64,000 nt of DNA from an uncultured Chitinophaga sp. (lineage in GTDB: Bacteria > Bacteroidota > Bacteroidia > Chitinophagales > Chitinophagaceae): positions 248,001 to 312,000 of the forward strand of contig NZ_CAMLHC010000005.1 of assembly GCF_946479755.1 (NCBI RefSeq). The letters run 5' to 3'. The notes under the pieces were generated by a model, which did no database searches, was not told where the DNA came from, and was given only the letters and a program-made list of their open reading frames with translations. A program made the translations under genes and the position numbers. Below, piece by piece: positions 1-64,000 of the stretch (position 1 is the stretch's first letter; each line of letters opens with the position of its first letter).

Positions 1-1958
1 CCACGCTCACCCTCGATCAGATACCCGCCGACGCCATCGAAAGCGTGGAACTGATCACCAACCCTTCTGCGCGGTACGATGCAGAAGGCATGTCGGGTAT
101 CCTCAACATCATCCTTAAGAAAAACCGGAAAGCCGGCTTCAACGGCTCCGTACAGGCAGGTATCGGCACCGGCAATAAATACAATGCCGGCGGTAACCTC
201 AACATCCGCCAGGGCAAGTTCAACGTATTCGCCAACTATAACATCAACGCCAACAGAAGCTGGGGCGAAGGCACCACCTCCCGCAGCAACTATAAAAGCG
301 GCAATGCGGCAGATACCAGCTTCCTGCTGCAGAACAGCAACAGCACCAGCAAACCGCTGTTCCAGTTCGGCCGCTTCGGCCTCGATTACCAGATCGATAA
401 CCGCAACACCCTCTCGCTGTCGCAGAACATTGTTGCGGGCGACTTCAAAAACAACGAAGACCTCCTCAGTACTTTCTCCAACAGTCAGCATACAATCACC
501 GGCCAGAGCAACCGCCAGAATAACAACAAGTTCGGCTTCCGCAATTACACTACAGCATTGGGTTTCAAGCATACTTATGCCAAACCCAACAAAGAATGGA
601 CAGCCGACTTCAACTACAACAGAAGTTCCAACGACCGTAACGGCGACTACCTCACGCAGGCGATGAACGCACAGGGCACGCCGCTCGGGCAGCCGCTGTA
701 CCAGACCAATACGTCCGCCGGCAAAACCACTTTTATCACCATCCAGACAGATTATACCAACCCGGTAGGTAAAAACGGTAAACTGGAAGCCGGCGCGAAA
801 GTGACGCTGCGCGACTACACCAGCGATTACCAGGTATTCGACAAAGACACCCTTAACGGGCATTTTATTCCGAATGCCATGCTGTCTACCGCCTACAAAT
901 ACAACGAGGAGATTTACGCCGGTTATGCGAATTTCTCCAATACCATGGGCAACTTCGGCTATCAGGCAGGCCTTCGTGTGGAACAATATGTGTATGCCGG
1001 CGAAAACCAGGGCGTGCATTACAAACCCACCAAAGCAGTACCCGGCTTCTTCCCGAGCGTATACCTCTCGCAGAAACTGAAGCATGACCAGGAATTACAA
1101 TTAAATTACTCCCGCCGGGTGAACAGGCCGAACTTCTTCCAGCTGATACCTTACCGCGACTACAGCGATCCGCAGAACCAGCGGGAAGGTAATCCCAACC
1201 TGAAACCGGAATACATCAACAGCCTGGAGTTTTCCTACGCTAAAAACTGGCAGAACGCCAACCTGCTGGGAAGCGTGTACTTCCGTAATGTCAACAACAT
1301 GATCTCTACTATCAGCACGCCGATTGGTGCCGATACACTGCTCACCCAGTTTATCAATGCCAACAGAAGTAATTCCTACGGCGCGGAGATCACGCTGAAA
1401 AACCAGATCATCAAAGGCTGGGACCTTACTTCCAATGTGAACCTGTACCAGACAGATATGAAGGTGAACAGCAACGGACAAAACTTCAACAACAGCGGCT
1501 TCAGCTGGCTGGCGAAGATCAACTCCGAAACCAAGCTGCCGGCGAATTTCACCGTCCAGGTGACCGGTAGTTACCAGGCGCCTACGATCGCATTGCCTGC
1601 TTCCGGCGGCGGTGGCGGCCGCGGCGGCGGAGGTGGTGGTTTTATGATGATACCCACCTCTTCCCAGGGTACCATCAAAGGCTTCAGTACCGTGGATGTG
1701 GCGGTGCGCAAGGATTTCCTGAAGAACAAAGCCGCTTCGCTCACACTTAGCCTGTCAGATGTGTTCAATACACGCCAGTATGAACTGAACCAGGCTACGC
1801 CCGCTTTCGCACAGGATTATGTCCGCAAGCGCGAATCCCGTATCCTGAAGCTCAACTTCAGCTACCGTTTTGGTAAGTTCGACGCTTCGCTGTTCAAAAA
1901 GAAAAAATCGAATAATAACAACGACATGCAGATGGGTGACCCGATGCAAAGTTTTTGA
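1..1958 (+). CDS. Outer-membrane beta-barrel receptor, TonB-dependent type (5' partial)
   Basis: Reading is open from base 3 to a TGA at 1956-1958, so the true start lies before the window. The first visible residues (IPADAIESVELITNPSARYD) are the end of a plug domain, where the family has the pattern I-x-S-V-E-x-I-T-N-P-S. The remainder is rich in alternating aromatic and polar strands as in a transmembrane barrel, and ends with an FNTRQYEL-type strand and RYRFGKFDASLFKKKK. This matches the Bacteroidota 'outer membrane beta-barrel family' (OMP_b-brl_3-like), relatives of TonB-dependent transporters. The substrate is unknown. A glycine run near codons 525-545 (GGGGGRGGGGGG) probably forms an extracellular loop or turn. 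A lysine/asparagine tail extends past the last strand, so the usual terminal aromatic residue is not at the C-terminus. The next gene is a paralogue. Confidence 0.88.
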   Translation, partial: TLTLDQIPADAIESVELITNPSARYDAEGMSGILNIILKKNRKAGFNGSVQAGIGTGNKYNAGGNLNIRQGKFNVFANYNINANRSWGEGTTSRSNYKSGNAADTSFLLQNSNSTSKPLFQFGRFGLDYQIDNRNTLSLSQNIVAGDFKNNEDLLSTFSNSQHTITGQSNRQNNNKFGFRNYTTALGFKHTYAKPNKEWTADFNYNRSSNDRNGDYLTQAMNAQGTPLGQPLYQTNTSAGKTTFITIQTDYTNPVGKNGKLEAGAKVTLRDYTSDYQVFDKDTLNGHFIPNAMLSTAYKYNEEIYAGYANFSNTMGNFGYQAGLRVEQYVYAGENQGVHYKPTKAVPGFFPSVYLSQKLKHDQELQLNYSRRVNRPNFFQLIPYRDYSDPQNQREGNPNLKPEYINSLEFSYAKNWQNANLLGSVYFRNVNNMISTISTPIGADTLLTQFINANRSNSYGAEITLKNQIIKGWDLTSNVNLYQTDMKVNSNGQNFNNSGFSWLAKINSETKLPANFTVQVTGSYQAPTIALPASGGGGGRGGGGGGFMMIPTSSQGTIKGFSTVDVAVRKDFLKNKAASLTLSLSDVFNTRQYELNQATPAFAQDYVRKRESRILKLNFSYRFGKFDASLFKKKKSNNNNDMQMGDPMQSF

Positions 1959-1987
1959 GTTAATAAAGAGGGTGAATGCAAGACCAC

Positions 1988-2030
1988 AGCCGGTAGACAG
2001 CGAATAGTGCCTCTGCCGGCTATCTTTTTG
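1988..2030 (+). terminator. Rho-independent terminator-like hairpin
   Basis: A 10-bp stem (AGCCGGTAGA with TCTGCCGGCT, one G-T pair) closes a 14-base loop and is followed by ATCTTTTTG. It lies 30 bases after the stop of the first receptor gene and would separate it from the paralogue. Confidence 0.6.
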
Positions 2031-2110
2031 AATATACCATTCATCCCAATTAGTCAACATTTTAAACACCGGCAGTTATTTTTATAGTCATAGATCAGCC
2101 AGAATAAAGG

Positions 2111-4606
2111 ATGCGAACATTACGGATGCTAAGAATACTTGCAGGGGCAGCCCTGTTGTTTGTTACTGCTGTGCCTAACCTCTACGCACAAACGCCGGCA
2201 GCTGCGCCGGTGAAAATGACCGGTAAAGTGGCAGATGCCGTGACCGGCAAACCGGTGGAATATGCCTCCGTGGTATTACTCCGCCAGGCCGACTCCTCTA
2301 TGGTGACCGGTATGTATACTACTCCCGCCGGCACTTTCAGTTTCAACAGTGTTGTTCCGGGTATTTACGTGCTGCGTGTTACTTTTATGGGTTATGAGAA
2401 GCTGGAAAAAGCAGTGAAGGTGGTGGCCGGCAAACCCGCTTTTGCCGGTACCCTGCGCCTGCAGACAGCCGGTAAAGTGCTGAACGCTGTGGAGATCAAA
2501 GCAGAGAAACCAGCCTTTTCCATGCAGATAGACCGGCAGGTGTTCGACGCCGGCAGCATGATCAACGCCGAAGGCGGCACCGGCACAGACATCCTGAAAA
2601 ATATTCCCAGCGTAGACGTAGACATCGATGATAATGTGACCCTGCGCGGCAAAAGCGTGACCATCTATGTAGACGGTAAACCATCGCCATTCGGAGATGC
2701 GAAGACAGCCCTGCAAATGATTCCCGCCGAAAGCATCGACCGCATAGAAGTGATCAACAACCCTTCCGCCAAATTTGAGGCCCAGGGCGGCGGCGGTATC
2801 ATCAACATCGTCCTGAAAAAAGATAAAGCCATCGGATACAACGTGATGTTCAATGCCGGCGCGGCCACCCGCGGACAGGTCAACGGCAGTGCCAACGCCA
2901 GTCTGCGTATGCGCCGCTTTAACTTCTTCGGCAATTACAACGCGCGCTATGAATCCATCGGCGGCAGCGGCTACAGCTACCGCCAGAACCTCGTGCCCGA
3001 CAGCAGCCGCACCACCTTCTTCTCGCAGGACAGCCGCAACAACAACCGCAATGGCAACAACGGCGGCCGCTTCGGCTTCGACTATTTCCTCGACGACCAC
3101 AACACCATCACCATCGCAGAAGGTATCAATCATAACTTCAACAGGAACGAGGATAACATCTTCCTTAATTACCTCGATGAACAAAAACAAACCCTCCGCA
3201 ACGGCGAACGACACAATACCAGTCGCAATGACGGCTATAACAACAATACCAGCCTGCATTACAAGCGCACGTTCAAAAAACAGAACCAGGAACTGACCGC
3301 CTATGTGAGCTACAGCGGTAACCGCTCCGGCAGCAACAGCGACTACCGCACCCAGTACCAGAAGCCCGGCCAGGACTCTCTCCCCAATCCCAACTGGCAG
3401 GAGAATACCGGCAAAAACGGGAACCGCTTCTGGAACCTGCAGTCAGACTATACCATGCCCCTCGGCAAAAAAGGAAAACTGGAAGCAGGCGTGAAAAGCA
3501 CGCTGCGACATATCAGCAACGACTATACGGCCATGCTGTACGACTGGGACCTGAAGGATTTCCGCAAGAGCAACCAGCTGTCCAACCAGTACGACTATGA
3601 AGAAGATATCCATGCCGGTTATCTCAATTTCGCCAATGCTATCGGCAACCTGGGCTACCAGGTAGGCGTAAGGGCCGAACAATCGTACCTGAAAGGCTAC
3701 TCTTTTACCCGCGACACTACGGTGGACAACCGGTTCTTCAACCTCTTCCCCAGCGTGTTCCTGAAATATAACCTGCCTAAAAACCAGAACCAGAGCCTGG
3801 TATTCAACTATTCTACCCGTATTGACCGGCCCAACTTCGACCAGTTGCTGCCGTATATCAATAACTCCGACCCGCAGAACATCCGCACCGGTAACCCGGA
3901 GCTGCAGCCGGCGCTGTCGCATAAGTTCGAAGCCAGTTATTCCGTCTATTATCCCAAGTCCAATAATTATTTCAGCACCAGCACCTACTATGCGCAAACC
4001 AATGACAACATTGACCGTATCAGTACGCTGGACACCGTTACCGGCGTGACCACCACCAAACCCATGAACCTGGCCACCCAGCAGAACATTGGCGGCAACG
4101 TGTCTTACAGCCTCAACATCTACAAATGGTGGAAGATCAATGCCAACCTGAACCTGGAGTACAACCGGCTCACCAGTGTAACGCTGAACAACGAGAATTT
4201 CAGCTACGGGCTGAACGCCAATACCCAGTTCAGGCTGCCTTCCCGCATCAGCATAGAGCTGAGCGGCCATTACCGGTCGCCGAGGATACAGCCGCAGGGC
4301 ACTTTCCGGGCGATGAATGGCATTGACTTCGGTATCCGCAAGGAAGTGCTGAAGAACCGGGCGCTGGTGGTAGCGCTTAATATCTCTGATCTGCTGAACA
4401 CCCAGCAGTTCAGCTCCCATTACGAAACACCGGTATTTATCCAGGACTATGAGCGCAAACGCGCCACCCGCTTTATCCGTATCAACATACGCTATCGTTT
4501 CGGCAAGATGGACCCTAATCTTTTTAAAAAGAAAAAACAACAACAGGAAGAGGAAGAGAAGCCGCAGGAGGAAGAGGAGAAACCCAAAGAGCGGGGAAGA
4601 TTATAA
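2111..4606 (+). CDS. Outer-membrane beta-barrel receptor, TonB-dependent type
   Basis: The 831-residue protein has a signal peptide (residues 1-26, ending NLYAQ). A carboxypeptidase-regulatory-like beta-sandwich follows (about 35-120, containing GKVADAVTGKPVEYASVVLL), then a plug domain whose end is recognisable at about 205-238 (ESIDRIEVINNPSAKFEA, then IINIVLKK), then a long barrel. This is the same architecture and family as the preceding partial gene, so the two are tandem paralogues. Such proteins sit in the outer membrane and take up or bind an unknown ligand; no SusD-like partner is adjacent. The C-terminus runs beyond the barrel as a KKKK-QQQ-EEEE-rich charged tail of roughly 30 residues, which is unusual for a barrel whose last strand normally ends in an aromatic residue. 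The start is the ATG at 2111, directly followed by the basic and hydrophobic parts of the signal. Confidence 0.9.
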   Translation: MRTLRMLRILAGAALLFVTAVPNLYAQTPAAAPVKMTGKVADAVTGKPVEYASVVLLRQADSSMVTGMYTTPAGTFSFNSVVPGIYVLRVTFMGYEKLEKAVKVVAGKPAFAGTLRLQTAGKVLNAVEIKAEKPAFSMQIDRQVFDAGSMINAEGGTGTDILKNIPSVDVDIDDNVTLRGKSVTIYVDGKPSPFGDAKTALQMIPAESIDRIEVINNPSAKFEAQGGGGIINIVLKKDKAIGYNVMFNAGAATRGQVNGSANASLRMRRFNFFGNYNARYESIGGSGYSYRQNLVPDSSRTTFFSQDSRNNNRNGNNGGRFGFDYFLDDHNTITIAEGINHNFNRNEDNIFLNYLDEQKQTLRNGERHNTSRNDGYNNNTSLHYKRTFKKQNQELTAYVSYSGNRSGSNSDYRTQYQKPGQDSLPNPNWQENTGKNGNRFWNLQSDYTMPLGKKGKLEAGVKSTLRHISNDYTAMLYDWDLKDFRKSNQLSNQYDYEEDIHAGYLNFANAIGNLGYQVGVRAEQSYLKGYSFTRDTTVDNRFFNLFPSVFLKYNLPKNQNQSLVFNYSTRIDRPNFDQLLPYINNSDPQNIRTGNPELQPALSHKFEASYSVYYPKSNNYFSTSTYYAQTNDNIDRISTLDTVTGVTTTKPMNLATQQNIGGNVSYSLNIYKWWKINANLNLEYNRLTSVTLNNENFSYGLNANTQFRLPSRISIELSGHYRSPRIQPQGTFRAMNGIDFGIRKEVLKNRALVVALNISDLLNTQQFSSHYETPVFIQDYERKRATRFIRINIRYRFGKMDPNLFKKKKQQQEEEEKPQEEEEKPKERGRL

Positions 4607-4609
4607 AAC

Positions 4610-4643
4610 AAAGCCCCTGTTGATGATCAACAGGGGCTTTTGC
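4610..4643. terminator. Bidirectional terminator hairpin
   Basis: A perfect 14-bp stem (AAAGCCCCTGTTGA with TCAACAGGGGCTTT) and a 3-base loop lie between the convergent receptor and pcm genes. Short T runs follow on both strands. Confidence 0.8.
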
Positions 4644-4662
4644 TATTAATATATAATACCTT

Positions 4663-5316
4663 TTATTTTTTTCCCGCCAGCATGGGCACAAAGGAGAAGT
4701 TGTCAAACAGCTCCTGTTCTGTCTCCGTATCACTGATTTTAGTAATGCGCAGCATCCGCTGTACTTCCTGGCCGCCCACCGGGATGACCATTTTACCGCC
4801 GATTTTTAACTGTTGCACCAGCTTTTCGGGGATATGTGGCGCTGCCGCGGTCACCAGGACCTTGTCAAACGGCGCATAGGAAGGCAATCCTTCGTAGCCG
4901 TCGCCATAGAACAGGCGCAGGTTGGGGTATTTGCTTTTGAAAGGGAAGGCTTTCACCTGGTCGAACAGGCGTTTTTGGCGCTCAATGGTAAAAACGTTCA
5001 GTTTCAGCTCCGCCAGCACACAGGCCTGGTAGCCGCTGCCGGTACCTATTTCCAGTATTTTCTCAAATGGCCGGGGTTCCAGCAACTGCGTCTGATAGGC
5101 TACCGTATAAGGCTGGGAAATCGTTTGTCCCTCCCCGATAGGAAAGGCCCTGTCATCGTATGCAATGCTCTCGAAAGCCGTATCAAGAAAAAAATGCCGG
5201 GGGATATTGCCGATCGCCGCCAATACGTTTTCATCAGTAATACCTTTCTGACGGATACTATCAACCAGCTGTTTGCGTAATCCTTTTTGTTTATAAGTAT
5301 CTTCATACCGCCTCAT
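4663..5316 (-). CDS. pcm: Protein-L-isoaspartate O-methyltransferase
   Basis: The 217-residue enzyme transfers a methyl group from S-adenosylmethionine to isoaspartyl residues in damaged proteins and acts in the cytoplasm. The sequence shows the PCMT-family opening VDSIRQKGITDENVLAAI, then the IPRHFF and ISQPYTVA motifs, and the SAM-binding motif I EIGTGSGYQA near residues 98-107. Length fits the family. The ATG at 5316 is preceded by a perfect -7-like box with four bases between, so the mRNA may be leaderless. It is divergent from the phosphohexomutase. Confidence 0.93.
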   Translation of the reverse strand: MRRYEDTYKQKGLRKQLVDSIRQKGITDENVLAAIGNIPRHFFLDTAFESIAYDDRAFPIGEGQTISQPYTVAYQTQLLEPRPFEKILEIGTGSGYQACVLAELKLNVFTIERQKRLFDQVKAFPFKSKYPNLRLFYGDGYEGLPSYAPFDKVLVTAAAPHIPEKLVQQLKIGGKMVIPVGGQEVQRMLRITKISDTETEQELFDNFSFVPMLAGKK

Positions 5317-5320
5317 AGTG

Positions 5321-5349
5321 CAAAATTAACCATTACCTACGATTTTCAA
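5321..5349 (-). promoter_or_regulatory. Bacteroidota-type promoter of pcm
   Basis: Read on the minus strand, TAATTTTG (5328-5321) matches the -7 consensus TAnnTTTG exactly, and a TTG lies 18 bases upstream (5349-5347), about where a -33 element is expected. Only four bases (CACT) separate the box from the pcm ATG, which predicts a transcript starting at or next to the start codon. Confidence 0.55.
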
Positions 5350-5441
5350 TGAATTTGCCCGGGCGGAATTTCCCACATTCATTTTTTTATTTTTACTTTA
5401 CAACCTGGCCGGGCTATAAAGGCCCGAAAAACAATACGATT

Positions 5442-7166
5442 ATGGATATAAATATTCAAAACAAAGTATCGCAGTGGCTCAACGGTAACTATGACGCCGA
5501 AACCATTGCCACACTGAAAAAGATGCAGGAAGGCAACCCCGATGACCTTAATGATGCTTTTTATCGTAATCTCGAGTTTGGTACCGGTGGATTGAGAGGA
5601 ATTATGGGCGTAGGTACCAACCGCATGAATAAATATACTGTCGGCATGGCCACGCAGGGCTTTGCCAACTATCTTAAAAAGACTTTTGAAGGCGAGGTGA
5701 AGGTGGCCATCGCGCACGACAGCCGCAACAATTCCCGCTTTTTTGCAGAAACCGTTGCCAACGTGTTCGCGGCCAATGGCATTAAAGTCTTCCTGTTTGA
5801 AAGCCTCCGCCCTACGCCGGAGCTTTCTTTCACCATCCGCCACCTGCAATGCCAGGGCGGCGTGGTGCTCACGGCCTCCCACAACCCGAAAGAGTACAAT
5901 GGCTATAAGGCTTACTGGAACGACGGCGCCCAGCTGGTGCCTCCGCATGACAAGAACGTGATCCGGGAAGTGGAAAGCATCCTCTCCCCCGACGACGTGA
6001 AATGGAGCGGCGGCGAAGCCAACATCACCCTTATCGGCAAGGAAGTGGACGAAGCCTACCTCAAAGAGTTACAGGGCCTGTCCATCAACCCGGAAATCAA
6101 CAAACAACAGCACGACCTGAAGATCGTGTATACGCCTATCCATGGCACCGGTATCACCATGGTACCGGAAATATTGCAGCGCTTCGGTTTCACCAACGTC
6201 AACGTGGTGGAAGAGCAGGCCACGCCGAACGGTAATTTCCCCACGGTGGTGTATCCTAACCCTGAAGAGTCTGAAGCTATGAACCTGGGCCTGAAGAAAG
6301 CCCGGGAACTGGATGCAGACATCCTGCTGGGCACTGACCCCGACGCTGACCGTGTAGGCATTGCCGTAAAAGACCTGAAAGGGCAGTGGGTGTTACTGAA
6401 TGGTAACCAGACCGGCGTACTGCTGTTCAACTATATCGTGGAAGGCCGCCGCAGGAAAGGACTGCAGCAGCCGAACGACTATATCGCCAAAACGGTGGTG
6501 ACCTCCGACCTGATCGATGTCTTTGCTGCTAAAAACGATATTAACTGCTATAATACCCTTACCGGCTTCAAATGGATCGCTGACCTGATCCGCCGTAAAG
6601 AGCCACAGGAAACCTTTATCTGTGGTGGTGAAGAATCATATGGTTATATGATCGGCAATAATATCCGTGACAAGGACGCTATCTCCTCTGTGGCCATGAT
6701 CTGCGAAATGGCAGCTTACGCCCGCAGCCAGGGCAAGTCCCTGTTTGAACTGCTGGTGAATGTTTACCTGCAATACGGCTATTATAAAGAGCACCTGATC
6801 TCCATTACCAAAAAAGGAATGAAAGGCGCCGACGAAATTGCGGAGATGATGCGGGGCTATCGTGAGAATCCGCCGGCCACCATCAACGGCTCGCCGGTGG
6901 TGACGCTGTACGATTATCAGCTGCAACAGGTGAAGGATATCCAGTCCGGCGACATCAAACCGCTGGACCTGCCCAAATCCAATGTACTGCAGTTTGTACT
7001 GGCCGACGGCAGCAAGATCTCTGCCCGCCCGTCCGGTACCGAACCCAAGATCAAGTTCTATTTCAGCGTGAACGCGCCGCTGGACAGCGTAGCCAGCTAT
7101 GATGCCGTTACCGCCGATCTTGACAAAAAGATCGAAGGCATCATCAGCGACATGCAACTGAAATAA
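5442..7166 (+). CDS. Phosphohexomutase (phosphoglucomutase/phosphomannomutase family)
   Basis: The enzyme interconverts hexose-1- and hexose-6-phosphates through a phosphoserine intermediate. It is 574 residues from the ATG at 5442; an upstream in-frame extension has no family similarity and was not used. Visible motifs are the catalytic serine in TASHNPKEYNGYK (Ser146), the magnesium loop GTDPDADRVG (about 297-306), the sugar-binding GGEESYGYMIG (about 395) and the phosphate-binding RPSGTEPKIKFY (about 528). The length and the N-terminal GTGGLRGIMG segment are typical of the longer PgcA/ManB-type bacterial enzymes. The DUF2279-type gene follows after 23 bases and is probably co-transcribed. 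Glucose versus mannose specificity cannot be decided from the sequence. Confidence 0.93.
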   Translation: MDINIQNKVSQWLNGNYDAETIATLKKMQEGNPDDLNDAFYRNLEFGTGGLRGIMGVGTNRMNKYTVGMATQGFANYLKKTFEGEVKVAIAHDSRNNSRFFAETVANVFAANGIKVFLFESLRPTPELSFTIRHLQCQGGVVLTASHNPKEYNGYKAYWNDGAQLVPPHDKNVIREVESILSPDDVKWSGGEANITLIGKEVDEAYLKELQGLSINPEINKQQHDLKIVYTPIHGTGITMVPEILQRFGFTNVNVVEEQATPNGNFPTVVYPNPEESEAMNLGLKKARELDADILLGTDPDADRVGIAVKDLKGQWVLLNGNQTGVLLFNYIVEGRRRKGLQQPNDYIAKTVVTSDLIDVFAAKNDINCYNTLTGFKWIADLIRRKEPQETFICGGEESYGYMIGNNIRDKDAISSVAMICEMAAYARSQGKSLFELLVNVYLQYGYYKEHLISITKKGMKGADEIAEMMRGYRENPPATINGSPVVTLYDYQLQQVKDIQSGDIKPLDLPKSNVLQFVLADGSKISARPSGTEPKIKFYFSVNAPLDSVASYDAVTADLDKKIEGIISDMQLK

Positions 7167-7189
7167 TAAAACAACTATCTATCACAACA

Positions 7190-8173
7190 TTGAAAGAGAA
7201 TACTGCCCGGTTAGCCTCCCTCCCCCGCGGGGGAGGCCTCCTGGCGGGAATCTTCCTGGTCCTGCTGAATTCCCTGACTGCACCGGCTCAACAAAAGCCT
7301 CCCTTTTTCTCCTTACCCGATACCACCATCAAAGAAAGAGTATGGATCCTCTCCGGCACCACCGCCGCTGTTTACGGCAGCAGCCTGGCAGTGCTCAGCA
7401 GCGCCTGGTACAAGGGTTATTCCCGCTCCTCCTTCCACTTCTTCAACGATGCAGGAGAATGGAACCAGATGGACAAAGCCGGACATATTTTTGCCGCTTA
7501 CTTTGAAGGTAAATACAGCCGGGAAATGTGGCGATGGTCCGGCCTGCCGCGCAAGCAGCAGATCTGGATCGGTGGCCTCAGCGGCTTTGCATACCAGTCA
7601 GTAATAGAGGTGCTGGACGGGTTCTCAGATAAATGGGGCTTTTCCTGGAGCGACATGGGCGCCAATGCCATTGGGTCCGCCCTGCTGATCAGCCAGGAGC
7701 TGGCGTGGGACGAGCAACGGATACAACTTAAATTCTCTTCCCATCCTAAAAGCTATCCTGATGGCCCTGTGCGGGAGAAGGCAGACCAGCTCTTCGGCCA
7801 CACTTTCTGGGAAAGAACACTGAAAGATTATAACGCACAAACCTACTGGGTATCTGTCAACCTGTATTCCTTCCATAAAAATTCCACGTGGCTGCCGCGC
7901 TGGCTGAATGTGGCCGTAGGATACGGCGCAGAAGGGATGTATGGCGGGCGCGATAATACCTGGACAGATACGCATGGCCAGTACCACGACTACAACCAGG
8001 TGCGCCGTATCCGGCAGTTCTACCTGTCGCCGGATGTTGACTTCACCAGGATCCGTACCCGCAAAAAAGGCGTCAGGGTATTGTTCCAGGTACTGAATAT
8101 GATGAAATTTCCCGCTCCTGCCCTTGAAATCAATTCACAAGGCGGCGTGAAACTGCATCCTGTATATTTTTAA
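7190..8173 (+). CDS. DUF2279-type membrane-associated protein
   Basis: The 327-residue protein has an N-terminal hydrophobic signal (LLAGIFLVLLNSLTAPAQQ) and then a region rich in W, Y and F (FHFFNDAGEWNQMDKAGH; GFAYQSVIEVLDGFSDKWGFS; WSDMGANAIGSALL), which I recognise as the DUF2279/YfiM-like family found in Bacteroidota. Function is unknown; the sequence suggests an exported or envelope protein. No ATG exists near the 5' end, and the best start is TTG at 7190, just after the mutase stop. A perfect 18-base G+C palindrome (7219-7236) lies inside the signal-peptide codons. The gene ends 9 bases before the convergent phosphoribosyltransferase gene. Confidence 0.78.
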   Translation: MKENTARLASLPRGGGLLAGIFLVLLNSLTAPAQQKPPFFSLPDTTIKERVWILSGTTAAVYGSSLAVLSSAWYKGYSRSSFHFFNDAGEWNQMDKAGHIFAAYFEGKYSREMWRWSGLPRKQQIWIGGLSGFAYQSVIEVLDGFSDKWGFSWSDMGANAIGSALLISQELAWDEQRIQLKFSSHPKSYPDGPVREKADQLFGHTFWERTLKDYNAQTYWVSVNLYSFHKNSTWLPRWLNVAVGYGAEGMYGGRDNTWTDTHGQYHDYNQVRRIRQFYLSPDVDFTRIRTRKKGVRVLFQVLNMMKFPAPALEINSQGGVKLHPVYF

Positions 8174-8182
8174 CGGAAAAGC

Positions 8183-8680
8183 CTATTCAAAATAAGCAGC
8201 GATAATATCTTCTCCCTGCATTTCTACCAATACCATGTCCTGTAAGGTGGTGGCCAGGGAATAGCCCACAAAATCAACCGACAGCGGGAAAGATTTGTGC
8301 CGGCGGTCTACCAGCACAGCTGTCTGTATTTTCTTAGGAAGAAAAGCCAGTAAGGGCTTCAGCGCATAAAGCATGGTACGGCCGGAGTTGGCCACGTCGT
8401 CTACCACAACGACTACCTTATCATTAAAATCAATGTCTTCAGAAACTTTTACTTCATCCGGATGTTGTTTATCCAGGTGCAGGGAAATGATCCTTGTTTT
8501 CAACGGAGAGATCTGTTCCAGTCCAGCCGCTATCTTACGGGCCACGACCATGCCTCTGTCCCAGATACCGGCGAGAATGATCTCTGTGCCGTCGCTGTTC
8601 AGTTCATAGATCTCATAAGCGATCCGCTCAATTTTTTTCTGGATGATATCCTGTGTAAGAATAATGTTCCTGCTTTCCAT
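8183..8680 (-). CDS. PyrR-like phosphoribosyltransferase
   Basis: The protein is 165 residues. The PRPP-binding signature VVVVVDDVANSGRTM (about 88-102) defines a type I phosphoribosyltransferase, and the N-terminal pattern (ILTQDIIQKKIERIAYEIYE) resembles PyrR, the bifunctional uracil phosphoribosyltransferase and pyrimidine attenuator. There is no pyrimidine gene nearby and no attenuator-like leader in this window, so a regulatory role cannot be claimed. A nucleobase salvage role in the cytoplasm is the simplest reading. The ATG at 8680 is preceded by a -7-like box only five bases away. Confidence 0.85.
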   Translation of the reverse strand: MESRNIILTQDIIQKKIERIAYEIYELNSDGTEIILAGIWDRGMVVARKIAAGLEQISPLKTRIISLHLDKQHPDEVKVSEDIDFNDKVVVVVDDVANSGRTMLYALKPLLAFLPKKIQTAVLVDRRHKSFPLSVDFVGYSLATTLQDMVLVEMQGEDIIAAYFE

Positions 8681-8685
8681 AGGCG

Positions 8686-8693
8686 CAAATGTA
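8686..8693 (-). promoter_or_regulatory. -7 promoter element of the PyrR-like gene
   Basis: On the minus strand the sequence is TACATTTG, an exact match to TAnnTTTG, followed by CGCCT and the ATG. No clear -33 TTG was found at normal spacing. Confidence 0.45.
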
Positions 8694-8789
8694 AGAAGAT
8701 CAATTATAGGAAGATGCTTTTAATAAAAATTTCCCCTTCAAAAGCCGGGAACCAAAAAAGACATAAATTAGGGAGTCAAATCTAAGATA

Positions 8790-10112
8790 ATGCGAATTGT
8801 ACAAGAGTTACTGTTTATTATTGCCTTCGGGACGGCAGTATACCTATTTTCCACGAAAGTGCGCCAGATCAGGCGGAATATCCTGCTGGGGCGCGATGAA
8901 GACCTCAATGACCACCCTGACCTACGCTGGAAAAACGTTCTGTTGCTGGCTTTCGGCCAGAAAAAAATGTTCCGTAACCCGCTGGTGGCTGTATTACACT
9001 TTTTCGTGTATGCAGGTTTTATCATCATCAATCTGGAGATCCTCGAGATTATCCTGGACGGGATAATGGGCACACATCGTTTATTCGTTCCCGTATTAGG
9101 CGGACTGTATCCGGTGCTGATCAGCGCTTTTGAAGTGCTGGCCGTACTGGTAACACTGGGTTGCGCCATTTTCCTGGTACGCAGGAATATCCTGAAGATC
9201 CGCCGGTTTATGAGCCGGGACCTCAACGGATGGCCGCGTTCCGACGCCAATTACATCCTCATCACGGAGATAGTGCTGATGCTGTTGTTCCTGACAATGA
9301 ACGCCGCCGATCAGCAGATGCAGCTGCGCGGCAGCGAACATTATATCGCTACCGGTAATTTCCTTGTCAGCGGCAGCCTCGCTTCTATATTTAACCATAC
9401 GCCGGACGGCACGCTGATCGCGATTGAACGTACCTGCTGGTGGCTGCACATACTGGGAATCCTGGCATTCCTTAATTATCTGCCTTATTCCAAACATCTT
9501 CATATTATACTGGCCTTTCCAAATGCCTACTACGCCCGCCTGGAGCCGATGGGCGAAATGGAAAACATGCCTGCCGTACAGCGGGAGGTACAGCTGATGC
9601 TGCAACCGGAGCTGGCTGCCAATGAGCCCGCGCCGGAGGGCATGCCCAAGTTCGGCGCCAAAGACGTGTTTGACCTCAGCTGGAAAAATCTGCTGGACGC
9701 CTACAGTTGCACCGAATGCGGCCGCTGCAGCGCTGCCTGTCCTGCCAATATCACCGGTAAAGCGCTTTCTCCCCGTAAAATCATGATGGATACCCGCGAC
9801 CGCGCCGAAGCGGTAGGCCGCAACATCAATGAAAACGGCGCTTTCAAAGATGACGGCAAAACCCTGCTGCGGGACCACATCACAGAAGAAGAGCTGCGCG
9901 CCTGCACCACCTGCAACGCCTGCGTACAGGAGTGCCCGGTAAGTATCAGTCCGCTCGACATCATCGTGCAGCTGCGCCGCCACCTCGTGATGGAAGAATC
10001 CAGCGCCCCCGCCGAATGGACCGGCATGTTCAGCAATATCGAAAACAACATGGCCCCCTGGAAGTTCAGCATGGACGACCGCGACAAATGGGCTGAAGAA
10101 ATGAATCAATAA
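8790..10112 (+). CDS. Membrane iron-sulfur oxidoreductase subunit (heterodisulfide-reductase-like)
   Basis: The 440-residue protein has several hydrophobic helices in the first half (for example residues 4-20, 69-92, 105-130, 155-170 and 210-230) and two cysteine clusters in the second half: CTECGRCSAACP and CTTCNACVQECP, each able to bind a 4Fe-4S cluster. The layout is that of respiratory HdrE/HdrC-like or Dsr/Nar-type subunits, which pass electrons between a membrane quinone or haem and a soluble partner. The next gene encodes a CCG-domain protein 22 bases downstream and is the obvious partner. The physiological donor and acceptor cannot be named from the sequence. Confidence 0.88.
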   Translation: MRIVQELLFIIAFGTAVYLFSTKVRQIRRNILLGRDEDLNDHPDLRWKNVLLLAFGQKKMFRNPLVAVLHFFVYAGFIIINLEILEIILDGIMGTHRLFVPVLGGLYPVLISAFEVLAVLVTLGCAIFLVRRNILKIRRFMSRDLNGWPRSDANYILITEIVLMLLFLTMNAADQQMQLRGSEHYIATGNFLVSGSLASIFNHTPDGTLIAIERTCWWLHILGILAFLNYLPYSKHLHIILAFPNAYYARLEPMGEMENMPAVQREVQLMLQPELAANEPAPEGMPKFGAKDVFDLSWKNLLDAYSCTECGRCSAACPANITGKALSPRKIMMDTRDRAEAVGRNINENGAFKDDGKTLLRDHITEEELRACTTCNACVQECPVSISPLDIIVQLRRHLVMEESSAPAEWTGMFSNIENNMAPWKFSMDDRDKWAEEMNQ

Positions 10113-10134
10113 CAAAAGCTAAAAGCGAAGAGCT

Positions 10135-10914
10135 ATGCAGATAAAGACAATGGCTACATACGCCGCCAACGGGGAAACACCGGAAATACTGTTTTGGGTA
10201 GGTTGCGCCGGCAGCTTCGACCAGCGGGCACAGAAGATCACCAAAGCTTTTGCCACTATCCTCGAAAAAACAGGCGTTCAGTTTGCCATCCTGGGCAAAG
10301 AAGAAAGCTGTACCGGCGACCCGGCCAGAAGAGCGGGCAATGAATTTATTTTCCAGATGATGGCGCAGAACAACATACAGTTGCTCAACATGTATGGGGT
10401 AAAAAAAATCGTTACCGCCTGCCCGCACTGTTTCAATATCCTGAAAAATGAATACCCCGCCCTCGGCGGTAATTATGAAGTGATACATCATACCACCTTC
10501 CTGCAGTCGCTGATCGACGAAGGGAAAATCAAAATGAAGGAAGGCGGCGTCTTCAAAGGCAAAAAAATCACCTATCACGATTCCTGCTACCTCGGCAGAG
10601 GCAATAATATTTACGAGGCCCCCCGCAAAGTGCTCGAAATCCTCGATGCGGAACTGGTGGAGATGAAACGTTGCCGCAGTAAAGGACTCTGCTGTGGCGC
10701 CGGTGGCGCCCAGATGTTCAAGGAAGAAGAAAAAGGCACCACCCGCATCAACTTTGAAAGAGGCCAGGAAGCCGTAGATACAGGCGCTTCCGTCATTGCC
10801 GCCAACTGCCCTTTCTGTATGACCATGCTGACAGACGGCGTGAAGGAGACCGGCAAAGAAGACGATGTGAAGGTGCTGGATATCGCCGAATTGATTGCCA
10901 TGAATATGGAATAA
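10135..10914 (+). CDS. CCG-domain iron-sulfur protein (HdrB/LldE/GlpC type)
   Basis: The 259-residue protein has two cysteine-rich CCG domains. The first contains WVGCAGSFDQRA, ESCTGDPARRAGN and TACPHCFNIL; the second contains YHDSCYLGRGNN, KGLCCGAGGAQMF and ANCPFCMTML. Such domains bind a non-cubane or 4Fe-4S centre in heterodisulfide reductase subunit B and in lactate- and glycerol-oxidising complexes. With the membrane subunit immediately upstream it forms a two-gene electron-transfer module. The ATG at 10135 was kept because the residues before the ATG at 10150 continue the usual N-terminus. Confidence 0.9.
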   Translation: MQIKTMATYAANGETPEILFWVGCAGSFDQRAQKITKAFATILEKTGVQFAILGKEESCTGDPARRAGNEFIFQMMAQNNIQLLNMYGVKKIVTACPHCFNILKNEYPALGGNYEVIHHTTFLQSLIDEGKIKMKEGGVFKGKKITYHDSCYLGRGNNIYEAPRKVLEILDAELVEMKRCRSKGLCCGAGGAQMFKEEEKGTTRINFERGQEAVDTGASVIAANCPFCMTMLTDGVKETGKEDDVKVLDIAELIAMNME

Positions 10915-10924
10915 TCATTTGTCT

Positions 10925-10932
10925 TAAATTTG
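10925..10932 (+). promoter_or_regulatory. -7 promoter element before the 10937 gene
   Basis: TAAATTTG matches TAnnTTTG exactly and is separated from the ATG at 10937 by four bases (CATC). It suggests an independent, leaderless transcript even though the gene closely follows the iron-sulfur pair. Confidence 0.45.
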
Positions 10933-10936
10933 CATC

Positions 10937-11446
10937 ATGGATACACAAGCAATCAATCTCCCTACCGGGTTTTCTCCGGCTTCGAGGGTTTGGATATATC
11001 AGAGCAACAGACCATTCAATGAGCAGGAGATCAAAGAAATCGACGAGCAGCTGTTACAATTCACCGAACAGTGGAACGCCCACGGCGCGCCGGTAAAAGG
11101 CTGGGGCCGTGTGGTACTGGGCCAGGTGGTAATATTGATAGCAGACGAAACAGACACTACCGTCAGCGGCTGCAGCACCGATAGCTCTGTGCGGGTCATC
11201 AAAAGCATTGAAAAACAATACAATGTGAATATGTTCGACCGCTTGCTGCTGGGTTTTATTGTGAAGGACAAGGTGGAGCTGTTGCCCATGGCTCAGCTGG
11301 GTTATGCCATGGAACAAGGGTTTATCGACGAAAACACCCTCTATCTCAATAACACCGTACTGACCAAAGCCGATCTGGACACCAAATGGCTGGTACCGCT
11401 GAAAGATAGCTGGCTGGCCGGCAAAGTGGCCCGCAAAGCAGTGTAA
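10937..11446 (+). CDS. Conserved Bacteroidota protein of unknown function
   Basis: The 169-residue soluble protein has no signal peptide. I recognise the family by the patterns ASRVWIYQSNRPFNEQEI, TVSGCSTDSSVRVIKSIE and LDTKWLVPLKDSWL. Homologues in this phylum are often labelled 'ABC transporter ATPase', but no Walker A, Walker B or ABC signature is present, so that name is not supported here. A single conserved cysteine sits in SGCSTDSS. Function is unknown. It follows the iron-sulfur pair by 22 bases and has its own promoter-like box. Confidence 0.75.
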   Translation: MDTQAINLPTGFSPASRVWIYQSNRPFNEQEIKEIDEQLLQFTEQWNAHGAPVKGWGRVVLGQVVILIADETDTTVSGCSTDSSVRVIKSIEKQYNVNMFDRLLLGFIVKDKVELLPMAQLGYAMEQGFIDENTLYLNNTVLTKADLDTKWLVPLKDSWLAGKVARKAV

Positions 11447-11477
11447 GAGAGCCAAGAGCGCCAAGACCGATTTTGAT

Positions 11478-11526
11478 AAGAGCGAAGACAATAGGATATA
11501 TAAACTATTGTTTTCGCTCTTTTTAC
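11478..11526 (+). terminator. Terminator hairpin after the 10937 gene
   Basis: A 17-bp stem with one G-T pair (AAGAGCGAAGACAATAG with CTATTGTTTTCGCTCTT) closes a 10-base loop and runs into a T tract (TTTTT). Confidence 0.75.
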
Positions 11527-11604
11527 ATATATAATTTTACACACTACAACATAGGTCCCTGCTCTATAACAACGCCTGGTAATCCTGAAAAGACAATGGT
11601 CTTG

Positions 11605-11670
11605 TAAACAACGTGCATAATCTTATTAAACAGCGTGCGTAAGCTTATTAAACAACGTGCGTGAGCTTTG
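11605..11670 (+). repeat. 22-bp tandem repeat, three copies
   Basis: Three adjacent 22-base units start at 11605, 11627 and 11649. Each begins TAAACA(A/G)CGTGC and continues with a diverging (A/G)T(A/G)A(T/G)CTT. The third unit runs into GCTTTGCGATC. Confidence 0.8.
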
Positions 11671-11747
11671 CGATCTTTTATAAACCTAAAAGTTCCTTTG
11701 CGATCTTTGCGTGATGACATTCTGTCATTTTTTCCGTTTTTAATCCT

Positions 11748-11755
11748 TATTTTTG
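11748..11755 (+). promoter_or_regulatory. -7 promoter element of miaB
   Basis: TATTTTTG matches TAnnTTTG exactly, 22 bases before the ATG at 11778. Confidence 0.45.
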
Positions 11756-11777
11756 CTCTCCAAAATTTTTGTTAGGA

Positions 11778-13190
11778 ATGCTGGACCAGGTTACTAAAGT
11801 GCATGATGAGAGCCGTCAGGGAGAAGCTTTTGCTCCCGTGGCGACTGACAGCCAAACATATAGTAAGAAATTTTATATAGAAAGCTATGGTTGTGCGATG
11901 AATTTCAACGATAGTGAGATCGTCGCCTCCATTCTGAATAAAGAAGGATTTGGCGCTACCCGCAATGTGGAAGAGGCCAGCCTGATCCTGCTCAACACCT
12001 GCTCGATCCGGGAAAAAGCGGAACAGACCGTACGGAAGCGCCTGACGGAATTCCGTCGCATCAAAAAGTCCACCCCCGGATTACTCATCGGGGTACTGGG
12101 CTGTATGGCAGAGCGGCTTAAAACCAAACTGCTGGAAGAAGAGAAGCTGGTGGACATGGTCGTAGGCCCCGACGCCTACCGCGCCCTTCCTTCGCTGATC
12201 GCGGAAGCGGAAACCGGTCAGAAATCGGTGAACGTATTATTGAGCCGCGAAGAAACCTATGGCGATATCAGTCCTGTCAGACTGGACAACAACGGGGTCA
12301 CCTCTTTTGTGTCCATCATGCGGGGCTGTAACAATATGTGCACCTTCTGTGTAGTACCTTTCACCCGTGGCCGCGAACGCAGCCGCGATGCGCACTCCAT
12401 CGTCAGGGAAGCCACAGAGCTGTTTGAAAACGGCTACCGCGAAGTAACACTGCTGGGCCAGAACGTAGACTCTTACTACTGGACCAGCAATGACGACAGC
12501 GAGACCGTCACCTTTGCGCAGCTGCTGGAGAAAGTGGCGCTGATCAACCCGTTGCTGCGGGTGCGTTTCAGCACCTCCCATCCTAAAGACATCACTGACG
12601 AAGTGCTCTTTACCATGGCGAAATACGAAAACATCTGCAACTATATCCACCTGCCGGTACAAAGTGGCAGCAACCGGATATTACAGCTGATGAACCGTAC
12701 GTACACCCGGGAATGGTATATGAAGAAGGTAGAACGTATCCGGGAAATCCTTCCCGATTGCGGCCTTTCCACAGACATTATCTGTGGCTTCTGCAGCGAG
12801 ACGGAAGAAGAACACCAGGAAACCATGGACATCATGCGGTTTGCCGCTTATGACCTGGCTTACATGTACTTCTATTCCGAACGCCCCGGAACACTGGCAC
12901 AACGCCGTTACCAGGACGATGTCCCGGAAGATGTCAAAAAAAGAAGGCTTGCTGAAGTGGTGGAACTGCACCGCCAGCAGTCAGAACAAAATATGAAAGA
13001 CGATGTCGGCAAAACCTTCAAAGTGCTGGTAGAAGGCACTTCCAAACGTTCCGAAGAACATCTGTTCGGCCGTAATGACCAGAACAAGGTGGTCGTTTTC
13101 CCACGCGAAAACTTCAAAAAAGGGGAATACGTTATGGTGAAGGTAGATAGCTGTACATCCGGTACACTTATAGGAAAGGCAGTACAGTAG
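11778..13190 (+). CDS. miaB: tRNA-2-methylthio-N6-dimethylallyladenosine synthase
   Basis: This radical-SAM enzyme adds the 2-methylthio group to i6A37 of tRNAs. The product is 470 residues from the ATG at 11778. The N-terminal UPF0004 domain supplies three cysteines ([26 protein letters not shown]) for the auxiliary cluster. The radical-SAM cluster is C184-x3-C188-x2-C191 in [20 protein letters not shown]-terminal TRAM domain begins near KTFKVLVEG. The isopentenyl group it modifies is put on by MiaA, whose gene lies at 62116-63024 of this window, unlinked. The in-frame TTG at 11769 is a less likely start. Confidence 0.96.
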
Positions 13191-13245
13191 CCTACCCGCT
13201 GCTGCCTGCTCATTTTTGGACCATTAAACAATCGGGTTACCACTT

Positions 13246-14496
13246 ATGGACATACAGGCTATCAAAAACAGGTTTGGCATTATCGGAAACAGTCCCGCAT
13301 TGAACTACGCCCTGCAGGTGGCCGCACAGGTGGCCAATACAGACCTCACCGTGCTGATCAACGGAGAGAGTGGCGTGGGTAAAGAAGTATTTTCCCAGAT
13401 CATCCACGCGCTCAGCGCCCGTAAACATAATCCATTCATCGCCGTCAACTGCGGCGCCATCCCGGAAGGCACTATCGATTCCGAATTGTTCGGCCACGAA
13501 AAAGGCTCCTTCACCGGGGCGGTAGACAGCCGCAAGGGTTATTTTGAAACCGTGAACGGCGGCACCATCTTCCTCGACGAAATCGGGGAAATGCCACTCG
13601 GCACACAGGCACGCCTGCTCCGCGTACTGGAAACCGGCGAATATATCCGCGTAGGTTCTTCCAAAGTACAGAAGACAGATGTGCGCGTGATCGCCGCCAC
13701 CAACCGCGATCTGCTGGAACGCACCCAGCACGGTAAGTTCCGGGAAGACCTCTACTACCGCCTCAACACAGTGCCTATCCGCGTGCCCGCCCTGCGCGAC
13801 CGCAAAGAGGATATTCCGCTGCTGTTCCGCAAATTCTCCGTCGATTTCTCCGAGAAATATAAAACACCCTCCATCCAGCTGGATGAAGAAGCCCGCCAGG
13901 TACTGGTCAACTACCCCTGGCGCGGTAACGTGCGTGAACTGAAAAATATCGCCGAACAGATCTCCGTGCTGTCGTCCGATAAACTGGTCACCGCCAACGA
14001 CCTGAAAAGGTTCCTCCCGGAAATACCGGAAGTCAACCGCCTTCCGATGCTGGCTGCGCCACAGCACCAGCCCGGCAGCGGCGGCGATTTTGCCAGCGAA
14101 AGGGACATCCTCTACAAACTTTTCTTCGACATGAAAAAAGACGTGACAGAGGTCAAAAAAATGTTCTTCGATATCCTGCAGAATCCCAACATGGCCCATA
14201 CCGCGGAATATCATCATCCGGAGAACCATGTGTTGCACAGCTACCCTGCCGGCAATGACATGCCCGTAGTTCCGTCTTCCGGCATCAACAATAACCAGCC
14301 CATCATCATCGCCGACAATAAAATCGATCATCACGAGGAAGTGGAAGAAACCCTTTCCATTGCCGACAAAGAAAAAGAGCTGATCGTGAAAGCGCTGAAG
14401 AAACACAAAGGCAAACGCAAAGACGCCGCCCTGGACCTGGGCATTTCCGAAAGAACACTTTACCGCAAACTGAAAGAATATAACATTGCCGAATAA
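13246..14496 (+). CDS. Sigma-54 interaction (AAA+) transcriptional activator without receiver domain
   Basis: The 416-residue protein opens directly with the sigma-54 AAA+ domain: Walker A GESGVGKE (about 40-47), the sigma-54 contact loop GSFTGA (about 87-92, a Ser variant of GAFTGA), Walker B GGTIFLDEIGEMP and an RLLRVLETGEYIRVG segment. A roughly 80-residue linker with two hydrophobic stretches follows, and a Fis-type helix-turn-helix at the C-terminus (KDAALDLGISERTLYRKLKE). There is no receiver, GAF or PAS domain, so activity must be controlled otherwise. The following lptE gene starts 16 bases after its stop, so the two are probably co-transcribed with the envelope genes. Confidence 0.93.
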   Translation: MDIQAIKNRFGIIGNSPALNYALQVAAQVANTDLTVLINGESGVGKEVFSQIIHALSARKHNPFIAVNCGAIPEGTIDSELFGHEKGSFTGAVDSRKGYFETVNGGTIFLDEIGEMPLGTQARLLRVLETGEYIRVGSSKVQKTDVRVIAATNRDLLERTQHGKFREDLYYRLNTVPIRVPALRDRKEDIPLLFRKFSVDFSEKYKTPSIQLDEEARQVLVNYPWRGNVRELKNIAEQISVLSSDKLVTANDLKRFLPEIPEVNRLPMLAAPQHQPGSGGDFASERDILYKLFFDMKKDVTEVKKMFFDILQNPNMAHTAEYHHPENHVLHSYPAGNDMPVVPSSGINNNQPIIIADNKIDHHEEVEETLSIADKEKELIVKALKKHKGKRKDAALDLGISERTLYRKLKEYNIAE

Positions 14497-14512
14497 ACGA
14501 ATTTTCAGCAGC

Positions 14513-15034
14513 ATGACCACTACCATCCGAACATTCATCGCCCTTGCCATGATAGCGCTTCTTGGCGGTTGCAGTGTACATTATTCCACCACCGGCGCCA
14601 GTATTGATAATGACGCCAAAACGGTGAACATCCGTTTTATTGAAAACAGGGCGCCAATCACCAATCCTACCCTCAGCCAGAAAATCACCCAGAAACTGCG
14701 TGATAAGGTCACTTCCCAGACCAGGCTGATACAGGTGGGCGATAACGAGCCCCGCGCCGACTACGAGTTCCGTGGCGCCATTACCGGTTATTCCTTCTCC
14801 AACGCCGCCGTTACCAACGTAGACCAGGCCGCCACCTCCCGTCTGAACGTGACCATCAATATCACCTTTATCAAACGGGTAGGCGATAAAAAAGGCTTTA
14901 CCCAGTCCTTTACCCGCTCGGCCGACTTCTCCGCCAACCAGCTGCCTTCCGTAGTGGAGAACGGCCTGCTGGAAAATAATATCATTCCCGGTATCGTGGA
15001 CGATATTTTCAACAGGGCTTTCGCTAACTGGTAA
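14513..15034 (+). CDS. lptE: LptE-family lipopolysaccharide-assembly lipoprotein
   Basis: The product is 173 residues from the ATG at 14513, with a signal peptide and lipobox (ALLGGC). The mature part (SVHYSTTGASIDNDAKTVNIRF; PTLSQKITQKLRDKV; SFTRSADFSANQ) matches the Bacteroidota LptE family, the outer-membrane lipoprotein that plugs LptD during LPS insertion. The order sigma-54 activator, lptE, TPR-like gene, secG is one I recognise as recurrent in Bacteroidota. An in-frame TTG at 14486 would overlap the upstream gene and place residues before the signal; it is unlikely. Confidence 0.85.
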   Translation: MTTTIRTFIALAMIALLGGCSVHYSTTGASIDNDAKTVNIRFIENRAPITNPTLSQKITQKLRDKVTSQTRLIQVGDNEPRADYEFRGAITGYSFSNAAVTNVDQAATSRLNVTINITFIKRVGDKKGFTQSFTRSADFSANQLPSVVENGLLENNIIPGIVDDIFNRAFANW

Positions 15035-15044
15035 TAACATTGGA

Positions 15045-15116
15045 TTATTTAGTTATTTTTTCATTTGGTTATTGGTCTGTAACAACTCAATAACCAAATG
15101 ATCAAATAACCCAATA
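15045..15116. repeat. Intergenic inverted repeat
   Basis: A perfect 14-bp stem (TCATTTGGTTATTG 15061-15074 with CAATAACCAAATGA 15088-15101) is extended outward by an imperfect match of TTGGATTATTT to AAATAACCCAA. No long T run follows, so it looks like an extragenic palindrome more than a standard terminator. Confidence 0.7.
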
Positions 15117-15139
15117 ATAAAATTTACTACATTAGGACC

Positions 15140-16228
15140 ATGATCGCAAACACCATCATCGCACACGTCTTTTTGCAGGCAAGCCTGCACCAGGTAGATG
15201 CGGCCGCCATGGAACAGCTGGTAGCGGAATATCCCTATTTTTCTGCCGCCCGGCTCCTGCTGGCCAGAAAAGTATATCACCAGCATGGCGACCTTCATGA
15301 TCCCGCCATCAAAAAGGCGATGCTGTATAGCGGTCAACCACATCATTTTTATCATATCGTGACCCACGAACCGGTACTGGAAACCGTGGAGGACCGCGTG
15401 CCGCCGGCCATACCGGTCGACGCCCTCCCCGACGACCTGCCTGCGGCCCCCGAAGCAGCCGTGATGGAAGCACCGGCACCCACGCCGGTGGAAACGCCCG
15501 TTGCCGCAGAGGAAGCAACGGAAAACCGCACCGCCACAGAAGAAGTTACCGCGGAAATACCGCCGGTGACAGCCGGCAACGGTACGGAAGTCCACCAAAC
15601 AGCGGACGGGGAAGCGGTACTATCCGATATGCCCCAACCGGCTGACATGCTGGCAGCACCGGAAAGCAACCACACGTCTCATTCCGCTGCCACCACGGAA
15701 GCCACAGCACAGGCAACAGAGACCGCAGACGAACGGCCGATTAAAATATTCCCATTGGAAATCAGATCAGGAGAAGAAATAACAGAAGACACCGTCCTCA
15801 CCTTCCAGCCACTTTACACCGACGATTACTTCGCTTATAAACGGCTGAAAAACCCGGAAGACGCAGACGAACTCAACGCCCAGGGCGAAGCGGAAATGAA
15901 AAGCTTCACCTCCTGGCTACGGCAGATCAAGGACAATTTCTCCGGCAGGAGCAGCAAAGACTGGTACCACCAGCAGCTGCACCGCATCTACGAAGAAGAC
16001 GAGGAACCGGAAGTATCTGAAACCGTTGAAAAAATGGCGATGGAATCCATCACCTTCAACAACGATATCGTGTCTGAGACACTGGCAGAAATCTGGGTAC
16101 GCCAACACCAGTACCAACAAGCGATCAGGATATATCAAAAATTAAGTTTGCTTAATCCCGACAAAAACGCTTATTTTGCGCAGAAGATACAAGAACTAAA
16201 ATCTTTAATAGATAAAAGCAAACATTAA
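15140..16228 (+). CDS. Hypothetical protein, TPR-like C-terminus
   Basis: The 362-residue protein has no signal peptide. The first 75 residues are helical and hydrophobic-polar (ANTIIAHVFLQASLHQVDAA). Residues about 85-210 form an Ala/Pro/Glu/Thr-rich linker of low complexity. The last 145 residues are charged and end in a TPR-like helix pair (QYQQAIRIYQKLSLLNPDKN then FAQKIQELKSLI). It sits five bases before secG and after lptE, so a cytoplasmic role in envelope assembly or secretion is possible, but no function is known to me. Confidence 0.8.
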   Translation: MIANTIIAHVFLQASLHQVDAAAMEQLVAEYPYFSAARLLLARKVYHQHGDLHDPAIKKAMLYSGQPHHFYHIVTHEPVLETVEDRVPPAIPVDALPDDLPAAPEAAVMEAPAPTPVETPVAAEEATENRTATEEVTAEIPPVTAGNGTEVHQTADGEAVLSDMPQPADMLAAPESNHTSHSAATTEATAQATETADERPIKIFPLEIRSGEEITEDTVLTFQPLYTDDYFAYKRLKNPEDADELNAQGEAEMKSFTSWLRQIKDNFSGRSSKDWYHQQLHRIYEEDEEPEVSETVEKMAMESITFNNDIVSETLAEIWVRQHQYQQAIRIYQKLSLLNPDKNAYFAQKIQELKSLIDKSKH

Positions 16229-16233
16229 TATTT

Positions 16234-16605
16234 ATGTTAATCATTTTTGGTATCCTGATCATATTAGCCTGTGTGTTGTTGGGCTTTTTCGTGCTGATCC
16301 AGAACCCTAAAGGAGGCGGCCTGTCCGGTTCTTTTGGTGGTATTGGCAATCAGGTGATCGGGGTGCGTCAGACTACTGACGTTTTGGAAAAAGGTACCTG
16401 GATCCTGGCGACTATCATTGCTGTACTCTGCCTGACAGCGCCGTTCTTTATCGGTAAAGCCGGTAAAGTGTCCAATACCGCACCTACTGCCATCGAAAGA
16501 GCTGGCGGTGGTACACCTGCTCCGGCTCCTGCCCCTGCGCAACTGCCAGGTACACAGCCGCAACAACCGGCGCCGCAACCGGCTCCTACCACTCCGGGCA
16601 AATAA
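16234..16605 (+). CDS. secG: Preprotein translocase subunit SecG
   Basis: The 123-residue inner-membrane protein has two transmembrane helices (about 2-22 and 53-71) separated by the conserved cytosolic loop QNPKGGGLSGSFGG, diagnostic of SecG, which assists SecYEG and SecA during protein export. The C-terminal 35 residues form an Ala/Pro/Gln-rich tail that standard SecG lacks. It starts five bases after the TPR-like gene and is followed by a strong terminator, so it ends the lptE transcript. Confidence 0.93.
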   Translation: MLIIFGILIILACVLLGFFVLIQNPKGGGLSGSFGGIGNQVIGVRQTTDVLEKGTWILATIIAVLCLTAPFFIGKAGKVSNTAPTAIERAGGGTPAPAPAPAQLPGTQPQQPAPQPAPTTPGK

Positions 16606-16630
16606 TCATTTTTTCCGAATAATATTTCAT

Positions 16631-16662
16631 AAAACCTCGCCGTTAAAAGCGAGGTTTTTTTA
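16631..16662 (+). terminator. Terminator after secG
   Basis: A 10-bp perfect stem (AAAACCTCGC with GCGAGGTTTT) with an 8-base loop is followed by TTTT. Confidence 0.85.
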
Positions 16663-16679
16663 ATCACTACCCGCTACGA

Positions 16680-17723
16680 ATGGCTAAGAAACGAAAACCT
16701 ACCAACGTATGGCTTAAACGCAGCCTCGTCATCGCCGGCTGCCTCGCCGCAGGTGCCCTCGTATATTTCTCCTACCGGGTGTTCGGCCCCAATACCAAAG
16801 CTTTCGGTGATTCCAAATACTTCTATGTCCGCACCGGCAGCACCTATAACGATGTGCTCGACGGACTGGAAGACCAGGGCATCATCCGCAACCGCAACAG
16901 CTTCAACTGGGTGGCACAGGAGCTGGGCTATCCGTCCCGTGTAAAAGCCGGCCGCTACAAAATAGCCCACGGCATGAGCAACTTCGATATTGCGAAAATG
17001 CTCCGCTCCGGCAAACAAACGCCGGTAGTGCTGGTGATCAATAAGCTGCGCACCAAACAGGACCTGATCAAAAAAGTCAGCAACAACCTGGAAGCCGATT
17101 CCAACGCGCTCCGCGCCCTGCTGTCTGACCAGGTGTACCTCCGCCAGTTCAGCCTCGACAGCAATACGGCCATGTGCGCTATCGTGCCCAATACATACGA
17201 GTTCTACTGGAACACCAACGCAGAAACCGTCTTCAAAAAGCTGGAAAAAGAAAGGGAAGAATTCTGGACCAGCGAGCGCCGGGAGAAAGCCAAAGCACTG
17301 AATCTAACCCCTGTACAGGTGACCGTACTGGCGTCTATCGTAGAGGAAGAAAGCAATAAACTGGACGAAAAACCCATCATTTCCAGCGTATACCTGAACC
17401 GCTTCCGCAAAGGCATGCGCCTGCAGGCCGACCCCACGGTTAAATTCGCACTGCAGGACTTCGGCCTGAAGAGAATACGCGAAGGACATACCCAGTTCGA
17501 CTCTCCGTATAATACTTACCGTTATGAGGGTTTTCCGCCGGGCCCTATCTGTACACCGTCTGAAAAAACATTAGACGCCGTACTGAACACACCGGAAACA
17601 GATTATTTGTACTTTTGCGCGAGGTCTGACTTCTCAGGCTACCATGCTTTTGCAGCCACCTACGCGGAACACCTGGTAAACGCCAGAAAATATCAGGCTG
17701 AACTAAACAAAAGAGGATATTGA
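16680..17723 (+). CDS. mltG: Endolytic murein transglycosylase MltG (YceG-like)
   Basis: The 347-residue protein has an N-terminal transmembrane anchor (RSLVIAGCLAAGALVYFSYRV, about 14-34). A LysM-like segment follows, and then the YceG domain with the catalytic-glutamate motif TVLASIVEEES, then RFRKGMRLQADPTVKFAL, SPYNTYRYEGFPPGPI and, near the end, FCARSDFSGYHAFA. The enzyme cuts nascent glycan strands and so sets their length. It follows the secG terminator; the BrkB-like gene is next. Confidence 0.93.
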   Translation: MAKKRKPTNVWLKRSLVIAGCLAAGALVYFSYRVFGPNTKAFGDSKYFYVRTGSTYNDVLDGLEDQGIIRNRNSFNWVAQELGYPSRVKAGRYKIAHGMSNFDIAKMLRSGKQTPVVLVINKLRTKQDLIKKVSNNLEADSNALRALLSDQVYLRQFSLDSNTAMCAIVPNTYEFYWNTNAETVFKKLEKEREEFWTSERREKAKALNLTPVQVTVLASIVEEESNKLDEKPIISSVYLNRFRKGMRLQADPTVKFALQDFGLKRIREGHTQFDSPYNTYRYEGFPPGPICTPSEKTLDAVLNTPETDYLYFCARSDFSGYHAFAATYAEHLVNARKYQAELNKRGY

Positions 17724-17752
17724 TACCCAAATAATTAAATAATAACATCGCT

Positions 17753-18733
17753 TTGGTTTTTAAACCCGAAAACATCATCTTCCGTTCCCGTCCTTACCGT
17801 TGGCTGGTTGAGAGGAGTAAAACCCTTATCCTCCCTGGTTTTGAAGGCTTACCGCTGTATGATGTGCTGAAATATTTCGGGCAGGAGACCAAAGCGAGAG
17901 GACTGGGAGACAGGGCCCGGGCCATTTCTTTCAACTTCCTGCTGGCCATTCCACCCTTTTTTATCTTCCTGTTCACCCTCGTTCCCTACGTGCCGGTAAA
18001 AAACATAGAGCCTACGCTCTATGACCTCGCGCAGGACCTGACGCCTAACTACAACACCTATATGATCGTGCGGGAAATGATCCATGATTTCCTGTACACC
18101 CATCGCAACGGTCTGTTGTCCGTCGCTTTCCTGATGGGTTTCTTTTACTCTTCCAATGGTGTAATGGGCATTCTCCGCTCCTTCAGTAAGATAGAAGGCG
18201 CTGGTTTCCGTAAACGCAAATGGTGGCAAAACCGCCTGATCGCCTTACAGTTAACACTGATACTGGTAGTGCTGCTGCTGGTGACGGTAGCCCTGATCAT
18301 CCTCCAGGGCGCCACCCTCCGCTGGCTGTTCAACCTCACCGGCGTGCAGAACGCACGGCTGCTCAGTCTCATCGATGTGGCCCGCTGGGTGTTTATCGTA
18401 ATGCTGTTCTACTCCGTCAACTCCGTGTTGTACCGTATCGGCGCTGCCACCACCAAAAAGTGGAAGTTCATTACCGCCGGCGCTACCGTGAGTACCATCT
18501 TCATGATACTGGTCACCATCGGTTTTTCCTGGTTTGTGAATAACTTCGGCAATTACAACAAAATCTACGGCTCTATCGGTACCATCCTGATCCTCATGTT
18601 GTGGGTGTTCTTCAATTCGTTCATCCTGCTGGTAGGCTTTGAACTCAATGCCAGCATACGCGCGCTGAGCGATGCGCGGCAGGAGCATGCGCATGAACAG
18701 GAAAAAGCGGCCAGCAGCCCGCAGCTCCGCTAA
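17753..18733 (+). CDS. YihY/BrkB-type inner-membrane protein
   Basis: The 326-residue protein has about six transmembrane helices (for example FNFLLAIPPFFIFLFTLVPYV, LLSVAFLMGFFYSSNGVMGI, LTLILVVLLLVTVALIIL and TIFMILVTIGFSWFVNNF), and the signature IYGSIGTILILMLWVFFNSFIL of the YihY/BrkB family. Older labels such as 'ribonuclease BN' or 'virulence factor' are not a proven function. The start appears to be TTG at 17753, because no in-frame ATG precedes the conserved region. It is probably in the same transcript as mltG (29-base gap). Confidence 0.88.
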   Translation: MVFKPENIIFRSRPYRWLVERSKTLILPGFEGLPLYDVLKYFGQETKARGLGDRARAISFNFLLAIPPFFIFLFTLVPYVPVKNIEPTLYDLAQDLTPNYNTYMIVREMIHDFLYTHRNGLLSVAFLMGFFYSSNGVMGILRSFSKIEGAGFRKRKWWQNRLIALQLTLILVVLLLVTVALIILQGATLRWLFNLTGVQNARLLSLIDVARWVFIVMLFYSVNSVLYRIGAATTKKWKFITAGATVSTIFMILVTIGFSWFVNNFGNYNKIYGSIGTILILMLWVFFNSFILLVGFELNASIRALSDARQEHAHEQEKAASSPQLR

Positions 18734-18901
18734 ACCGGCGAACAGCGCCTACTAAGCACCCTGCCCTCTATCACCAGAACATCTTCCGAAAATTTTTATT
18801 TTATCTTTTTTTATTATATCTTTCTTAGAATTTCCTGTCAACTGTCAGGGAAATAACTGTCGCATTGATTATATTTATACTGGACACGAAATCCTCCTGA
18901 T

Positions 18902-19507
18902 ATGATGAAGTCCGCTCTCTACCTTGCCTGTGCCTTCGCTTTGACTTCCGCCTGTCCGGCTGGCGAAACCCCGCTTGATCCCGGCGCTCCCCTTCCAAAA
19001 CCCGACATGAAATGGATGGACGTTTCAGGAAGAGAAATTTCCCTGAACGGTGCAAAAGGCAGCAACGGCCTGCTGGTTGTTTTTGGTGGTAATCAATGCC
19101 CCTATATGGTGCGTAACCAGGACCGGCTGCGCAACATCTGTGCGTTAGCGCACAAAAACAATATCGGCGTGGTGATGGTCAATTCCAATGAGGCCAATCG
19201 TGCAGACGGGGATTCATTTTCAGCCATGAAAGCCTATGCCGCGCAGCATAGTTTCCAGTGTTATTATATTCTCGATAAAAATGCGGAACTGGCTGACGCC
19301 TTTGATGCCAACCATACGCCGGAGTGTTACCTGTTTGACACAAAGAACCGCCTTGTTTACAAAGGCGCTATCGATGATAACCCGGGCAATGCAGCCGCAG
19401 TAAAAAATCGCCATCTGCAAAACGCCATAACAGAACTGGTGGCCGGAAAATCCGTTACCACCAGTACTTCCAGCACGCTGGGCTGTAATATCAAAAGGAA
19501 CCGCTGA
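18902..19507 (+). CDS. Peroxiredoxin/thioredoxin-like exported protein
   Basis: The 201-residue protein has an N-terminal signal ending in LTSAC, possibly a lipobox. The thioredoxin-fold domain carries FGGNQCPYMVRNQDRL, where a cysteine replaces the usual CxxC or peroxiredoxin TxxC arrangement, and a second cysteine lies near the C-terminus in LGCNIKR. This two-cysteine layout is that of the PRX-like1 family of Bacteroidota and cyanobacteria. A peroxide- or thiol-related role in the envelope is inferred. It ends immediately before the convergent peptidase gene. Confidence 0.82.
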   Translation: MMKSALYLACAFALTSACPAGETPLDPGAPLPKPDMKWMDVSGREISLNGAKGSNGLLVVFGGNQCPYMVRNQDRLRNICALAHKNNIGVVMVNSNEANRADGDSFSAMKAYAAQHSFQCYYILDKNAELADAFDANHTPECYLFDTKNRLVYKGAIDDNPGNAAAVKNRHLQNAITELVAGKSVTTSTSSTLGCNIKRNR

Positions 19508-22039
19508 TTATTGTCCCACGAGGAACACAGCGTTGCTGAACATCAGTTTGCCATTTTCCCAGAAGCTTCTGAACAGCGGATTATCGGCGAGGATCACGAC
19601 AGATCCGTTGCCTATTTCCTTTACACCGAACAGCAGCCCGTCTTTCAGACGGTTGCGGGTATCAGCGCCCACGAAGCCGCTGAGGTAATTATCTTTCTTT
19701 AACACGCCTACGTTCCAGCCGTTGTTATCAATAAACTCGTACAACCGGCTGTCCTGTTTGAGCGTATAGTAAGTGCCGGGATAACCGAAGGCCAGCGGAT
19801 GCGTAGTGTCCAGCTGTACTTTAAAGATAGCGCCCGGGATAAACTGCCGTACGCTTTCCCGTTCCCGGTTGGCATAAGGTTTCAGCACATCGTAGGGGGA
19901 TTCTTCTGTCAGTTTATCCTTATCGGTCGTTGTTTCTTCTTTTTCTTTTTTCTCCCTGATGCCCCAGTCAGCTCCGGCAATCTGTGCCGCTGCGCTCTCC
20001 AGCGCAATCAGTTTACCGCCCTTGCTTACCCAGTCTTTCAGGCGATCGGTGGCTGCTTTCTCTGTAAAGGCTTTATAGTCGCCATCTGGCAGGATGAGCA
20101 CATCCGTCTGGTCCCAGTTCACGCCACCCATATTTCGTTCATTCACCACCGTTAGCGGGTAGCCCAGCTGCTGTTCAAAGAAATGCCATACTTCGCCCAC
20201 GCCGAGGGAAGAAACGCCGTCGCCCATCAGCAGCACCACTTTCGGCGCTTTGATATAACGTATTTTATCGGAGCCGAAGTCGGTACCTTTCTCTACAAAG
20301 CCCGTCGCTACTGCGTCCAGCGTGATTTTGTACTTATCTGCCTGTGATGTGATATAGGTATCGAAGGAAGCGCCGTTGCTGTTGTTACCGGTACGGGTGA
20401 TCACCAGCGTGCCGGCAGGAAAAGTTTTTCCTCCTGAAGTGAAGGCCGCTTCCGTGAAACGTACTTTCATGCCGCGTTTGAGCAGCGCGGCGAGGAACTT
20501 CACATCCCGGAGGCTGTTCCACTGCGCCAGGTAAGCGTAAGGATGCTGCGCAGCCAGGGCTGTATTGGCCGGTGCGGCCGGCGCATCTGCGGACGGCGTC
20601 AGCGGCTGTTTCACGGCATAAGAGGTAAGGCCGTATACATAGGGCAGCGCCCACGCAGTAATATCATATGTCACCGAATCGGTGAGGCGGGAAGTAGGTT
20701 CAAACAACACGCGTAACATATTGGAGCGGGGCTGGTAGGCGTTGATTACCAGGTCTTCTTTAGTAACGGAGAAAGCTTCCGTTTTGCCCGTAAAATAGTT
20801 AAATCCGCTGGCGTTGCCGGCGTTGGCGCCGTAGCCGAAAGCGATGTTGTTTCTGCGCAGCAGGTCGGCCAGCGCATTCAGTTTCTCCGGGTTACCACCG
20901 GATTTGATCACGTAGGATTTAAATCCGCCCTGCGGATCCTTCTTCGCTGTTTCAAAATATTGCACATACTCTTTCAGGATGCGGTCCGCTTGTTGGGAGG
21001 CCACTTCTATGGTAGACAAGCCGGTAGTAAAGTGGTGTGCGATACGGTCAGTCAGCGTGAGGGTATCGCCGTCCCTTTTCAGTACTGCAACGCCGGCACG
21101 GCCACTGCCGCCCTGTTCGTAGGTCATGCCGATAGCGCCGTTATACATGGGATAGGTGTCGCCATAGCTGGGATAAAACAGGTCGAAACGTTCTCTGGTG
21201 AAATAGAGCCATCCTTCCTGGTCGAAATATTTGGCGTTATTTTTCCCGATCATCACCTGGACTTCCCGCTGCCAGGGGGTGATGGCGTCGTGGAAGGGTT
21301 CCGCTGCCGGCGCAAAATAGTAGGGCGCCTCGATTTCCTGTTCATGAAAATCCACGTGCAGCTGCGGCATCCATTGGTTGTAGCGGGTTACCCGCTGTTG
21401 TGATTCCTTTTGTGTTTGCCATGCCCAGTCGCGGTTCAGGTCAAAGTAGTAGTGGTTGGGCCTTCCGCCGGGCCAGGGTTCGTTATGCTCACGGGAGTAA
21501 CGATGTACGTCCGGTTGCAGGCTGCGTACGGAATTATAGAAATTGACATACCGCTCACGCCCGTCGGGGTTGAGGCAGGGGTCTATCACGACAACGGTGT
21601 TCTGCAGCCACTGCTGCGTTTGTGCATTACCGTTATTCACCAGTTCATAGAGTGTTTTCATGGCAGCTTCAGTAGACACGGCCTCGTTGCCATGCACGTT
21701 ATAGCTAAGCCATACGATCACGGGCTGACCACCGGACTGGCCGCCTTTGGCCATGGACATATCGAGGCTTCTCTGCCGGATCTCGTCCAGCCGGCTGAAG
21801 TTGGCGGCGGAGGCGATCGTCGCGGTGATAAGCGGACGGCCTTCATACGTGGTGCCATACTGTTCCACCTTCACATTTTTGGTGGTAGCGGCCACTTGTC
21901 TGAAATAGTCAAGTACACGGTAGTGCGGGGTAAACTGGCTTCCCAGCGGGTAGCCCAAAAACTGGTCAGGAGTAGGGATCTGGGCCATGGCGGTCGTAAA
22001 GCCAAGCAGCAGCAGTGCCAGAAGTAAGTGTTGGCGCAT
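19508..22039 (-). CDS. M14-family zinc carboxypeptidase with C-terminal amidotransferase-like domain
   Basis: The product is 843 residues from the ATG at 22039 (signal peptide RQHLLLALLLLGFTTAMAQ); an upstream in-frame ATG at 22123 would bury the signal. Zinc ligands are visible as H and E in YNVHGNEAVST and a further H in HVDFHEQ, with a catalytic glutamate in MTYEQGGSG. It is an exported peptidase that trims C-terminal residues or cleaves cell-wall-type peptides. The last third (KVVLLMGDGVSSLGVGEVW; TDVLILPDGDY) resembles a class I amidotransferase/DJ-1 fold without an obvious catalytic cysteine. It is divergent from gamma-glutamyltransferase, with 67 bases between start codons. Confidence 0.9.
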   Translation of the reverse strand: MRQHLLLALLLLGFTTAMAQIPTPDQFLGYPLGSQFTPHYRVLDYFRQVAATTKNVKVEQYGTTYEGRPLITATIASAANFSRLDEIRQRSLDMSMAKGGQSGGQPVIVWLSYNVHGNEAVSTEAAMKTLYELVNNGNAQTQQWLQNTVVVIDPCLNPDGRERYVNFYNSVRSLQPDVHRYSREHNEPWPGGRPNHYYFDLNRDWAWQTQKESQQRVTRYNQWMPQLHVDFHEQEIEAPYYFAPAAEPFHDAITPWQREVQVMIGKNNAKYFDQEGWLYFTRERFDLFYPSYGDTYPMYNGAIGMTYEQGGSGRAGVAVLKRDGDTLTLTDRIAHHFTTGLSTIEVASQQADRILKEYVQYFETAKKDPQGGFKSYVIKSGGNPEKLNALADLLRRNNIAFGYGANAGNASGFNYFTGKTEAFSVTKEDLVINAYQPRSNMLRVLFEPTSRLTDSVTYDITAWALPYVYGLTSYAVKQPLTPSADAPAAPANTALAAQHPYAYLAQWNSLRDVKFLAALLKRGMKVRFTEAAFTSGGKTFPAGTLVITRTGNNSNGASFDTYITSQADKYKITLDAVATGFVEKGTDFGSDKIRYIKAPKVVLLMGDGVSSLGVGEVWHFFEQQLGYPLTVVNERNMGGVNWDQTDVLILPDGDYKAFTEKAATDRLKDWVSKGGKLIALESAAAQIAGADWGIREKKEKEETTTDKDKLTEESPYDVLKPYANRERESVRQFIPGAIFKVQLDTTHPLAFGYPGTYYTLKQDSRLYEFIDNNGWNVGVLKKDNYLSGFVGADTRNRLKDGLLFGVKEIGNGSVVILADNPLFRSFWENGKLMFSNAVFLVGQ

Positions 22040-22106
22040 AGCAACAAATAGTTTGATACCGTAAGATAGGGATTGTTTTGTTAATTTACACGCAAACAGA
22101 AGTATC

Positions 22107-23810
22107 ATGCGTCTCCTGATCATATGGGGCCTGGCCGTCGGCAGTATCTGTACTGCCAGCGCTCAGACACTACCACAACAATGGCCTTACGACTACCAGG
22201 TTGAAAAGAACATCACCGTATCTCACAGCGCTGTGGTGTCGGCCCATCCGCTGGCCAGCATTGTTGGCAGGCTCATATTACAGGAGGGCGGCAACGCCGT
22301 AGACGCAGCCATTGCCACGCAGCTGGCGCTGGCCGTGGTATATCCCGGCGCCGGCAACCTGGGCGGCGGCGGTTTTATGGTGGCCCGGCTGGCCAACGGT
22401 CAGCAGATAGCCCTGGACTACCGGGAAACGGCGCCGGCTAAAGCCCGTCGCGACATGTACCTCGACAGTGCCGGCAATCCCATCACCACACTGAGCCTCG
22501 ACGGCCATCTGGCAGCCGGCATCCCCGGCACCGTAGCGGGCCTCTTCGCCTCCATGAAGTATGCGAAACTGCCTTTCTCCCGGCTGATAGATCCCGCTAT
22601 CCTGCTGGCGGAAAAGGGATTCGTGATCACCGCCTCCGAAGCGTCCAATCTCAACGCTTACAAGGCCGACTTCCAGCGGCTCAACACTGCGCCCACCGCA
22701 TTTGTAAAAGAGCAGCCCTGGAAAGCCGGCGACACCCTGGTACAGAAAGACCTCGCCCATACGCTCAGGCTTATACGAAAAAAAGGAGCCGCCGGTTTCT
22801 ACCAGGGAGAAACAGCGGCCAATATTGTGGCGGAAATGAAACGCGGCAAAGGTATCATGACCCTCGCCGACCTGAAAAACTATAAAGTACGCGAAAGAAA
22901 AGCCCTCTCCTTTAACTATAAAGGCTATACGATCGTGACCATGCCGCTGCCCTCCAGCGGCGGTATCTGCCTGCAGCAGATGATGGGCATGATGGAAAAT
23001 TACCCGGTGGCGGAATGGGGCTTCCATTCCCCCAAAGCCGTACAGTTGATGATAGAAGTAGAGAGAAGGGCCTACGCCGACAGGGCGCAGTTCCTCGGCG
23101 ATCCCGATTTTGTGAAAGTACCGGTGGCCCGGCTCACCAGTAAACAATACCTCACCGCCCGCATGGCAGATTTTGTGCCCGGTAAAGCCGGCAGTAGCGA
23201 AACCACCCAGGCCGGCACTTTCCCGGAAAGCGAAGAAACCACCCACCTGAGCATCATCGATAACAAAGGCAACGCGGTAGCCGTGACTACCACGCTCAAC
23301 GGCCACTACGGCAGCCGCACCGTGGTTGGCAAAGCCGGATTCCTGCTCAACAATGAGATGGACGACTTCAGCGTAAAGCCCGGCGTACCCAATATGTACG
23401 GCCTCGTAGGCACCGAAGCCAACGCCATCGCTCCCGGCAAACGCATGCTCAGCTCCATGACGCCGACCATCGTATTACAGGGAAAACAACCGCTATACAG
23501 CCTTGGCACTCCCGGCGGCTCTACCATCATCACGTCTGTCTTCCAGATGCTGATGAACACGCTGGAATTTGGTCTCTCCCCTGCTGATGCCATCAACAAG
23601 CCCAAATTCCACCATCAGTGGCTTCCCGACGAAATAGCCGTGGAAAAGGATTTCCCCGAAACAGTGATCACCGCACTGCAACAGATGGGGTATAAAGTGG
23701 TGAAACGCGGTCCCATCGGCCGCTCAGAAATGATTAAACGGACACCCGGCACTTTCGTGCTCGACGCCGCAGGCGATAAACGCGGCGACGACAGCGCATC
23801 GGGATACTGA
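22107..23810 (+). CDS. ggt: Gamma-glutamyltransferase
   Basis: The 567-residue exported proenzyme has a signal peptide of about 20 residues. It cleaves gamma-glutamyl bonds, such as in glutathione, and splits itself into two subunits. The self-cleavage site is Thr378 in EETTHLSIIDNKGNAVAV, aligned to the Thr that begins the small subunit of the E. coli enzyme; downstream GFLLNNEMDDFSVKPGVPN and RMLSSMTPTIV are typical. The N-terminal part has GGNAVDAAIATQLALAVV and GGGGFMVA. Together with the divergent M14 peptidase it suggests periplasmic or extracellular peptide breakdown. Confidence 0.95.
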   Translation: MRLLIIWGLAVGSICTASAQTLPQQWPYDYQVEKNITVSHSAVVSAHPLASIVGRLILQEGGNAVDAAIATQLALAVVYPGAGNLGGGGFMVARLANGQQIALDYRETAPAKARRDMYLDSAGNPITTLSLDGHLAAGIPGTVAGLFASMKYAKLPFSRLIDPAILLAEKGFVITASEASNLNAYKADFQRLNTAPTAFVKEQPWKAGDTLVQKDLAHTLRLIRKKGAAGFYQGETAANIVAEMKRGKGIMTLADLKNYKVRERKALSFNYKGYTIVTMPLPSSGGICLQQMMGMMENYPVAEWGFHSPKAVQLMIEVERRAYADRAQFLGDPDFVKVPVARLTSKQYLTARMADFVPGKAGSSETTQAGTFPESEETTHLSIIDNKGNAVAVTTTLNGHYGSRTVVGKAGFLLNNEMDDFSVKPGVPNMYGLVGTEANAIAPGKRMLSSMTPTIVLQGKQPLYSLGTPGGSTIITSVFQMLMNTLEFGLSPADAINKPKFHHQWLPDEIAVEKDFPETVITALQQMGYKVVKRGPIGRSEMIKRTPGTFVLDAAGDKRGDDSASGY

Positions 23811-23837
23811 TTTATGGATTTTTTAAAAAATTAAAAT

Positions 23838-24359
23838 ATGCAACTCTATCTCGACAGCGCCCTGCAAAGATTCCGCACCTATCATGATATGGGCACCAAA
23901 ACCATTGAACGGCTGGATACAGCGCAACTGCACTGGCAACCGCAGGGGGAACCCAACAGCATCGCCATGATCGTTAAACATCTCCACGGCAATATGCTGT
24001 CCCGCTGGACCGACTTCCTTACCACCGACGGCGAAAAACCCAACCGGCACCGGGATGAGGAATTTGAAGAAGACCAGGCCTCCAAAGAAACCGTGCTGCA
24101 ACGCTGGCATGAAGGGTGGGACTGTCTGCTGAAAGCTATCGGCAGCCTCACGCCGGAAGACCTGGAAAAAACCGTATACATCCGTGCAGAAGCACATTCC
24201 GCACTCGATGCCATCAACCGGCAAATGACCCATGTGCCCTACCACGTAGGACAGATGGTATATATCGGTAAAATGATCCTTGGCGAGCAATGGCAGAGCC
24301 TTTCTATTCCAAAAGGCCAGTCAGTAGCTTTTAACAGGGAAAAATTCGGGAACAAATAA
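23838..24359 (+). CDS. DUF1572/DinB-like protein
   Basis: The 173-residue soluble protein is a predicted four-helix bundle (LDSALQRFRTYHDMGTKTIE; MIVKHLHGNMLSRWTDF; VPYHVGQMVYIGKMIL). Histidines at the positions seen in the DinB/YfiT superfamily (KHLHGN, HVPYHVGQ) suggest a metal site. Family members are thiol-dependent transferases or of unknown function. The next gene starts three bases after its stop. Confidence 0.82.
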   Translation: MQLYLDSALQRFRTYHDMGTKTIERLDTAQLHWQPQGEPNSIAMIVKHLHGNMLSRWTDFLTTDGEKPNRHRDEEFEEDQASKETVLQRWHEGWDCLLKAIGSLTPEDLEKTVYIRAEAHSALDAINRQMTHVPYHVGQMVYIGKMILGEQWQSLSIPKGQSVAFNREKFGNK

Positions 24360-24362
24360 GTT

Positions 24363-24785
24363 ATGAAACTACGTACTATCTTAACCGTTATCCTGCCTGT
24401 AGCGGCTTTGCTGTCCTGCAACACCGGCAAAACGGACCAACTGCTGAAGCATAAGAAATGGCGGGTATACGACGTGAAAGTACCCAAAGGCGATCCGTAC
24501 AACAACACCCAGATCATCCAGGCCAAAGACCTGAAAGATGGCTACTACAGCGACGTATACTACCAGTTCCTGGACAACGACGTGTTTGTGGCCACCATTG
24601 CCGGCAAACCCGATTCGGGTAAATATTTCCTGCTCAGCAACGGCAAGGTGATCTCCGTCACCGCTTCCAACGGTTCCCGTACAACGGAAAACCTGGTCAC
24701 CGTGGAACTGCTGGACGAGGACCACTTTGATATGAAAGTGACCTCCGGCGACTACCATTTCATTCTGCGTACCCGTAAAGAATAG
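24363..24785 (+). CDS. Small lipoprotein of unknown function
   Basis: The 140-residue product has a signal peptide and lipobox (PVAALLSC). The mature 120 residues are beta-rich (KWRVYDVKVPKG; DDVFVATIAG-like strands; DEDHFDMKVTSGDYHFILR), resembling small lipocalin-like lipoproteins common in this phylum. I do not recognise a specific family. It lies three bases after the DinB-like gene and six bases before the PLP enzyme, so it is probably co-transcribed. Confidence 0.75.
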   Translation: MKLRTILTVILPVAALLSCNTGKTDQLLKHKKWRVYDVKVPKGDPYNNTQIIQAKDLKDGYYSDVYYQFLDNDVFVATIAGKPDSGKYFLLSNGKVISVTASNGSRTTENLVTVELLDEDHFDMKVTSGDYHFILRTRKE

Positions 24786-24791
24786 CCACCT

Positions 24792-25847
24792 ATGCTTCTA
24801 CACACCGATATTACCCCGGGAAGGACCGCTACTGTCGACAATCGCAGCTGCCTGTTCTTCTCGGGCTTCTCTTATCTCGGTTTACACCAGCAGCCCGCTT
24901 TCAAAACCGCCTTCACAGAGGGTATCCACCGTTACGGCACGCTCTTCCCTTCTTCCCGGGCCGGCAATGTCCGGCTACCGCTCTTCGAAGAAATGGAGCA
25001 TGCCCTGTGTACCCACCTGGAGCAACAGGCGGCCGTAGTGCTCTCCTCCGGCTACATGGCCGCACAGGCAGCCGTGCACTATGCCGCCACCCGCGGCCAG
25101 CTCTGTTACGCCCCCGGCGCCCATCCGGCGTTATGGCTGGGTAACCCGCAGCTGCCGGCAGGCAGCAGGGCACAATGGGAACAGGACACCGTGGCCAGCG
25201 TGAACAGTCAGCCGGACCATCATTATGTGATCGTGACAGACGCATTGAATCCTATCACCGGCGAGGTGTACGCGTTTGACTGGCTCCGCCTCCTGCAGCG
25301 CAAAGTGCTGGTGCTGGTAGACGACTCCCACGGCATCGGCGTGCTTGGCCCGCGCGGACAAGGCAGTATTCATCTGCTGCCGGGCACCGACCAGGTACGT
25401 TATCTTATTACGGCATCACTGGCCAAGGCTTACAGCGTAGAAGGCGGCATGGTGGCAGGTCATGCAGCAGATATCGCCGCATTGAAAAAGAACGGCTTCT
25501 TTACCGGCAGCACGCCCATGATGCCGGCGGGCGCGTACGCCTGGCTGCAGTCTGCCGACCTCGTCCGGCAGCAACGGAGGTTGCTGCAGCAGAATGTGGC
25601 TTACTTCCTGCACCTGTCGGCCCATTCGGCCATCCACAACCCTCATGCGCTGCCGGTGTTTATCCTGCCCCAGCCGGCAGAAAAACAACCTTTGGTAAAC
25701 TATCTCGCTGAACGGGATGTTATTATTTCCAGTTTCCCTTACCCGTTCCCTCACAGCCAACCGGTAAACAGGGCCATCATATCAGCACTGCACACCCAGC
25801 AGGATATACTGACCCTTTACCAGTTTCTGAAAGAATATGGTTATTAA
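24792..25847 (+). CDS. PLP-dependent aminotransferase-fold enzyme (8-amino-7-oxononanoate synthase-like)
   Basis: The 351-residue product has the alpha-oxoamine synthase pattern FFSGFSYLGL, YGTLFPSSRAGN, VVLSSGYMAAQAA, the PLP-ring aspartate in VLVDDSHGIGVLG and the Schiff-base lysine in ITASLAKAYSVEGGM. Relatives (BioF, KBL, HemA, SPT) join an amino acid to an acyl-CoA. There is no other biotin gene in the window and the sequence is shorter than typical BioF, so the acyl substrate is open. It lies in a possible operon with the lipoprotein upstream and the TraB-like gene 19 bases downstream. Confidence 0.85.
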   Translation: MLLHTDITPGRTATVDNRSCLFFSGFSYLGLHQQPAFKTAFTEGIHRYGTLFPSSRAGNVRLPLFEEMEHALCTHLEQQAAVVLSSGYMAAQAAVHYAATRGQLCYAPGAHPALWLGNPQLPAGSRAQWEQDTVASVNSQPDHHYVIVTDALNPITGEVYAFDWLRLLQRKVLVLVDDSHGIGVLGPRGQGSIHLLPGTDQVRYLITASLAKAYSVEGGMVAGHAADIAALKKNGFFTGSTPMMPAGAYAWLQSADLVRQQRRLLQQNVAYFLHLSAHSAIHNPHALPVFILPQPAEKQPLVNYLAERDVIISSFPYPFPHSQPVNRAIISALHTQQDILTLYQFLKEYGY

Positions 25848-25866
25848 CAAATAAAACTACCAGCTG

Positions 25867-26748
25867 ATGTTACGCCTTATGAAAACCTTCACCCTCCTGT
25901 TACCCGTGCTGCTCCTGCAGCTCTCCGGCCATGCGCAGGGCAAATCCCTGTTATGGAAAGTAACCGGTAAAGATCTCAACGCCCCCTCTTATCTTTTCGG
26001 CACCATGCACCTCGTCTGTAAAAACGAGCTTTCTTTTTCCCCTGCAGTGACCGACGCGCTGCAGGGTGCTAAAACCATGTGCATGGAAATAGACCTCATG
26101 AACGAAAACAAGGAGAAGATGCAGTCACTGATATACAACCAGGATGACGGCTACTCCCTGCGGCAATTGTTCGACTCCGGCCAGTACCGGATGGTAGACC
26201 GCTTCTTCCAGGATACCATGCACTTCGGCCTGGCTACCCTTGATAAAGCCAAGCCTTTTATGCTCACCACCCTGCTGATGATGAAACAGGTGCCCTGCCC
26301 CAGCAAAGACATCGCTGCACCTGACAGGGAACTGGCCACGATGGCCACCAACAGGAAGATCCCCATTGCCACACTGGAAACCGTGGAGTCCCAGATGGCC
26401 CTCTTTGACAGCATCCCCGATAAAGCAGAAGCGGAGATGATCGTACGGATGGTAAAGGATATACAGCGCAACGACAAAGAAACCCGTTTGATGATGGACA
26501 CCTGGAAACAACAGGACCTCGATAAACTGTACAAGATGGTGATACAGGCCCCCGACCTGAAAAACTACCAGGACCTGATGCTCTTTCGCCGTAATGCCGC
26601 ATGGGTACCGCAACTCAAACAGCTGATGGCCCGGGGCCCCGTGTTTGTTGCCGTAGGCGCCGCACATCTGGCGGGTGACAAGGGATTGATCGCCCTGTTA
26701 AGGAAAGAAGGTTATAAAGTGGAGGCAGTCAGCTCAAAAAATCCCTAA
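25867..26748 (+). CDS. TraB/GumN family protein
   Basis: The 293-residue exported protein has a signal peptide (MKTFTLLLPVLLLQLSGHAQ). Family hallmarks are YLFGTMHLVC near the N-terminus and the C-terminal ARGPVFVAVGAAHLAGDKGL, both with GxxH-type motifs thought to form a metal site. The middle is helical. Some family members are metalloproteases; the role here is unknown. The ATG at 25885, which begins the signal peptide, is an equally good start. Confidence 0.88.
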   Translation: MLRLMKTFTLLLPVLLLQLSGHAQGKSLLWKVTGKDLNAPSYLFGTMHLVCKNELSFSPAVTDALQGAKTMCMEIDLMNENKEKMQSLIYNQDDGYSLRQLFDSGQYRMVDRFFQDTMHFGLATLDKAKPFMLTTLLMMKQVPCPSKDIAAPDRELATMATNRKIPIATLETVESQMALFDSIPDKAEAEMIVRMVKDIQRNDKETRLMMDTWKQQDLDKLYKMVIQAPDLKNYQDLMLFRRNAAWVPQLKQLMARGPVFVAVGAAHLAGDKGLIALLRKEGYKVEAVSSKNP

Positions 26749-26756
26749 ATAACCCC

Positions 26757-26764
26757 TATTTTTG
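26757..26764 (+). promoter_or_regulatory. -7 promoter element before the TamB-like gene
   Basis: TATTTTTG matches TAnnTTTG exactly, 19 bases before the proposed CTG start and nine bases after the TraB-like stop. Confidence 0.5.
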
Positions 26765-26783
26765 CCGGATAAACTTTTGCTGC

Positions 26784-29700
26784 CTGAAAAAAGTTCGGAA
26801 AATACTAACTATCATTTTACTGTGTTTGTTAGGCCTGATCATCCTGGTGGGCGTATTAATCAATATCCCCGCAGTCCAGAACCTGTTGGTGAGAGAAGTG
26901 ACATCGCGTTTGTCCGACCAGCTCCACACACGGGTCGAAATAAACCGCGTCACGTTACGGCTGTTCAACAGTATGCAGCTGGAGGGAGCACTCATCGAGG
27001 ATCAGCGCAAAGACACCCTCCTGTACGCGGGTAAGTTGCAGGTGCGCATTACTGACTGGTTCTTTTTTCAGGATAAACCCGTTATCAAATTCGTTGGACT
27101 GGAAGATGCGCAGGTCAACCTGCTGCGGCCCCGCAATGATTCTGTCTGGAATTACCATTTCCTGGAAGAAGCTTTTTCCGGCCCTCCCCGCTCCCAGCCA
27201 CAAACCCCTTCCAAAGGCATCTCCCTCGACTTAAAAAAAATAGACCTCCGCAATATCCGTATCAACCAGATTGACGCCTGGGTAGGTGAAGACATGCGCG
27301 GCTACGCCAAACGTATTTTTCTCGATGCCAAAAACCTCGACCTGCAAAGACATAACATCGATATACAAGAGCTGTTTCTCGACAACCCTTACTTTATTAT
27401 CAGCAGCTACGCCTCTTCACCGCTGCGGCATAAAAGGCCACAGCTCACTGGCAACCCGGTTCCTGACAGCACGGCTTCCGGCGAACTTCGCTGGAATTAT
27501 GGCAACTGGAAACTGCTGCTGAAAGAACTGCATATCCGCAACGGCATGCTCGGCGTGGATATGCCTGATGACAGCACCAAAGTGGAACCGGGCTACTTTG
27601 CCCCCAACCAGATCCGCTTTGGGGAGATCAACCTGTCGCTCACCAATACCAGCCTGGTGAAGGACAGTATCATCGGTGACCTGACCCTCAGCACCAAAGA
27701 GCGTTCAGGCTTTGAAGTGAAAAAGCTTACCAGCCGCTTTAAAATGTCTCCCGTGGAAATGGAGTTCTCCCGGCTGGACCTGCAAACGAACCGAAGTCAT
27801 ATCGGTGATTACTTTACGATGCAATACTCCGATATCAGCGACATGAACGACTATGTGAACAATGTGTTCATGCAGGCGCGATTCAAGGACTGCAGGCTTT
27901 CATCTGACGATATTGCGTTTTTTGCGCCGCCCCTTTCCACCTGGAAAAAAGAAATTACGCTTACCGGTAAGGCCCGTGGCCCCGTGAGCAACCTGAAAGC
28001 ATCCGAGATAGAGCTGGAAGCCGGCACCACCACCCGCCTCAAAGGCAGCATCGAAATGCGCGGTCTGCCGGATATTTACGAGACCTTCATCGACTTCCAT
28101 ACAGAAGAACTGGTCACCACCGGCGCAGATGTCATGCAGATCCTGCCGATCGTGAAAGAGGTGAAAGCCATCCGCATGGACAAGCTGACCTCCATCCGTT
28201 TCCAGGGAAGTTATACCGGCTTTATCAATGACTTTGTGGCCTATGGCCAGTTTCAGACCAACCTGGGCAAACTCAGCTCTGACCTTAACTTCAAAACCAG
28301 CCGCGACGTGCCCGTCTACTCCGGGAGCCTCACCACCACAGGCTTCGATGTAGGCACACTGTTCGATAACAGCAACCTGTCTACCCTCACGCTCAACGCC
28401 AAAGTAGACGGCGCCGGTTTTAACTTCAAGACGCTGAAAGCCAGTGTAGACGCCGACGTACAGGAAATCAGCCTGTTTGGCTATACGTACCGCAATATCA
28501 AAACCAACGGCACCATGAGCCGTAAGTTCTTCAACGGCTCGCTGGCATCCAAAGATCCTAACCTGGATATGGATTTTGCCGGCACCATTGATTTCAATGA
28601 GGCGCTGCCGGTATTCAATTTCCACTCGGACCTGCGCAAGGCAGACCTGAAAGCGTTGCATATCGTGGAAGATTCTGTTACCCTGCAGGCCAAGCTGGAC
28701 CTCAACTTTGCCGGTAACAATATCGACAACTTCGACGGCACCGCCCGTATGCATGAAGTGTCTGTATACAAAGATGGTAAGCGGCTGGAGTTCGACTCCC
28801 TGCGTGTGGCCACCCATATGCAGGACAACCAGAAGGTACTGAGCCTGAATGGCAGCGAGGTAAGCGGCTATGTAAAGGGCTCTTACAAACTGATGGAGCT
28901 GCCGGACGCCTTCCAGCTGTTGTTATACAAATATTACCCCAGCTACTTCCTCGCGCCAACGCGGGCAGACATCCAGGAGAACTTCACTTTCGCCTTTCAG
29001 TTCGGCGAAGTGGAGAAACTGCTGAAAGGCTTTACCAATAAGTTTACCGGCTTCGACAACTCGTCTGTCCAAGGCGGTCTTAATACCATGAATGGCGGTA
29101 ACCTGTCGCTCAACATCAACATCCCGGAAGCAGGTTATCTCGGGTACCGGGTACAGGAGCTGCAGGTCAAGGGAGAAGGTAATTTCAACAAAGTCAATAT
29201 CAGCACCAGCATCGGCAAAGTACTGTCCGGCAATAACACTATCCTGCAAAACCCGCTGATACTGGCCAGTTCCGGCAACGATACCTCTTATCTCAAGGTA
29301 GACCTGCAGGCGCAGGACACCTCTTCGCTGGACGGTTTCTATGCCCGCGTGGTGACGGTTCACCAGGGCGTGAAAGTGAATTTCCTCAACAGCGCCTTTA
29401 CCGTCAACGAGCGGCAGTGGAATGTAACCCCCGGCAATGAAATATACTGGAGCAAGGATTTTCTTACCGTGCACAATCTGCGGGTGACCCGCAATGATCA
29501 GAGCATTACGGTGGAGACCAACGAATTTAATCCGGATGAGTCGCGGTTTATCGTTACGCTGAAAAACCTGAACCTGCCGGATGTGATTCCATCACAGCTG
29601 ATCACCACCCGCATTGAAGGTATTACCGACGGTACCATTCACATCACCGATCCTACGCAGGACCTGGATGTAACCGCTGCGTTGCGTACCCGGGAGCTGC

Positions 29701-31589
29701 GGATAGACAACGATTCAATCGGCACGCTGAATATCGACGGCACATACCTGCACCGTACCGGCACCGCCACTTTCCTGGTGAAATCCGACAACGAGGGCAA
29801 GAATTTCCAGGCGCAGGGTAAAATCGGTCTTTCCGCCACCAACAAGGCTATCGACGCTGCTGTGGATTTCAATACCATGTCCATCAACCTGCTGAGCAAA
29901 TACCTGACAGGATATGTCTCCGATTTAACCGGCGCCGTGACAGGCAAGGTGAATGTTACCGGTACGACGGACCTCCCTTCCATGCGTGGCAGTCTCCAGC
30001 TGGACACTGTGGCCGTGACCGTAGATTACCTGGGCACCCGTTATAAAATACCACGGCTCAATGTTAATATTGACGATAACCTGATAGAGTTCGGCAATTT
30101 CGCCGTTATCGATAAATACGGTACCAAAGGCAACGCCAGCGGTTACATCAGCCATGATCACTTCAACAAGCTGAATTTCGACTTCGACGTTACCGGCCGC
30201 AACTTCCTGTTTCTCAACACAACGTCCGCCAGCAGCGATCTGTTTTACGGAGATGTGCTGGCAGACGGGAAGGTTTATTTCTCCGGCCCCCTCAACGATA
30301 TGCAGATGCATATCCTGGCGCGACCACTGAAGGGCACTCATTTCTATCTGCCTATGTCTGACAGTAAGGACATTGGTAAATACGATTATATCATCTTCAA
30401 AAGCTATGGTACAGAGATCAAGGAGAACAAGCGGAAGAAAGACAATACCAAACTGACGGTGAAGCTGGACATCGCCGCCAACCCGGATGCCCAGATAGAC
30501 GTGATCCTTGACGCCACCACCGGGGATATTATCTCCGCTAACGGCAGTGGTAACCTGCAGATCATTGCCAATACAGAAGGAGACTTCAGTATGTTCGGCA
30601 ACTATGAGATCAACAACGGGTCTTATAACTTCACGTTCCAGCGCCTGACCAGCTGGAAGTTTGACATAGAAAAGAACAGTACCATCACCTGGAATGGCGA
30701 TCCCCAGGAAGCCAAGGTGAATATCACCGCCAAGTACTCGTTGCCCAAAGTGAGTCTGTATAACCTGCTGGGACAGGCTGCCACCGTGAGCTCCAACGAC
30801 AAGCTGGCTACCCGTACCGAGCGGGTGGACGTGCTGATCAACCTGCGCGGTGCGTTGATGAAACCGGATATCTCCTATACCATTGAGCTGCCGGATGTGG
30901 GCAGCCTTTCCTACGAAAGTGGTGTGGCCGCCAAGCTGAAGGAGATCAACAACGACCAGAACAAGGCGTTACTGCAGATGTACGGCCTGTTGCTGTTCAA
31001 CCAGTTCCTGCCGGACGACGCCACCACCAATGCGGCCGCCAACGTGGGCATTACCGGTAAGAACAGTGTGGGACAGGCTTTGTCCGCCCAGGCCTCCGCT
31101 ATCCTCAACAATATTACCGGCGCACTGCTCAAAGGCAGCGGCATCGGCGTTAATGTCAACTACCGCGCGTACAACGTAGGCGGGCCTGGCGGCAGTGCCG
31201 ATAATAGTTCGGTAGACCGTAACCAGGTGAGCGCCGGTATTACCAGTACCCTGTTCAACAATCGTTTCCGGTTGTATGCCGGTGGCGACTACGACTGGGG
31301 CAAGTCTTCCACCTCCGCCAACGCCAACCGTTTTGCCGGCGACTTCCGGATCGAGTACCTGCTGACGCCGGACGGCCGTTTCCGTATCAACGCCTTCAGT
31401 AAATCGGATTACGACGTATATAACCTCAACAACCGTACGAAATCCGGTGTGGGCATTTCGTATATCCGTGAGTTCAACCGTCTCGGGGAGCTGTTCAACA
31501 ACCAGCGCCGCGGCCGTACCCCGCTCATGGATTCACTCCGCAAGGCGGCTGCGCTGAAGCCAAAAGAAGATTCTACAGAAAAGAAATAA
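26784..31589 (+). CDS. TamB-like translocation/assembly module protein
   Basis: The product is about 1601 residues: one N-terminal transmembrane helix followed by a very long beta-rich repetitive body (AsmA/DUF748-like start IPAVQNLLVREVTSRLSDQL, EINRVTLRLF) and a C-terminal TamB domain (KPDISYTIELPDVGS; NKALLQMYGLLLFNQFLP; GAGIGVNVNYRAYN-like end). Such proteins span the periplasm and assist outer-membrane protein or lipid transport. No ATG or GTG occurs before the membrane helix. TTG at 26826 would cut into the helix and remove its basic flank, whereas CTG at 26784 gives a standard basic N-terminus, L-KKVRK, before ILTIILLCLLGLIILVGVL. I therefore prefer 26784 and note 26826 as the alternative. 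An in-frame TAA at 26715 bounds the search. Confidence 0.85.
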   Translation: MKKVRKILTIILLCLLGLIILVGVLINIPAVQNLLVREVTSRLSDQLHTRVEINRVTLRLFNSMQLEGALIEDQRKDTLLYAGKLQVRITDWFFFQDKPVIKFVGLEDAQVNLLRPRNDSVWNYHFLEEAFSGPPRSQPQTPSKGISLDLKKIDLRNIRINQIDAWVGEDMRGYAKRIFLDAKNLDLQRHNIDIQELFLDNPYFIISSYASSPLRHKRPQLTGNPVPDSTASGELRWNYGNWKLLLKELHIRNGMLGVDMPDDSTKVEPGYFAPNQIRFGEINLSLTNTSLVKDSIIGDLTLSTKERSGFEVKKLTSRFKMSPVEMEFSRLDLQTNRSHIGDYFTMQYSDISDMNDYVNNVFMQARFKDCRLSSDDIAFFAPPLSTWKKEITLTGKARGPVSNLKASEIELEAGTTTRLKGSIEMRGLPDIYETFIDFHTEELVTTGADVMQILPIVKEVKAIRMDKLTSIRFQGSYTGFINDFVAYGQFQTNLGKLSSDLNFKTSRDVPVYSGSLTTTGFDVGTLFDNSNLSTLTLNAKVDGAGFNFKTLKASVDADVQEISLFGYTYRNIKTNGTMSRKFFNGSLASKDPNLDMDFAGTIDFNEALPVFNFHSDLRKADLKALHIVEDSVTLQAKLDLNFAGNNIDNFDGTARMHEVSVYKDGKRLEFDSLRVATHMQDNQKVLSLNGSEVSGYVKGSYKLMELPDAFQLLLYKYYPSYFLAPTRADIQENFTFAFQFGEVEKLLKGFTNKFTGFDNSSVQGGLNTMNGGNLSLNINIPEAGYLGYRVQELQVKGEGNFNKVNISTSIGKVLSGNNTILQNPLILASSGNDTSYLKVDLQAQDTSSLDGFYARVVTVHQGVKVNFLNSAFTVNERQWNVTPGNEIYWSKDFLTVHNLRVTRNDQSITVETNEFNPDESRFIVTLKNLNLPDVIPSQLITTRIEGITDGTIHITDPTQDLDVTAALRTRELRIDNDSIGTLNIDGTYLHRTGTATFLVKSDNEGKNFQAQGKIGLSATNKAIDAAVDFNTMSINLLSKYLTGYVSDLTGAVTGKVNVTGTTDLPSMRGSLQLDTVAVTVDYLGTRYKIPRLNVNIDDNLIEFGNFAVIDKYGTKGNASGYISHDHFNKLNFDFDVTGRNFLFLNTTSASSDLFYGDVLADGKVYFSGPLNDMQMHILARPLKGTHFYLPMSDSKDIGKYDYIIFKSYGTEIKENKRKKDNTKLTVKLDIAANPDAQIDVILDATTGDIISANGSGNLQIIANTEGDFSMFGNYEINNGSYNFTFQRLTSWKFDIEKNSTITWNGDPQEAKVNITAKYSLPKVSLYNLLGQAATVSSNDKLATRTERVDVLINLRGALMKPDISYTIELPDVGSLSYESGVAAKLKEINNDQNKALLQMYGLLLFNQFLPDDATTNAAANVGITGKNSVGQALSAQASAILNNITGALLKGSGIGVNVNYRAYNVGGPGGSADNSSVDRNQVSAGITSTLFNNRFRLYAGGDYDWGKSSTSANANRFAGDFRIEYLLTPDGRFRINAFSKSDYDVYNLNNRTKSGVGISYIREFNRLGELFNNQRRGRTPLMDSLRKAAALKPKEDSTEKK

Positions 31590-31610
31590 TGCGGGATGAA
31601 ATTCCCCGGC

Positions 31611-31642
31611 AAAAAAAATCCCGGAGCGGTCTGCTCCGGGAT
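31611..31642 (-). terminator. Terminator of ribBA
   Basis: A 10-bp perfect stem (ATCCCGGAGC with GCTCCGGGAT) and a 5-base loop are followed, on the minus strand, by seven T. It lies between convergent genes. Confidence 0.85.
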
Positions 31643-31667
31643 CAGTGTTATCTATATAATATTATCA

Positions 31668-32870
31668 TCAGCCTTTCAGGATTTCGTGGCCCAGTTTGTC
31701 CCTTTTGGTCCGCAGGTAATTTTCATTATGCGGGTTAGGATGTATTTCGATGGGCACGTTTTCAATCACCTCGAGGCCGTAGCCGCTGAGACCGGCGCGT
31801 TTACGCGGGTTGTTGGTGATGAGGCGGAGCTGGGTGATGTTCAGGTGCCGCAGGATCTGGGCGCCGACGCCGTAGTCGCGTTCATCCATTTTAAAGCCCA
31901 GCTCCAGGTTGGCTTCGACGGTGTCGAGACCTTCTTCCTGCAGTTTGTAGGCTTTGAGTTTGTTCATGAGGCCGATGCCGCGGCCTTCCTGGTTCATATA
32001 GAGGATGAGGCCTTTACCTTCTTTTTCCACCATCTGCATGGCAGCGTGCAGCTGTTCGCCACAGTCGCAGCGCAGGGAGTGGAGGATATCGCCGGTTACG
32101 CAGGACGAGTGTACGCGTACGAGTACCGGTTCATCTTTGGTCCAGTCGCCTTTTTTGAGCGCCATGTGGATTTCGCCGGAATTCAGTTGTTTGAAGGCGA
32201 TCAGTTCGAAGTTACCGTATTTGGTAGGCATTTGCACCCTTACTCCTTCTTCTATCAGCGTTTCGGTGCTGAGCATGTAGGAGATGAGGTCCTGGATGGA
32301 GATCAGTTTGAGGTCGAATTTGTCGGCTATTTCCCGCAGTTGTGGCAGGCGGGCCATGGAGCCGTCTTCGTTCATGATTTCTACCAGTACGCCGGCGGGC
32401 TCAAAGCCTGCCAGTCGCGCCAGGTCTATCGTTGCTTCTGTGTGGCCGGCGCGGCGCAGGACGCCGCCGGTTTTGGCTTTTAGGGGGAAGATGTGTCCGG
32501 GTTTACCGAGCTCTTCCGGTCTGATAGTAGGATCGATCAGCGCTTGTACCGTTTTGGCTCTGTCATGTGCGGAGATGCCGGTAGTGCAGCCGTGGCCGCG
32601 CAGGTCTACCGATACGGTGAAAGGTGTCTGATGCAGGGCGGTATTATCTCTCACCATCAGTTCCAGTCCCAGTTCTTCGCAGCGTTCTTCTGCCAGGGGT
32701 GCGCAGATCAGGCCACGGCCGTGTGTGCTCATAAAGTTGATGATCTCCGGCGTAACGTTACGCGCTGCGGTGATAAAGTCACCTTCATTCTCGCGGTCCT
32801 CATCATCTACTACGATTACCAGTTTGCCGTTCTTGATATCTTCTATTGCTGCTGCTATTGTATCTAACAT
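31668..32870 (-). CDS. ribBA: Bifunctional 3,4-dihydroxy-2-butanone-4-phosphate synthase / GTP cyclohydrolase II
   Basis: The 400-residue cytoplasmic enzyme catalyses the two entry steps of riboflavin synthesis. The N-terminal RibB half has [12 protein letters not shown] and [11 protein letters not shown] and later [13 protein letters not shown]. The C-terminal RibA half has the zinc ligands in [17 protein letters not shown] and the GTP-binding motif [13 protein letters not shown]. It appears to be transcribed alone. No FMN riboswitch was seen upstream; a -7-like box lies 33 bases before the ATG. Confidence 0.96.
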
Positions 32871-32903
32871 ATATTATCCCTCCGGGTCAATGTTGAATGA
32901 CCG

Positions 32904-32911
32904 CAAAGTTA
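32904..32911 (-). promoter_or_regulatory. -7 promoter element of ribBA
   Basis: On the minus strand TAACTTTG matches TAnnTTTG exactly, 33 bases before the ATG; a TTG lies about 22 bases further upstream. Confidence 0.5.
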
Positions 32912-33258
32912 CGACTTAAACGCGGGAAATGGGCAAGGAAACATTCTGTCCGGAAACGGAGGAAACGACTGGGGATTTGATAATTATACAGTCAGATTTT
33001 AACAAATAAGAAATTGGCCGAATAAGTTTGGCACGTAACAACTTAATATCCAATAAAGTTCAGTCTGGATAACGCTTTTATGCATTAGCAAATTGGCCGA
33101 TTTGAGGATTCATAATTTTTTTTGAAATTCCTGAACAAACATCCTGCAAATACGGATTAACCTGTTAAGATATCAAAAAATTTTATCGAGGTTTACATGA
33201 TCTTTCACGACTTAACAATTTGTTAATTCCGCGTTAAAATTTTCCCAAACTTTTTCGG

Positions 33259-33266
33259 CACCTTTG
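33259..33266 (+). promoter_or_regulatory. Possible -7 element of the Oar-like receptor
   Basis: CACCTTTG differs from TAnnTTTG at the first base only and is followed by four bases (CGCC) and the ATG at 33271, the same spacing as at pcm and 40460. Confidence 0.35.
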
Positions 33267-33270
33267 CGCC

Positions 33271-36200
33271 ATGAAACAAACTTCTCTGATTATGGGATTT
33301 AAAAAATTACTCTTTACCTTATCCTTATTACTCACAACGATCTTTACCTATGCACAGGTTACGACCTCAGGTATGAACGGTAAGGTAACCGGTACAGACA
33401 ATGTTGGTTTACCCGGTGCAACAGTAGTGGCTGTACACCTTCCCTCCGGTACCCGTTACGGTACTACGACCGATGCCGAAGGCTTTTACCGTTTGCCAAA
33501 CATGAACGTAGGTGGTCCCTACAAAGTGACCGTTTCCTACATTGGCTTTAACGAATTTTCCCAGGACAACATCTCGCTTGCACTGGGCCAGACATTTAAA
33601 CTGAACGCAAAACTGGCTGACAAAAGCCGGGAAATCAAACAAGTAGAAGTGGTTGCACAGCGTAACAACGCTTTTGATCCGAACCGTAAAGGTGCTCAGA
33701 CCGTGATCAGCCGCTCTCAGATTGAGGCCCTGCCTACCGTTGGCCGTAACTATACAGACTTTGCCCGTTTAACACCTCAGGCAAGACTGACAAAAGACGG
33801 TAATGGTAACAACGGTATCTCTATTGCCGGTACCAACAGCCGTTACAACGCCATCTTTGTGGACGGCGCCGTACAAAACGACGTATTTGGCCTCTCCGAC
33901 AACGGTGCTAACGGTGGTCAGATTGGTATTTCACCTTTCAGTGTGGACATCATCGATCAGATCAACATCAACGTTTCTCCGTTCGACGTAAAACAAGGCG
34001 GTTTCGCCGGTGGTTCCATCAACGCCGTAACCCGCAGCGGTACCAATAACATTGAAGGTTCTGCTTACTATTTCTTCCGCAACCAGGACCTGGCTGGTAA
34101 AAGACCTACCGATATCAAAGGTTCAGACCGTCCTAAACTGCCGGATTTCGCCTCCCAGACTTATGGTCTGCGTGTTGGCGGTCCGATCATCAAAAATAAA
34201 CTGTTCTACTTCGTAAACGCCGAATTCCAGAAAGACGAAACACCTCAAAACTTCGGTTACGATACCTATGCAGCCAGCCTGAAGGCCAACGCTGCTACCC
34301 GTGATCAGCTGGATGCCGTAAGCGGTAAACTGATGAAAATGGGTTATGATCCCGGTGGATATGAAAGCAACATCCGCAAACTGGACGGTACCAAACTGTT
34401 CGTTCGCCTGGACTGGAACATCAACAGCGTTCACAAATTCACGATCCGTCATCAGTACACCAGAGGTGTAAGTACCAGCCCTGCTGTATCTAACCAGCGT
34501 AATATCTTTTATGCTAACAGAGGCGTTTACTTCCCTTCTACCACCAATGCTACTACCGCCGAGCTGAAAAGCATGTTCGGTAACAAAGCGTCCAACTCAT
34601 TGCTGATCGGTGTAAACCGTGTGCGTGACGACCGTGGTGTGATGGGCAACCCTTTCCCTAACGTTTTCATCACCAAAGAATCTATCGGTTTCGGTTCTGA
34701 AGCATTCTCCGCAGCTAACCTGCTGCAACAGGATGTGATCACCCTGACAGACAACTTTGAGCTGTACAAAGGAAAACACACCATCACCATCGGTACCAGC
34801 AATGAATACTACAATCTGAACAACGTATTCATCAGAAATAACTTCGGCGCCTATACTTACGCCAACGTAAACGATTTTCTGAACGATAAATCACCTATCC
34901 GTTTCCAGCGTACTTTCTCTGCTGTTGACAACGGCATTGGCGACGACACCAAAGCTGCCGCTAAATTAAAAGCCATGCAGCTCGGCTTATATGTTCAGGA
35001 CGATTACCAGATCAGCGATAACTTCAAACTGTCATATGGTCTGCGTGCCGACCTGCCTATCTTCCTCGATAAACCGCGTGAAAATGCCGGTTTCAACGAA
35101 AACGTACTGCCTAAACTGGAAGCTGCCGGTTGGGACCTGAACGGTGCCAGAACCGGTGTGAAACCTGATAGCAAAATCCTCCTCTCTCCCCGTATCGCCT
35201 TTAACTGGGACGTTACCGGTGACCAGAGAACCCAGATCCGCGGTGGCGCCGGTATCTTTACCAGCCGCATTCCGTTTGTATGGGTTGGTGGCATCTACAA
35301 CAACAATGGTGTGACCCTCGGTGAAATGGACGTTAAATACGATCCTACCAAACCAACCGCTCCGGGTAACCAGCCGATTGTGTTCAACCCGGCTTATGAC
35401 AAACAGCCTTCTATCACTGCCGTACCTTCCGGCCAGATCGACCTGTTTGCCAAAAACTTCAAATTCCCGCAGGTATTCAGAACCAGCCTCGCTGTTGACA
35501 GAAAACTGCCTTGGGGCATGGTTGGTACCCTCGAAGGTATCTTCACCAAAACCCTCAATAACGTTAACTACTACAACCTGGCCTACGTAAAGAACGGTAG
35601 CCAGACCGTTACCGGCAATGGTGGCGACAACCGTCCTATCTACAGAAAGATCGGTACAGACACCCTCGGTGCTTATCCTAACATCTACTACGCTGAAAAT
35701 ACCAGCAAAGGTTACACTTATAGCTTCACCGCCCAGTTGCAGAAAGCTTTCCGCAATGGTCTGAGCGCCAATGTTGCCTATACTTTCAGCCGTGCAAAAG
35801 GCCTGAACGACGGTCAGTCCTCCCAGAACTCTTCCCAGTGGCGTATGCCTAACGTAAGAGGTAAAAATGACCTCGATATGGCTTATTCTATCTATGATGG
35901 CGGTTCCCGTATCGTAGCTTCCGTATCCTATAAAAAAGAATACGCTGGCTTCATGGCTACTACTGTCAGCCTGTTCTATACCGGCCAGAATGGCGACCGC
36001 TTCTCTTATGGCTACAGAGACAACGCCGGCAACCTGAACATCAACAAAGACCTGCCTGGCTCCGGCGACGCTGGTCTGAGCATTATGTATGTTCCCAGAG
36101 ATGCAAGCGAAATCCACCTCGTAGACTATAAAGACGCTGGTGGTAACACCGTATCCGCTGCGGACCAGTGGAACAGACTGAACAGCTTTATCGAAAACGA

Positions 36201-36591
36201 TAAATACCTGGCTTCCCGCAGAGGTCAATACGTTGAAAGAAACGGCGTGAGAGCTCCGTTCTCCAACATCTTCGACCTTCACCTGGCACAGGATTTCTAC
36301 ATCAAACAGAAAAATGGTGTAAGACATACCCTGCAACTGACCTTCGACATCTTCAACCTCGGTAACCTGATCAACAAAGATTGGGGCAGACTTTACACTG
36401 CACGTACCGGCATGAGCTACAACAACTATGGTCTGATCGACTTCGTTGGATTTGAAGCGGATGGTACTACACCGAAATTCAACTACACCGGTCCGGCTGC
36501 GAAAAACAAAACCGTTGCCCAGATCGATGACATCGGATTACAAACTGCCCGCTGGCAGAGCCAAGTGGGTGTAAGATATACTTTCAAATAA
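33271..36591 (+). CDS. Oar-like TonB-dependent receptor
   Basis: The 1106-residue outer-membrane protein has a signal peptide (FKKLLFTLSLLLTTIFTYAQ), a carboxypeptidase-regulatory-like domain (about 35-115; GTTTDAEGFYRLPNMNVGG), a plug (about 130-260; GVSIAGTNSRYN-like, then FVDGAVQNDVFGLSD, FAGGSINAVTRSGTN) and a large barrel ending in QVGVRYTFK with a terminal aromatic strand. The plug wording and the size are typical of Oar-type receptors. The ligand is unknown. Codons here are less G+C-rich and more uniform than in neighbours, which fits a highly expressed gene. The ATG at 33271 and the one at 33292 are both possible; the first has a promoter-like box four bases upstream. Confidence 0.92.
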   Translation: MKQTSLIMGFKKLLFTLSLLLTTIFTYAQVTTSGMNGKVTGTDNVGLPGATVVAVHLPSGTRYGTTTDAEGFYRLPNMNVGGPYKVTVSYIGFNEFSQDNISLALGQTFKLNAKLADKSREIKQVEVVAQRNNAFDPNRKGAQTVISRSQIEALPTVGRNYTDFARLTPQARLTKDGNGNNGISIAGTNSRYNAIFVDGAVQNDVFGLSDNGANGGQIGISPFSVDIIDQININVSPFDVKQGGFAGGSINAVTRSGTNNIEGSAYYFFRNQDLAGKRPTDIKGSDRPKLPDFASQTYGLRVGGPIIKNKLFYFVNAEFQKDETPQNFGYDTYAASLKANAATRDQLDAVSGKLMKMGYDPGGYESNIRKLDGTKLFVRLDWNINSVHKFTIRHQYTRGVSTSPAVSNQRNIFYANRGVYFPSTTNATTAELKSMFGNKASNSLLIGVNRVRDDRGVMGNPFPNVFITKESIGFGSEAFSAANLLQQDVITLTDNFELYKGKHTITIGTSNEYYNLNNVFIRNNFGAYTYANVNDFLNDKSPIRFQRTFSAVDNGIGDDTKAAAKLKAMQLGLYVQDDYQISDNFKLSYGLRADLPIFLDKPRENAGFNENVLPKLEAAGWDLNGARTGVKPDSKILLSPRIAFNWDVTGDQRTQIRGGAGIFTSRIPFVWVGGIYNNNGVTLGEMDVKYDPTKPTAPGNQPIVFNPAYDKQPSITAVPSGQIDLFAKNFKFPQVFRTSLAVDRKLPWGMVGTLEGIFTKTLNNVNYYNLAYVKNGSQTVTGNGGDNRPIYRKIGTDTLGAYPNIYYAENTSKGYTYSFTAQLQKAFRNGLSANVAYTFSRAKGLNDGQSSQNSSQWRMPNVRGKNDLDMAYSIYDGGSRIVASVSYKKEYAGFMATTVSLFYTGQNGDRFSYGYRDNAGNLNINKDLPGSGDAGLSIMYVPRDASEIHLVDYKDAGGNTVSAADQWNRLNSFIENDKYLASRRGQYVERNGVRAPFSNIFDLHLAQDFYIKQKNGVRHTLQLTFDIFNLGNLINKDWGRLYTARTGMSYNNYGLIDFVGFEADGTTPKFNYTGPAAKNKTVAQIDDIGLQTARWQSQVGVRYTFK

Positions 36592-36607
36592 ACAGGAGCT
36601 TATCCAC

Positions 36608-36642
36608 AAAAAAAAGCTGACCAGTGATGGTCAGCTTTTTTT
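36608..36642. terminator. Bidirectional terminator
   Basis: A 9-bp G+C-containing stem (AGCTGACCA with TGGTCAGCT, loop GTGA) is flanked by A7 on the left and T7 on the right, so it works for both the receptor and the convergent esterase gene, whose stop region it overlaps. Confidence 0.9.
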
Positions 36643-37377
36643 ATGGATCCATCCCAAAAACACTTCCATCGCCCGCTCCCACGTCTCCTTATCATGCCGC
36701 CCCCCGGGTACCTCGAAGTAAGTAATATCCTCCGGCTCCCGATACCCTTTTGTCACTAACTCCGCTATCAGATCCCGCGTATCATCGATACTGTCAATAA
36801 TACCGTTGCCGTTACGGTCTGCCGTTTCATCTGCGGTACCGCATTCAAAAAAGAACTGAAGCCCCGGCCGGTAGTCACTTTCACGGATACGGCGATGCAT
36901 AATACGATCGCGTTCATCACGGTAAGCCGCATCCAGCGGGCGGCTCCGCCACCAGAGTGCTCCGGAGAACACACCTGCCATACTGAAATACTGCGGATGC
37001 TGCCACACGATGTCCAGCGCCGACAGCCCTCCCAGCGAAAATCCGGCGAACGCCCGTTTTACACCGGCCAACGAAGGATACTGCTGTTCCAGAAAAGGTA
37101 GTAATTCTTTTATCAAAAACTGGCTGTATACCGCTGCCAGCGCGCCATCTCCCTTATAATCGGCGATGCCGGCCACGCCATACTCCTGGCGGCGCCGCGG
37201 CCCGGCATGAACGGCTGCCACCCATACCCCCGGCGGTATCGCCGCAGGCAGCACCGGCAGGTCCTGCCCGTCATTCACCAGCAATAAAATATGCGGAAGC
37301 CCTTCAGGTTGATATACGTCCAGCGTGACTTCCCGCTGCAATCCCCTTGCAGGGACCATCCGTCGATCTATTTGCAT
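36631..37377 (-). CDS. Esterase-like alpha/beta hydrolase with EF-hand-like loop
   Basis: The 248-residue protein belongs to the putative-esterase (Fes/EstD-like) group. The nucleophile is Ser114 in AGFSLGGLSALD, and the C-terminal histidine is in PGGRHDKETW. An insertion reads D187-R-N-G-N-G-I-I-D-S-I-D198, a perfect 12-residue EF-hand calcium-loop pattern. There is no signal peptide, so it is predicted cytoplasmic. It is divergent from the amide-ligase operon, with 57 bases between start codons, and next to that operon's own hydrolase; shared regulation is plausible but not shown. Confidence 0.85.
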   Translation of the reverse strand: MQIDRRMVPARGLQREVTLDVYQPEGLPHILLLVNDGQDLPVLPAAIPPGVWVAAVHAGPRRRQEYGVAGIADYKGDGALAAVYSQFLIKELLPFLEQQYPSLAGVKRAFAGFSLGGLSALDIVWQHPQYFSMAGVFSGALWWRSRPLDAAYRDERDRIMHRRIRESDYRPGLQFFFECGTADETADRNGNGIIDSIDDTRDLIAELVTKGYREPEDITYFEVPGGRHDKETWERAMEVFLGWIHKKS

Positions 37378-37434
37378 CCCAACAATTTACCAATAAACCA
37401 ATAATCTTCTTTAAATTTAACTAAACACTTTCCC

Positions 37435-38142
37435 ATGACTGAAAACTACTATAAATGGCATTCACCCAACCTGGGAAAGGAATTTGAGATGCTGGTATTC
37501 GGTGACAGCGGATACCCGCTGCTACTCTTTCCCACCTCCATGGGCCGCTACTATGAAAGCAAAGACCGCGGCCTCATTGACGCTATCCGGTGGTTTATCG
37601 ACGAAGGACGCGTGAAAGTGTATTGTCCCGACAGCATCGACGCCGCCAGCTGGTACAACAGGAGCATTACCCCTCAGTACCGGGCGTATAATCATACCTG
37701 TTATGATAAAATGCTGATAGAGGAAGTGATGCCCCGCATAGAAGCGGAAACAGGCCGGCAGCGCATTGTAGCCGCCGGATGCAGCTTCGGCGGATATCAT
37801 GCCGCTAATTTCGCTTTCCGTTATCCCGGCAAGGTGTCTTATCTCTTCAGCCTCAGCGGTATCTTCGATATCAAGGCCCGGGTGGACGACTACTACGACG
37901 ATCACGTGTATTTCAACAACCCGGCCGACTTTATGCCGGGCAACGACGACCCGGACCTGTGGCGCATGGGTATTGTGCTCGGCGCCGCCGAAACAGACGT
38001 TACCCGCCCGCAGAACGAACAGTTTTCGCAACTGCTGGCGGCCAAAAATATCACCCACTGGCTGGACATCAGGCCGCACGCCCACCATGACTGGCCAGTA
38101 TGGCGCGAAATGCTGCCACACTATCTGTCACTCATCAAGTAA
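37435..38142 (+). CDS. Esterase-family alpha/beta hydrolase, first gene of the amide-ligase operon
   Basis: The 235-residue soluble protein has the nucleophile Ser117 in AAGCSFGGYHAANFAFRYP and a C-terminal HAHHDWPVWREM that carries the catalytic histidine. It matches the esterase D/antigen-85-like group that hydrolyses small esters or thioesters. It has no signal peptide. It starts a run of five same-strand genes, and the ATP-grasp gene begins four bases after its stop. In this context it might deacylate or cyclise a ligase product, or proofread it. That is inference; the fold call is firm. Confidence 0.88.
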   Translation: MTENYYKWHSPNLGKEFEMLVFGDSGYPLLLFPTSMGRYYESKDRGLIDAIRWFIDEGRVKVYCPDSIDAASWYNRSITPQYRAYNHTCYDKMLIEEVMPRIEAETGRQRIVAAGCSFGGYHAANFAFRYPGKVSYLFSLSGIFDIKARVDDYYDDHVYFNNPADFMPGNDDPDLWRMGIVLGAAETDVTRPQNEQFSQLLAAKNITHWLDIRPHAHHDWPVWREMLPHYLSLIK

Positions 38143-38146
38143 GCGT

Positions 38147-39232
38147 ATGAAAAAAATCGGCATTCTATTCGGACAGGAGAACTCTTTCCCACAGGCATTT
38201 GTAGACCGCGTTAACCGCATCAATCCCCCCGGCATCTTCGCAGAGCTTGTCACCATCGACAAAGTGCTGCAGGGCGCCGACAGCGGCTATGCCGTTATCA
38301 TAGACCGGATCTCGCAGGACGTGCCTTTTTACCGCGCCTTCCTGAAAAATGCCGCCATCGCCGGCTGTGCGGTCATCAACAACCCGTTCTGGTGGAGCGC
38401 CGACGATAAGTTCTTTAACAACGCACTGGCGCAAAAGATAGGCGTAAACGTGCCCCGCACCGTACTGCTGCCTTCTTATGCCCTGCCGGACAATACCACC
38501 GACAAATCGTTCCGTAACCTCGTGTACCCGTTTGACTGGAACACCATCTTCGACTACATCGGGTTTCCCGCCTATATGAAACCCTTTGCCGGCGGCGGCT
38601 GGAAGCATGTCTACCACGTGGAAGACAAGGATGATTTTTTCCGTCAGCATGCAGAAACCGGTCAACTGGTGATGATGTTGCAGGAAGAAATAGACTTCAC
38701 ACAATATTACCGCTGCTTCTGCATCGGCGGCAACCAGGTGCGGATCATGGCCTACAATCCTAAAAATGCACCTCATCAGCGCTACCAGTCCGACTTTAAA
38801 GGCAGCGACGCGCTGATGCAGCAGATCACCGAACAGGTAATAGCACTCAATCAATACCTCGGCTACGACTTTAATACCGTGGAAATAGCCGTCAGAGGAG
38901 AGGTGCCTTATGCGATCGACTTCTGCAATCCCGCACCGGATGCGGACATCAACGCCATCGGAGAAGAACATTTTGAATGGGTGGTGGAAACCAGCGCCCG
39001 CTATGCCATAGAGCGGGCCGTTGCGCAAAAACCGGGAAAAGACAACCTTACCTGGGGCCGTTTTGTGAGGCAACATACCAATAAAAAAGCAACAGTGACT
39101 AAAACGGTCAAAACCGCGAAAGCTGCCAAAACGGCCAAAGCCACGCCGGCGAAAGAGAAAGCCGCTCCCGCTAAAAAAACGGGCAAAACATCCGCCTCTC
39201 CCAAAAAAGCCAAACCGAAAGAAAAACAATAA
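38147..39232 (+). CDS. ATP-grasp ligase with Lys/Ala-rich C-terminal tail
   Basis: The product is 361 residues from the ATG at 38147, which follows the esterase stop by four bases; longer upstream readings overlap the esterase in another frame and are not real. Residues 1-310 are an ATP-grasp enzyme, which joins a carboxylate to an amine via an acyl phosphate. The ATP-binding strand is PAYMKPFAGGGWKHVYHVED (about 143), followed by MMLQEEIDF. The magnesium-binding end is NTVEIAVRGEVPYAIDFCNP. From about residue 311 to the end is a tail made almost only of K, A, T, S and P (KTVKTAKAAKTAKATPAKEK), like a histone-H1-type or nucleic-acid-binding extension. The substrate is unknown. Confidence 0.87.
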   Translation: MKKIGILFGQENSFPQAFVDRVNRINPPGIFAELVTIDKVLQGADSGYAVIIDRISQDVPFYRAFLKNAAIAGCAVINNPFWWSADDKFFNNALAQKIGVNVPRTVLLPSYALPDNTTDKSFRNLVYPFDWNTIFDYIGFPAYMKPFAGGGWKHVYHVEDKDDFFRQHAETGQLVMMLQEEIDFTQYYRCFCIGGNQVRIMAYNPKNAPHQRYQSDFKGSDALMQQITEQVIALNQYLGYDFNTVEIAVRGEVPYAIDFCNPAPDADINAIGEEHFEWVVETSARYAIERAVAQKPGKDNLTWGRFVRQHTNKKATVTKTVKTAKAAKTAKATPAKEKAAPAKKTGKTSASPKKAKPKEKQ

Positions 39233-39314
39233 ACAAACAGTGATCATCTCCCGATAAATGACCGGAAGACATTTTCATAATGTCTAATTCGTAATTTCGG
39301 AAAAAATTTTAATC

Positions 39315-40415
39315 ATGTTCAGAGCGTTTACGCTGGGTATAGAAGAAGAATACATGGTCATGGACCCCACCACCAGGGAGCTCCGGTCCCATGAGCAAAA
39401 GATAGTGGAACAGGCCCATAAAGTGATCCGCGACCAGGTAAAGGCTGAATTTCATCAGGCAGTGGTGGAAGTGGGCACACAGATATGTGCCAACATACAG
39501 GAAGCACGCGAAGATGTGGCGCTGCTACGCCGCACCATCACCCAGATAGCCGGCGACCTCGGTTTCAGCATCGGCGCCTCCGGCACCCACCCTTTCAGTA
39601 AGTGGGAAAAACAAATGATCACCGACCATCCCCGCTATTTTGAGATCGTCAACGAAATGCAGGACGCCGCCAGGTCCAACCTGATCTTTGGCCTGCATGT
39701 GCACGTAGGCATGGAAAACAGGGAAATGGCCCTGCATATCGCGAACTCCGTCCGCTATTTCCTGCCGCATATTTTTGCCCTCAGTACCAACTCCCCTTTC
39801 TGGGAAGGCCGTAATACCGGCTTCAAATCCTTCCGCACCAAGGTTTTTGATAAATTTCCCCGTACCGGCATCCCCGATTATTTTGCCAGCATCGAAGAAT
39901 ATGACAACTATATCAAACTGCTGGTCAAAACCAATTGTATCGACAACGCCAAAAAGGTATGGTGGGACCTGCGGGTACACCCGTTCTTCAACACGGTGGA
40001 ATTCCGCATCTGTGACGTACCCCTGACGATAGACGACACCATCACGCTGGCAGCGCTCTTCCAGGCCGTATGCGCCAAAATATACAAGCTGCGCATGCAG
40101 AACCTGAACTTCATCATCTACAACCGTGCCCTCGTCAACGAAAACAAATGGCGCGCCTCCCGCTATGGTATCGATGGTAACCTCATCGACTTCGGAAAAG
40201 AGATGGAAGTCAACACACGGTCACTCATATACGAACTGCTCGATTTTATCGACGACGTAGTGGACGATCTGGGCAGCCGCGATGTGATCAAAGCCACCAC
40301 AGACATCCTGGCCAACGGTACCGGGGCGGACAGACAGCTGAAAGTATTTGAAGAAACCCAGGACCTCGTCGCCGTAACCGACTTCATTCACGATCAGTTT
40401 CTGAAGAACTGCTGA
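39315..40415 (+). CDS. Carboxylate-amine ligase of the glutamate-cysteine ligase 2 family (YbdK-like)
   Basis: The 366-residue protein starts FRAFTLGIEEEYMVMDPTTR, the typical N-terminus of the GCS2/YbdK family with the metal-binding glutamates (GIEEE). Further family motifs are SIGASGTHPFSKWEKQ, FGLHVHVGMENREMA, STNSPFWEGRNTGFKSFR and WWDLRVHPFFNTVEFRICD. Family members make gamma-glutamyl or related amide bonds using ATP. It is preceded by 82 bases with the repeated TAATTCGTAATTT motif. Given its neighbours it is probably a second ligase of a peptide- or amide-forming pathway, not a glutathione synthesis enzyme, although that cannot be excluded. Confidence 0.92.
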   Translation: MFRAFTLGIEEEYMVMDPTTRELRSHEQKIVEQAHKVIRDQVKAEFHQAVVEVGTQICANIQEAREDVALLRRTITQIAGDLGFSIGASGTHPFSKWEKQMITDHPRYFEIVNEMQDAARSNLIFGLHVHVGMENREMALHIANSVRYFLPHIFALSTNSPFWEGRNTGFKSFRTKVFDKFPRTGIPDYFASIEEYDNYIKLLVKTNCIDNAKKVWWDLRVHPFFNTVEFRICDVPLTIDDTITLAALFQAVCAKIYKLRMQNLNFIIYNRALVNENKWRASRYGIDGNLIDFGKEMEVNTRSLIYELLDFIDDVVDDLGSRDVIKATTDILANGTGADRQLKVFEETQDLVAVTDFIHDQFLKNC

Positions 40416-40447
40416 GCCGGAATGACGGATTACCCGGCCGTAATTCG

Positions 40448-40455
40448 TAATTTTG
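40448..40455 (+). promoter_or_regulatory. -7 promoter element inside the amide-ligase operon
   Basis: TAATTTTG matches TAnnTTTG exactly, four bases (CAGT) before the ATG of the amidotransferase gene, and overlaps the TAATTCG iteron. It may be an internal promoter giving a leaderless transcript. Confidence 0.45.
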
Positions 40456-40459
40456 CAGT

Positions 40460-41356
40460 ATGCATCCAATCAAAAACAACTGGAAAGTAGCAGTGCTGGA
40501 TATGTATGAGGGCGTGGCCAATGAAGGTATGCGCTGCATCCGGGAAATACTGGTGCAATATGCAGCGATGCACGCACTGGACCTGCAATTCGATGAGTTT
40601 GAAGTCAGACTGCAACAACAGGTGCCCGACACCTCCTATGACATTTATATCTCTACCGGCGGCCCCGGCAGCCCGGTAGACAGCGAAGGCAGCATGTGGG
40701 AACAGAAATATTTCTCGCTGATAGAAGACCTCCTCGTCTGGAACCGTACACAGGAACACAAAAAACCCGCTTTTTTTATCTGTCACTCCTACCAGATCAT
40801 GTGCCGCTACTATGGTATCGGCAACGTCTGTAAACGCAGGTCGCCCGCCTTCGGGGTTTTTCCGGTGCATAAAACCGCCGCCGGCCTCTCCGAAAAAGTA
40901 TTTACCGCCCTGCCCGATCCGTTTTATATCGTAGACAGCCGCAACTGGCAGGTAATAGAACTGAACCACGAACGCCTCTATGCCATGGGCGGCCAGGTGC
41001 TGGCACTGGAAAAAGAACGGCCGCACGTACCGCTGGAACGCGCTACCATGGCCATCCGCTTCAACGATCACTTTATCGGTACCCAGTTCCACCCGGAAGC
41101 AGATGCCGATGGCATGCACATGTACCTGCGCCAGGAAGAAAAGAAAAAACAGGTGGTCGACCATCACGGCATCGAAAAATACAACAGCATGCTGGAACAA
41201 CTCACCGATCCGGATAAAATCATGTTGACACACGACCGGCTGATCACCGCCTTCCTCGACTATGCCGTTTACGGTCAACTGAGCGACCGGCTGGCTGCCA
41301 TCGAGCACCTGGAAGGCGTTCCCTCCCACAACGACGATGAAAACACCTTTTTCTAA
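40460..41356 (+). CDS. Class I glutamine amidotransferase
   Basis: The 298-residue protein has the catalytic triad of the class I (GMP synthase-like) glutaminase domain: Cys108 in FFICHSYQIMC, and His211 and Glu213 in IGTQFHPEADADG. The N-terminal ISTGGPGSPVDSEG is the usual oxyanion-side strand. It could supply ammonia from glutamine to one of the neighbouring ligases or, like PuuD-type enzymes, hydrolyse a gamma-glutamyl bond. The C-terminal 80 residues, beyond the glutaminase domain, are helical. The next gene starts 18 bases after its stop. Confidence 0.9.
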   Translation: MHPIKNNWKVAVLDMYEGVANEGMRCIREILVQYAAMHALDLQFDEFEVRLQQQVPDTSYDIYISTGGPGSPVDSEGSMWEQKYFSLIEDLLVWNRTQEHKKPAFFICHSYQIMCRYYGIGNVCKRRSPAFGVFPVHKTAAGLSEKVFTALPDPFYIVDSRNWQVIELNHERLYAMGGQVLALEKERPHVPLERATMAIRFNDHFIGTQFHPEADADGMHMYLRQEEKKKQVVDHHGIEKYNSMLEQLTDPDKIMLTHDRLITAFLDYAVYGQLSDRLAAIEHLEGVPSHNDDENTFF

Positions 41357-41374
41357 TCCGTTTATTCCAATATT

Positions 41375-42571
41375 ATGATACCCAACGTCAGACAGGCATA
41401 TAATCAACAGTTCACCGACGACCGCTATCAGGCCTTCCTGGAAGGCATTGCACAGGATGCCGGCATAGCGCCCGATTTCCGGGTGGCCGAAACACCGGTG
41501 TTTGTACCCGCCGATCTGACCAGCAAACTTATACAGGCCTGCGAAGAAATTGTGAATGTGATCCTGCGGCCAGACTTTAAGTCAATCACCCAGGACGCCA
41601 TTCCCGCCGATCTGAAAGTGCCGCATGAAAATGAACATCCGCACTTTATCGTGATCGATTTTGCCGTATGCCAGGACGAAGCCGGCGCCTACTCCCCCCG
41701 GCTCATCGAGTTACAGGGCTTCCCTACCATGTACGCCTTCCAGGACGTGATGGCACGGCAATTCAAAAACCACTTCGCTATTCCGGAACAACTGAGCAAT
41801 TTTTTCAACGGCATCGATGAAAAAACCTATTATCAACTACTTCGGGAAATGATCGTAGGCCACCTCCCCACGGAGGAAGTCGTGTTACTGGAAATAAAAC
41901 CGGAAGAACAGAAAACACGCATCGACTTTGCCAGCACAGAAAAGTATATCGGCATCCGCACGGTATGCCTCACCCAACTGATACAGGAAGGGAAAAAACT
42001 GTTTTATATGCGCGATGGCATTAAAACGCCCATCCAACGCATCTTTAACCGCATCATCTTCGATGATCTCCGGAAACAGTCCGGTCACCTGGAGCCGCAT
42101 GTGAACCTGTTCCAGGACCTCGATGTAGAATGGATCACGCACCCCAACTGGTTTTACCGGATCAGCAAATACACCATGCCTTTTATTCACAGTGAATTTG
42201 TGCCTAAAAGCTGGTTCCTGCATGAACTACCGGTAGTACCCGCCGACCTGGAGAACTATGTACTGAAACCCCTGTTTTCCTTTGCCGGACAGGGCGTGGT
42301 GATAGACCTCACACAACAGGACATTGATAATATTAAAGATCCTGAAAACTGGATTTTACAACACAAAGTGAAATACGCCCCTGCTATACAAACACCCACC
42401 GGGCCGGCTATCTGCGAAATCCGGATGATGTACATCTGGCCGGACAGCTCTCCACGGCCCATCCTGGTACACAACCTGTCCAGGATCAGTAAGGGAAAAA
42501 TGATTGGTGTAGGCTTCAACAGCACCGACACATGGGTGGGCGGCAGCTGCTGTTTCTTCGAATTTGCTTAG
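41375..42571 (+). CDS. Divergent ATP-grasp-like protein, last gene of the amide-ligase operon
   Basis: The 398-residue soluble protein does not belong to a family I can name. The C-terminal third looks like an ATP-grasp core: ENYVLKPLFSFAGQGVVI (about 292) resembles the ATP-binding lysine strand and glycine loop, ENWILQHKV the second strand, and ICEIRMMYIW the metal-binding strand. An N-terminal part has HFIVIDFAVCQDEAG and RLIELQGFPTMYAFQ. If active it would be the third ligase of the operon. If the motifs have decayed it may only bind substrate. It is convergent with the A+T-rich block that begins nine bases downstream. Confidence 0.72.
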   Translation: MIPNVRQAYNQQFTDDRYQAFLEGIAQDAGIAPDFRVAETPVFVPADLTSKLIQACEEIVNVILRPDFKSITQDAIPADLKVPHENEHPHFIVIDFAVCQDEAGAYSPRLIELQGFPTMYAFQDVMARQFKNHFAIPEQLSNFFNGIDEKTYYQLLREMIVGHLPTEEVVLLEIKPEEQKTRIDFASTEKYIGIRTVCLTQLIQEGKKLFYMRDGIKTPIQRIFNRIIFDDLRKQSGHLEPHVNLFQDLDVEWITHPNWFYRISKYTMPFIHSEFVPKSWFLHELPVVPADLENYVLKPLFSFAGQGVVIDLTQQDIDNIKDPENWILQHKVKYAPAIQTPTGPAICEIRMMYIWPDSSPRPILVHNLSRISKGKMIGVGFNSTDTWVGGSCCFFEFA

Positions 42572-42579
42572 GCAGCGGA

Positions 42580-43281
42580 TTATAAACGCAGCAGGTCTTC
42601 TTTGGAGAATTTTTCCTGGTTGATACTCAGCTCAATGGTATCCAGCTGTTTGAGCTCCGGAAGAACTTTAAGAAGGGCTGCTTTTTTATCGTTTTTGATC
42701 TTCTTGTTGATATAAAAATCCCGGATGTAGATTTTCGCCGGAGGATTGACTGTCACCAGTGCTGACAGGTCTTTCAAATGGAACATATTGGTCAGCCTCA
42801 ATTCTTTTAATTGTTTCAATGTCGAAAAATCCAATAACTGCCGGGCATTCAGCTCAAATAAAAAAAGTTTTTCAATCGCTGAAAAATCTTCTAAAAAAGC
42901 CAGGTCATTGATCTTTGCGACACCCGAAATCTCTATATGTCTTAATGACGGTAAAACAGGAAAGGCCAGATGATCGATTTTTGAGGTAAAACTCTCCAGC
43001 TTCAATGTTTCCAGCGAAAGCTCCTGTAAAAAATCCAGTGTGTTAACAGCCCCTTTATTACTGATCATCAGCGCTGTCAACGATTTACACTGGGATACCG
43101 GAGAGAGGTCTTTAACACTGCCCGCAATGAGCAGACTTTTCAGATTTGTAAGTTTGGAGATGAATTTTAAAGAAATACTGGTATAGATATAGAGGTTTAA
43201 TGTGTCGATTTCATCTGTGTTATACGTCTTCAGCACATCTATATCTTTTGCGCTGTTTATTTCAATATCTACGGTCATCAT
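42580..43281 (-). CDS. Leucine-rich-repeat-like protein
   Basis: The 233-residue protein has no signal peptide. At least five repeats of roughly 20-25 residues have the LxxLxxL spacing of LRRs (LTNLKSLLIAGS; CKSLTALMIS; LSLETLKLES; LPSLRHIEISG; LKQLKELRLTN). The fold would be a curved solenoid used for protein contact. Codon and base composition are clearly more A+T-rich than in flanking genes. It is the last gene of a four-gene minus-strand block (45492 to 42580). The binding partner is unknown. Confidence 0.75.
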   Translation of the reverse strand: MMTVDIEINSAKDIDVLKTYNTDEIDTLNLYIYTSISLKFISKLTNLKSLLIAGSVKDLSPVSQCKSLTALMISNKGAVNTLDFLQELSLETLKLESFTSKIDHLAFPVLPSLRHIEISGVAKINDLAFLEDFSAIEKLFLFELNARQLLDFSTLKQLKELRLTNMFHLKDLSALVTVNPPAKIYIRDFYINKKIKNDKKAALLKVLPELKQLDTIELSINQEKFSKEDLLRL

Positions 43282-43331
43282 CCTGGTGTTTTTTATTTAC
43301 CTTTTGGGCATCGTGCTGTTCGGGAAAGGAC

Positions 43332-44033
43332 CTATTTAATCATCCCGTTTATTTTAGTTAAAATGTCATGTTCCCACCTGCTGCGTTCTTCGGCATCCGA
43401 AAACCCGTTCCCGCCTGTTGACGCCACAATACTTTCCAGCACCTGTTTCGTATGCTTCAACCCAAAATACGCTCCGATATGAAGAATATCATTGTCGGGT
43501 ATTTCATATTCCCACCATTTTAAAATTTCCCGGCAGAAAACGCCGTCCCAGGTCAGGCACTCGTTATCCGCTTCAACGCTGCCTTCGATATCATAGGTAG
43601 TAAAACCTCCCAACTGTGTATCATAGGCAAAAATGGTAGCATGAGCGTAGGCTAAAATCGGTTTGTACCGGTCGACGTTATAGGCATCCTGTTGGTATTT
43701 CTTCAGATCGATAATACTATATGGATAAGTATAATCCTTGTCAAGCCTGTGCTGTTGCATTACTGCATCCGTACAGTTTTCATTGAATAATTCAATAACG
43801 TTGCGTGGTAAATTTATTTGCTTTATTAGCGCCAGTATGGCTTCTTTGGTGACTCTTTCCGTATCTGCGTCCACCTCTTGCTGCCACTCTCTTTGAGATT
43901 TTTCTGCATCCAACTTCAATCGCTGTTTTTGATAATTTTTGCTCCCGCTTCTTCTCCTAAAAAACATCATTACAAAAAACAACATTACAATGAATAATAT
44001 CCAAAGCAATGGGTAAATAGACTTTTCTTCCAT
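43332..44033 (-). CDS. Membrane-anchored protein of unknown function
   Basis: The product is 233 residues from the ATG at 44033 (EEKSIYPLLWILFIVMLFFV), giving one N-terminal transmembrane helix, then a basic stretch (RRRSGSKNYQKQRLK), a charged coiled-coil-like segment and a globular C-terminal domain with many aromatic residues (PILAYAHATIFAYDTQLGGF; GVFCREILKWWEYEIPDND). The pattern slightly recalls SMI1/KNR4-type domains, but this is not convincing. An earlier in-frame start at 44057 is possible. It lies in the A+T-rich block. Confidence 0.7.
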   Translation of the reverse strand: MEEKSIYPLLWILFIVMLFFVMMFFRRRSGSKNYQKQRLKLDAEKSQREWQQEVDADTERVTKEAILALIKQINLPRNVIELFNENCTDAVMQQHRLDKDYTYPYSIIDLKKYQQDAYNVDRYKPILAYAHATIFAYDTQLGGFTTYDIEGSVEADNECLTWDGVFCREILKWWEYEIPDNDILHIGAYFGLKHTKQVLESIVASTGGNGFSDAEERSRWEHDILTKINGMIK

Positions 44034-44107
44034 GACTAATGGTAAGTGAACAAACAACCACCTGTTTTACACAGGTAGCTGTTTGTTCGTTGATACAGAA
44101 ACTTGTC

Positions 44108-44290
44108 TTAAAAGAATTGTTTCCCTGTAATAATACCATACAGGGAGAGCACAAACAGAATGGCAACAGCCAACAGGTAAAATGGTTTATACCTGAACTC
44201 CATGCCTTTTTTCTTTGCGTATTTGTAATACAGGAAAGTACCTCCCAAATACAGGCTGGTAAACAGCAATACTAAGTAATTAACATTCAT
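44108..44290 (-). CDS. Small two-helix membrane protein
   Basis: The 60-residue product has two predicted transmembrane helices (NVNYLVLLFTSLYLGGTFLY and PFYLLAVAILFVLSLYGII) joined by a basic loop (YKYAKKKGMEFRYK), so both ends would face the periplasm. The size and clean topology make it believable despite its length. It lies between the anchored protein and the tail-fibre-like gene on the same strand. Function is unknown. Confidence 0.6.
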   Translation of the reverse strand: MNVNYLVLLFTSLYLGGTFLYYKYAKKKGMEFRYKPFYLLAVAILFVLSLYGIITGKQFF

Positions 44291-44334
44291 ACTTTTCGGT
44301 TTAACAATTGGTTTTTATTGTTTTTGATTGATGA

Positions 44335-45492
44335 TTAACGGCGTTGTTCCAGTGCAGCGATTCTCTTTTGCAGGTCAATGATATACAGGGTCAGTTCTTC
44401 TACCTTCTGCACGAGCTTCCGGTTCACTTCCCCGAGGTCATGCCCGTCTCTGGCCACTTCAGCAGCAGCCGGCATGTCGGGCAGATGCTGATGTTGACGG
44501 ATATAGTTTTCTACTTCCTGTAAAGAAGGCAGTACATAATTTTTGCTGAAGACATAATCCGGCCAGTCGGCTGCGGCAACCGTTACTTTTACTTTCTGGG
44601 CGAGGATAGTGCCTTTTACCGCCAGTTTTGCCTTAGGATTGAGCGTACCAATACCTACGTCGCCATTGGCGCCAACGTGAAAAAGGTTAGTCCAGATTGA
44701 ATTATTGCCTTTTTCCCAAATCTGCCAGGCCTTATTCATCGGGCGCACTCCATATCCCATCACACCATTCTGCAGATCTGTACTGCCTTTATAACTGGAA
44801 AAAAAATCACATTGAGCAGATGTTGAATCTTTCGTAATAAAAACCAAATCATCTGTCCGGCCGATGCTATTGATGTTCAGAATTCCGTTTCTTACCGGTT
44901 TCCCAAGCGACATCCCGGTAGAGTCATAGACAAAACCAGTAACGTCCGTGTAGGGAAGCTTCTCGAACTTGTTGTTATCAAAATCACATTTCAGCCCGTA
45001 GTAGTCAGTTCTGGCAAGGAAGCCGTTTGGTGGCACAAGTGTCTGGCCATAAGTGCCGCCCGTCAGGGGACTTTGGTTCGCCAACAGGTTAGTGGCCTTT
45101 ACATAAATACCTCCCCACTGATAGTTTGATCTCATCCATAGGGCGTTGTTAAACACAAAAAAAACAGCCGCTTTGGGATTGCCGGATGTGCACTGGATTT
45201 CCATGCCGTCAAACCTTCTTGAGTTCTCCCATTTGTCGATGCGGATGAGAAAAGTACCCTGCCGGTCAAAAAAGTTAGCGTCCCCCTGGACAGAGACTTC
45301 TACCAGGGAAGCATACCTGTGCGTACTATCATTTATCTGCGCGATTTTGTAGTAAAAGAGATTGTAATTATTGGTCCAGTCCTGCGTTGCTCCAATGAGT
45401 TTCCACGGAATTTCTTCCTGGGCCCTAACGATAGCGGGACAAATACCTAAGGCCATAATAAGCCAGCAGCATAGTAATCGGGACATTTTCAT
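44335..45492 (-). CDS. Exported tail-fibre-like protein
   Basis: The 385-residue product has a signal peptide (CCWLIMALGICPAIVRAQ). Residues about 25-265 form a beta-rich domain of unknown type. Then comes GDVGIGTLNPKAKLAVKGTI, a motif shared by phage tail-fibre and Bacteroidota surface proteins, and a C-terminal coiled coil (LGEVNRKLVQKVEELTLYII; DLQKRIAALEQ). Such proteins are probably trimeric and surface-exposed. It is the first gene of the A+T-rich block, so it sets the transcript direction; a role in adhesion is inference. Confidence 0.8.
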   Translation of the reverse strand: MKMSRLLCCWLIMALGICPAIVRAQEEIPWKLIGATQDWTNNYNLFYYKIAQINDSTHRYASLVEVSVQGDANFFDRQGTFLIRIDKWENSRRFDGMEIQCTSGNPKAAVFFVFNNALWMRSNYQWGGIYVKATNLLANQSPLTGGTYGQTLVPPNGFLARTDYYGLKCDFDNNKFEKLPYTDVTGFVYDSTGMSLGKPVRNGILNINSIGRTDDLVFITKDSTSAQCDFFSSYKGSTDLQNGVMGYGVRPMNKAWQIWEKGNNSIWTNLFHVGANGDVGIGTLNPKAKLAVKGTILAQKVKVTVAAADWPDYVFSKNYVLPSLQEVENYIRQHQHLPDMPAAAEVARDGHDLGEVNRKLVQKVEELTLYIIDLQKRIAALEQRR

Positions 45493-45708
45493 AAGTATAT
45501 GATTTAACAGTAAATTTCATCAGGAGCGGGTAAGGTTAACATACACATGCATTCTGACTACGAAGTAGCATAAAAAATCAAATTTCCACTATCACACAAA
45601 CGTTGTATTTATCTAATCTCCCTGCGCACAAATACACTGCGTTGCACCATCCTACCTTTACAATAAATATTTAACTTTATATCAATATGTCAACTCAATA
45701 ACTATCCT
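45493..45708. other. Divergent A+T-rich spacer
   Basis: 216 bases between the minus-strand accessory block and the plus-strand membrane gene. I see no gene or clear hairpin; it presumably holds both promoters. Confidence 0.5.
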
Positions 45709-46824
45709 ATGTTTAGTAATCTTGCCATAGATGTGGCACTGGGGCTGATATTCATTTATCTGCTGTACAGTTTGTTAGCCTCCATTGTACAGGAGATGAT
45801 CGCACGGTTATTCAACGCCCGGGCGCGGGTATTAACAAAGGCGCTGCGGCGTTTGCTGGAAGATGACGACCGGAGCGGCGATCTGGGCATTTTCGGCCGT
45901 TTCACTTTTTTCAACTGGTTTTATGAGCTGGGCTGGAGTGTGGTCCATTTCTTTGCACCATTTCAGAATGGCCCGTTTTTGAAAAAGTTTTACCAGTCGC
46001 CCTCCATCCGTTACCTGGGAGAAAACAGCGCTTCTGCGCGGCCGGCGTATATCAGTCCGCAGATATTTTCACAGGCGATGGTCCACCTGTTACGCGGCCA
46101 GCCGGAAGGGCAGCAGTCTGAGACTGCCGCCATCCGGGACAGCCTGGCGCATAACACGCTGCACCTGGCGCCGGATACGCTCACCCACCTGCGGAATCTT
46201 TTTGAAGATGCACATCACCAGGTGCCACAGTTCCGTATCAATATGGAGACCTGGTTCAACGAGACCATGACCCGCGCCAGCGGCTGGTATAAGCGACAGA
46301 CACAGGTATGGCTGCTGGTCCTAGGCCTGGGCATTGCCGCCGTTTTTAATGTAGACACGATTGCGATTGCCCGTATCCTGATGAAAGATAAAAACGTGCG
46401 GGAGCAGATGGTGAGGCTGGTAGCCAGTCGCGAACCTTCCTATACGGCTATAACAGATACGCTCACACGAAAACACCTGCTGCACCGTGACAGCAGCTAT
46501 TTCCGGCAGGACACAGCCGTCTCCATGCTGTTAAAAGATACCGCCCTGATCGGGGTGTACGCGGTGCTACGGCAGGATGCCGGCGACGCGAAAAATGTGC
46601 TGGGCATCAGCCGCGCATGCGTGACCGATACCGCCGGCAACAAAAAGGAACTGCATTGTGGATTTACCCACCCCTATCAGCAGAATGGATGGCTGGTACT
46701 GGCCGGATGGGGCATCACGGCCCTGGCCATCTCGCTGGGCGCGCCTTTCTGGTTCGACCTCCTGGGGAGAGTAGTAAAGTTCCGTAACGTGCCGCCACGG
46801 CAAGAGAATGCCAGTGGGGTATAG
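45709..46824 (+). CDS. Conserved membrane protein of unknown function
   Basis: The 371-residue protein has an N-terminal transmembrane helix (NLAIDVALGLIFIYLLYSLL), a central one (QVWLLVLGLGIAAVFNVDTI) and a C-terminal one (GWLVLAGWGITALAISLGAP) followed by FWFDLLGRVVKFRNVPP. That last segment is a motif I have seen in hypothetical membrane proteins of many bacteria. Soluble regions lie between the helices. It seems to be transcribed alone. No function can be given. Confidence 0.78.
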   Translation: MFSNLAIDVALGLIFIYLLYSLLASIVQEMIARLFNARARVLTKALRRLLEDDDRSGDLGIFGRFTFFNWFYELGWSVVHFFAPFQNGPFLKKFYQSPSIRYLGENSASARPAYISPQIFSQAMVHLLRGQPEGQQSETAAIRDSLAHNTLHLAPDTLTHLRNLFEDAHHQVPQFRINMETWFNETMTRASGWYKRQTQVWLLVLGLGIAAVFNVDTIAIARILMKDKNVREQMVRLVASREPSYTAITDTLTRKHLLHRDSSYFRQDTAVSMLLKDTALIGVYAVLRQDAGDAKNVLGISRACVTDTAGNKKELHCGFTHPYQQNGWLVLAGWGITALAISLGAPFWFDLLGRVVKFRNVPPRQENASGV

Positions 46825-46919
46825 TAAGACACTGCTGCAGGAAAGTCGCCAACATTCCACGTATAGCGCCTTTACTATACTGCAGGTCAAAAATCCGGGT
46901 TCCAATGGCCTTTAAAGCG

Positions 46920-46927
46920 TACTTTTG
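46920..46927 (+). promoter_or_regulatory. -7 promoter element of ridA
   Basis: TACTTTTG matches TAnnTTTG exactly, 35 bases before the ATG at 46963. Confidence 0.45.
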
Positions 46928-46962
46928 AGCCGTCTTCTCACCCTTCTTCAAAACATAATTTT

Positions 46963-47349
46963 ATGAAACGCACCCTTTATTCTTCCGGCGCACAATGGGA
47001 AAACAAGGTCGGATATTCCCGCGCGGTACGGGTAGGTAATACCATCGAAGTTTCAGGAACAGTAGCGGTAGACAATGACAAGGTAGTAGCGGAGGGCGAC
47101 GCCTATGAACAGACCCGTTTTGTGCTGGCTAAAATAGAATCGGTCCTCATCTCCGCGGGCGCCACCCTGCATGACGTTGTCAGGACCCGCATGTATGTGA
47201 CCGACATTTCCCGCTGGGAAGAATATGGCCGTGCACACGGCGAATTTTTTAAAGCTATCAAACCTGCCACTACCATGGTAGAGGTTAGCAAGCTGATAGA
47301 CCCGCGGTACCTGGTGGAGATAGAAGCTACTGCCACTGTGATGCCATAA
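46963..47349 (+). CDS. RidA-family enamine/imine deaminase
   Basis: The 128-residue protein belongs to the RidA/YjgF family. The N-terminus is KRTLYSSGAQWENKVGYSRA, then TIEVSGTVAVD, the arginine in VVRTRMYVTDISRW, and the C-terminal DPRYLVEIEATAT. Members hydrolyse reactive enamines and imines made by PLP enzymes; the arginine that binds the substrate carboxylate is present. It belongs to a YjgF subgroup with a slightly different N-terminus, so substrate range is uncertain. Convergent with the rhodanese gene. Confidence 0.9.
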   Translation: MKRTLYSSGAQWENKVGYSRAVRVGNTIEVSGTVAVDNDKVVAEGDAYEQTRFVLAKIESVLISAGATLHDVVRTRMYVTDISRWEEYGRAHGEFFKAIKPATTMVEVSKLIDPRYLVEIEATATVMP

Positions 47350-47414
47350 TGATAGCCGATGTCACTGGTGCAGGGAGGTAAAAGCGAGGATGGGCGCGGC
47401 TGTTTGATATAAAG

Positions 47415-47466
47415 CACGAAGCTTAACGGGGAAATACCTTTATAATATTCCCTGTTAAGCTTCGCG
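47415..47466. terminator. Terminator-like hairpin between convergent genes
   Basis: A stem of about 17 bp (CGAAGCTTAACGGGGAA with TTCCCTGTTAAGCTTCG, one mismatch) closes an A+T loop. There is no long T run, so it may be either a terminator or an extragenic palindrome. Confidence 0.55.
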
Positions 47467-47486
47467 CGTATTGGTAATTTACTGAT

Positions 47487-47786
47487 TTATTGGGCCTGCC
47501 AGTTGAGCATACCGCCCACCAGGTTCTTCACATTGGTGAAGCCCATGGTTTCCAGGAGCATGCAGGCTTGTCCGCTGCGGTTGCCGCTGCGGCAGTATAC
47601 GATGACTTCCTCGTCTTTCAGGTGTTCTATTTCATCTACCTGCATTGTCTGTACGAGGCCCAGCGGAATATGAAAGCCACCGATATTGAATTCAGCGCGC
47701 TCGTGTGGTTCACGAACATCGAGGATGTTCAGTTGTTCACCGGCGTCGATGCGTTGTTTCAGTTCTTCTTTTGTGATATTCTGCAT
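47487..47786 (-). CDS. Single-domain rhodanese
   Basis: The 99-residue cytoplasmic protein has the active-site loop VIVYCRSGNRSG with the catalytic cysteine and the N-terminal ILDVREPHERAEFNIGG of the rhodanese fold. It transfers or carries sulfane sulfur as a persulfide. It is downstream of, and co-directional with, the PASTA gene (46-base gap). Confidence 0.92.
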   Translation of the reverse strand: MQNITKEELKQRIDAGEQLNILDVREPHERAEFNIGGFHIPLGLVQTMQVDEIEHLKDEEVIVYCRSGNRSGQACMLLETMGFTNVKNLVGGMLNWQAQ

Positions 47787-47832
47787 GATATAAAGTTTAA
47801 GTTCAGTTTAAAAATGGTGGTTTTGATGGTGG

Positions 47833-48639
47833 TTATTCCTGTACGGGCACCTGTGCCGAATCTTTCACCGGTTTGGTGGCAGAGAGCCACAGGTCGATGC
47901 TTTCCCCGGCCCTGACCATGTTGAAATCGCCGATTTCGTTTCTGCGGGCGGGCACCTGCCTGATAATAAATGCGTTGGCGGTGTCCGTAACGCCCGGATC
48001 AATGATGATGGTACCAGCGCTCAGGTTGTTCGCGTTGAGCATTTCGCGGGCTTCTGTGAAAGTGAGGCCTACGAAATCAGGCACCGGGTTTTCGATGCTG
48101 CCGGTACCGCTGCTGATAATCAGGGTAATATTACTGCCTTCAGCAACAGGGGTGCCGGCTTTGATGCGTTTGCCATTGAGCAGCTGCTGCAATACGGTAT
48201 TGGTGGCGAAGTCCGGCCGGTAAATAGTATCTCCTACATTGAGGCGCACGCTTTTCAGCATCATCTCCGCACTGCGGAAGGTCAGCCCTTCCAGGTCGGG
48301 CATTTTCACCATGGGAGCCACTACTTTGTTCACCGTCAGATAGATCGTTCTGCCGACTTTTACGCGGGCGCCTTTATCGGGGGTCTGTACCCATACAGAC
48401 AAAGGAGGGATACTGTCTATGTAGATGGAGTCTCTTACATCGGCTTCGAATCCTTCCTTTTCCAGGAGGGCAATGGCTTCTTTTACACTTTTCCCCCGCA
48501 CGTCCGGGACTGTCAGTTCTTCATTATGCCGGGTGATAACGCCCAGCAGTGAGAAAAACAACAGTGCCAGTCCAAAAAAGAACGCTATCACGACCAACAG
48601 GTTAATTCCGAAAGAGCGTTTGGTAATAAAGTCGAACAC
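47833..48639 (-). CDS. PASTA-domain membrane protein without kinase domain
   Basis: The 268-residue protein has a short cytoplasmic N-terminus and one transmembrane helix (INLLVVIAFFFGLALLFFSLLG, about 12-33). Three PASTA repeats follow outside: ELTVPDVRGKSVKEAIALLE, KMPDLEGLTFRSAEMML and VPDFVGLTFTEAREMLN. PASTA domains bind muropeptides or unlinked peptidoglycan in PknB kinases and PBPs; here the partner domain is absent. The position just downstream of ddl (37 bases) supports a cell-wall role. A CGTAATTCGTAATTT motif lies upstream. Confidence 0.9.
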   Translation of the reverse strand: MFDFITKRSFGINLLVVIAFFFGLALLFFSLLGVITRHNEELTVPDVRGKSVKEAIALLEKEGFEADVRDSIYIDSIPPLSVWVQTPDKGARVKVGRTIYLTVNKVVAPMVKMPDLEGLTFRSAEMMLKSVRLNVGDTIYRPDFATNTVLQQLLNGKRIKAGTPVAEGSNITLIISSGTGSIENPVPDFVGLTFTEAREMLNANNLSAGTIIIDPGVTDTANAFIIRQVPARRNEIGDFNMVRAGESIDLWLSATKPVKDSAQVPVQE

Positions 48640-48654
48640 GATAATGATTTGTTT

Positions 48655-48662
48655 TAAAATTA
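48655..48662 (-). promoter_or_regulatory. Possible -7 element of the PASTA gene
   Basis: TAATTTTA on the minus strand matches TAnnTTTG at all but the last base, 15 bases before the ATG, and overlaps the AATTCG iteron, as at the ligase genes. Confidence 0.3.
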
Positions 48663-48676
48663 CGAATTACGGGCTA

Positions 48677-49666
48677 TTATTTTTTCATGCATTCTTCCAG
48701 CACTTCGCCATAGAACGCCTGCAGGGTTTTGCCGGCGGCCCTTACCTGCTGCGGCACCAGGCTGTTCTCTGACTGGCCGGGCATGGTGTTGGCTTCGAGG
48801 AAGTACAGTTTGCCGGTAGCCTCTTCATAGATAAAGTCAATCCGGGTGATTCCCTTACAATTCAGCTTGTTATACAGGGTAGACGCTGTTTGCTGCACCA
48901 GTGCGGTGATTTCGTCCGATACCGGCGCCGGTGTGATTTCGTTGGATACCCCTGGTGTATATTTGGCTTCGTAGTCGAAGAACTCCTTGCTGCTCACTAC
49001 TTCTGTGATCGGCAATACGTTGAGGACGCCATTGGCGCGGTAAAGGCCAATGGTCAGTTCCCGTCCTTTGATGAACTCTTCTATCAGCACCTGGCTGTCT
49101 TCCTTAAAGGCTTTTTCGATGGCGGCCGGCAGTTCTTCGGCGGTTTTTACCTTGGACATGCCGATGCTGCTGCCTCCTTCGGCCGGTTTCACGAACACCG
49201 GCAAACGCAGTTCCTGCAGGATAGCGGCCGGATCATGGGGCTGGTCGCGGAAGATGTGGGCGGACTTAGACACGTTTACCACATCGAGGGCGGCCACCAC
49301 TTTGTTGCAATAGCTCTTATTGAAGGTCAGCGCCGACGTCACCATGCCACAGCTGGTGTATGGGATATCCAGCATTTCGAAGTAGCCCTGCAGACGGCCG
49401 TCTTCGCCGGGCGTACCATGAATACCGATGAACACCGCATCAAATTTTACCTTGTTACCGCCGATGGTCAGGGAGAAATCATTTTTATCGATCTCGTAAA
49501 CAGCTCCGTCGGCAGCCGTATGGCGCCAGCCCTCGCGGGTCACGATGATCTTGTACACCTCATATTTACTGCTGTCCAGGTTCTTCTGTATGGTTTCAGC
49601 GCTCTGCACGGATATTACATATTCTCCGGAATATCCACCGGCTACCAAGGCGATGTTCTTCTTCAT
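48677..49666 (-). CDS. ddl: D-alanine--D-alanine ligase
   Basis: This 329-residue ATP-grasp enzyme joins two D-alanines for peptidoglycan precursors. Visible are the N-terminal NIALVAGGYSGEYVISVQSA, the FIGIHGTPGEDGRLQGYFEM loop, VFVKPAEGGSSIGMSKV of the ATP site, LIEEFIKGRELTIGLY, and the magnesium-binding LYFLEANTMPGQSENSLVP. The last shows the N-T-M-P-G family signature. It is co-directional with the PASTA and rhodanese genes. Confidence 0.96.
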   Translation of the reverse strand: MKKNIALVAGGYSGEYVISVQSAETIQKNLDSSKYEVYKIIVTREGWRHTAADGAVYEIDKNDFSLTIGGNKVKFDAVFIGIHGTPGEDGRLQGYFEMLDIPYTSCGMVTSALTFNKSYCNKVVAALDVVNVSKSAHIFRDQPHDPAAILQELRLPVFVKPAEGGSSIGMSKVKTAEELPAAIEKAFKEDSQVLIEEFIKGRELTIGLYRANGVLNVLPITEVVSSKEFFDYEAKYTPGVSNEITPAPVSDEITALVQQTASTLYNKLNCKGITRIDFIYEEATGKLYFLEANTMPGQSENSLVPQQVRAAGKTLQAFYGEVLEECMKK

Positions 49667-49783
49667 AAGATAAATTACAATAAGCGGGTAAAGTTAAATG
49701 TTATTTGTTAATTGTCAACAGCGGGTCAGCCGGCGATTTCAACAATTTCCGATGGCCGGAGGCCCCGGGGCGCCGGCGGACAT

Positions 49784-49818
49784 AAAAAAGCCGCCCGGAA
49801 GCTACCGGACGGCTTTTA
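49784..49818. terminator. Terminator between ferredoxin and ddl
   Basis: A stem AAAAGCCGCCCGG / CCGGACGGCTTTT with one mismatch is flanked by A and T runs. It would end the ferredoxin transcript on the minus strand. Confidence 0.8.
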
Positions 49819-49837
49819 ATAAGGTGGCTCGCATATA

Positions 49838-50185
49838 TTAGAGGTGCAGTCTGTCTTTCTTAGCCATCAGCTCATCTACTGTTTCCTGGTACATTTCGTC
49901 CGGAACGCAGCAATCTACCGGGCAAACAGCCGCACATTGCGGTTCTTCGTGAAAACCCTGGCACTCTGTACACTTGTTCGGCACAATATAATAAGTATCA
50001 ACGCTGATCGGGGCATTACGCTGATCGGCGTCCATCTGGCTACCATCCATCAGGGTATAGGCACCTTTTACGGTCGTACCATCGGCCAGCGCCCATTCTA
50101 CACCGCCTTCGTAAATGGCGTTATTGGGGCATTCCGGTTCACAAGCGCCGCAATTTATACATTCATCTGTTATCTTAATTGCCAT
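49838..50185 (-). CDS. 4Fe-4S dicluster ferredoxin
   Basis: The 115-residue protein has cysteine motifs [20 protein letters not shown] near the N-terminus and NKCTECQG, then [11 protein letters not shown], in the second half, typical of a two-cluster ferredoxin with an insertion between halves. It carries electrons in the cytoplasm. It is divergent from the acyl-CoA reductase gene (90 bases between starts), an arrangement I recall from other Bacteroidota; a direct redox partnership is possible but not shown. Confidence 0.93.
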
Positions 50186-50213
50186 AGAGTAAACTTTTTT
50201 AGTAGTAAGCCAT

Positions 50214-50221
50214 TAATTTTG
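50214..50221 (+). promoter_or_regulatory. -7 promoter element of the acyl-CoA reductase gene
   Basis: TAATTTTG matches TAnnTTTG exactly, 54 bases before the ATG at 50276. Confidence 0.45.
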
Positions 50222-50275
50222 TGGACAAAAATAAAAATTCCCGGTTTAATTAAGTCAAATATTTATAACAGTTTC

Positions 50276-51274
50276 ATGAACATAGCAGAAAAAGAAGCAG
50301 CGTTGGTACGCCTGGGCCAGTATCTGGCCGGCAATAGTCCGGAATTGACAGCAGTAAAGGAACGTGCTTATTTAGCCAATGGCTGGTTCACGCCTGCATT
50401 TATTGATCAGTCGCTCGACAGCATCTGCCGGTATTTCCTGGACCCTGCGGCCCTGCGGACCTGGCTGCAGCAGTACCCCGCCACCGCGCAGGAACGCACT
50501 CCCAGGAAGGTGGGTATCGTCGTGGCCGGCAATATCCCGCTGGTAGGGTTCCACGACTGGCTCTGCGGATTTATCAGCGGCCACCACATCAAACTGAAAC
50601 TCTCGTCCAAAGACGAGGTGCTGATGCGTCATGTGCTGGACAAAATGACCGAATGGCACCCGGAACTGGCCGAACAGACGGAAGTGCTGGAGATCCTGAA
50701 AAATTGCGATGCCTACATCGCGACCGGCAGTAATAACTCCGCCCGCTATTTTAACTATTATTTCTCCAAATACCCCCACATCATCCGGCATAACCGCACC
50801 TCTGCGGCCATCCTCACCGGCAACGAGAGTGCAGCCGAGCTGGAAGCGCTGGCAGACGATGTGATGCGCTATTTCGGACTCGGATGCCGGAACGTGACCA
50901 AGGTAATGGTACCGGAAGGCTACGATTTTGAACCACTGCTCAGAGCCCTCGGTAAATATGATTACCTGGCCGACCATCACAAATACAAAAACAACTACGA
51001 CTATAACCTGGCGCTGTTCCTGCTCAATAACAGCCCTTATCTGACCAACGGCAGTATCCTGCTCCATGAGGCGGCTTCCCTTTTCTCCCCCCTCAGCGTG
51101 CTGCACTACGGCTATTATAAAGATATACAGCAGCTGCGGGAAGATATGGCCGCCCAGCCGGACCTCCAGTGCCTCGTAGGACAGGAGTTTACCCCCTTCG
51201 GTAAAGCCCAGCAGCCCTCCCTGTCGGATTATGCCGACGGCGTTGATACCCTGGCCTTCCTGCTGGAGCTGTAG
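50276..51274 (+). CDS. LuxC-type acyl-CoA reductase
   Basis: The product is 332 residues from the ATG at 50276; an apparent in-frame extension upstream overlaps the ferredoxin gene on the other strand and is not used. Family motifs are VGIVVAGNIPLVGFHDWL, KLSSKDEVLMRHVLDKM, AYIATGSNNSARYFNYYFSK and RYFGLGCRNVTKVMVPEGYD, where the cysteine in GLGCRN aligns with the aldehyde-dehydrogenase-like catalytic position. LuxC-type enzymes reduce acyl-CoA or acyl groups to aldehydes. It is followed by a large palindromic element. Confidence 0.86.
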   Translation: MNIAEKEAALVRLGQYLAGNSPELTAVKERAYLANGWFTPAFIDQSLDSICRYFLDPAALRTWLQQYPATAQERTPRKVGIVVAGNIPLVGFHDWLCGFISGHHIKLKLSSKDEVLMRHVLDKMTEWHPELAEQTEVLEILKNCDAYIATGSNNSARYFNYYFSKYPHIIRHNRTSAAILTGNESAAELEALADDVMRYFGLGCRNVTKVMVPEGYDFEPLLRALGKYDYLADHHKYKNNYDYNLALFLLNNSPYLTNGSILLHEAASLFSPLSVLHYGYYKDIQQLREDMAAQPDLQCLVGQEFTPFGKAQQPSLSDYADGVDTLAFLLEL

Positions 51275-51277
51275 TCT

Positions 51278-51463
51278 CGCAAAGGGAGAAAGGGAGCAAA
51301 GCACGCAAAGATTTTTATGAGATTTATAAGAAACAAAGGAGTGGAGACCAGTTTAAGGTTTCCGCTCCTTTGCTTTTTGTTGCTTTCTGTTGCTTTCTGT
51401 TCTTTTATTTTTCTTATTGATCTTCAAAATCTTTGCGTGCTTTGCTCCCTTTCTCCCTTTGCG
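51278..51463. repeat. Perfect 38-bp inverted repeat around an inner hairpin
   Basis: The left arm 51278-51315 (starts CGCAAAGGGAGAAAGG) and right arm 51426-51463 are exact reverse complements. Inside lies a second, imperfect stem (CAAAGGAGTGGAGACC with GGTTTCCGCTCCTTTG, 14 of 16 canonical and the rest G-T or A-C) and a duplicated TTGCTTTCTG. The arms are built of CTTTGCG/GCTTTGCTC units like those at 11663-11712. The whole could fold as one 186-base structure. Confidence 0.9.
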
Positions 51464-51607
51464 TGACTAACTTTTTGTCTCTCTTTTTTGTTATATTGTC
51501 ATTGCCCTGTGTTATCCTGTCAGCCTGTTTTTTAGCAGTATTTAACGATTGATATAAAAATCTGTTAAAGTAAATATGTCCCGATACGTTTCAACCGCTA
51601 CCGCTAC

Positions 51608-51615
51608 TAAATTTG
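51608..51615 (+). promoter_or_regulatory. -7 promoter element of the HtrA gene
   Basis: TAAATTTG matches TAnnTTTG exactly, 82 bases before the ATG at 51698. It leaves a long untranslated leader. Confidence 0.45.
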
Positions 51616-51697
51616 TATCAGGGGCATATAAATTGATCTTACTTACGTTATTAAAAAAATACTTTATTTAGTATCACAACGCTAAACACACTATAAT

Positions 51698-53275
51698 ATG
51701 AAATTCAAGCAAATTGTTACGACAGTGTTGATCAGTGCTGTTACTGCCGTTGCTGCCATATTTGTGTATGGCAAATACTTTGAAGGCAGACGCCCGGGCA
51801 TTTTTCAAAACGGTTCCAATGACATCCCCGTAAACTATGCAAGGTATACCATGCCGGGCACTGAGAGCAAAGCCAACGCCGTTCCCCCTTCCGATTTTGT
51901 GACCGCCGCCAAAACAGCCGTCCCCGGCGTTGTTCACATCAAAACAAAGATCAATCCCCGGCAGGTGACCAACGGACTTCAGAAAAGACGCAGCATCCTG
52001 CAGGACCTCTTCGGCGACGAATTTTTTGGTGATGAATTCAACGGAGGCGGAGATGGCCGTCGCTATTATATCCCCGGCCAGATGGCTTCCGGTTCAGGCG
52101 TCCTCATTTCCGATGACGGCTATATCGTGACCAACAACCACGTGATCGCTGATGCCGACGAAATCACCGTTTCCCTTGCCAACGAAAACAAGACGTTCAA
52201 GGCCAAGCTGGTAGGCACAGACCCCAGCACCGACCTGGCCGTGATCAAGATCCCCGCCAAGAGCCTGCCCTATCTGCTGTATGGCAACTCCGACAACGTG
52301 GACATCGGTCAGTGGGTACTGGCTGTCGGTTACCCGCTTAACCTCGACGCGACCGTTACCGCCGGTATCGTCAGCGCCAAGTCCCGCTCTATCGGTATCA
52401 ACAAAAGCGGCGGCAGGATCAACAATTCCATCGAGTCTTTTATCCAGACCGATGCGGCGGTGAACCAGGGCAACAGTGGCGGCGCACTGGTGAATACCGC
52501 CGGTGAACTGGTGGGCATCAACTCCGCTATCGCCTCCCCTACCGGCTCCTATGCAGGTTACTCCTACGCTATCCCGGTCAACCTTGTCCGGAAAGTGGTC
52601 AACGATATTCTGAAATATGGCAGCGTACAGCGGGCGTACCTCGGCGTTAAATACGCTTCTCCTTCTGCCATCGCTTCTATGACAGACGATCAGCTGCGTG
52701 AAATCGGTGTAAGGCGCGACGTCAACGGCGTGCAGATCACCGAGGTAATGGACAACAGTTCAGCCGCAGCCGCAGGCCTTCGCCAGGGCGACATCATCAC
52801 CAAAATCAACGGGGTGAACATAGCCGGATCTTCCCAGATGAGCGAACAGGTGGCCCGATATAAACCCGGTGATAAGATCAGCATCACCTATACCCGCGGC
52901 GATAAGGAATACACCAGCAGCAACGTTACGCTCCGCAACCTGCAGGGTACTACCGATGTGGTACGCATCACCAACCTCGACAGGCTGGGGGCTGACCTTT
53001 CAGAGCTGACCAAAGAAGAAGCTACGAGCATCGGTGTAAAAGGCGGTGTGAGGGTCAATGATATCAGTACCGGTATCATTAAAAAACAGACCAGTATGAT
53101 CCCGGGCTTCGTGATCCTGAAAGCCGGCAATACGCCCGTGACTTCCGTTAATACGCTCAGCGCCATCCTGGACAAAGAGAAAAATATCCAGCTGGTAGGT
53201 TTCTATCCGCAAAGAGGAGGAAATATCTACTATTATAATATTAATACCGGCGGCGCAGGCGCAGAAAACCTGTAA
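51698..53275 (+). CDS. HtrA/DegP-type periplasmic serine protease
   Basis: The 525-residue protein has an N-terminal membrane anchor or signal (QIVTTVLISAVTAVAAIFVYG). The trypsin-like domain has the triad His148 (TNNHVIADADE), Asp179 (STDLAVIKIP) and Ser260 (NQGNSGGALVN). Two PDZ domains follow (about 300-390 and 420-510; SSAAAAGLRQGDIITKINGV). HtrA proteins degrade or refold misfolded envelope proteins. It is transcribed alone and followed by a strong hairpin. Confidence 0.95.
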   Translation: MKFKQIVTTVLISAVTAVAAIFVYGKYFEGRRPGIFQNGSNDIPVNYARYTMPGTESKANAVPPSDFVTAAKTAVPGVVHIKTKINPRQVTNGLQKRRSILQDLFGDEFFGDEFNGGGDGRRYYIPGQMASGSGVLISDDGYIVTNNHVIADADEITVSLANENKTFKAKLVGTDPSTDLAVIKIPAKSLPYLLYGNSDNVDIGQWVLAVGYPLNLDATVTAGIVSAKSRSIGINKSGGRINNSIESFIQTDAAVNQGNSGGALVNTAGELVGINSAIASPTGSYAGYSYAIPVNLVRKVVNDILKYGSVQRAYLGVKYASPSAIASMTDDQLREIGVRRDVNGVQITEVMDNSSAAAAGLRQGDIITKINGVNIAGSSQMSEQVARYKPGDKISITYTRGDKEYTSSNVTLRNLQGTTDVVRITNLDRLGADLSELTKEEATSIGVKGGVRVNDISTGIIKKQTSMIPGFVILKAGNTPVTSVNTLSAILDKEKNIQLVGFYPQRGGNIYYYNINTGGAGAENL

Positions 53276-53296
53276 TACTACGCTGCTGATACCTTT

Positions 53297-53366
53297 TAGC
53301 CCGGTGTTTTGGTACCGGGGATGGATTTCACCCCGTCCCGGTATTGAAGCACCGGGCTAAATTTTT
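53297..53366 (+). terminator. Terminator after htrA, bulged stem
   Basis: AGCCCGGTG ... TACCGGGG pairs with CCCCG(T)CCCGGTA ... CACCGGGCT, two stem segments separated by matched 6-base bulges, followed by AAATTTTTG. Confidence 0.75.
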
Positions 53367-53390
53367 GAGGGAAAAACGTCCAAAAACAAA

Positions 53391-53417
53391 GAGACCGACC
53401 ATTTTGGTCAGTCCCTT
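53391..53417 (+). terminator. Second small hairpin downstream of htrA
   Basis: GACCGACCA with TGGTCAGTC (one mismatch), loop TTT, followed by CCTTTT. Confidence 0.4.
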
Positions 53418-53554
53418 TTAAAAAAGTACAAGTAAAGTCTGGACAAACTAACAAGTAATAGCTAGATCTATGAAAACCCATAATGAAAATAAGATAAGTA
53501 TATGAGGTTCGGTTACACGACCTCGTGAACAGCATATTCCATACAGGGAACGCA

Positions 53555-53590
53555 CAAAAAAGCCGGTTAAGCGCAAGGCCACCGGCTTAA
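53555..53590 (-). terminator. Terminator of the LytTR/histidine-kinase transcript
   Basis: On the minus strand TAAGCCGGT pairs with ACCGGCTT(T) and is followed by TTTTTT, just past the LytTR stop codon. Confidence 0.8.
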
Positions 53591-53611
53591 AAACTTCAGT
53601 GTCAGACAAAC

Positions 53612-54373
53612 TTACAGGTTGATCACTCCTTTCAGCTGGGTGAAAAACTCGTCTTTTTTACGGGAAGAAATCGGAATATTTTTCTGGTCGCTCATCACTA
53701 CGGCAGTACCTAAGCCCTTGATAATCTTCACAATATGGTGAATATTAATGAGGAAGGACTTGTGTACGCGATAGAATCCCTTGTCGGACAACATCTCTTC
53801 GTACTCTTTCAGGGATTTGGAGATCAGATGGGATACGTTGTTGATCAGCTGGATTTTGGTATAGCTGTCGAACGCTTCGCAGTAGATAATATCCTTCAGG
53901 TCAATTACATTATAGCCGTCATTTACGGGGATTACTATCTTGGAGAAGGCGTTATCGTTGTTTTTTACGTAGTCTTTCAGAATGGAAGCCAGTTCGTTGA
54001 GTCTTCCTTTTTTGCTTTTCTTGACTTTTTCCAGGGCATCTTCCACCTCGCTTACCTTGATGGGTTTGAGCAGGTAGTCTAATGCCGCGAACTTGATGGC
54101 TTGCAGCGCGTATTCCTGGAAGGCAGTGATAAAAATAACCTCAAAGTTCAGCACAGGGAACATTTCCAGCAGCTGGAAACCATTATGCGGAGGCATCTCA
54201 ATGTCCAGGAACAGTACGTCAATGGGGTTGTTTTTAATCATTTCTGCCGCCTCATTGATATTCTGCGCCTCTCCAACTACGGTAACATCCTTACAATAGT
54301 TCTCCAGAATATTGCGCAAAATATGAATGTTGCGGACTTCATCGTCTACAATGGCAGCTTTTATATTACTCAT
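53612..54373 (-). CDS. LytTR-family response regulator
   Basis: The 253-residue protein has an N-terminal receiver domain with the phosphoacceptor Asp57 in VLFLDIEMPPHNGF, and a C-terminal LytTR DNA-binding domain (about 145-250; IIYCEAFDSYTKI, FYRVHKSFLINIHHI, IPISSRKKDEF). It binds DNA as a dimer on phosphorylation. Its start overlaps the kinase stop by four bases (ATGA), so they form one two-component operon. The target genes are not evident from the sequence. Confidence 0.93.
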   Translation of the reverse strand: MSNIKAAIVDDEVRNIHILRNILENYCKDVTVVGEAQNINEAAEMIKNNPIDVLFLDIEMPPHNGFQLLEMFPVLNFEVIFITAFQEYALQAIKFAALDYLLKPIKVSEVEDALEKVKKSKKGRLNELASILKDYVKNNDNAFSKIVIPVNDGYNVIDLKDIIYCEAFDSYTKIQLINNVSHLISKSLKEYEEMLSDKGFYRVHKSFLINIHHIVKIIKGLGTAVVMSDQKNIPISSRKKDEFFTQLKGVINL

Positions 54374-57297
54374 AACATCTTAACAATGGGAATCAGAATT
54401 TCAACTAAGGTACCTTCCTTATTGCCGAAACCAGATTTAAATTTATCAATAATTTCTAACTTTCCAACACTTCCATTAAAAGATTTTATAATCTGCAACC
54501 TTTCCTTTATCACGCTCAGTGCGGTAGATTCGTGTTTTATCAACCGGGAGCTTTTGATACTATTGGACTTGTCCCAACCGATGCCGTCGTCGTCAACGGA
54601 GCAATAGAGCAGATCATCCACCATTTCTATCCGGATCTCCAGGTAACCGGCGCTGTTTTTGGGCGCCAGCCCGTGTTTGATAGCATTTTCCACGATTGGT
54701 TGAATAATCATGGGTGGAATATATATGGTATAGTCTTTCAACGTGTCTTCCATGATGAAGTGGTAGGTAAAGGAGTGCGCAAACCGGATTTTCTCCAGCT
54801 CCAGGTAGCGGGTCAGGAAGGCGATCTCCTCTTCCAGCGAAATATAGGATTTCCGGGAATTGTTGAGCATCTGGCGCATCAGGGTGGCGAAGTCCGCCAG
54901 GAAGTTGAGCGCCTGCTTTTCTTCTTTCTCCAGGATCAGGTGCTGTACCGAGTTCAGCGAGTTGAAGATGAAATGCGGGTTCATCTGGTTAGTGAGCGCT
55001 TTGGCTTCCAGTTCCGCGATACGGCGGTTGTATTCCGTTTTTCTTTTTTCGGCCTGTTTGATCCTTTTCACGATAAAACGCAGTACTACCAGGATGACCA
55101 GCAGTCCAGCCAGCAGGAGGATGCCGCGGGCCCACCATTGCTGGTACCATTGCGGCAATATGCTGACGTTCAGGTTGAGCGGTTTGGACCAGTCGCTTTT
55201 GTATTTACGGGCCCTGACCATCAGCCTGTAATTACCGGGCTGCAGGTCGGGGAACGGGATGATGTTGGACATGGTAGTAACCCATCCGTTGGTGGTGTCT
55301 CCTGAGAAATTATACTGGTATTCCACCAGTTCAGGCAGGTCGAACACGATGGTGCCAAACTCTGCTTCGAAGGAGGCTTTCCTTTTATACAGGTGCACGA
55401 AGTTGTCGCCCGGCAGGTAGGTACTGTCGCCATACCGGATATTGCTGAGGTAGATCACGGGGGGAACGGTATCTACCGGCAGGTGATCGCCTTTAAAGTA
55501 GCAGAGCCCGTTGGAGGTGGCGATGTACAGGATGCCATCATCCGCATAGACCCCGCGGATGTCGTCAGACATGAGGCCGTCGTTGGAGGTGATGTTACGG
55601 GTGATATGCTGTTCTTTCACATTAATCACCGAAACGCCTTTGTTGGTGGCCACATACAGGTTCTGATGCCCGTCGTAGTACAGTTGCTGGCAGATGTCGC
55701 TGGCCAGATTGTTGACCGATGACAGGTGTTTGATCACCGTATCGCCATGCAGGACATAGATGCCCTGGTCGCTGGTGCCGATCCACAGGTAGCCGTCGAT
55801 CCATTTCAGGTCTTTGATGCTGAGCGTGCGCAGGGAGTCGTTGGTAGAAGGCTTCAGCCTGCGGGTACCGTCCGTACAGGTGTAGAGGCCGTTGTTGGCG
55901 CCGACGAAATACAGGGAATCGTTGACACTGGCGATGGAGGTGACGATCATATCGAGATCTCCGATCTCATAGTCATCCAGCGCGATCACCTGGTTTTTGG
56001 CGGCTATCCTGATTTTTCCTGCGGGGGAGATATCCACGTCTTTCAGCATTTTCACCGCTTTGAGCAGTGTATACTTCTGCGTGGCGGTGTTAAATGAGAG
56101 CAGTCCGTTATCTGTTCCTATCAGCGCTTCATTTTCCTTATAGGGCAGGATGGCGAGCAGGCTGTTGCGGCCGCTGGCAGTGTCCAGGGTGAACTGCCGG
56201 ATGACGCCGCTGGCGGTCATGGTATTGAGGATGCCGGCATTTTGTCCGATCAGGAGCAGCTCATTTTTTTTGTCTTTGCTGATACTGAAGATGGAGTGGG
56301 AATACAGGCCGTTGGTATTATCGAGATAGCTGAAGTAGAAGTTTTTATAGGGGATATTATATACGCCGTCGCCGAAGGTAGTGATCCAGATGTTACCGTC
56401 ACGGTCTTTCAGCAGGGAAGTAATATTGTGGTTATCCAGCAGTTTGGTGATCTTTTTATCTCCCTTAAAAAAACCTTTGATATAGTACAATGCGCGCTGG
56501 GTACCGATCCAGAGGTTATCGTTATCGATACACAGGTTACTGATTTCATCTTTGATGCCCCAGTCGGACCCGTTAAAAAAGCAGCTGATTTTCTGCGGCG
56601 TGTAGGCGTACAGGGTATTGCGGACCATGAGGATAGGTCCGTTCCTTACCGTGTCAGCATCTTCGGTGGGAAACGGGTAAGGGCATACGGAGGAAATCTC
56701 CTGTTGGGGATTGGTGGGATCGTGGAGGGTATTTACATGAAAAGCTTTCTGCAGCGGGCGGTATACGCGGCCGTTGCGCAGCAGGTAGAGGAAATTGGTT
56801 TCTATGTCCCGTTTGTCGTATTCTGTTTTTTTGCCGTTATAGGTAACGATGCGGTTATTGGAATTGAAGAAATACACAAAGCCGGCGTCCGCCTCAAAGG
56901 CATATTGCATATAGTGGCTGCGGCTGTTGAATTTCAGGGAGGAGTCGTTGTCGTCGTTGTGAATATAGGTATGGTCGTAAAAAGAGAGTTTCCCGTTGAG
57001 GGTGAAGAACCATAGTCTTCCTTTAGAGTCAGCGGCGAGCTTGACAACATCGTTGTCGGTAAGGCCGTCTTTTTTGGCGTAGTTACGAAAACGTTTACCG
57101 TCGAACTTACTGACACCGGTGGGTGTAGCAAACCAGATGAATCCGTCTTTATCCTGTACGGCGGCATATACAGTAGCGTTAGCCAACCCATCTTTTACAT
57201 TGTAGTTGCGGATCATCAGGCCCTGGCCCCATGCATTGTAACCTGTGCAAAAGATGACCAGCCACCATAACAGTATGAAACGGGTAATGGACATCAA
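54370..57297 (-). CDS. Two-component regulator-propeller sensor histidine kinase
   Basis: The 975-residue inner-membrane protein has a signal sequence and then a large periplasmic part of about 14 propeller blades (for example DKDGFIWFATPTGVSKFDG, DRDGNIWITTFGDGVYNI). A Y_Y_Y domain follows (DLPELVEYQYNFSGDT), then one transmembrane helix (GILLLAGLLVILVVLRFIV), a coiled linker, the His_kinase phosphoacceptor MNPHFIFNSLNSVQH (about residue 770) and the ATPase domain (IIQPIVENAIKHGL; SVDDDGIGWDKS). Propeller kinases of this phylum often sense polysaccharides, but no polysaccharide gene is adjacent. Confidence 0.92.
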   Translation of the reverse strand: MMSITRFILLWWLVIFCTGYNAWGQGLMIRNYNVKDGLANATVYAAVQDKDGFIWFATPTGVSKFDGKRFRNYAKKDGLTDNDVVKLAADSKGRLWFFTLNGKLSFYDHTYIHNDDNDSSLKFNSRSHYMQYAFEADAGFVYFFNSNNRIVTYNGKKTEYDKRDIETNFLYLLRNGRVYRPLQKAFHVNTLHDPTNPQQEISSVCPYPFPTEDADTVRNGPILMVRNTLYAYTPQKISCFFNGSDWGIKDEISNLCIDNDNLWIGTQRALYYIKGFFKGDKKITKLLDNHNITSLLKDRDGNIWITTFGDGVYNIPYKNFYFSYLDNTNGLYSHSIFSISKDKKNELLLIGQNAGILNTMTASGVIRQFTLDTASGRNSLLAILPYKENEALIGTDNGLLSFNTATQKYTLLKAVKMLKDVDISPAGKIRIAAKNQVIALDDYEIGDLDMIVTSIASVNDSLYFVGANNGLYTCTDGTRRLKPSTNDSLRTLSIKDLKWIDGYLWIGTSDQGIYVLHGDTVIKHLSSVNNLASDICQQLYYDGHQNLYVATNKGVSVINVKEQHITRNITSNDGLMSDDIRGVYADDGILYIATSNGLCYFKGDHLPVDTVPPVIYLSNIRYGDSTYLPGDNFVHLYKRKASFEAEFGTIVFDLPELVEYQYNFSGDTTNGWVTTMSNIIPFPDLQPGNYRLMVRARKYKSDWSKPLNLNVSILPQWYQQWWARGILLLAGLLVILVVLRFIVKRIKQAEKRKTEYNRRIAELEAKALTNQMNPHFIFNSLNSVQHLILEKEEKQALNFLADFATLMRQMLNNSRKSYISLEEEIAFLTRYLELEKIRFAHSFTYHFIMEDTLKDYTIYIPPMIIQPIVENAIKHGLAPKNSAGYLEIRIEMVDDLLYCSVDDDGIGWDKSNSIKSSRLIKHESTALSVIKERLQIIKSFNGSVGKLEIIDKFKSGFGNKEGTLVEILIPIVKML

Positions 57298-57302
57298 TGA
57301 TG

Positions 57303-57460
57303 AATTACGAATTACGAATTACGAATTACGCATGAAGGGATACCGATGATGGAAGTTTTCATGAGTACCTGATCAGTCGTAATTTGATTAACTACAAATT
57401 ACGGATTACGAGTTACAAATGGCTTTTTCATTCGTAATTCGTAATCCGTAATTCGTAATT
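57303..57460. repeat. AATTACG iterons and hairpin
   Basis: Four tandem AATTACG units occupy 57303-57330. Further on, AATTACGGATTACGAGTTAC (57397-57416) pairs with the repeats at 57431-57453 (TTCGTAATTCGTAATCCGT and the following AATT) with one to two mismatches and a T-rich loop. The array fills the spacer between proS and the kinase gene. Confidence 0.85.
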
Positions 57461-57463
57461 GAT

Positions 57464-58939
57464 TTAGTATGCTCTTGCAAACAATACCCGTTCTTTGGAC
57501 GGTTTGCCGGTGAGGACGCAGGTACCTGCTTCCTGAGGGTTGTCCAGTGGTATACAACGGATGGTTGCTTTTGTCAGTTCTTTGATTTTCTCTTCCGTTT
57601 CGGCGGTACCGTCCCAGTGGGCGGACACGAAGCCTGCTTTTTCGTCCAGTACTTTCTGGAATTCGTCAAAGTTATCTACGCGGGTGATATGTTCGTCCCG
57701 GTAGTTTTGGGCTTTGGTGAAGAGATTCAGCTGAATTTCTTCCAGCAGTTCACCGATGCGGCCTGCCAGTCCGTCGAGGGAGAGACTCATTTTCTCTTTC
57801 GTATCGCGGCGGGCGACTTCGGCCACGTTATTTTCGAGGTCTCTCGCGCCGATGGCTATACGAACGGGGACGCCTTTCATTTCATATTCCGCAAATTTCC
57901 AGCCTGGGCGGTTGTTGTCGGAGTCGTCGTATTTCACGCGGATGCCGGCTTTTTTCAGTTCCGCTACGATGCCGTTTACTTTTTCATCGAGGGCTGTTTT
58001 CTGGTCGGCGCCTTTATAGATAGGCACGATCACCACCTGCAGGGGAGCGATGCGGGGGGGCAGTACGAGGCCCTGATCATCGCTGTGTACCATGATGAGG
58101 CCTCCGATCAGGCGGGTAGATACGCCCCAGGAGGTGGCCCATACGTAGTCCAGTTTATTTTCTTTGTTGGAGAACTGTACGTCAAATGCTTTTGCGAAGT
58201 TCTGGCCGAGGAAGTGGGAGGTACCTGCCTGCAGGGCTTTACCGTCCTGCATGAGGGCTTCCACGCAGTAGGTGTTTACTGCGCCGGCAAATCTTTCGCT
58301 GGCGGTTTTAACGCCGCGGATCACCGGTACCGCCATATATTGTTCTGCGAATTCAGCGTATATGTGCAGCATCTGTTCTGTTTCCGCGATGGCTTCTTCG
58401 GCGGTGGCGTGGGCGGTGTGGCCTTCCTGCCAGAGGAATTCGGCGGTGCGGAGAAAGAGGCGGGTGCGCATTTCCCAGCGTACCACGTTGGCCCATTGGT
58501 TGATCAGCAGGGGCAGGTCGCGGTAAGATTGGATCCAGTCCTTATAAGTGTTCCAGATGATGGTTTCCGAAGTGGGTCGAACGATCAGCTCTTCTTCCAG
58601 TTTGGCTTCCGGGTCTACCACTACCCCGCCGCCGTTGGGGTCGTTTTTAAGGCGGTAGTGGGTTACAACGGCGCACTCTTTAGCGAAGCCTTCCACGTGG
58701 GCGGCTTCTTTGCTGAGAAAGCTTTTGGGGATAAACAGCGGAAAATAAGCGTTCTGGTGACCGGTTTCCTTGAATTTACTGTCCAGGACGTCGCGCATGG
58801 CTTCCCAGAGCGCATAGCCGTATGGTTTGATCACCATACAGCCTCTGACGGCAGAGTAATCTGCCAGACCGCCTTTCACCACCAGGTCATTGTACCATTT
58901 CGAATAATCTTCCGAACGGGCTGTGATCTCTTTACTCAT
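57464..58939 (-). CDS. proS: Proline--tRNA ligase (archaeal/eukaryal-like short form)
   Basis: The 491-residue class II aminoacyl-tRNA synthetase charges tRNA-Pro. It lacks the editing insertion of the E. coli-type enzyme and ends with the zinc-region-like C-terminus of the short form ([13 protein letters not shown]). Motif 2 is [20 protein letters not shown], the proline-binding region includes [10 protein letters not shown], and motif 3 is [20 protein letters not shown]. It is transcribed alone with the AATTACG array downstream. Confidence 0.95.
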
Positions 58940-59222
58940 AAATAAAAATACTAATTTATATACCTTTGTCTTTTAGTAAAAAATAATTGAATTTGTCTAG
59001 CAAAAATTATCTTCCTGCCAGCCGGAAAACAGCCTCAAACTGGCTTAGTTTTTGTCACAAATATTTAAAAAGAAAATGTTACAAACCTACATGAAAATCA
59101 TAAAGGTGCAAATAGTCCGGCCAAAATAAAATAACCCGTTCTGTTATTGTAACTTTGTTCCCTTAATATCCGTTATAAAAGTGTAAATTTACTATATAAA
59201 TCACGCTAAAAATATATTTCAA
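58940..59222. other. A+T-rich divergent spacer
   Basis: 283 bases between proS and the Gly/Tyr-rich lipoprotein gene. I see the -7 box of the lipoprotein gene and nothing else clear. Confidence 0.5.
59150..59157 (+). promoter_or_regulatory. -7 promoter element of the 59223 gene
   Basis: TAACTTTG matches TAnnTTTG exactly, 65 bases before the ATG. Confidence 0.45.
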
Positions 59223-60257
59223 ATGAAACCTATACTATACATTGCACTGGCAGCTGGTTCGTTCGCTCTGGGCGCCTGCTCCAGTACATATAAAACGGCC
59301 CAGACACCGGACGATGTATATTATTCTCCGCGCCAGCAACAGCGCACCTATGCTTCCAACAATGGTTCTGATGGAAATTCTGTACAGGATGAAAATGGCA
59401 GGTATACGGATGCGCCCGATGAAGGCGGCACTTATGTGACCTACGATGATGATCAGGGTGATTATCAGCGCCGGATCAACCGTTTCGGCAGCAACGCCAA
59501 TACTTACAACGGCGGTTACTGGGATGGTTACAATGCAGCCAGCAACATGTACATGGGTGGCTGGGGTGCTGGTTACGGCTACGGTCCGTACAGCAGCTTC
59601 GGTTACAGCAGCCTCTGGGGCCCGTCTATGAGCCTTGGCTTCGGCTGGGGTGGCGGCTACTATCGTCCCTGGAGCTATGGCTTAGGCTTTGGCTGGGGTG
59701 GTTATCCTTATTATGGTTCTTACTGGCCTTATTATGGCGGTTACTATGGCCACTACTATCCGTACTACGCAGGTGGTTACTATGGTGGCGGTTATTATGG
59801 CGGCGGCCACTACGGCGGTGGTTATTTTACCCGTCGTCCGGCCAACTCCTACGGACCGGTTAGAAACGGCAACGAACGTGTTCGCACTGCCAACTATACC
59901 AACAACAGCGGTGGCAACACCGGCGGCGGTGGTTACTACCGTCCGGCAAGAGGCGCAGTAGCACCAGCGAATGGTGGCGGCAACGGTAACTATGTACCGT
60001 CCAACACCGACCGTCCGCGTCGTGTGTTCCAGCAGTCCAGCTCAGAAAGACCCGTTATTTCCCGTCCTTCCTATAACAATGGCGGCAACTACAATAATAA
60101 CAACGGCGGCTATTCCCGTCCTTCCAGGGTGGAATACTCCCGTCCTTCCACACCTGCACCGAGCTATTCACCTCCCAGTGGCGGCGGTGGCGTACGTAGC
60201 GGCGGAAGCAGCGGCGGTGGCGGAGGCTACAGCCGTCCGGCGAGAGGCGGACGTTAA
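59223..60257 (+). CDS. Gly/Tyr-rich lipoprotein
   Basis: The 344-residue product has a lipobox (SFALGACSS). After a short acidic region (about 25-85), residues about 90-215 are a low-complexity run of G, Y, W and S (GGWGAGYGYGPYSSFGYSSL; YYGGGHYGG-like repeats) and residues 215-344 are rich in N, G, R, P and S (SRPSYNNGG; SSGGGGGYSRPARGGR). Homologues in this phylum are uncharacterised. The sequence looks like a disordered or amyloid-like surface protein; RGG-type ends could bind polyanions. Codon bias is strong. It has its own promoter-like box and terminator. Confidence 0.8.
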   Translation: MKPILYIALAAGSFALGACSSTYKTAQTPDDVYYSPRQQQRTYASNNGSDGNSVQDENGRYTDAPDEGGTYVTYDDDQGDYQRRINRFGSNANTYNGGYWDGYNAASNMYMGGWGAGYGYGPYSSFGYSSLWGPSMSLGFGWGGGYYRPWSYGLGFGWGGYPYYGSYWPYYGGYYGHYYPYYAGGYYGGGYYGGGHYGGGYFTRRPANSYGPVRNGNERVRTANYTNNSGGNTGGGGYYRPARGAVAPANGGGNGNYVPSNTDRPRRVFQQSSSERPVISRPSYNNGGNYNNNNGGYSRPSRVEYSRPSTPAPSYSPPSGGGGVRSGGSSGGGGGYSRPARGGR

Positions 60258-60273
60258 TACCAAACGAATTCAA

Positions 60274-60309
60274 GATAAGCGTAGCAAAAAAACTACGCTT
60301 ATCTTTTTA
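60274..60309 (+). terminator. Terminator of the Gly/Tyr-rich lipoprotein gene
   Basis: A perfect 11-bp stem (GATAAGCGTAG with CTACGCTTATC), loop CAAAAAAA, followed by TTTTTAT. Confidence 0.9.
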
Positions 60310-60409
60310 TAGGACATAAGTTTTCCTGTTTGTGAACGTTATATCTGTCGCAGCACGTTATTCACCAGACATTCTGCCAATACATCTCAATTTTTAAGTT
60401 TATAGAATT

Positions 60410-61984
60410 ATGATTAAAAGAATTTACCCTCTTTTAGGAGGACTCTTTTTATCCGTTACCGCAATGGCGCAGAGCTCGAATGACGCACTGCTCTACTCCC
60501 CCAATCAACCATTCGGGACCGCAAGAGCACAATCACTGGGCGGGGCAGGCATTGGCCTGGGCGGCGACTACTCCTCCGCACACACTAACCCTGCCGGCAT
60601 CGGCATGTTCAAGACCGGCGAAGTGTTCATCTCAGCAGGATTAGGCCTTACCAACAACAACTCCACCTATCTGGGCAACGGGCAGCTGGACAATAAAGGC
60701 AACAAGACCAATTTCCAGATACCCAGCATCGGCGTGATCTTCGCCTCCAACAAAGGCACCGGCGACAAAGCGTGGAACAACGTAAGCTTCTCCCTGGGCT
60801 ATACCCGCCTGGCCAACTACAACAATAAAATAGTGGTGGCCGGCTACAACGACAAATCATCTTTCTCTGATACCTGGGTAGACCAGATGTGGTACGCGGA
60901 TTCTGCGGGCATCGTCAACGACTATCCGCTGGGCGGCAGCATCGGCTACCGTGCCGGCCTGATAGACCGTTTCCGTCATCCTGACGGCGTAGTAGACCCG
61001 ATGAGCAACGCATCCCCTACCCGCCCCACCGGCGGCCTGACTGCTATCCAGCAACGGGGCATCCTGGAAACACGGGGAGGACTGAACGAGTTTGCTTTTG
61101 CCGTAGCCGGTAACTACGGTAACCGTTTATACATCGGCGGTAGCATCAACGTACCCAATGTGAACTACCGCGAGGACTTCACCGTGATGGAAGACGACGC
61201 TACCAATAACGGCGCCAATCAGCCTAACAACGATTTCGGTTACTTCGATTACCGTCAGTACCTCAGAAGAACAGGACTCGGTATCGGCGCTAAAATAGGC
61301 GTATTGTACAAGGCTTCTCCCCGCTTCCGCCTGGGTGGCGCCTTTCACACGCCGACCTACTATAGCCTGCACGACAGCTATACCGCCGACATCGACGTGA
61401 ACACAGAAAACTACCTCGGTAAACAATATGCACATTCCGGCGACGTAACCGGCGGTTACCCCGTGGAATTTGATTATAACTATGTTGCACCGCTTCGCGC
61501 GATGGCCGGCGCCACCTACTTCTTCGGTGACATCACCCACGTGAGCAACACACAGGGTTTCATCACCGCCGATTACGAATACGTGAACCAGTCCTCCGGC
61601 AAATTCAAGATGAGCGACTACCGCGATGACGAAAAAGCGCTGAACCAGAATATCGGCGCCATTTATAAAGCCGTTTCCAACGTACGGGTGGGCGCCGAAC
61701 TGAAATTCGCCACCCTCTACGCCGTAAGGGCCGGTTTCGCCTGGTATGGCAACCCGTACAGCAATGACGAATACAACGCCAACACCGACGCTTCCCGCAA
61801 AGTGTACAGCGCTGGTTTCGGCTACCGCAACAAGGGCCTGTACGCCGATCTGGCCTACAGCTACACACAGGGCAATGACCGCTATCGCCTGTACACCAGC
61901 ACCACGCAGGGATTAACACCCGGAGCTGCTACGCTGGATTACAACAGGAGCAATGTGGTACTGACACTGGGACTGAAGTTTTAA
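60410..61984 (+). CDS. FadL/OmpP1-like outer-membrane protein
   Basis: The 524-residue protein has a signal peptide (KRIYPLLGGLFLSVTAMAQ) and the typical opening of the FadL/TodX family: ARAQSLGGAGIGLGGDYSSA, then HTNPAGIGMFKTGEV, the NPA motif of the N-terminal hatch. The rest is a beta-barrel ending in SNVVLTLGLKF with a terminal phenylalanine. Relatives carry hydrophobic compounds such as fatty acids across the outer membrane. The ligand is unknown here. Flanked by terminators, it appears monocistronic. Confidence 0.88.
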   Translation: MIKRIYPLLGGLFLSVTAMAQSSNDALLYSPNQPFGTARAQSLGGAGIGLGGDYSSAHTNPAGIGMFKTGEVFISAGLGLTNNNSTYLGNGQLDNKGNKTNFQIPSIGVIFASNKGTGDKAWNNVSFSLGYTRLANYNNKIVVAGYNDKSSFSDTWVDQMWYADSAGIVNDYPLGGSIGYRAGLIDRFRHPDGVVDPMSNASPTRPTGGLTAIQQRGILETRGGLNEFAFAVAGNYGNRLYIGGSINVPNVNYREDFTVMEDDATNNGANQPNNDFGYFDYRQYLRRTGLGIGAKIGVLYKASPRFRLGGAFHTPTYYSLHDSYTADIDVNTENYLGKQYAHSGDVTGGYPVEFDYNYVAPLRAMAGATYFFGDITHVSNTQGFITADYEYVNQSSGKFKMSDYRDDEKALNQNIGAIYKAVSNVRVGAELKFATLYAVRAGFAWYGNPYSNDEYNANTDASRKVYSAGFGYRNKGLYADLAYSYTQGNDRYRLYTSTTQGLTPGAATLDYNRSNVVLTLGLKF

Positions 61985-62013
61985 CCGATGCCTGTCCGGG
62001 CACGATGTAATAG

Positions 62014-62042
62014 AAAAGCTGGCCTTGCGGCCAGCTTTTTTT
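62014..62042 (+). terminator. Terminator of the FadL-like gene
   Basis: A perfect 11-bp stem (AAAAGCTGGCC with GGCCAGCTTTT), loop TTGC, then TTT. Confidence 0.9.
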
Positions 62043-62115
62043 ATGCGAAGATGATACGAAGTATTGTATTTGATTGGATGTGCTTATGCCTATAGCGATG
62101 CGGCAGATGTTATGA

Positions 62116-63024
62116 TCAGGAGGGCTGTTGCAGCTGTTGTTGCAGCCAGCTGACGATCACTTCCGGGTAACGGGGATCGAACCAGTGGTAATCCGGGTCT
62201 TTGCGGAACCAGGTCAGCTGTCTTTTGGCGTATTGCCGGGTATGTGTTTTGATGTCTTCCACAGCCTTTTCGAGGGACAGGGTACCATCGAAGTAGTCAA
62301 ATATCTCCTGGTAACCTACGGTACGCAGGGCGTTATGTTGCCGGAAAGGTTTTACGCTTTCCACTTCTGCGAGCAGGCCGGCGTCCATCATGAGGTCTAC
62401 CCGTTTGTGGATATTTTCATGCAGCAGTTCTTTCGGCAGGTTGACGCCTATTTTGATGACACGGAAATCGCGCTGTGCTTTGGTGGCGGTGCGGAAGGTA
62501 GTGATAGACCTGCCGGTGGCGTCAAGGACTTCCAGTGCGCGGATAAGGCGTTGCGGATTTTGTGTTTCTGCGGTGGCATAAAACGCCGGATCGCGTAGCT
62601 GCAGTTGTTGCTGGAGCCAGGCGAGGCCGTTTTCCGCATATTGGGCGTTGAGTTGTTCGCGGATGCCTGGCGGGATGGCCGGCATATCGTCTATTCCTTC
62701 ACAGAAAGCGCGGATATACAGGCCGGTACCGCCGCACAGGATGGCCACGTCATTGTCGCGGAAGATATCGCGGGCATATTGCAGGGCCAGTTGTTCGTAG
62801 ATACCGGCATTCACTTCTTCCCGGATGGAGTGGGAGTTGATGAAATAGTGCGGGGCGGCTGCCAGTTCTTCTGTTGTAGGTTTAGCCGTACCGATGCTGA
62901 TTTCCCGGTAACATTGCCGGGAGTCGGCAGAGATCACCGAAGTGCGGTATAATTGCGCCAACCGTATAGCCAGCGCCGTTTTACCGGAGGCCGTGGGGCC
63001 TGCTATGATAATGACTGTTTTCAG
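62116..63024 (-). CDS. miaA: tRNA dimethylallyltransferase
   Basis: The enzyme adds the dimethylallyl group to A37 of tRNAs, the substrate of MiaB. It is 302 residues from the CTG at 63024. The P-loop GPTASGKT lies at codons 9-16, followed by SVISADSRQCYREISIGTAKP and ILCGGTGLYIRAF. An in-frame TGA three codons upstream of CTG leaves CTG as the only common-type start before the P-loop (the others are ATT, ATC or ATA); the TTG at 62961 would delete the P-loop. It lies 13 bases after the stop of the pRiA4b ORF-3-like gene, probably in one transcript. Confidence 0.93.
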   Translation of the reverse strand: MKTVIIIAGPTASGKTALAIRLAQLYRTSVISADSRQCYREISIGTAKPTTEELAAAPHYFINSHSIREEVNAGIYEQLALQYARDIFRDNDVAILCGGTGLYIRAFCEGIDDMPAIPPGIREQLNAQYAENGLAWLQQQLQLRDPAFYATAETQNPQRLIRALEVLDATGRSITTFRTATKAQRDFRVIKIGVNLPKELLHENIHKRVDLMMDAGLLAEVESVKPFRQHNALRTVGYQEIFDYFDGTLSLEKAVEDIKTHTRQYAKRQLTWFRKDPDYHWFDPRYPEVIVSWLQQQLQQPS

Positions 63025-63037
63025 GTTAGATCAGTTA

Positions 63038-63616
63038 CTAGTAGTTATTTTCATCTTCACCGCCGCCGCCGAATTCATCAGCGCCGTCGTTGTTGGTTTC
63101 CTCTTCTCCTTCTTCACCGAAGCCTTCTTCGTCCATGCCCTCTTTATTGAGGTCATATTTTTCTTCCATTTCCACGAGTTTGTCGCCCACGAGCCCTTTG
63201 GTACCGTATTGGCTGGGGGCCAGGCCTTCCTTGCGTACGCATACCGGGTAGGTCAATTTAGCGTTCTCATCTTTGGAAACGCCGATCAGTTCAACGAGGA
63301 ACGACCAGTTTTTGGCGAAATCGTAGAGGTAGATGAATTTTTGGTTGGGTGCTTTCACTGCGGCGGCGATGGTTGTTTCCGCCATCAGCAGTGGTTCTAC
63401 TTTACGGGGTTGCTTATCTTCCTGCAGGATGATTTCCCGGCCGCGTTGCCAGTTATCGTTGCTACGGAAGAAGGTGGCTCCATGTTTGGTATCAAATTCA
63501 AAAGCCTGCAAAATGGCCGTATGTAATGCTAAAAACGTCTGATTCGGCTTAATGGAAATGTCTCTGTAAACACTTTCATCTTCTTCCCAGTATACTCTGA
63601 ATTTCAAAACCGGCAT
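63038..63616 (-). CDS. pRiA4b ORF-3-like protein
   Basis: The 192-residue soluble protein has the pRiA4b ORF-3 family N-terminus (LKFRVYWEEDESVYRDISI, then LHTAILQAFEF) and a LYDFAKNWSFLVELIGV core. The C-terminal 40 residues are acidic and glycine-rich (EEGFGEEGEEETNNDGADEF). Function is unknown. It is 13 bases upstream of miaA on the same strand. Confidence 0.85.
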   Translation of the reverse strand: MPVLKFRVYWEEDESVYRDISIKPNQTFLALHTAILQAFEFDTKHGATFFRSNDNWQRGREIILQEDKQPRKVEPLLMAETTIAAAVKAPNQKFIYLYDFAKNWSFLVELIGVSKDENAKLTYPVCVRKEGLAPSQYGTKGLVGDKLVEMEEKYDLNKEGMDEEGFGEEGEEETNNDGADEFGGGGEDENNY

Positions 63617-63722
63617 GACAATTTGGTTATAAGTTAGATAAATATATTAATTCCCAACGCATGGTCAAGGGCGCTGATAACAATTAATCGTTTCTTAATT
63701 CTGGTATGTAAAATTACCAATT

Positions 63723-64000
63723 TTATTTAACTGGGGTAAGGTCCAGGGCTTTTGCTTTTTCCAGCAAAAAAGCGTAGGCGGCTTCGTAGGTGTTTGCGAT
63801 TTCGCCGTCGAGGATAGCCTCCCGGATGGCGTTTTTGAGGTCGCCTACTACGCGGCCGGGCTTCAGGCCAAACGTCTCCATGATCATTTCGCCGGTAACG
63901 GGGGGTTGCCAGTTGCGGATACGATCGCTTTCCTCCACTTCCTTCAGCCTTTTGCGCACCAGTTCAAAATTCTCCAGATAACGTTTCACCTTGGATTTGT
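63723..64000 (-). CDS. C-terminal end of a CCA tRNA nucleotidyltransferase/HD-domain protein (5' partial)
   Basis: Reading is open to the window edge, so only about 92 C-terminal residues are visible, including [40 protein letters not shown] and [16 protein letters not shown]. The pattern matches the C-terminal region of Bacteroidota CCA-adding enzymes, which rebuild the 3' end of tRNAs; other HD-domain nucleotidyltransferases remain possible. The apparent start at 63989 is internal. Confidence 0.75.

Follow-up and report, generated by a model that had tools for sequence, protein, structure and literature searches.

A conserved six-gene set with three kinds of amide-bond ligase in Chitinophaga and related Bacteroidota

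Gene content and conservation of the locus

The window analysed here is a stretch of 64,000 nucleotides from an uncultured Chitinophaga sp. (contig NZ_CAMLHC010000005.1). It contains five genes on one strand in the order E1-AG1-GCS-GAT-AG2, separated by gaps of 4, 82, 44 and 18 bases, and the coordinates, strand and gaps given for them in an earlier sequence-only reading proved exact. That reading also took the set to consist of five genes; all five families do recur at homologous loci, but a sixth gene, E0, on the opposite strand, had been overlooked.

E0, 36631..37377, minus strand: hydrolase of PF00756 (enterochelin-esterase-like), transcribed divergently to the operon
E1, 37435..38142, plus strand: PF00756 esterase-type hydrolase, operon gene 1
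AG1, 38147..39232, plus strand: RimK/LysX-fold ATP-grasp ligase; C-terminal tail of low confidence, rich in lysine and alanine
GCS, 39315..40415, plus strand: YbdK-type GCS2 carboxylate-amine ligase
GAT, 40460..41356, plus strand: class I glutamine amidotransferase-like protein with Cys108, His211, Glu213 and Gln112 intact
AG2, 41375..42571, plus strand: ATP-grasp ligase of 398 aa with the fold of eukaryotic glutathione synthetase, GspS and YgiC/YjfC

The six-gene set is conserved in Chitinophaga and related bacteria. Around the best 80 of 232 confirmed homologous loci, the five operon families and E0 outnumber all other ORF families. In the subset L036-L080, which includes one Chitinophaga locus (L037), each of the six is present in 19 to 45 of the 45 loci, followed by the next ORF family (of at least 90 aa) in 15 of 45. 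That these six families top the ORF frequencies at homologous loci indicates a grouping beyond chance. Only the six set families recur widely; ten of the lineage-limited neighbour families were identified, and none of the ten is an NTN-hydrolase-type peptidase. Around the best 80 of the 232 loci, the neighbourhood likewise shows no widespread NRPS or small-peptide family. Downstream of AG2, an example of the widest short-ORF family encodes a Cys-rich, membrane-like peptide.

Other contexts were looked for as well. A defence system was considered and rejected, the six proteins having no PADLOC match up to an E-value of 0.01. Plasmid spread was rejected too: at the E-value limits used, 72,556 plasmid records held no match to AG1 (queried without its tail) or AG2. 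Relatives of GCS2 occurred in 57 of these records; of three that were inspected, the two with annotation represent unrelated contexts and the third carries no annotation. The window has no tRNA and, at Rfam gathering scores, no RNA element.

Co-inheritance and order of the ligase genes

The distribution of the set was assessed with 296 Bacteroidota genomes as a fixed sample, using E-value thresholds of 1e-3 for AG2, 1e-10 for GCS and for the bacillithiol enzyme BshC, 1e-20 for AG1, 1e-30 for GAT and 1e-25 for E1. Matches were obtained in 92 genomes for AG2, 103 for GCS, 108 for AG1 and 70 for GAT. AG2 is seldom found without the other ligases: GCS is present in 87 of the 92 AG2 genomes (missing from 5), AG1 in 89 (missing from 3) and all three ligases in 84 (Fisher P of 2e-51 and 3e-52 for co-occurrence, with shared ancestry ignored). 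GAT behaves differently, with no match in 37 of the 92 AG2 genomes, and is therefore dispensable to the core. AG1 and GCS are still present in 34 of these 37 genomes, and any two ligases lie within 10 kb of each other in just 11 of the 37 (strand was ignored in this test; all other neighbour tests required the same contig and strand). Co-inheritance of the three ligases even where they are unlinked points to a single pathway.

Where the genes are neighbours, their order is fixed. AG1 precedes GCS in 56 of 56 same-strand neighbour pairs less than 3 kb apart, and GAT precedes AG2 in 40 of 40 such pairs, 38 of them at a distance of no more than 300 bases; at three homologous loci (L036, L039 and L047), the two genes are on opposite strands. 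The set thus splits into two modules, one of the RimK-like AG1 with GCS and the other of GAT with the GspS-like AG2. Homologues that rarely neighbour each other would have spoken against the sequence-only reading, and this check did not refute it. The reading is partly supported. Folds, conserved active sites and co-occurrence give good support to three amide-bond ligases acting in a single conserved pathway; what changes is the composition, now six genes in two modules, with no GAT match in 37 of 92 AG2 genomes.

In a second operon type, AG1-X-GAT, another circularly permuted ATP-grasp protein (X) replaces AG2 and is encoded immediately upstream of GAT. Eight such regions were fetched (L117-L124), and AG1, X and GAT were clean in five of them, ORF picking having missed AG1 in L121, GAT in L124 and the whole set in L119. 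Among the sampled genomes, 15 carry AG1 and GAT without AG2, and 8 of these 15 have no GCS match.

Predicted enzymes

The earlier assignments of an esterase, an ATP-grasp ligase, a GCS2 ligase and a class I GATase are backed by Pfam or NCBIfam scores or by fold. AG1 is a RimK-like ATP-grasp protein: it reaches 33.3 bits against TIGR00768, under the cut-off of 143.4, and its predicted model matches the RimK/LysX ATP-grasp fold across most of the catalytic part. Membership of the R2K clade was rejected, given two weak Pfam matches, both below cut-off, and no description of such a neighbourhood in the accessible part of PMC4431377.

GCS is a clear member of the YbdK-type GCS2 ligases, with 534.8 bits against NF010039 (cut-off 371), 295.2 against TIGR02050 (cut-off 176.4) and 200.5 against PF04107 (cut-off 21). 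Over 347 aligned positions it is 29% identical to YbdK of E. coli, and it matches PDB entries 1r8g/1tt4. Its scores stay below cut-off for every glutamate--cysteine ligase model listed. The Mg/ATP motif of GCS2-type ligases, GhExE (PMC2588565, in part), appears as GIEEE at residues 8-12, with G8, E10, E11 and E12 invariant in 21 of 21 sequences.

Up to an E-value of 0.1, AG2 has no match in Pfam or in NCBIfam. The sequence-only reading had called it a divergent ATP-grasp-like protein, and structure prediction substantiated this with a confident model in which a glutathione synthetase/GspS/YgiC fold spans the whole protein. Foldseek gave E-values of 2.8e-14 to 1m0w and 3.4e-11 to 9cjn, and YgiC and YjfC were the top-ranked folds by VIA-align. 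By sequence, the match between AG2 and YgiC is marginal (hmmsearch E-value 0.23; hhalign probability 21.8), and profile comparisons yielded weak local matches only, whether AG2 was set against YgiC/YjfC/Gss or X, or X against YgiC/YjfC/Gss, so the family assignment of AG2 rests on structure. Across YgiC, YjfC and Gss, the residues of R-x-D and E-x-N are invariant. AG2 keeps the glutamate (E112) and has Gln114 in place of the asparagine, both invariant in 32 of 32 sequences; the placement of the counterpart arginine is insecure in the alignment. With E-x-Q instead of E-x-N, AG2 may use a donor and an acceptor different from those of YgiC/YjfC/Gss.

GAT scores 37 bits against PF00117 (cut-off 22.8). 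The Cys108/His211/Glu213 triad, earlier described as intact, is invariant together with Gln112 in 24 of 24 aligned sequences, and family score and triad place the protein among the class I glutamine amidotransferases (Triad). As judged from gene position, its adjacency to AG2 or to X suggests that it may transfer ammonia to a partner synthetase.

Both esterases belong to PF00756. E0 scores 71 bits and retains Ser114 (in GFSLGG) and His228 in 15 of 15 aligned sequences; it is present in 39 of the best 80 of 232 homologous loci, and wherever an E0 match was mapped, E0 and AG2 are on opposite strands. E1 scores 38.7 bits (cut-off 22), and its Ser117 (in GCSFGG) and His218 are invariant in 16 of 16 aligned sequences. 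At least 51 sampled genomes encode E1 on the AG1 strand and no more than 2 kb upstream of AG1, and in 45 of these the spacing is 300 bases or less; the 51 is a lower bound, because only 57 of 143 E1 places, those seemingly near AG1, entered the pairing.

Comparison with known systems

The 2009 survey by Iyer and colleagues is said to describe a peptide-tagging system of circularly permuted ATP-grasp proteins with a linked NTN-hydrolase peptidase and a gene for an alpha-helical domain. The glutathionylspermidine synthetase/amidase Gss of E. coli and YgiC/YjfC share 10-14% identity with AG2 and have E-x-N where AG2 has E-x-Q. The amidase of Gss is fused, whereas in this set a free-standing class I GATase (GAT) is the Cys hydrolase, and GCS2 and RimK-like ligases are linked here, unlike in Gss/YgiC/YjfC. 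For YbdK-type ligases, of which GCS shares 29% identity with YbdK itself, the E. coli gene is not near such ligases, and neither are the GCS2 genes on one Paracoccus and one Spirosoma plasmid. MurT is a Mur ligase. MurT-GatD and other ligase-GATase pairs likewise have a class I GATase-type gene beside an ATP-dependent ligase (PMC5871853, in part), but AG2 is an ATP-grasp protein of the GspS fold and GAT is often absent.

AG2 also has the fold of eukaryotic glutathione synthetase and of fungal Cp1B from the E-64 pathway, at 11-13% identity and a shorter length (398 residues versus 481 in 1m0w_A, 459 in 8fbz_A and 486 in 9cjn). This glutathione-synthetase/Cp1B-type fold is able to join a non-amino-acid carboxylate to amino acids (PMC12568646, in part). 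A ligase of GCS2 size and glutamine-synthetase fold, encoded beside a GATase-like thiol hydrolase, was predicted to synthesise glutathione or peptides akin to it (Iyer et al. 2008; PMC2588565, in part); that system differs in its ligase family and is a thiol-peptidase pairing in proteobacteria, and ATP-grasp has 0 occurrences in the available text of the paper.

A candidate pathway and its alternatives

Since the set holds three different enzymes of types known to join acids to amines, its hosts probably make a small peptide-like compound. Against what was observed here, namely which genes are present, the folds predicted for their products, the conservation of catalytic residues and the joint inheritance of the three ligases, we infer a gamma-glutamyl product and a role for GAT: there is about an even chance that the six genes form a cytosolic non-ribosomal pathway for the synthesis and turnover of a small peptide or amide of the gamma-glutamyl type. 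GCS would link the gamma-carboxylate of glutamate to some amine or amino acid, and AG1, encoded directly before GCS, would add a further unit via an acyl phosphate. AG2 would then activate the C-terminal carboxylate and cap it with an amine or ammonia; its top-ranked fold neighbours YgiC and YjfC are named peptide-spermidine ligases in RefSeq and are called peptidylpolyamine synthetases elsewhere (PMC12568646, in part). GAT, encoded before AG2, could be its Cys-dependent amidase/glutaminase partner, with a role like that of the amidase domain in E. coli Gss despite a different fold, and E0 and E1 may cleave ester or thioester bonds in the product or in conjugates of it.

The protein-modifying ligases RimK, which acts on ribosomal protein S6, and LysX/ArgX, which act on LysW, raise the prospect that the target is a protein rather than a free metabolite. 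We consider this improbable: AG1 is far under the RimK family cut-off (33.3 versus 143.4 bits), for AG2 and GCS alike, the activities assigned to their fold neighbours act on peptides or small molecules, and no carrier or target candidate recurs widely around the best 80 of 232 loci, even if a target need not be linked. A ribosomal graspetide pathway with AG1 as macrocyclase is barely plausible. The graspetide ligase MdnC is the Foldseek top rank for AG1, with PsnB also listed, yet VIA-align ranks RimK/LysX above both; the spacers of 4-82 bases leave scant room for a precursor gene, and of the 1172 short ORFs (25-89 aa) surrounding the best 80 of 232 loci, the widest family covers 17 loci, all within L036-L080. 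It is quite improbable, too, that the product is a glutathione-like low-molecular-weight thiol, with GCS/AG1 as gshA/gshB and the esterases resembling S-formyl-glutathione hydrolase. BshC is matched in 291 of the 296 genomes and in 90 of the 92 AG2 genomes; as the thiol role is already filled by a near-universal system, the set is unlikely to be a glutathione substitute. PF02955 was matched in 2 of 4 genomes tested (Dyadobacter and Pedobacter, elsewhere in the genome); as 9 of 14 controls, B. subtilis among them, matched as well, it is not specific.

The remaining alternatives concern the cap. A glutaminase gene beside a synthetase gene is a usual layout of amidotransferase subunit pairs, and GAT and AG2 could form a true amidotransferase in which GAT frees ammonia from glutamine and AG2 amidates a carboxylate, yielding a carboxamide and not a polyamine conjugate. 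The invariant Gln112 and Cys/His/Glu triad of GAT (24 of 24), its position before AG2 in 40 of 40 pairs (38 within 300 bases) and directly after X in the second operon type, and the precedent of GatD serving MurT (PMC5871853, in part) all favour this. We nevertheless regard it as doubtful: 37 of 92 AG2 genomes have no GAT match, the nearest AG2 folds have named activities with amines or amino acids rather than ammonia, as far as the sources cover them, and ammonia supply and gamma-glutamyl hydrolysis look alike in sequence. A bolder form of the gamma-glutamyl pathway, which we think rather unlikely, is that a widespread and so far undescribed route in Bacteroidota bearing bacillithiol genes re-invents the logic of glutathionylspermidine. 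GCS2 and the RimK-like ligase would make a gamma-glutamyl peptide, and the GspS-fold enzyme would add a polyamine or comparable amine as its cap. Reversal of the cap would fall to a Cys enzyme of the class I GATase fold that has no relation to the amidase of Gss; the second operon type would serve the same purpose with a different circularly permuted ATP-grasp protein. For sym-homospermidine, a candidate for the cap amine, the literature search yielded nothing useful.

Among sources other than the 2009 amidoligase survey (Iyer et al.), the literature searches on the gene set found no paper assigning it and listed no characterised product contradicting the earlier claim that none was known. AG2 is present in about three-tenths of the sampled Bacteroidota genomes (92/296); the product of the pathway would be a widespread metabolite that is named nowhere in the literature searched. 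The finding bears on the so-called 'carboxylate-amine ligases', and it gives a context to a hitherto unannotated family with the glutathione synthetase fold.

A conserved cluster of six linked genes

The sequence-only reading had described five same-strand genes, E1-AG1-GCS-GAT-AG2, with intergenic gaps of 4, 82, 44 and 18 bases, and its coordinates, strand and gaps all proved exact. These five genes stand as noted, but the cluster does not stop there: E0, encoding a second esterase, is a sixth linked gene.

Genes of the cluster
36631-37377, minus strand: E0, second PF00756 esterase-type hydrolase, divergent, start 57 bases from E1
37435-38142, plus strand: E1, PF00756 esterase-type hydrolase
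38147-39232, plus strand: AG1, RimK-like ATP-grasp ligase, sub-threshold RimK relative
39315-40415, plus strand: GCS, GCS2 carboxylate-amine ligase, YbdK-family models
40460-41356, plus strand: GAT, class I glutamine amidotransferase-like protein, PF00117
41375-42571, plus strand: AG2, ATP-grasp ligase of predicted GspS/glutathione-synthetase fold (398 aa), without Pfam or NCBIfam match

A Pfam scan placed E0 and E1 above the PF00756 cut-off and GAT above that of PF00117, and GCS scored well over the cut-offs of YbdK-family models (TIGR02050, 295.2 bits; NF010039, 534.8 bits). AG1 is a relative of RimK scoring under the family threshold, and AG2 had no Pfam or NCBIfam hit at E-values up to 0.1. 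The GAT triad C108/H211/E213, earlier described as intact, is indeed invariant, together with Q112, in all 24 aligned homologues. The same holds for S117 and H218 of E1 (16/16), S114 and H228 of E0 (15/15), G8 and E10-E12 of the GCS motif (21/21) and K145, E180, E181, D258 and N261 of AG1 (22/22). From family knowledge we take the GAT triad, the GCS motif and the AG1 residues to be catalytic, and the esterase Ser and His to be the likely nucleophile and histidine.

E0 also carries a strongly conserved stretch, D-R-N-x-N-G-I-I-D-S-I-D-D (its G present in 12 of the 15 homologues aligned), that resembles an EF-hand-type calcium loop within the esterase; calcium binding is putative, judging by the motif. 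AG1 ends in a lysine/alanine-rich tail (39077-39229) reminiscent of histone H1, variable in length among relatives and nearly missing in several (L011, L040, L049, L052).

The window resembles Chitinophaga most, AG2 being 96% identical to its C. eiseniae DSM 22224 counterpart. One genome collection yielded 232 confirmed AG2 homologues, and in the best 80 of these 232 loci, some of which are truncated by contig ends, the conserved-neighbourhood check proposed for the five genes found all five families recurring. ORF families of at least 90 aa were present as AG2 in 78, GAT in 70, GCS in 60, AG1 in 58, E1 in 40 and E0 in 39 loci. The order E0 (divergent), E1, AG1, GCS, GAT, AG2 occurs in Chitinophaga, Pedobacter, Mucilaginibacter and Dyadobacter, and other loci have two separate blocks, AG1-GCS and GAT-AG2; GAT and AG2 lie on opposite strands in L036, L039 and L047. 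The 45 loci L036-L080 include a single Chitinophaga; here the counts are AG2 45, GAT 43, GCS 30, AG1 27, E0 24 and E1 19, and the next commonest such family reaches 15.

Ten further neighbour families of limited range were identified around the 80 loci, including a chitin-synthase-like glycosyltransferase, a Crp-type regulator, YceI, pirin, PorV and a porin. Another of the ten, seen in Chitinophaga, is a D-Ala-D-Ala ligase family gene (L001:14797-15783), which lies a few kb 3′ of AG2 in 31 of the 80 loci, all but one of these 31 belonging to L001-L035. Adjoining the cluster is a TonB-dependent, carboxypeptidase-regulatory-like outer-membrane receptor gene (33271-36591), a 66-69% identical copy of which immediately precedes E1, in the same orientation, in several Chitinophaga (L018, L028, L030). 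In Chitinophaga varians, a secreted-looking 600-aa ORF (L005:3988-5790) interrupts the operon between AG1 and GCS. The convergent leucine-rich-repeat gene downstream of AG2 (42580-43281) lies outside the conserved set because it has matches in just three of the 80 loci (L001, L002, L021). A Cys-rich, membrane-like 52-aa ORF downstream of AG2 (L062:9815-9970), whose family occurs in 17 of the 80 loci, all within L036-L080, may be unrelated to the cluster.

Co-inheritance of the three ligases

Within a single fixed sample of 296 Bacteroidota genomes, AG2 was present in 92, GCS in 103, AG1 in 108, GAT in 70 and E1 in 125. AG2 coincided with GCS in 87 genomes and with AG1 in 89 (Fisher P of 2e-51 and 3e-52, computed as if the genomes were independent although they share ancestry). 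All three ligases occur in 84 of the 92 AG2 genomes; GCS is missing from five of the 92 and AG1 from three. GAT joins the three ligases in 50 of the 92, and in 30 genomes all four lie within 6 kb on one strand. GAT gave no match in 37 AG2 genomes; 34 of these retain both other ligases, yet only 11 of the 37 have any two of the three ligases within 10 kb, so the ligases are co-inherited even when unlinked.

Gene order is equally constant: AG1 is 5′ of GCS in 56/56 and GAT 5′ of AG2 in 40/40 same-strand neighbour pairs less than 3 kb apart, and E1, in a count drawing on 57 of its 143 places, is 5′ of AG1 in 51/51 same-strand pairs under 2 kb (at most 300 bases in 45). GCS occurs without AG2 in 16 genomes, seven with AG1 and GAT and nine with none of AG1, AG2 and GAT. 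These nine have weaker GCS matches (E 5.8e-105 to 1.1e-79), the best GCS match of any AG2 genome that has one being 1.6e-124 or better.

A second operon type

AG1 occurs without AG2 in 19 genomes, four lacking GAT and 15 retaining it; of these 15, seven have GCS and eight gave no GCS match. In 14 of the 15, AG1 and GAT share a strand and are separated by 1.4-1.65 kb; in the last they lie on different contigs. Regions from eight of the 15 were inspected for gene content. In five (L117, L118, L120, L122, L123), the gap encodes a single protein, X (451-483 residues), and GAT comes immediately after it, with an E0-like esterase next in four and E1 ahead of AG1 in three. X is also present in L121 and L124, where ORF picking missed one neighbour each; the gene content of L119 was not recovered. 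Four X proteins were scanned, and each hit two circularly permuted ATP-grasp families, PF14403 and PF04174, with two of the four exceeding the PF14403 cut-off; a profile of six matched 3n6x (E 1.9e-8). From its place in the AG1-GAT gap and these matches, we infer that X and AG2, apparently members of one superfamily, are probably interchangeable ligase partners of AG1 and GAT. In one genome, a further ATP-grasp gene (PF13535; L117:9136-10311), possibly an extra ligase, follows the alternative operon.

Proposed pathway and alternatives

Enzymes of the GCS2, RimK and GspS/glutathione-synthetase types form acyl phosphates and then transfer the acyl group to amines. What the analysis shows is which genes make up the set, the folds predicted for their products, the residues that are conserved and the co-inheritance of the ligases; stepwise assembly by the three ligases is the most likely scheme, for which we infer step order, substrates and product. 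GCS would make gamma-glutamyl-X (X here an amine or amino acid, not the protein), AG1 would add to it, and AG2 would cap the AG1 product with an amine. GAT would be the Cys-amidase or glutaminase partner of AG2, its sequence being compatible with either ammonia supply or cleavage of a gamma-glutamyl or capped product. E0 and E1 would hydrolyse esters or thioesters.

Could the product be a glutathione substitute? This is unlikely, because BshC, a bacillithiol pathway enzyme, was matched in 291 of the 296 genomes (285 above cut-off) and is absent from just two AG2 genomes; judging by its title, PMC6282198 suggests that derivatives of bacillithiol are the most widespread bacterial thiols. Of the genomes tested for the glutathione synthetase ATP-grasp family PF02955, those of Dyadobacter and Pedobacter gave matches and the two of Chitinophaga gave none. 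The ligases may instead tag a protein, as RimK and LysX do, although no target protein recurs widely near the cluster across the 80 loci. A graspetide pathway was not supported by the fold ranking of AG1 or by short ORFs of 25-89 aa, whose widest family spans 17 of the 80 loci. Defence-system models had no match among the cluster proteins.

The concept behind clusters of this sort has already been published, given the prediction in PMC2588565 that another GCS2-sized ligase family, with genes adjoining a GATase-like thiol peptidase, synthesizes glutathione or related peptides. The clusters there likewise pair ligase and GATase-like neighbours, the ligase being of that other family. The portions of the open-access literature searched turned up no paper naming the six-gene set or its product. 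A broader amidoligase survey of 2009 by the same group may list the neighbourhood of AG1-GCS-GAT-AG2. The core idea of three amide-bond ligases in one pathway holds. The three-ligase pathway with its six linked genes is real and conserved, and apparently uncharacterised; its novelty is a new combination of enzyme kinds that are themselves known. Its significance is moderate, and would rise should its product turn out to be a conjugate of wide occurrence.
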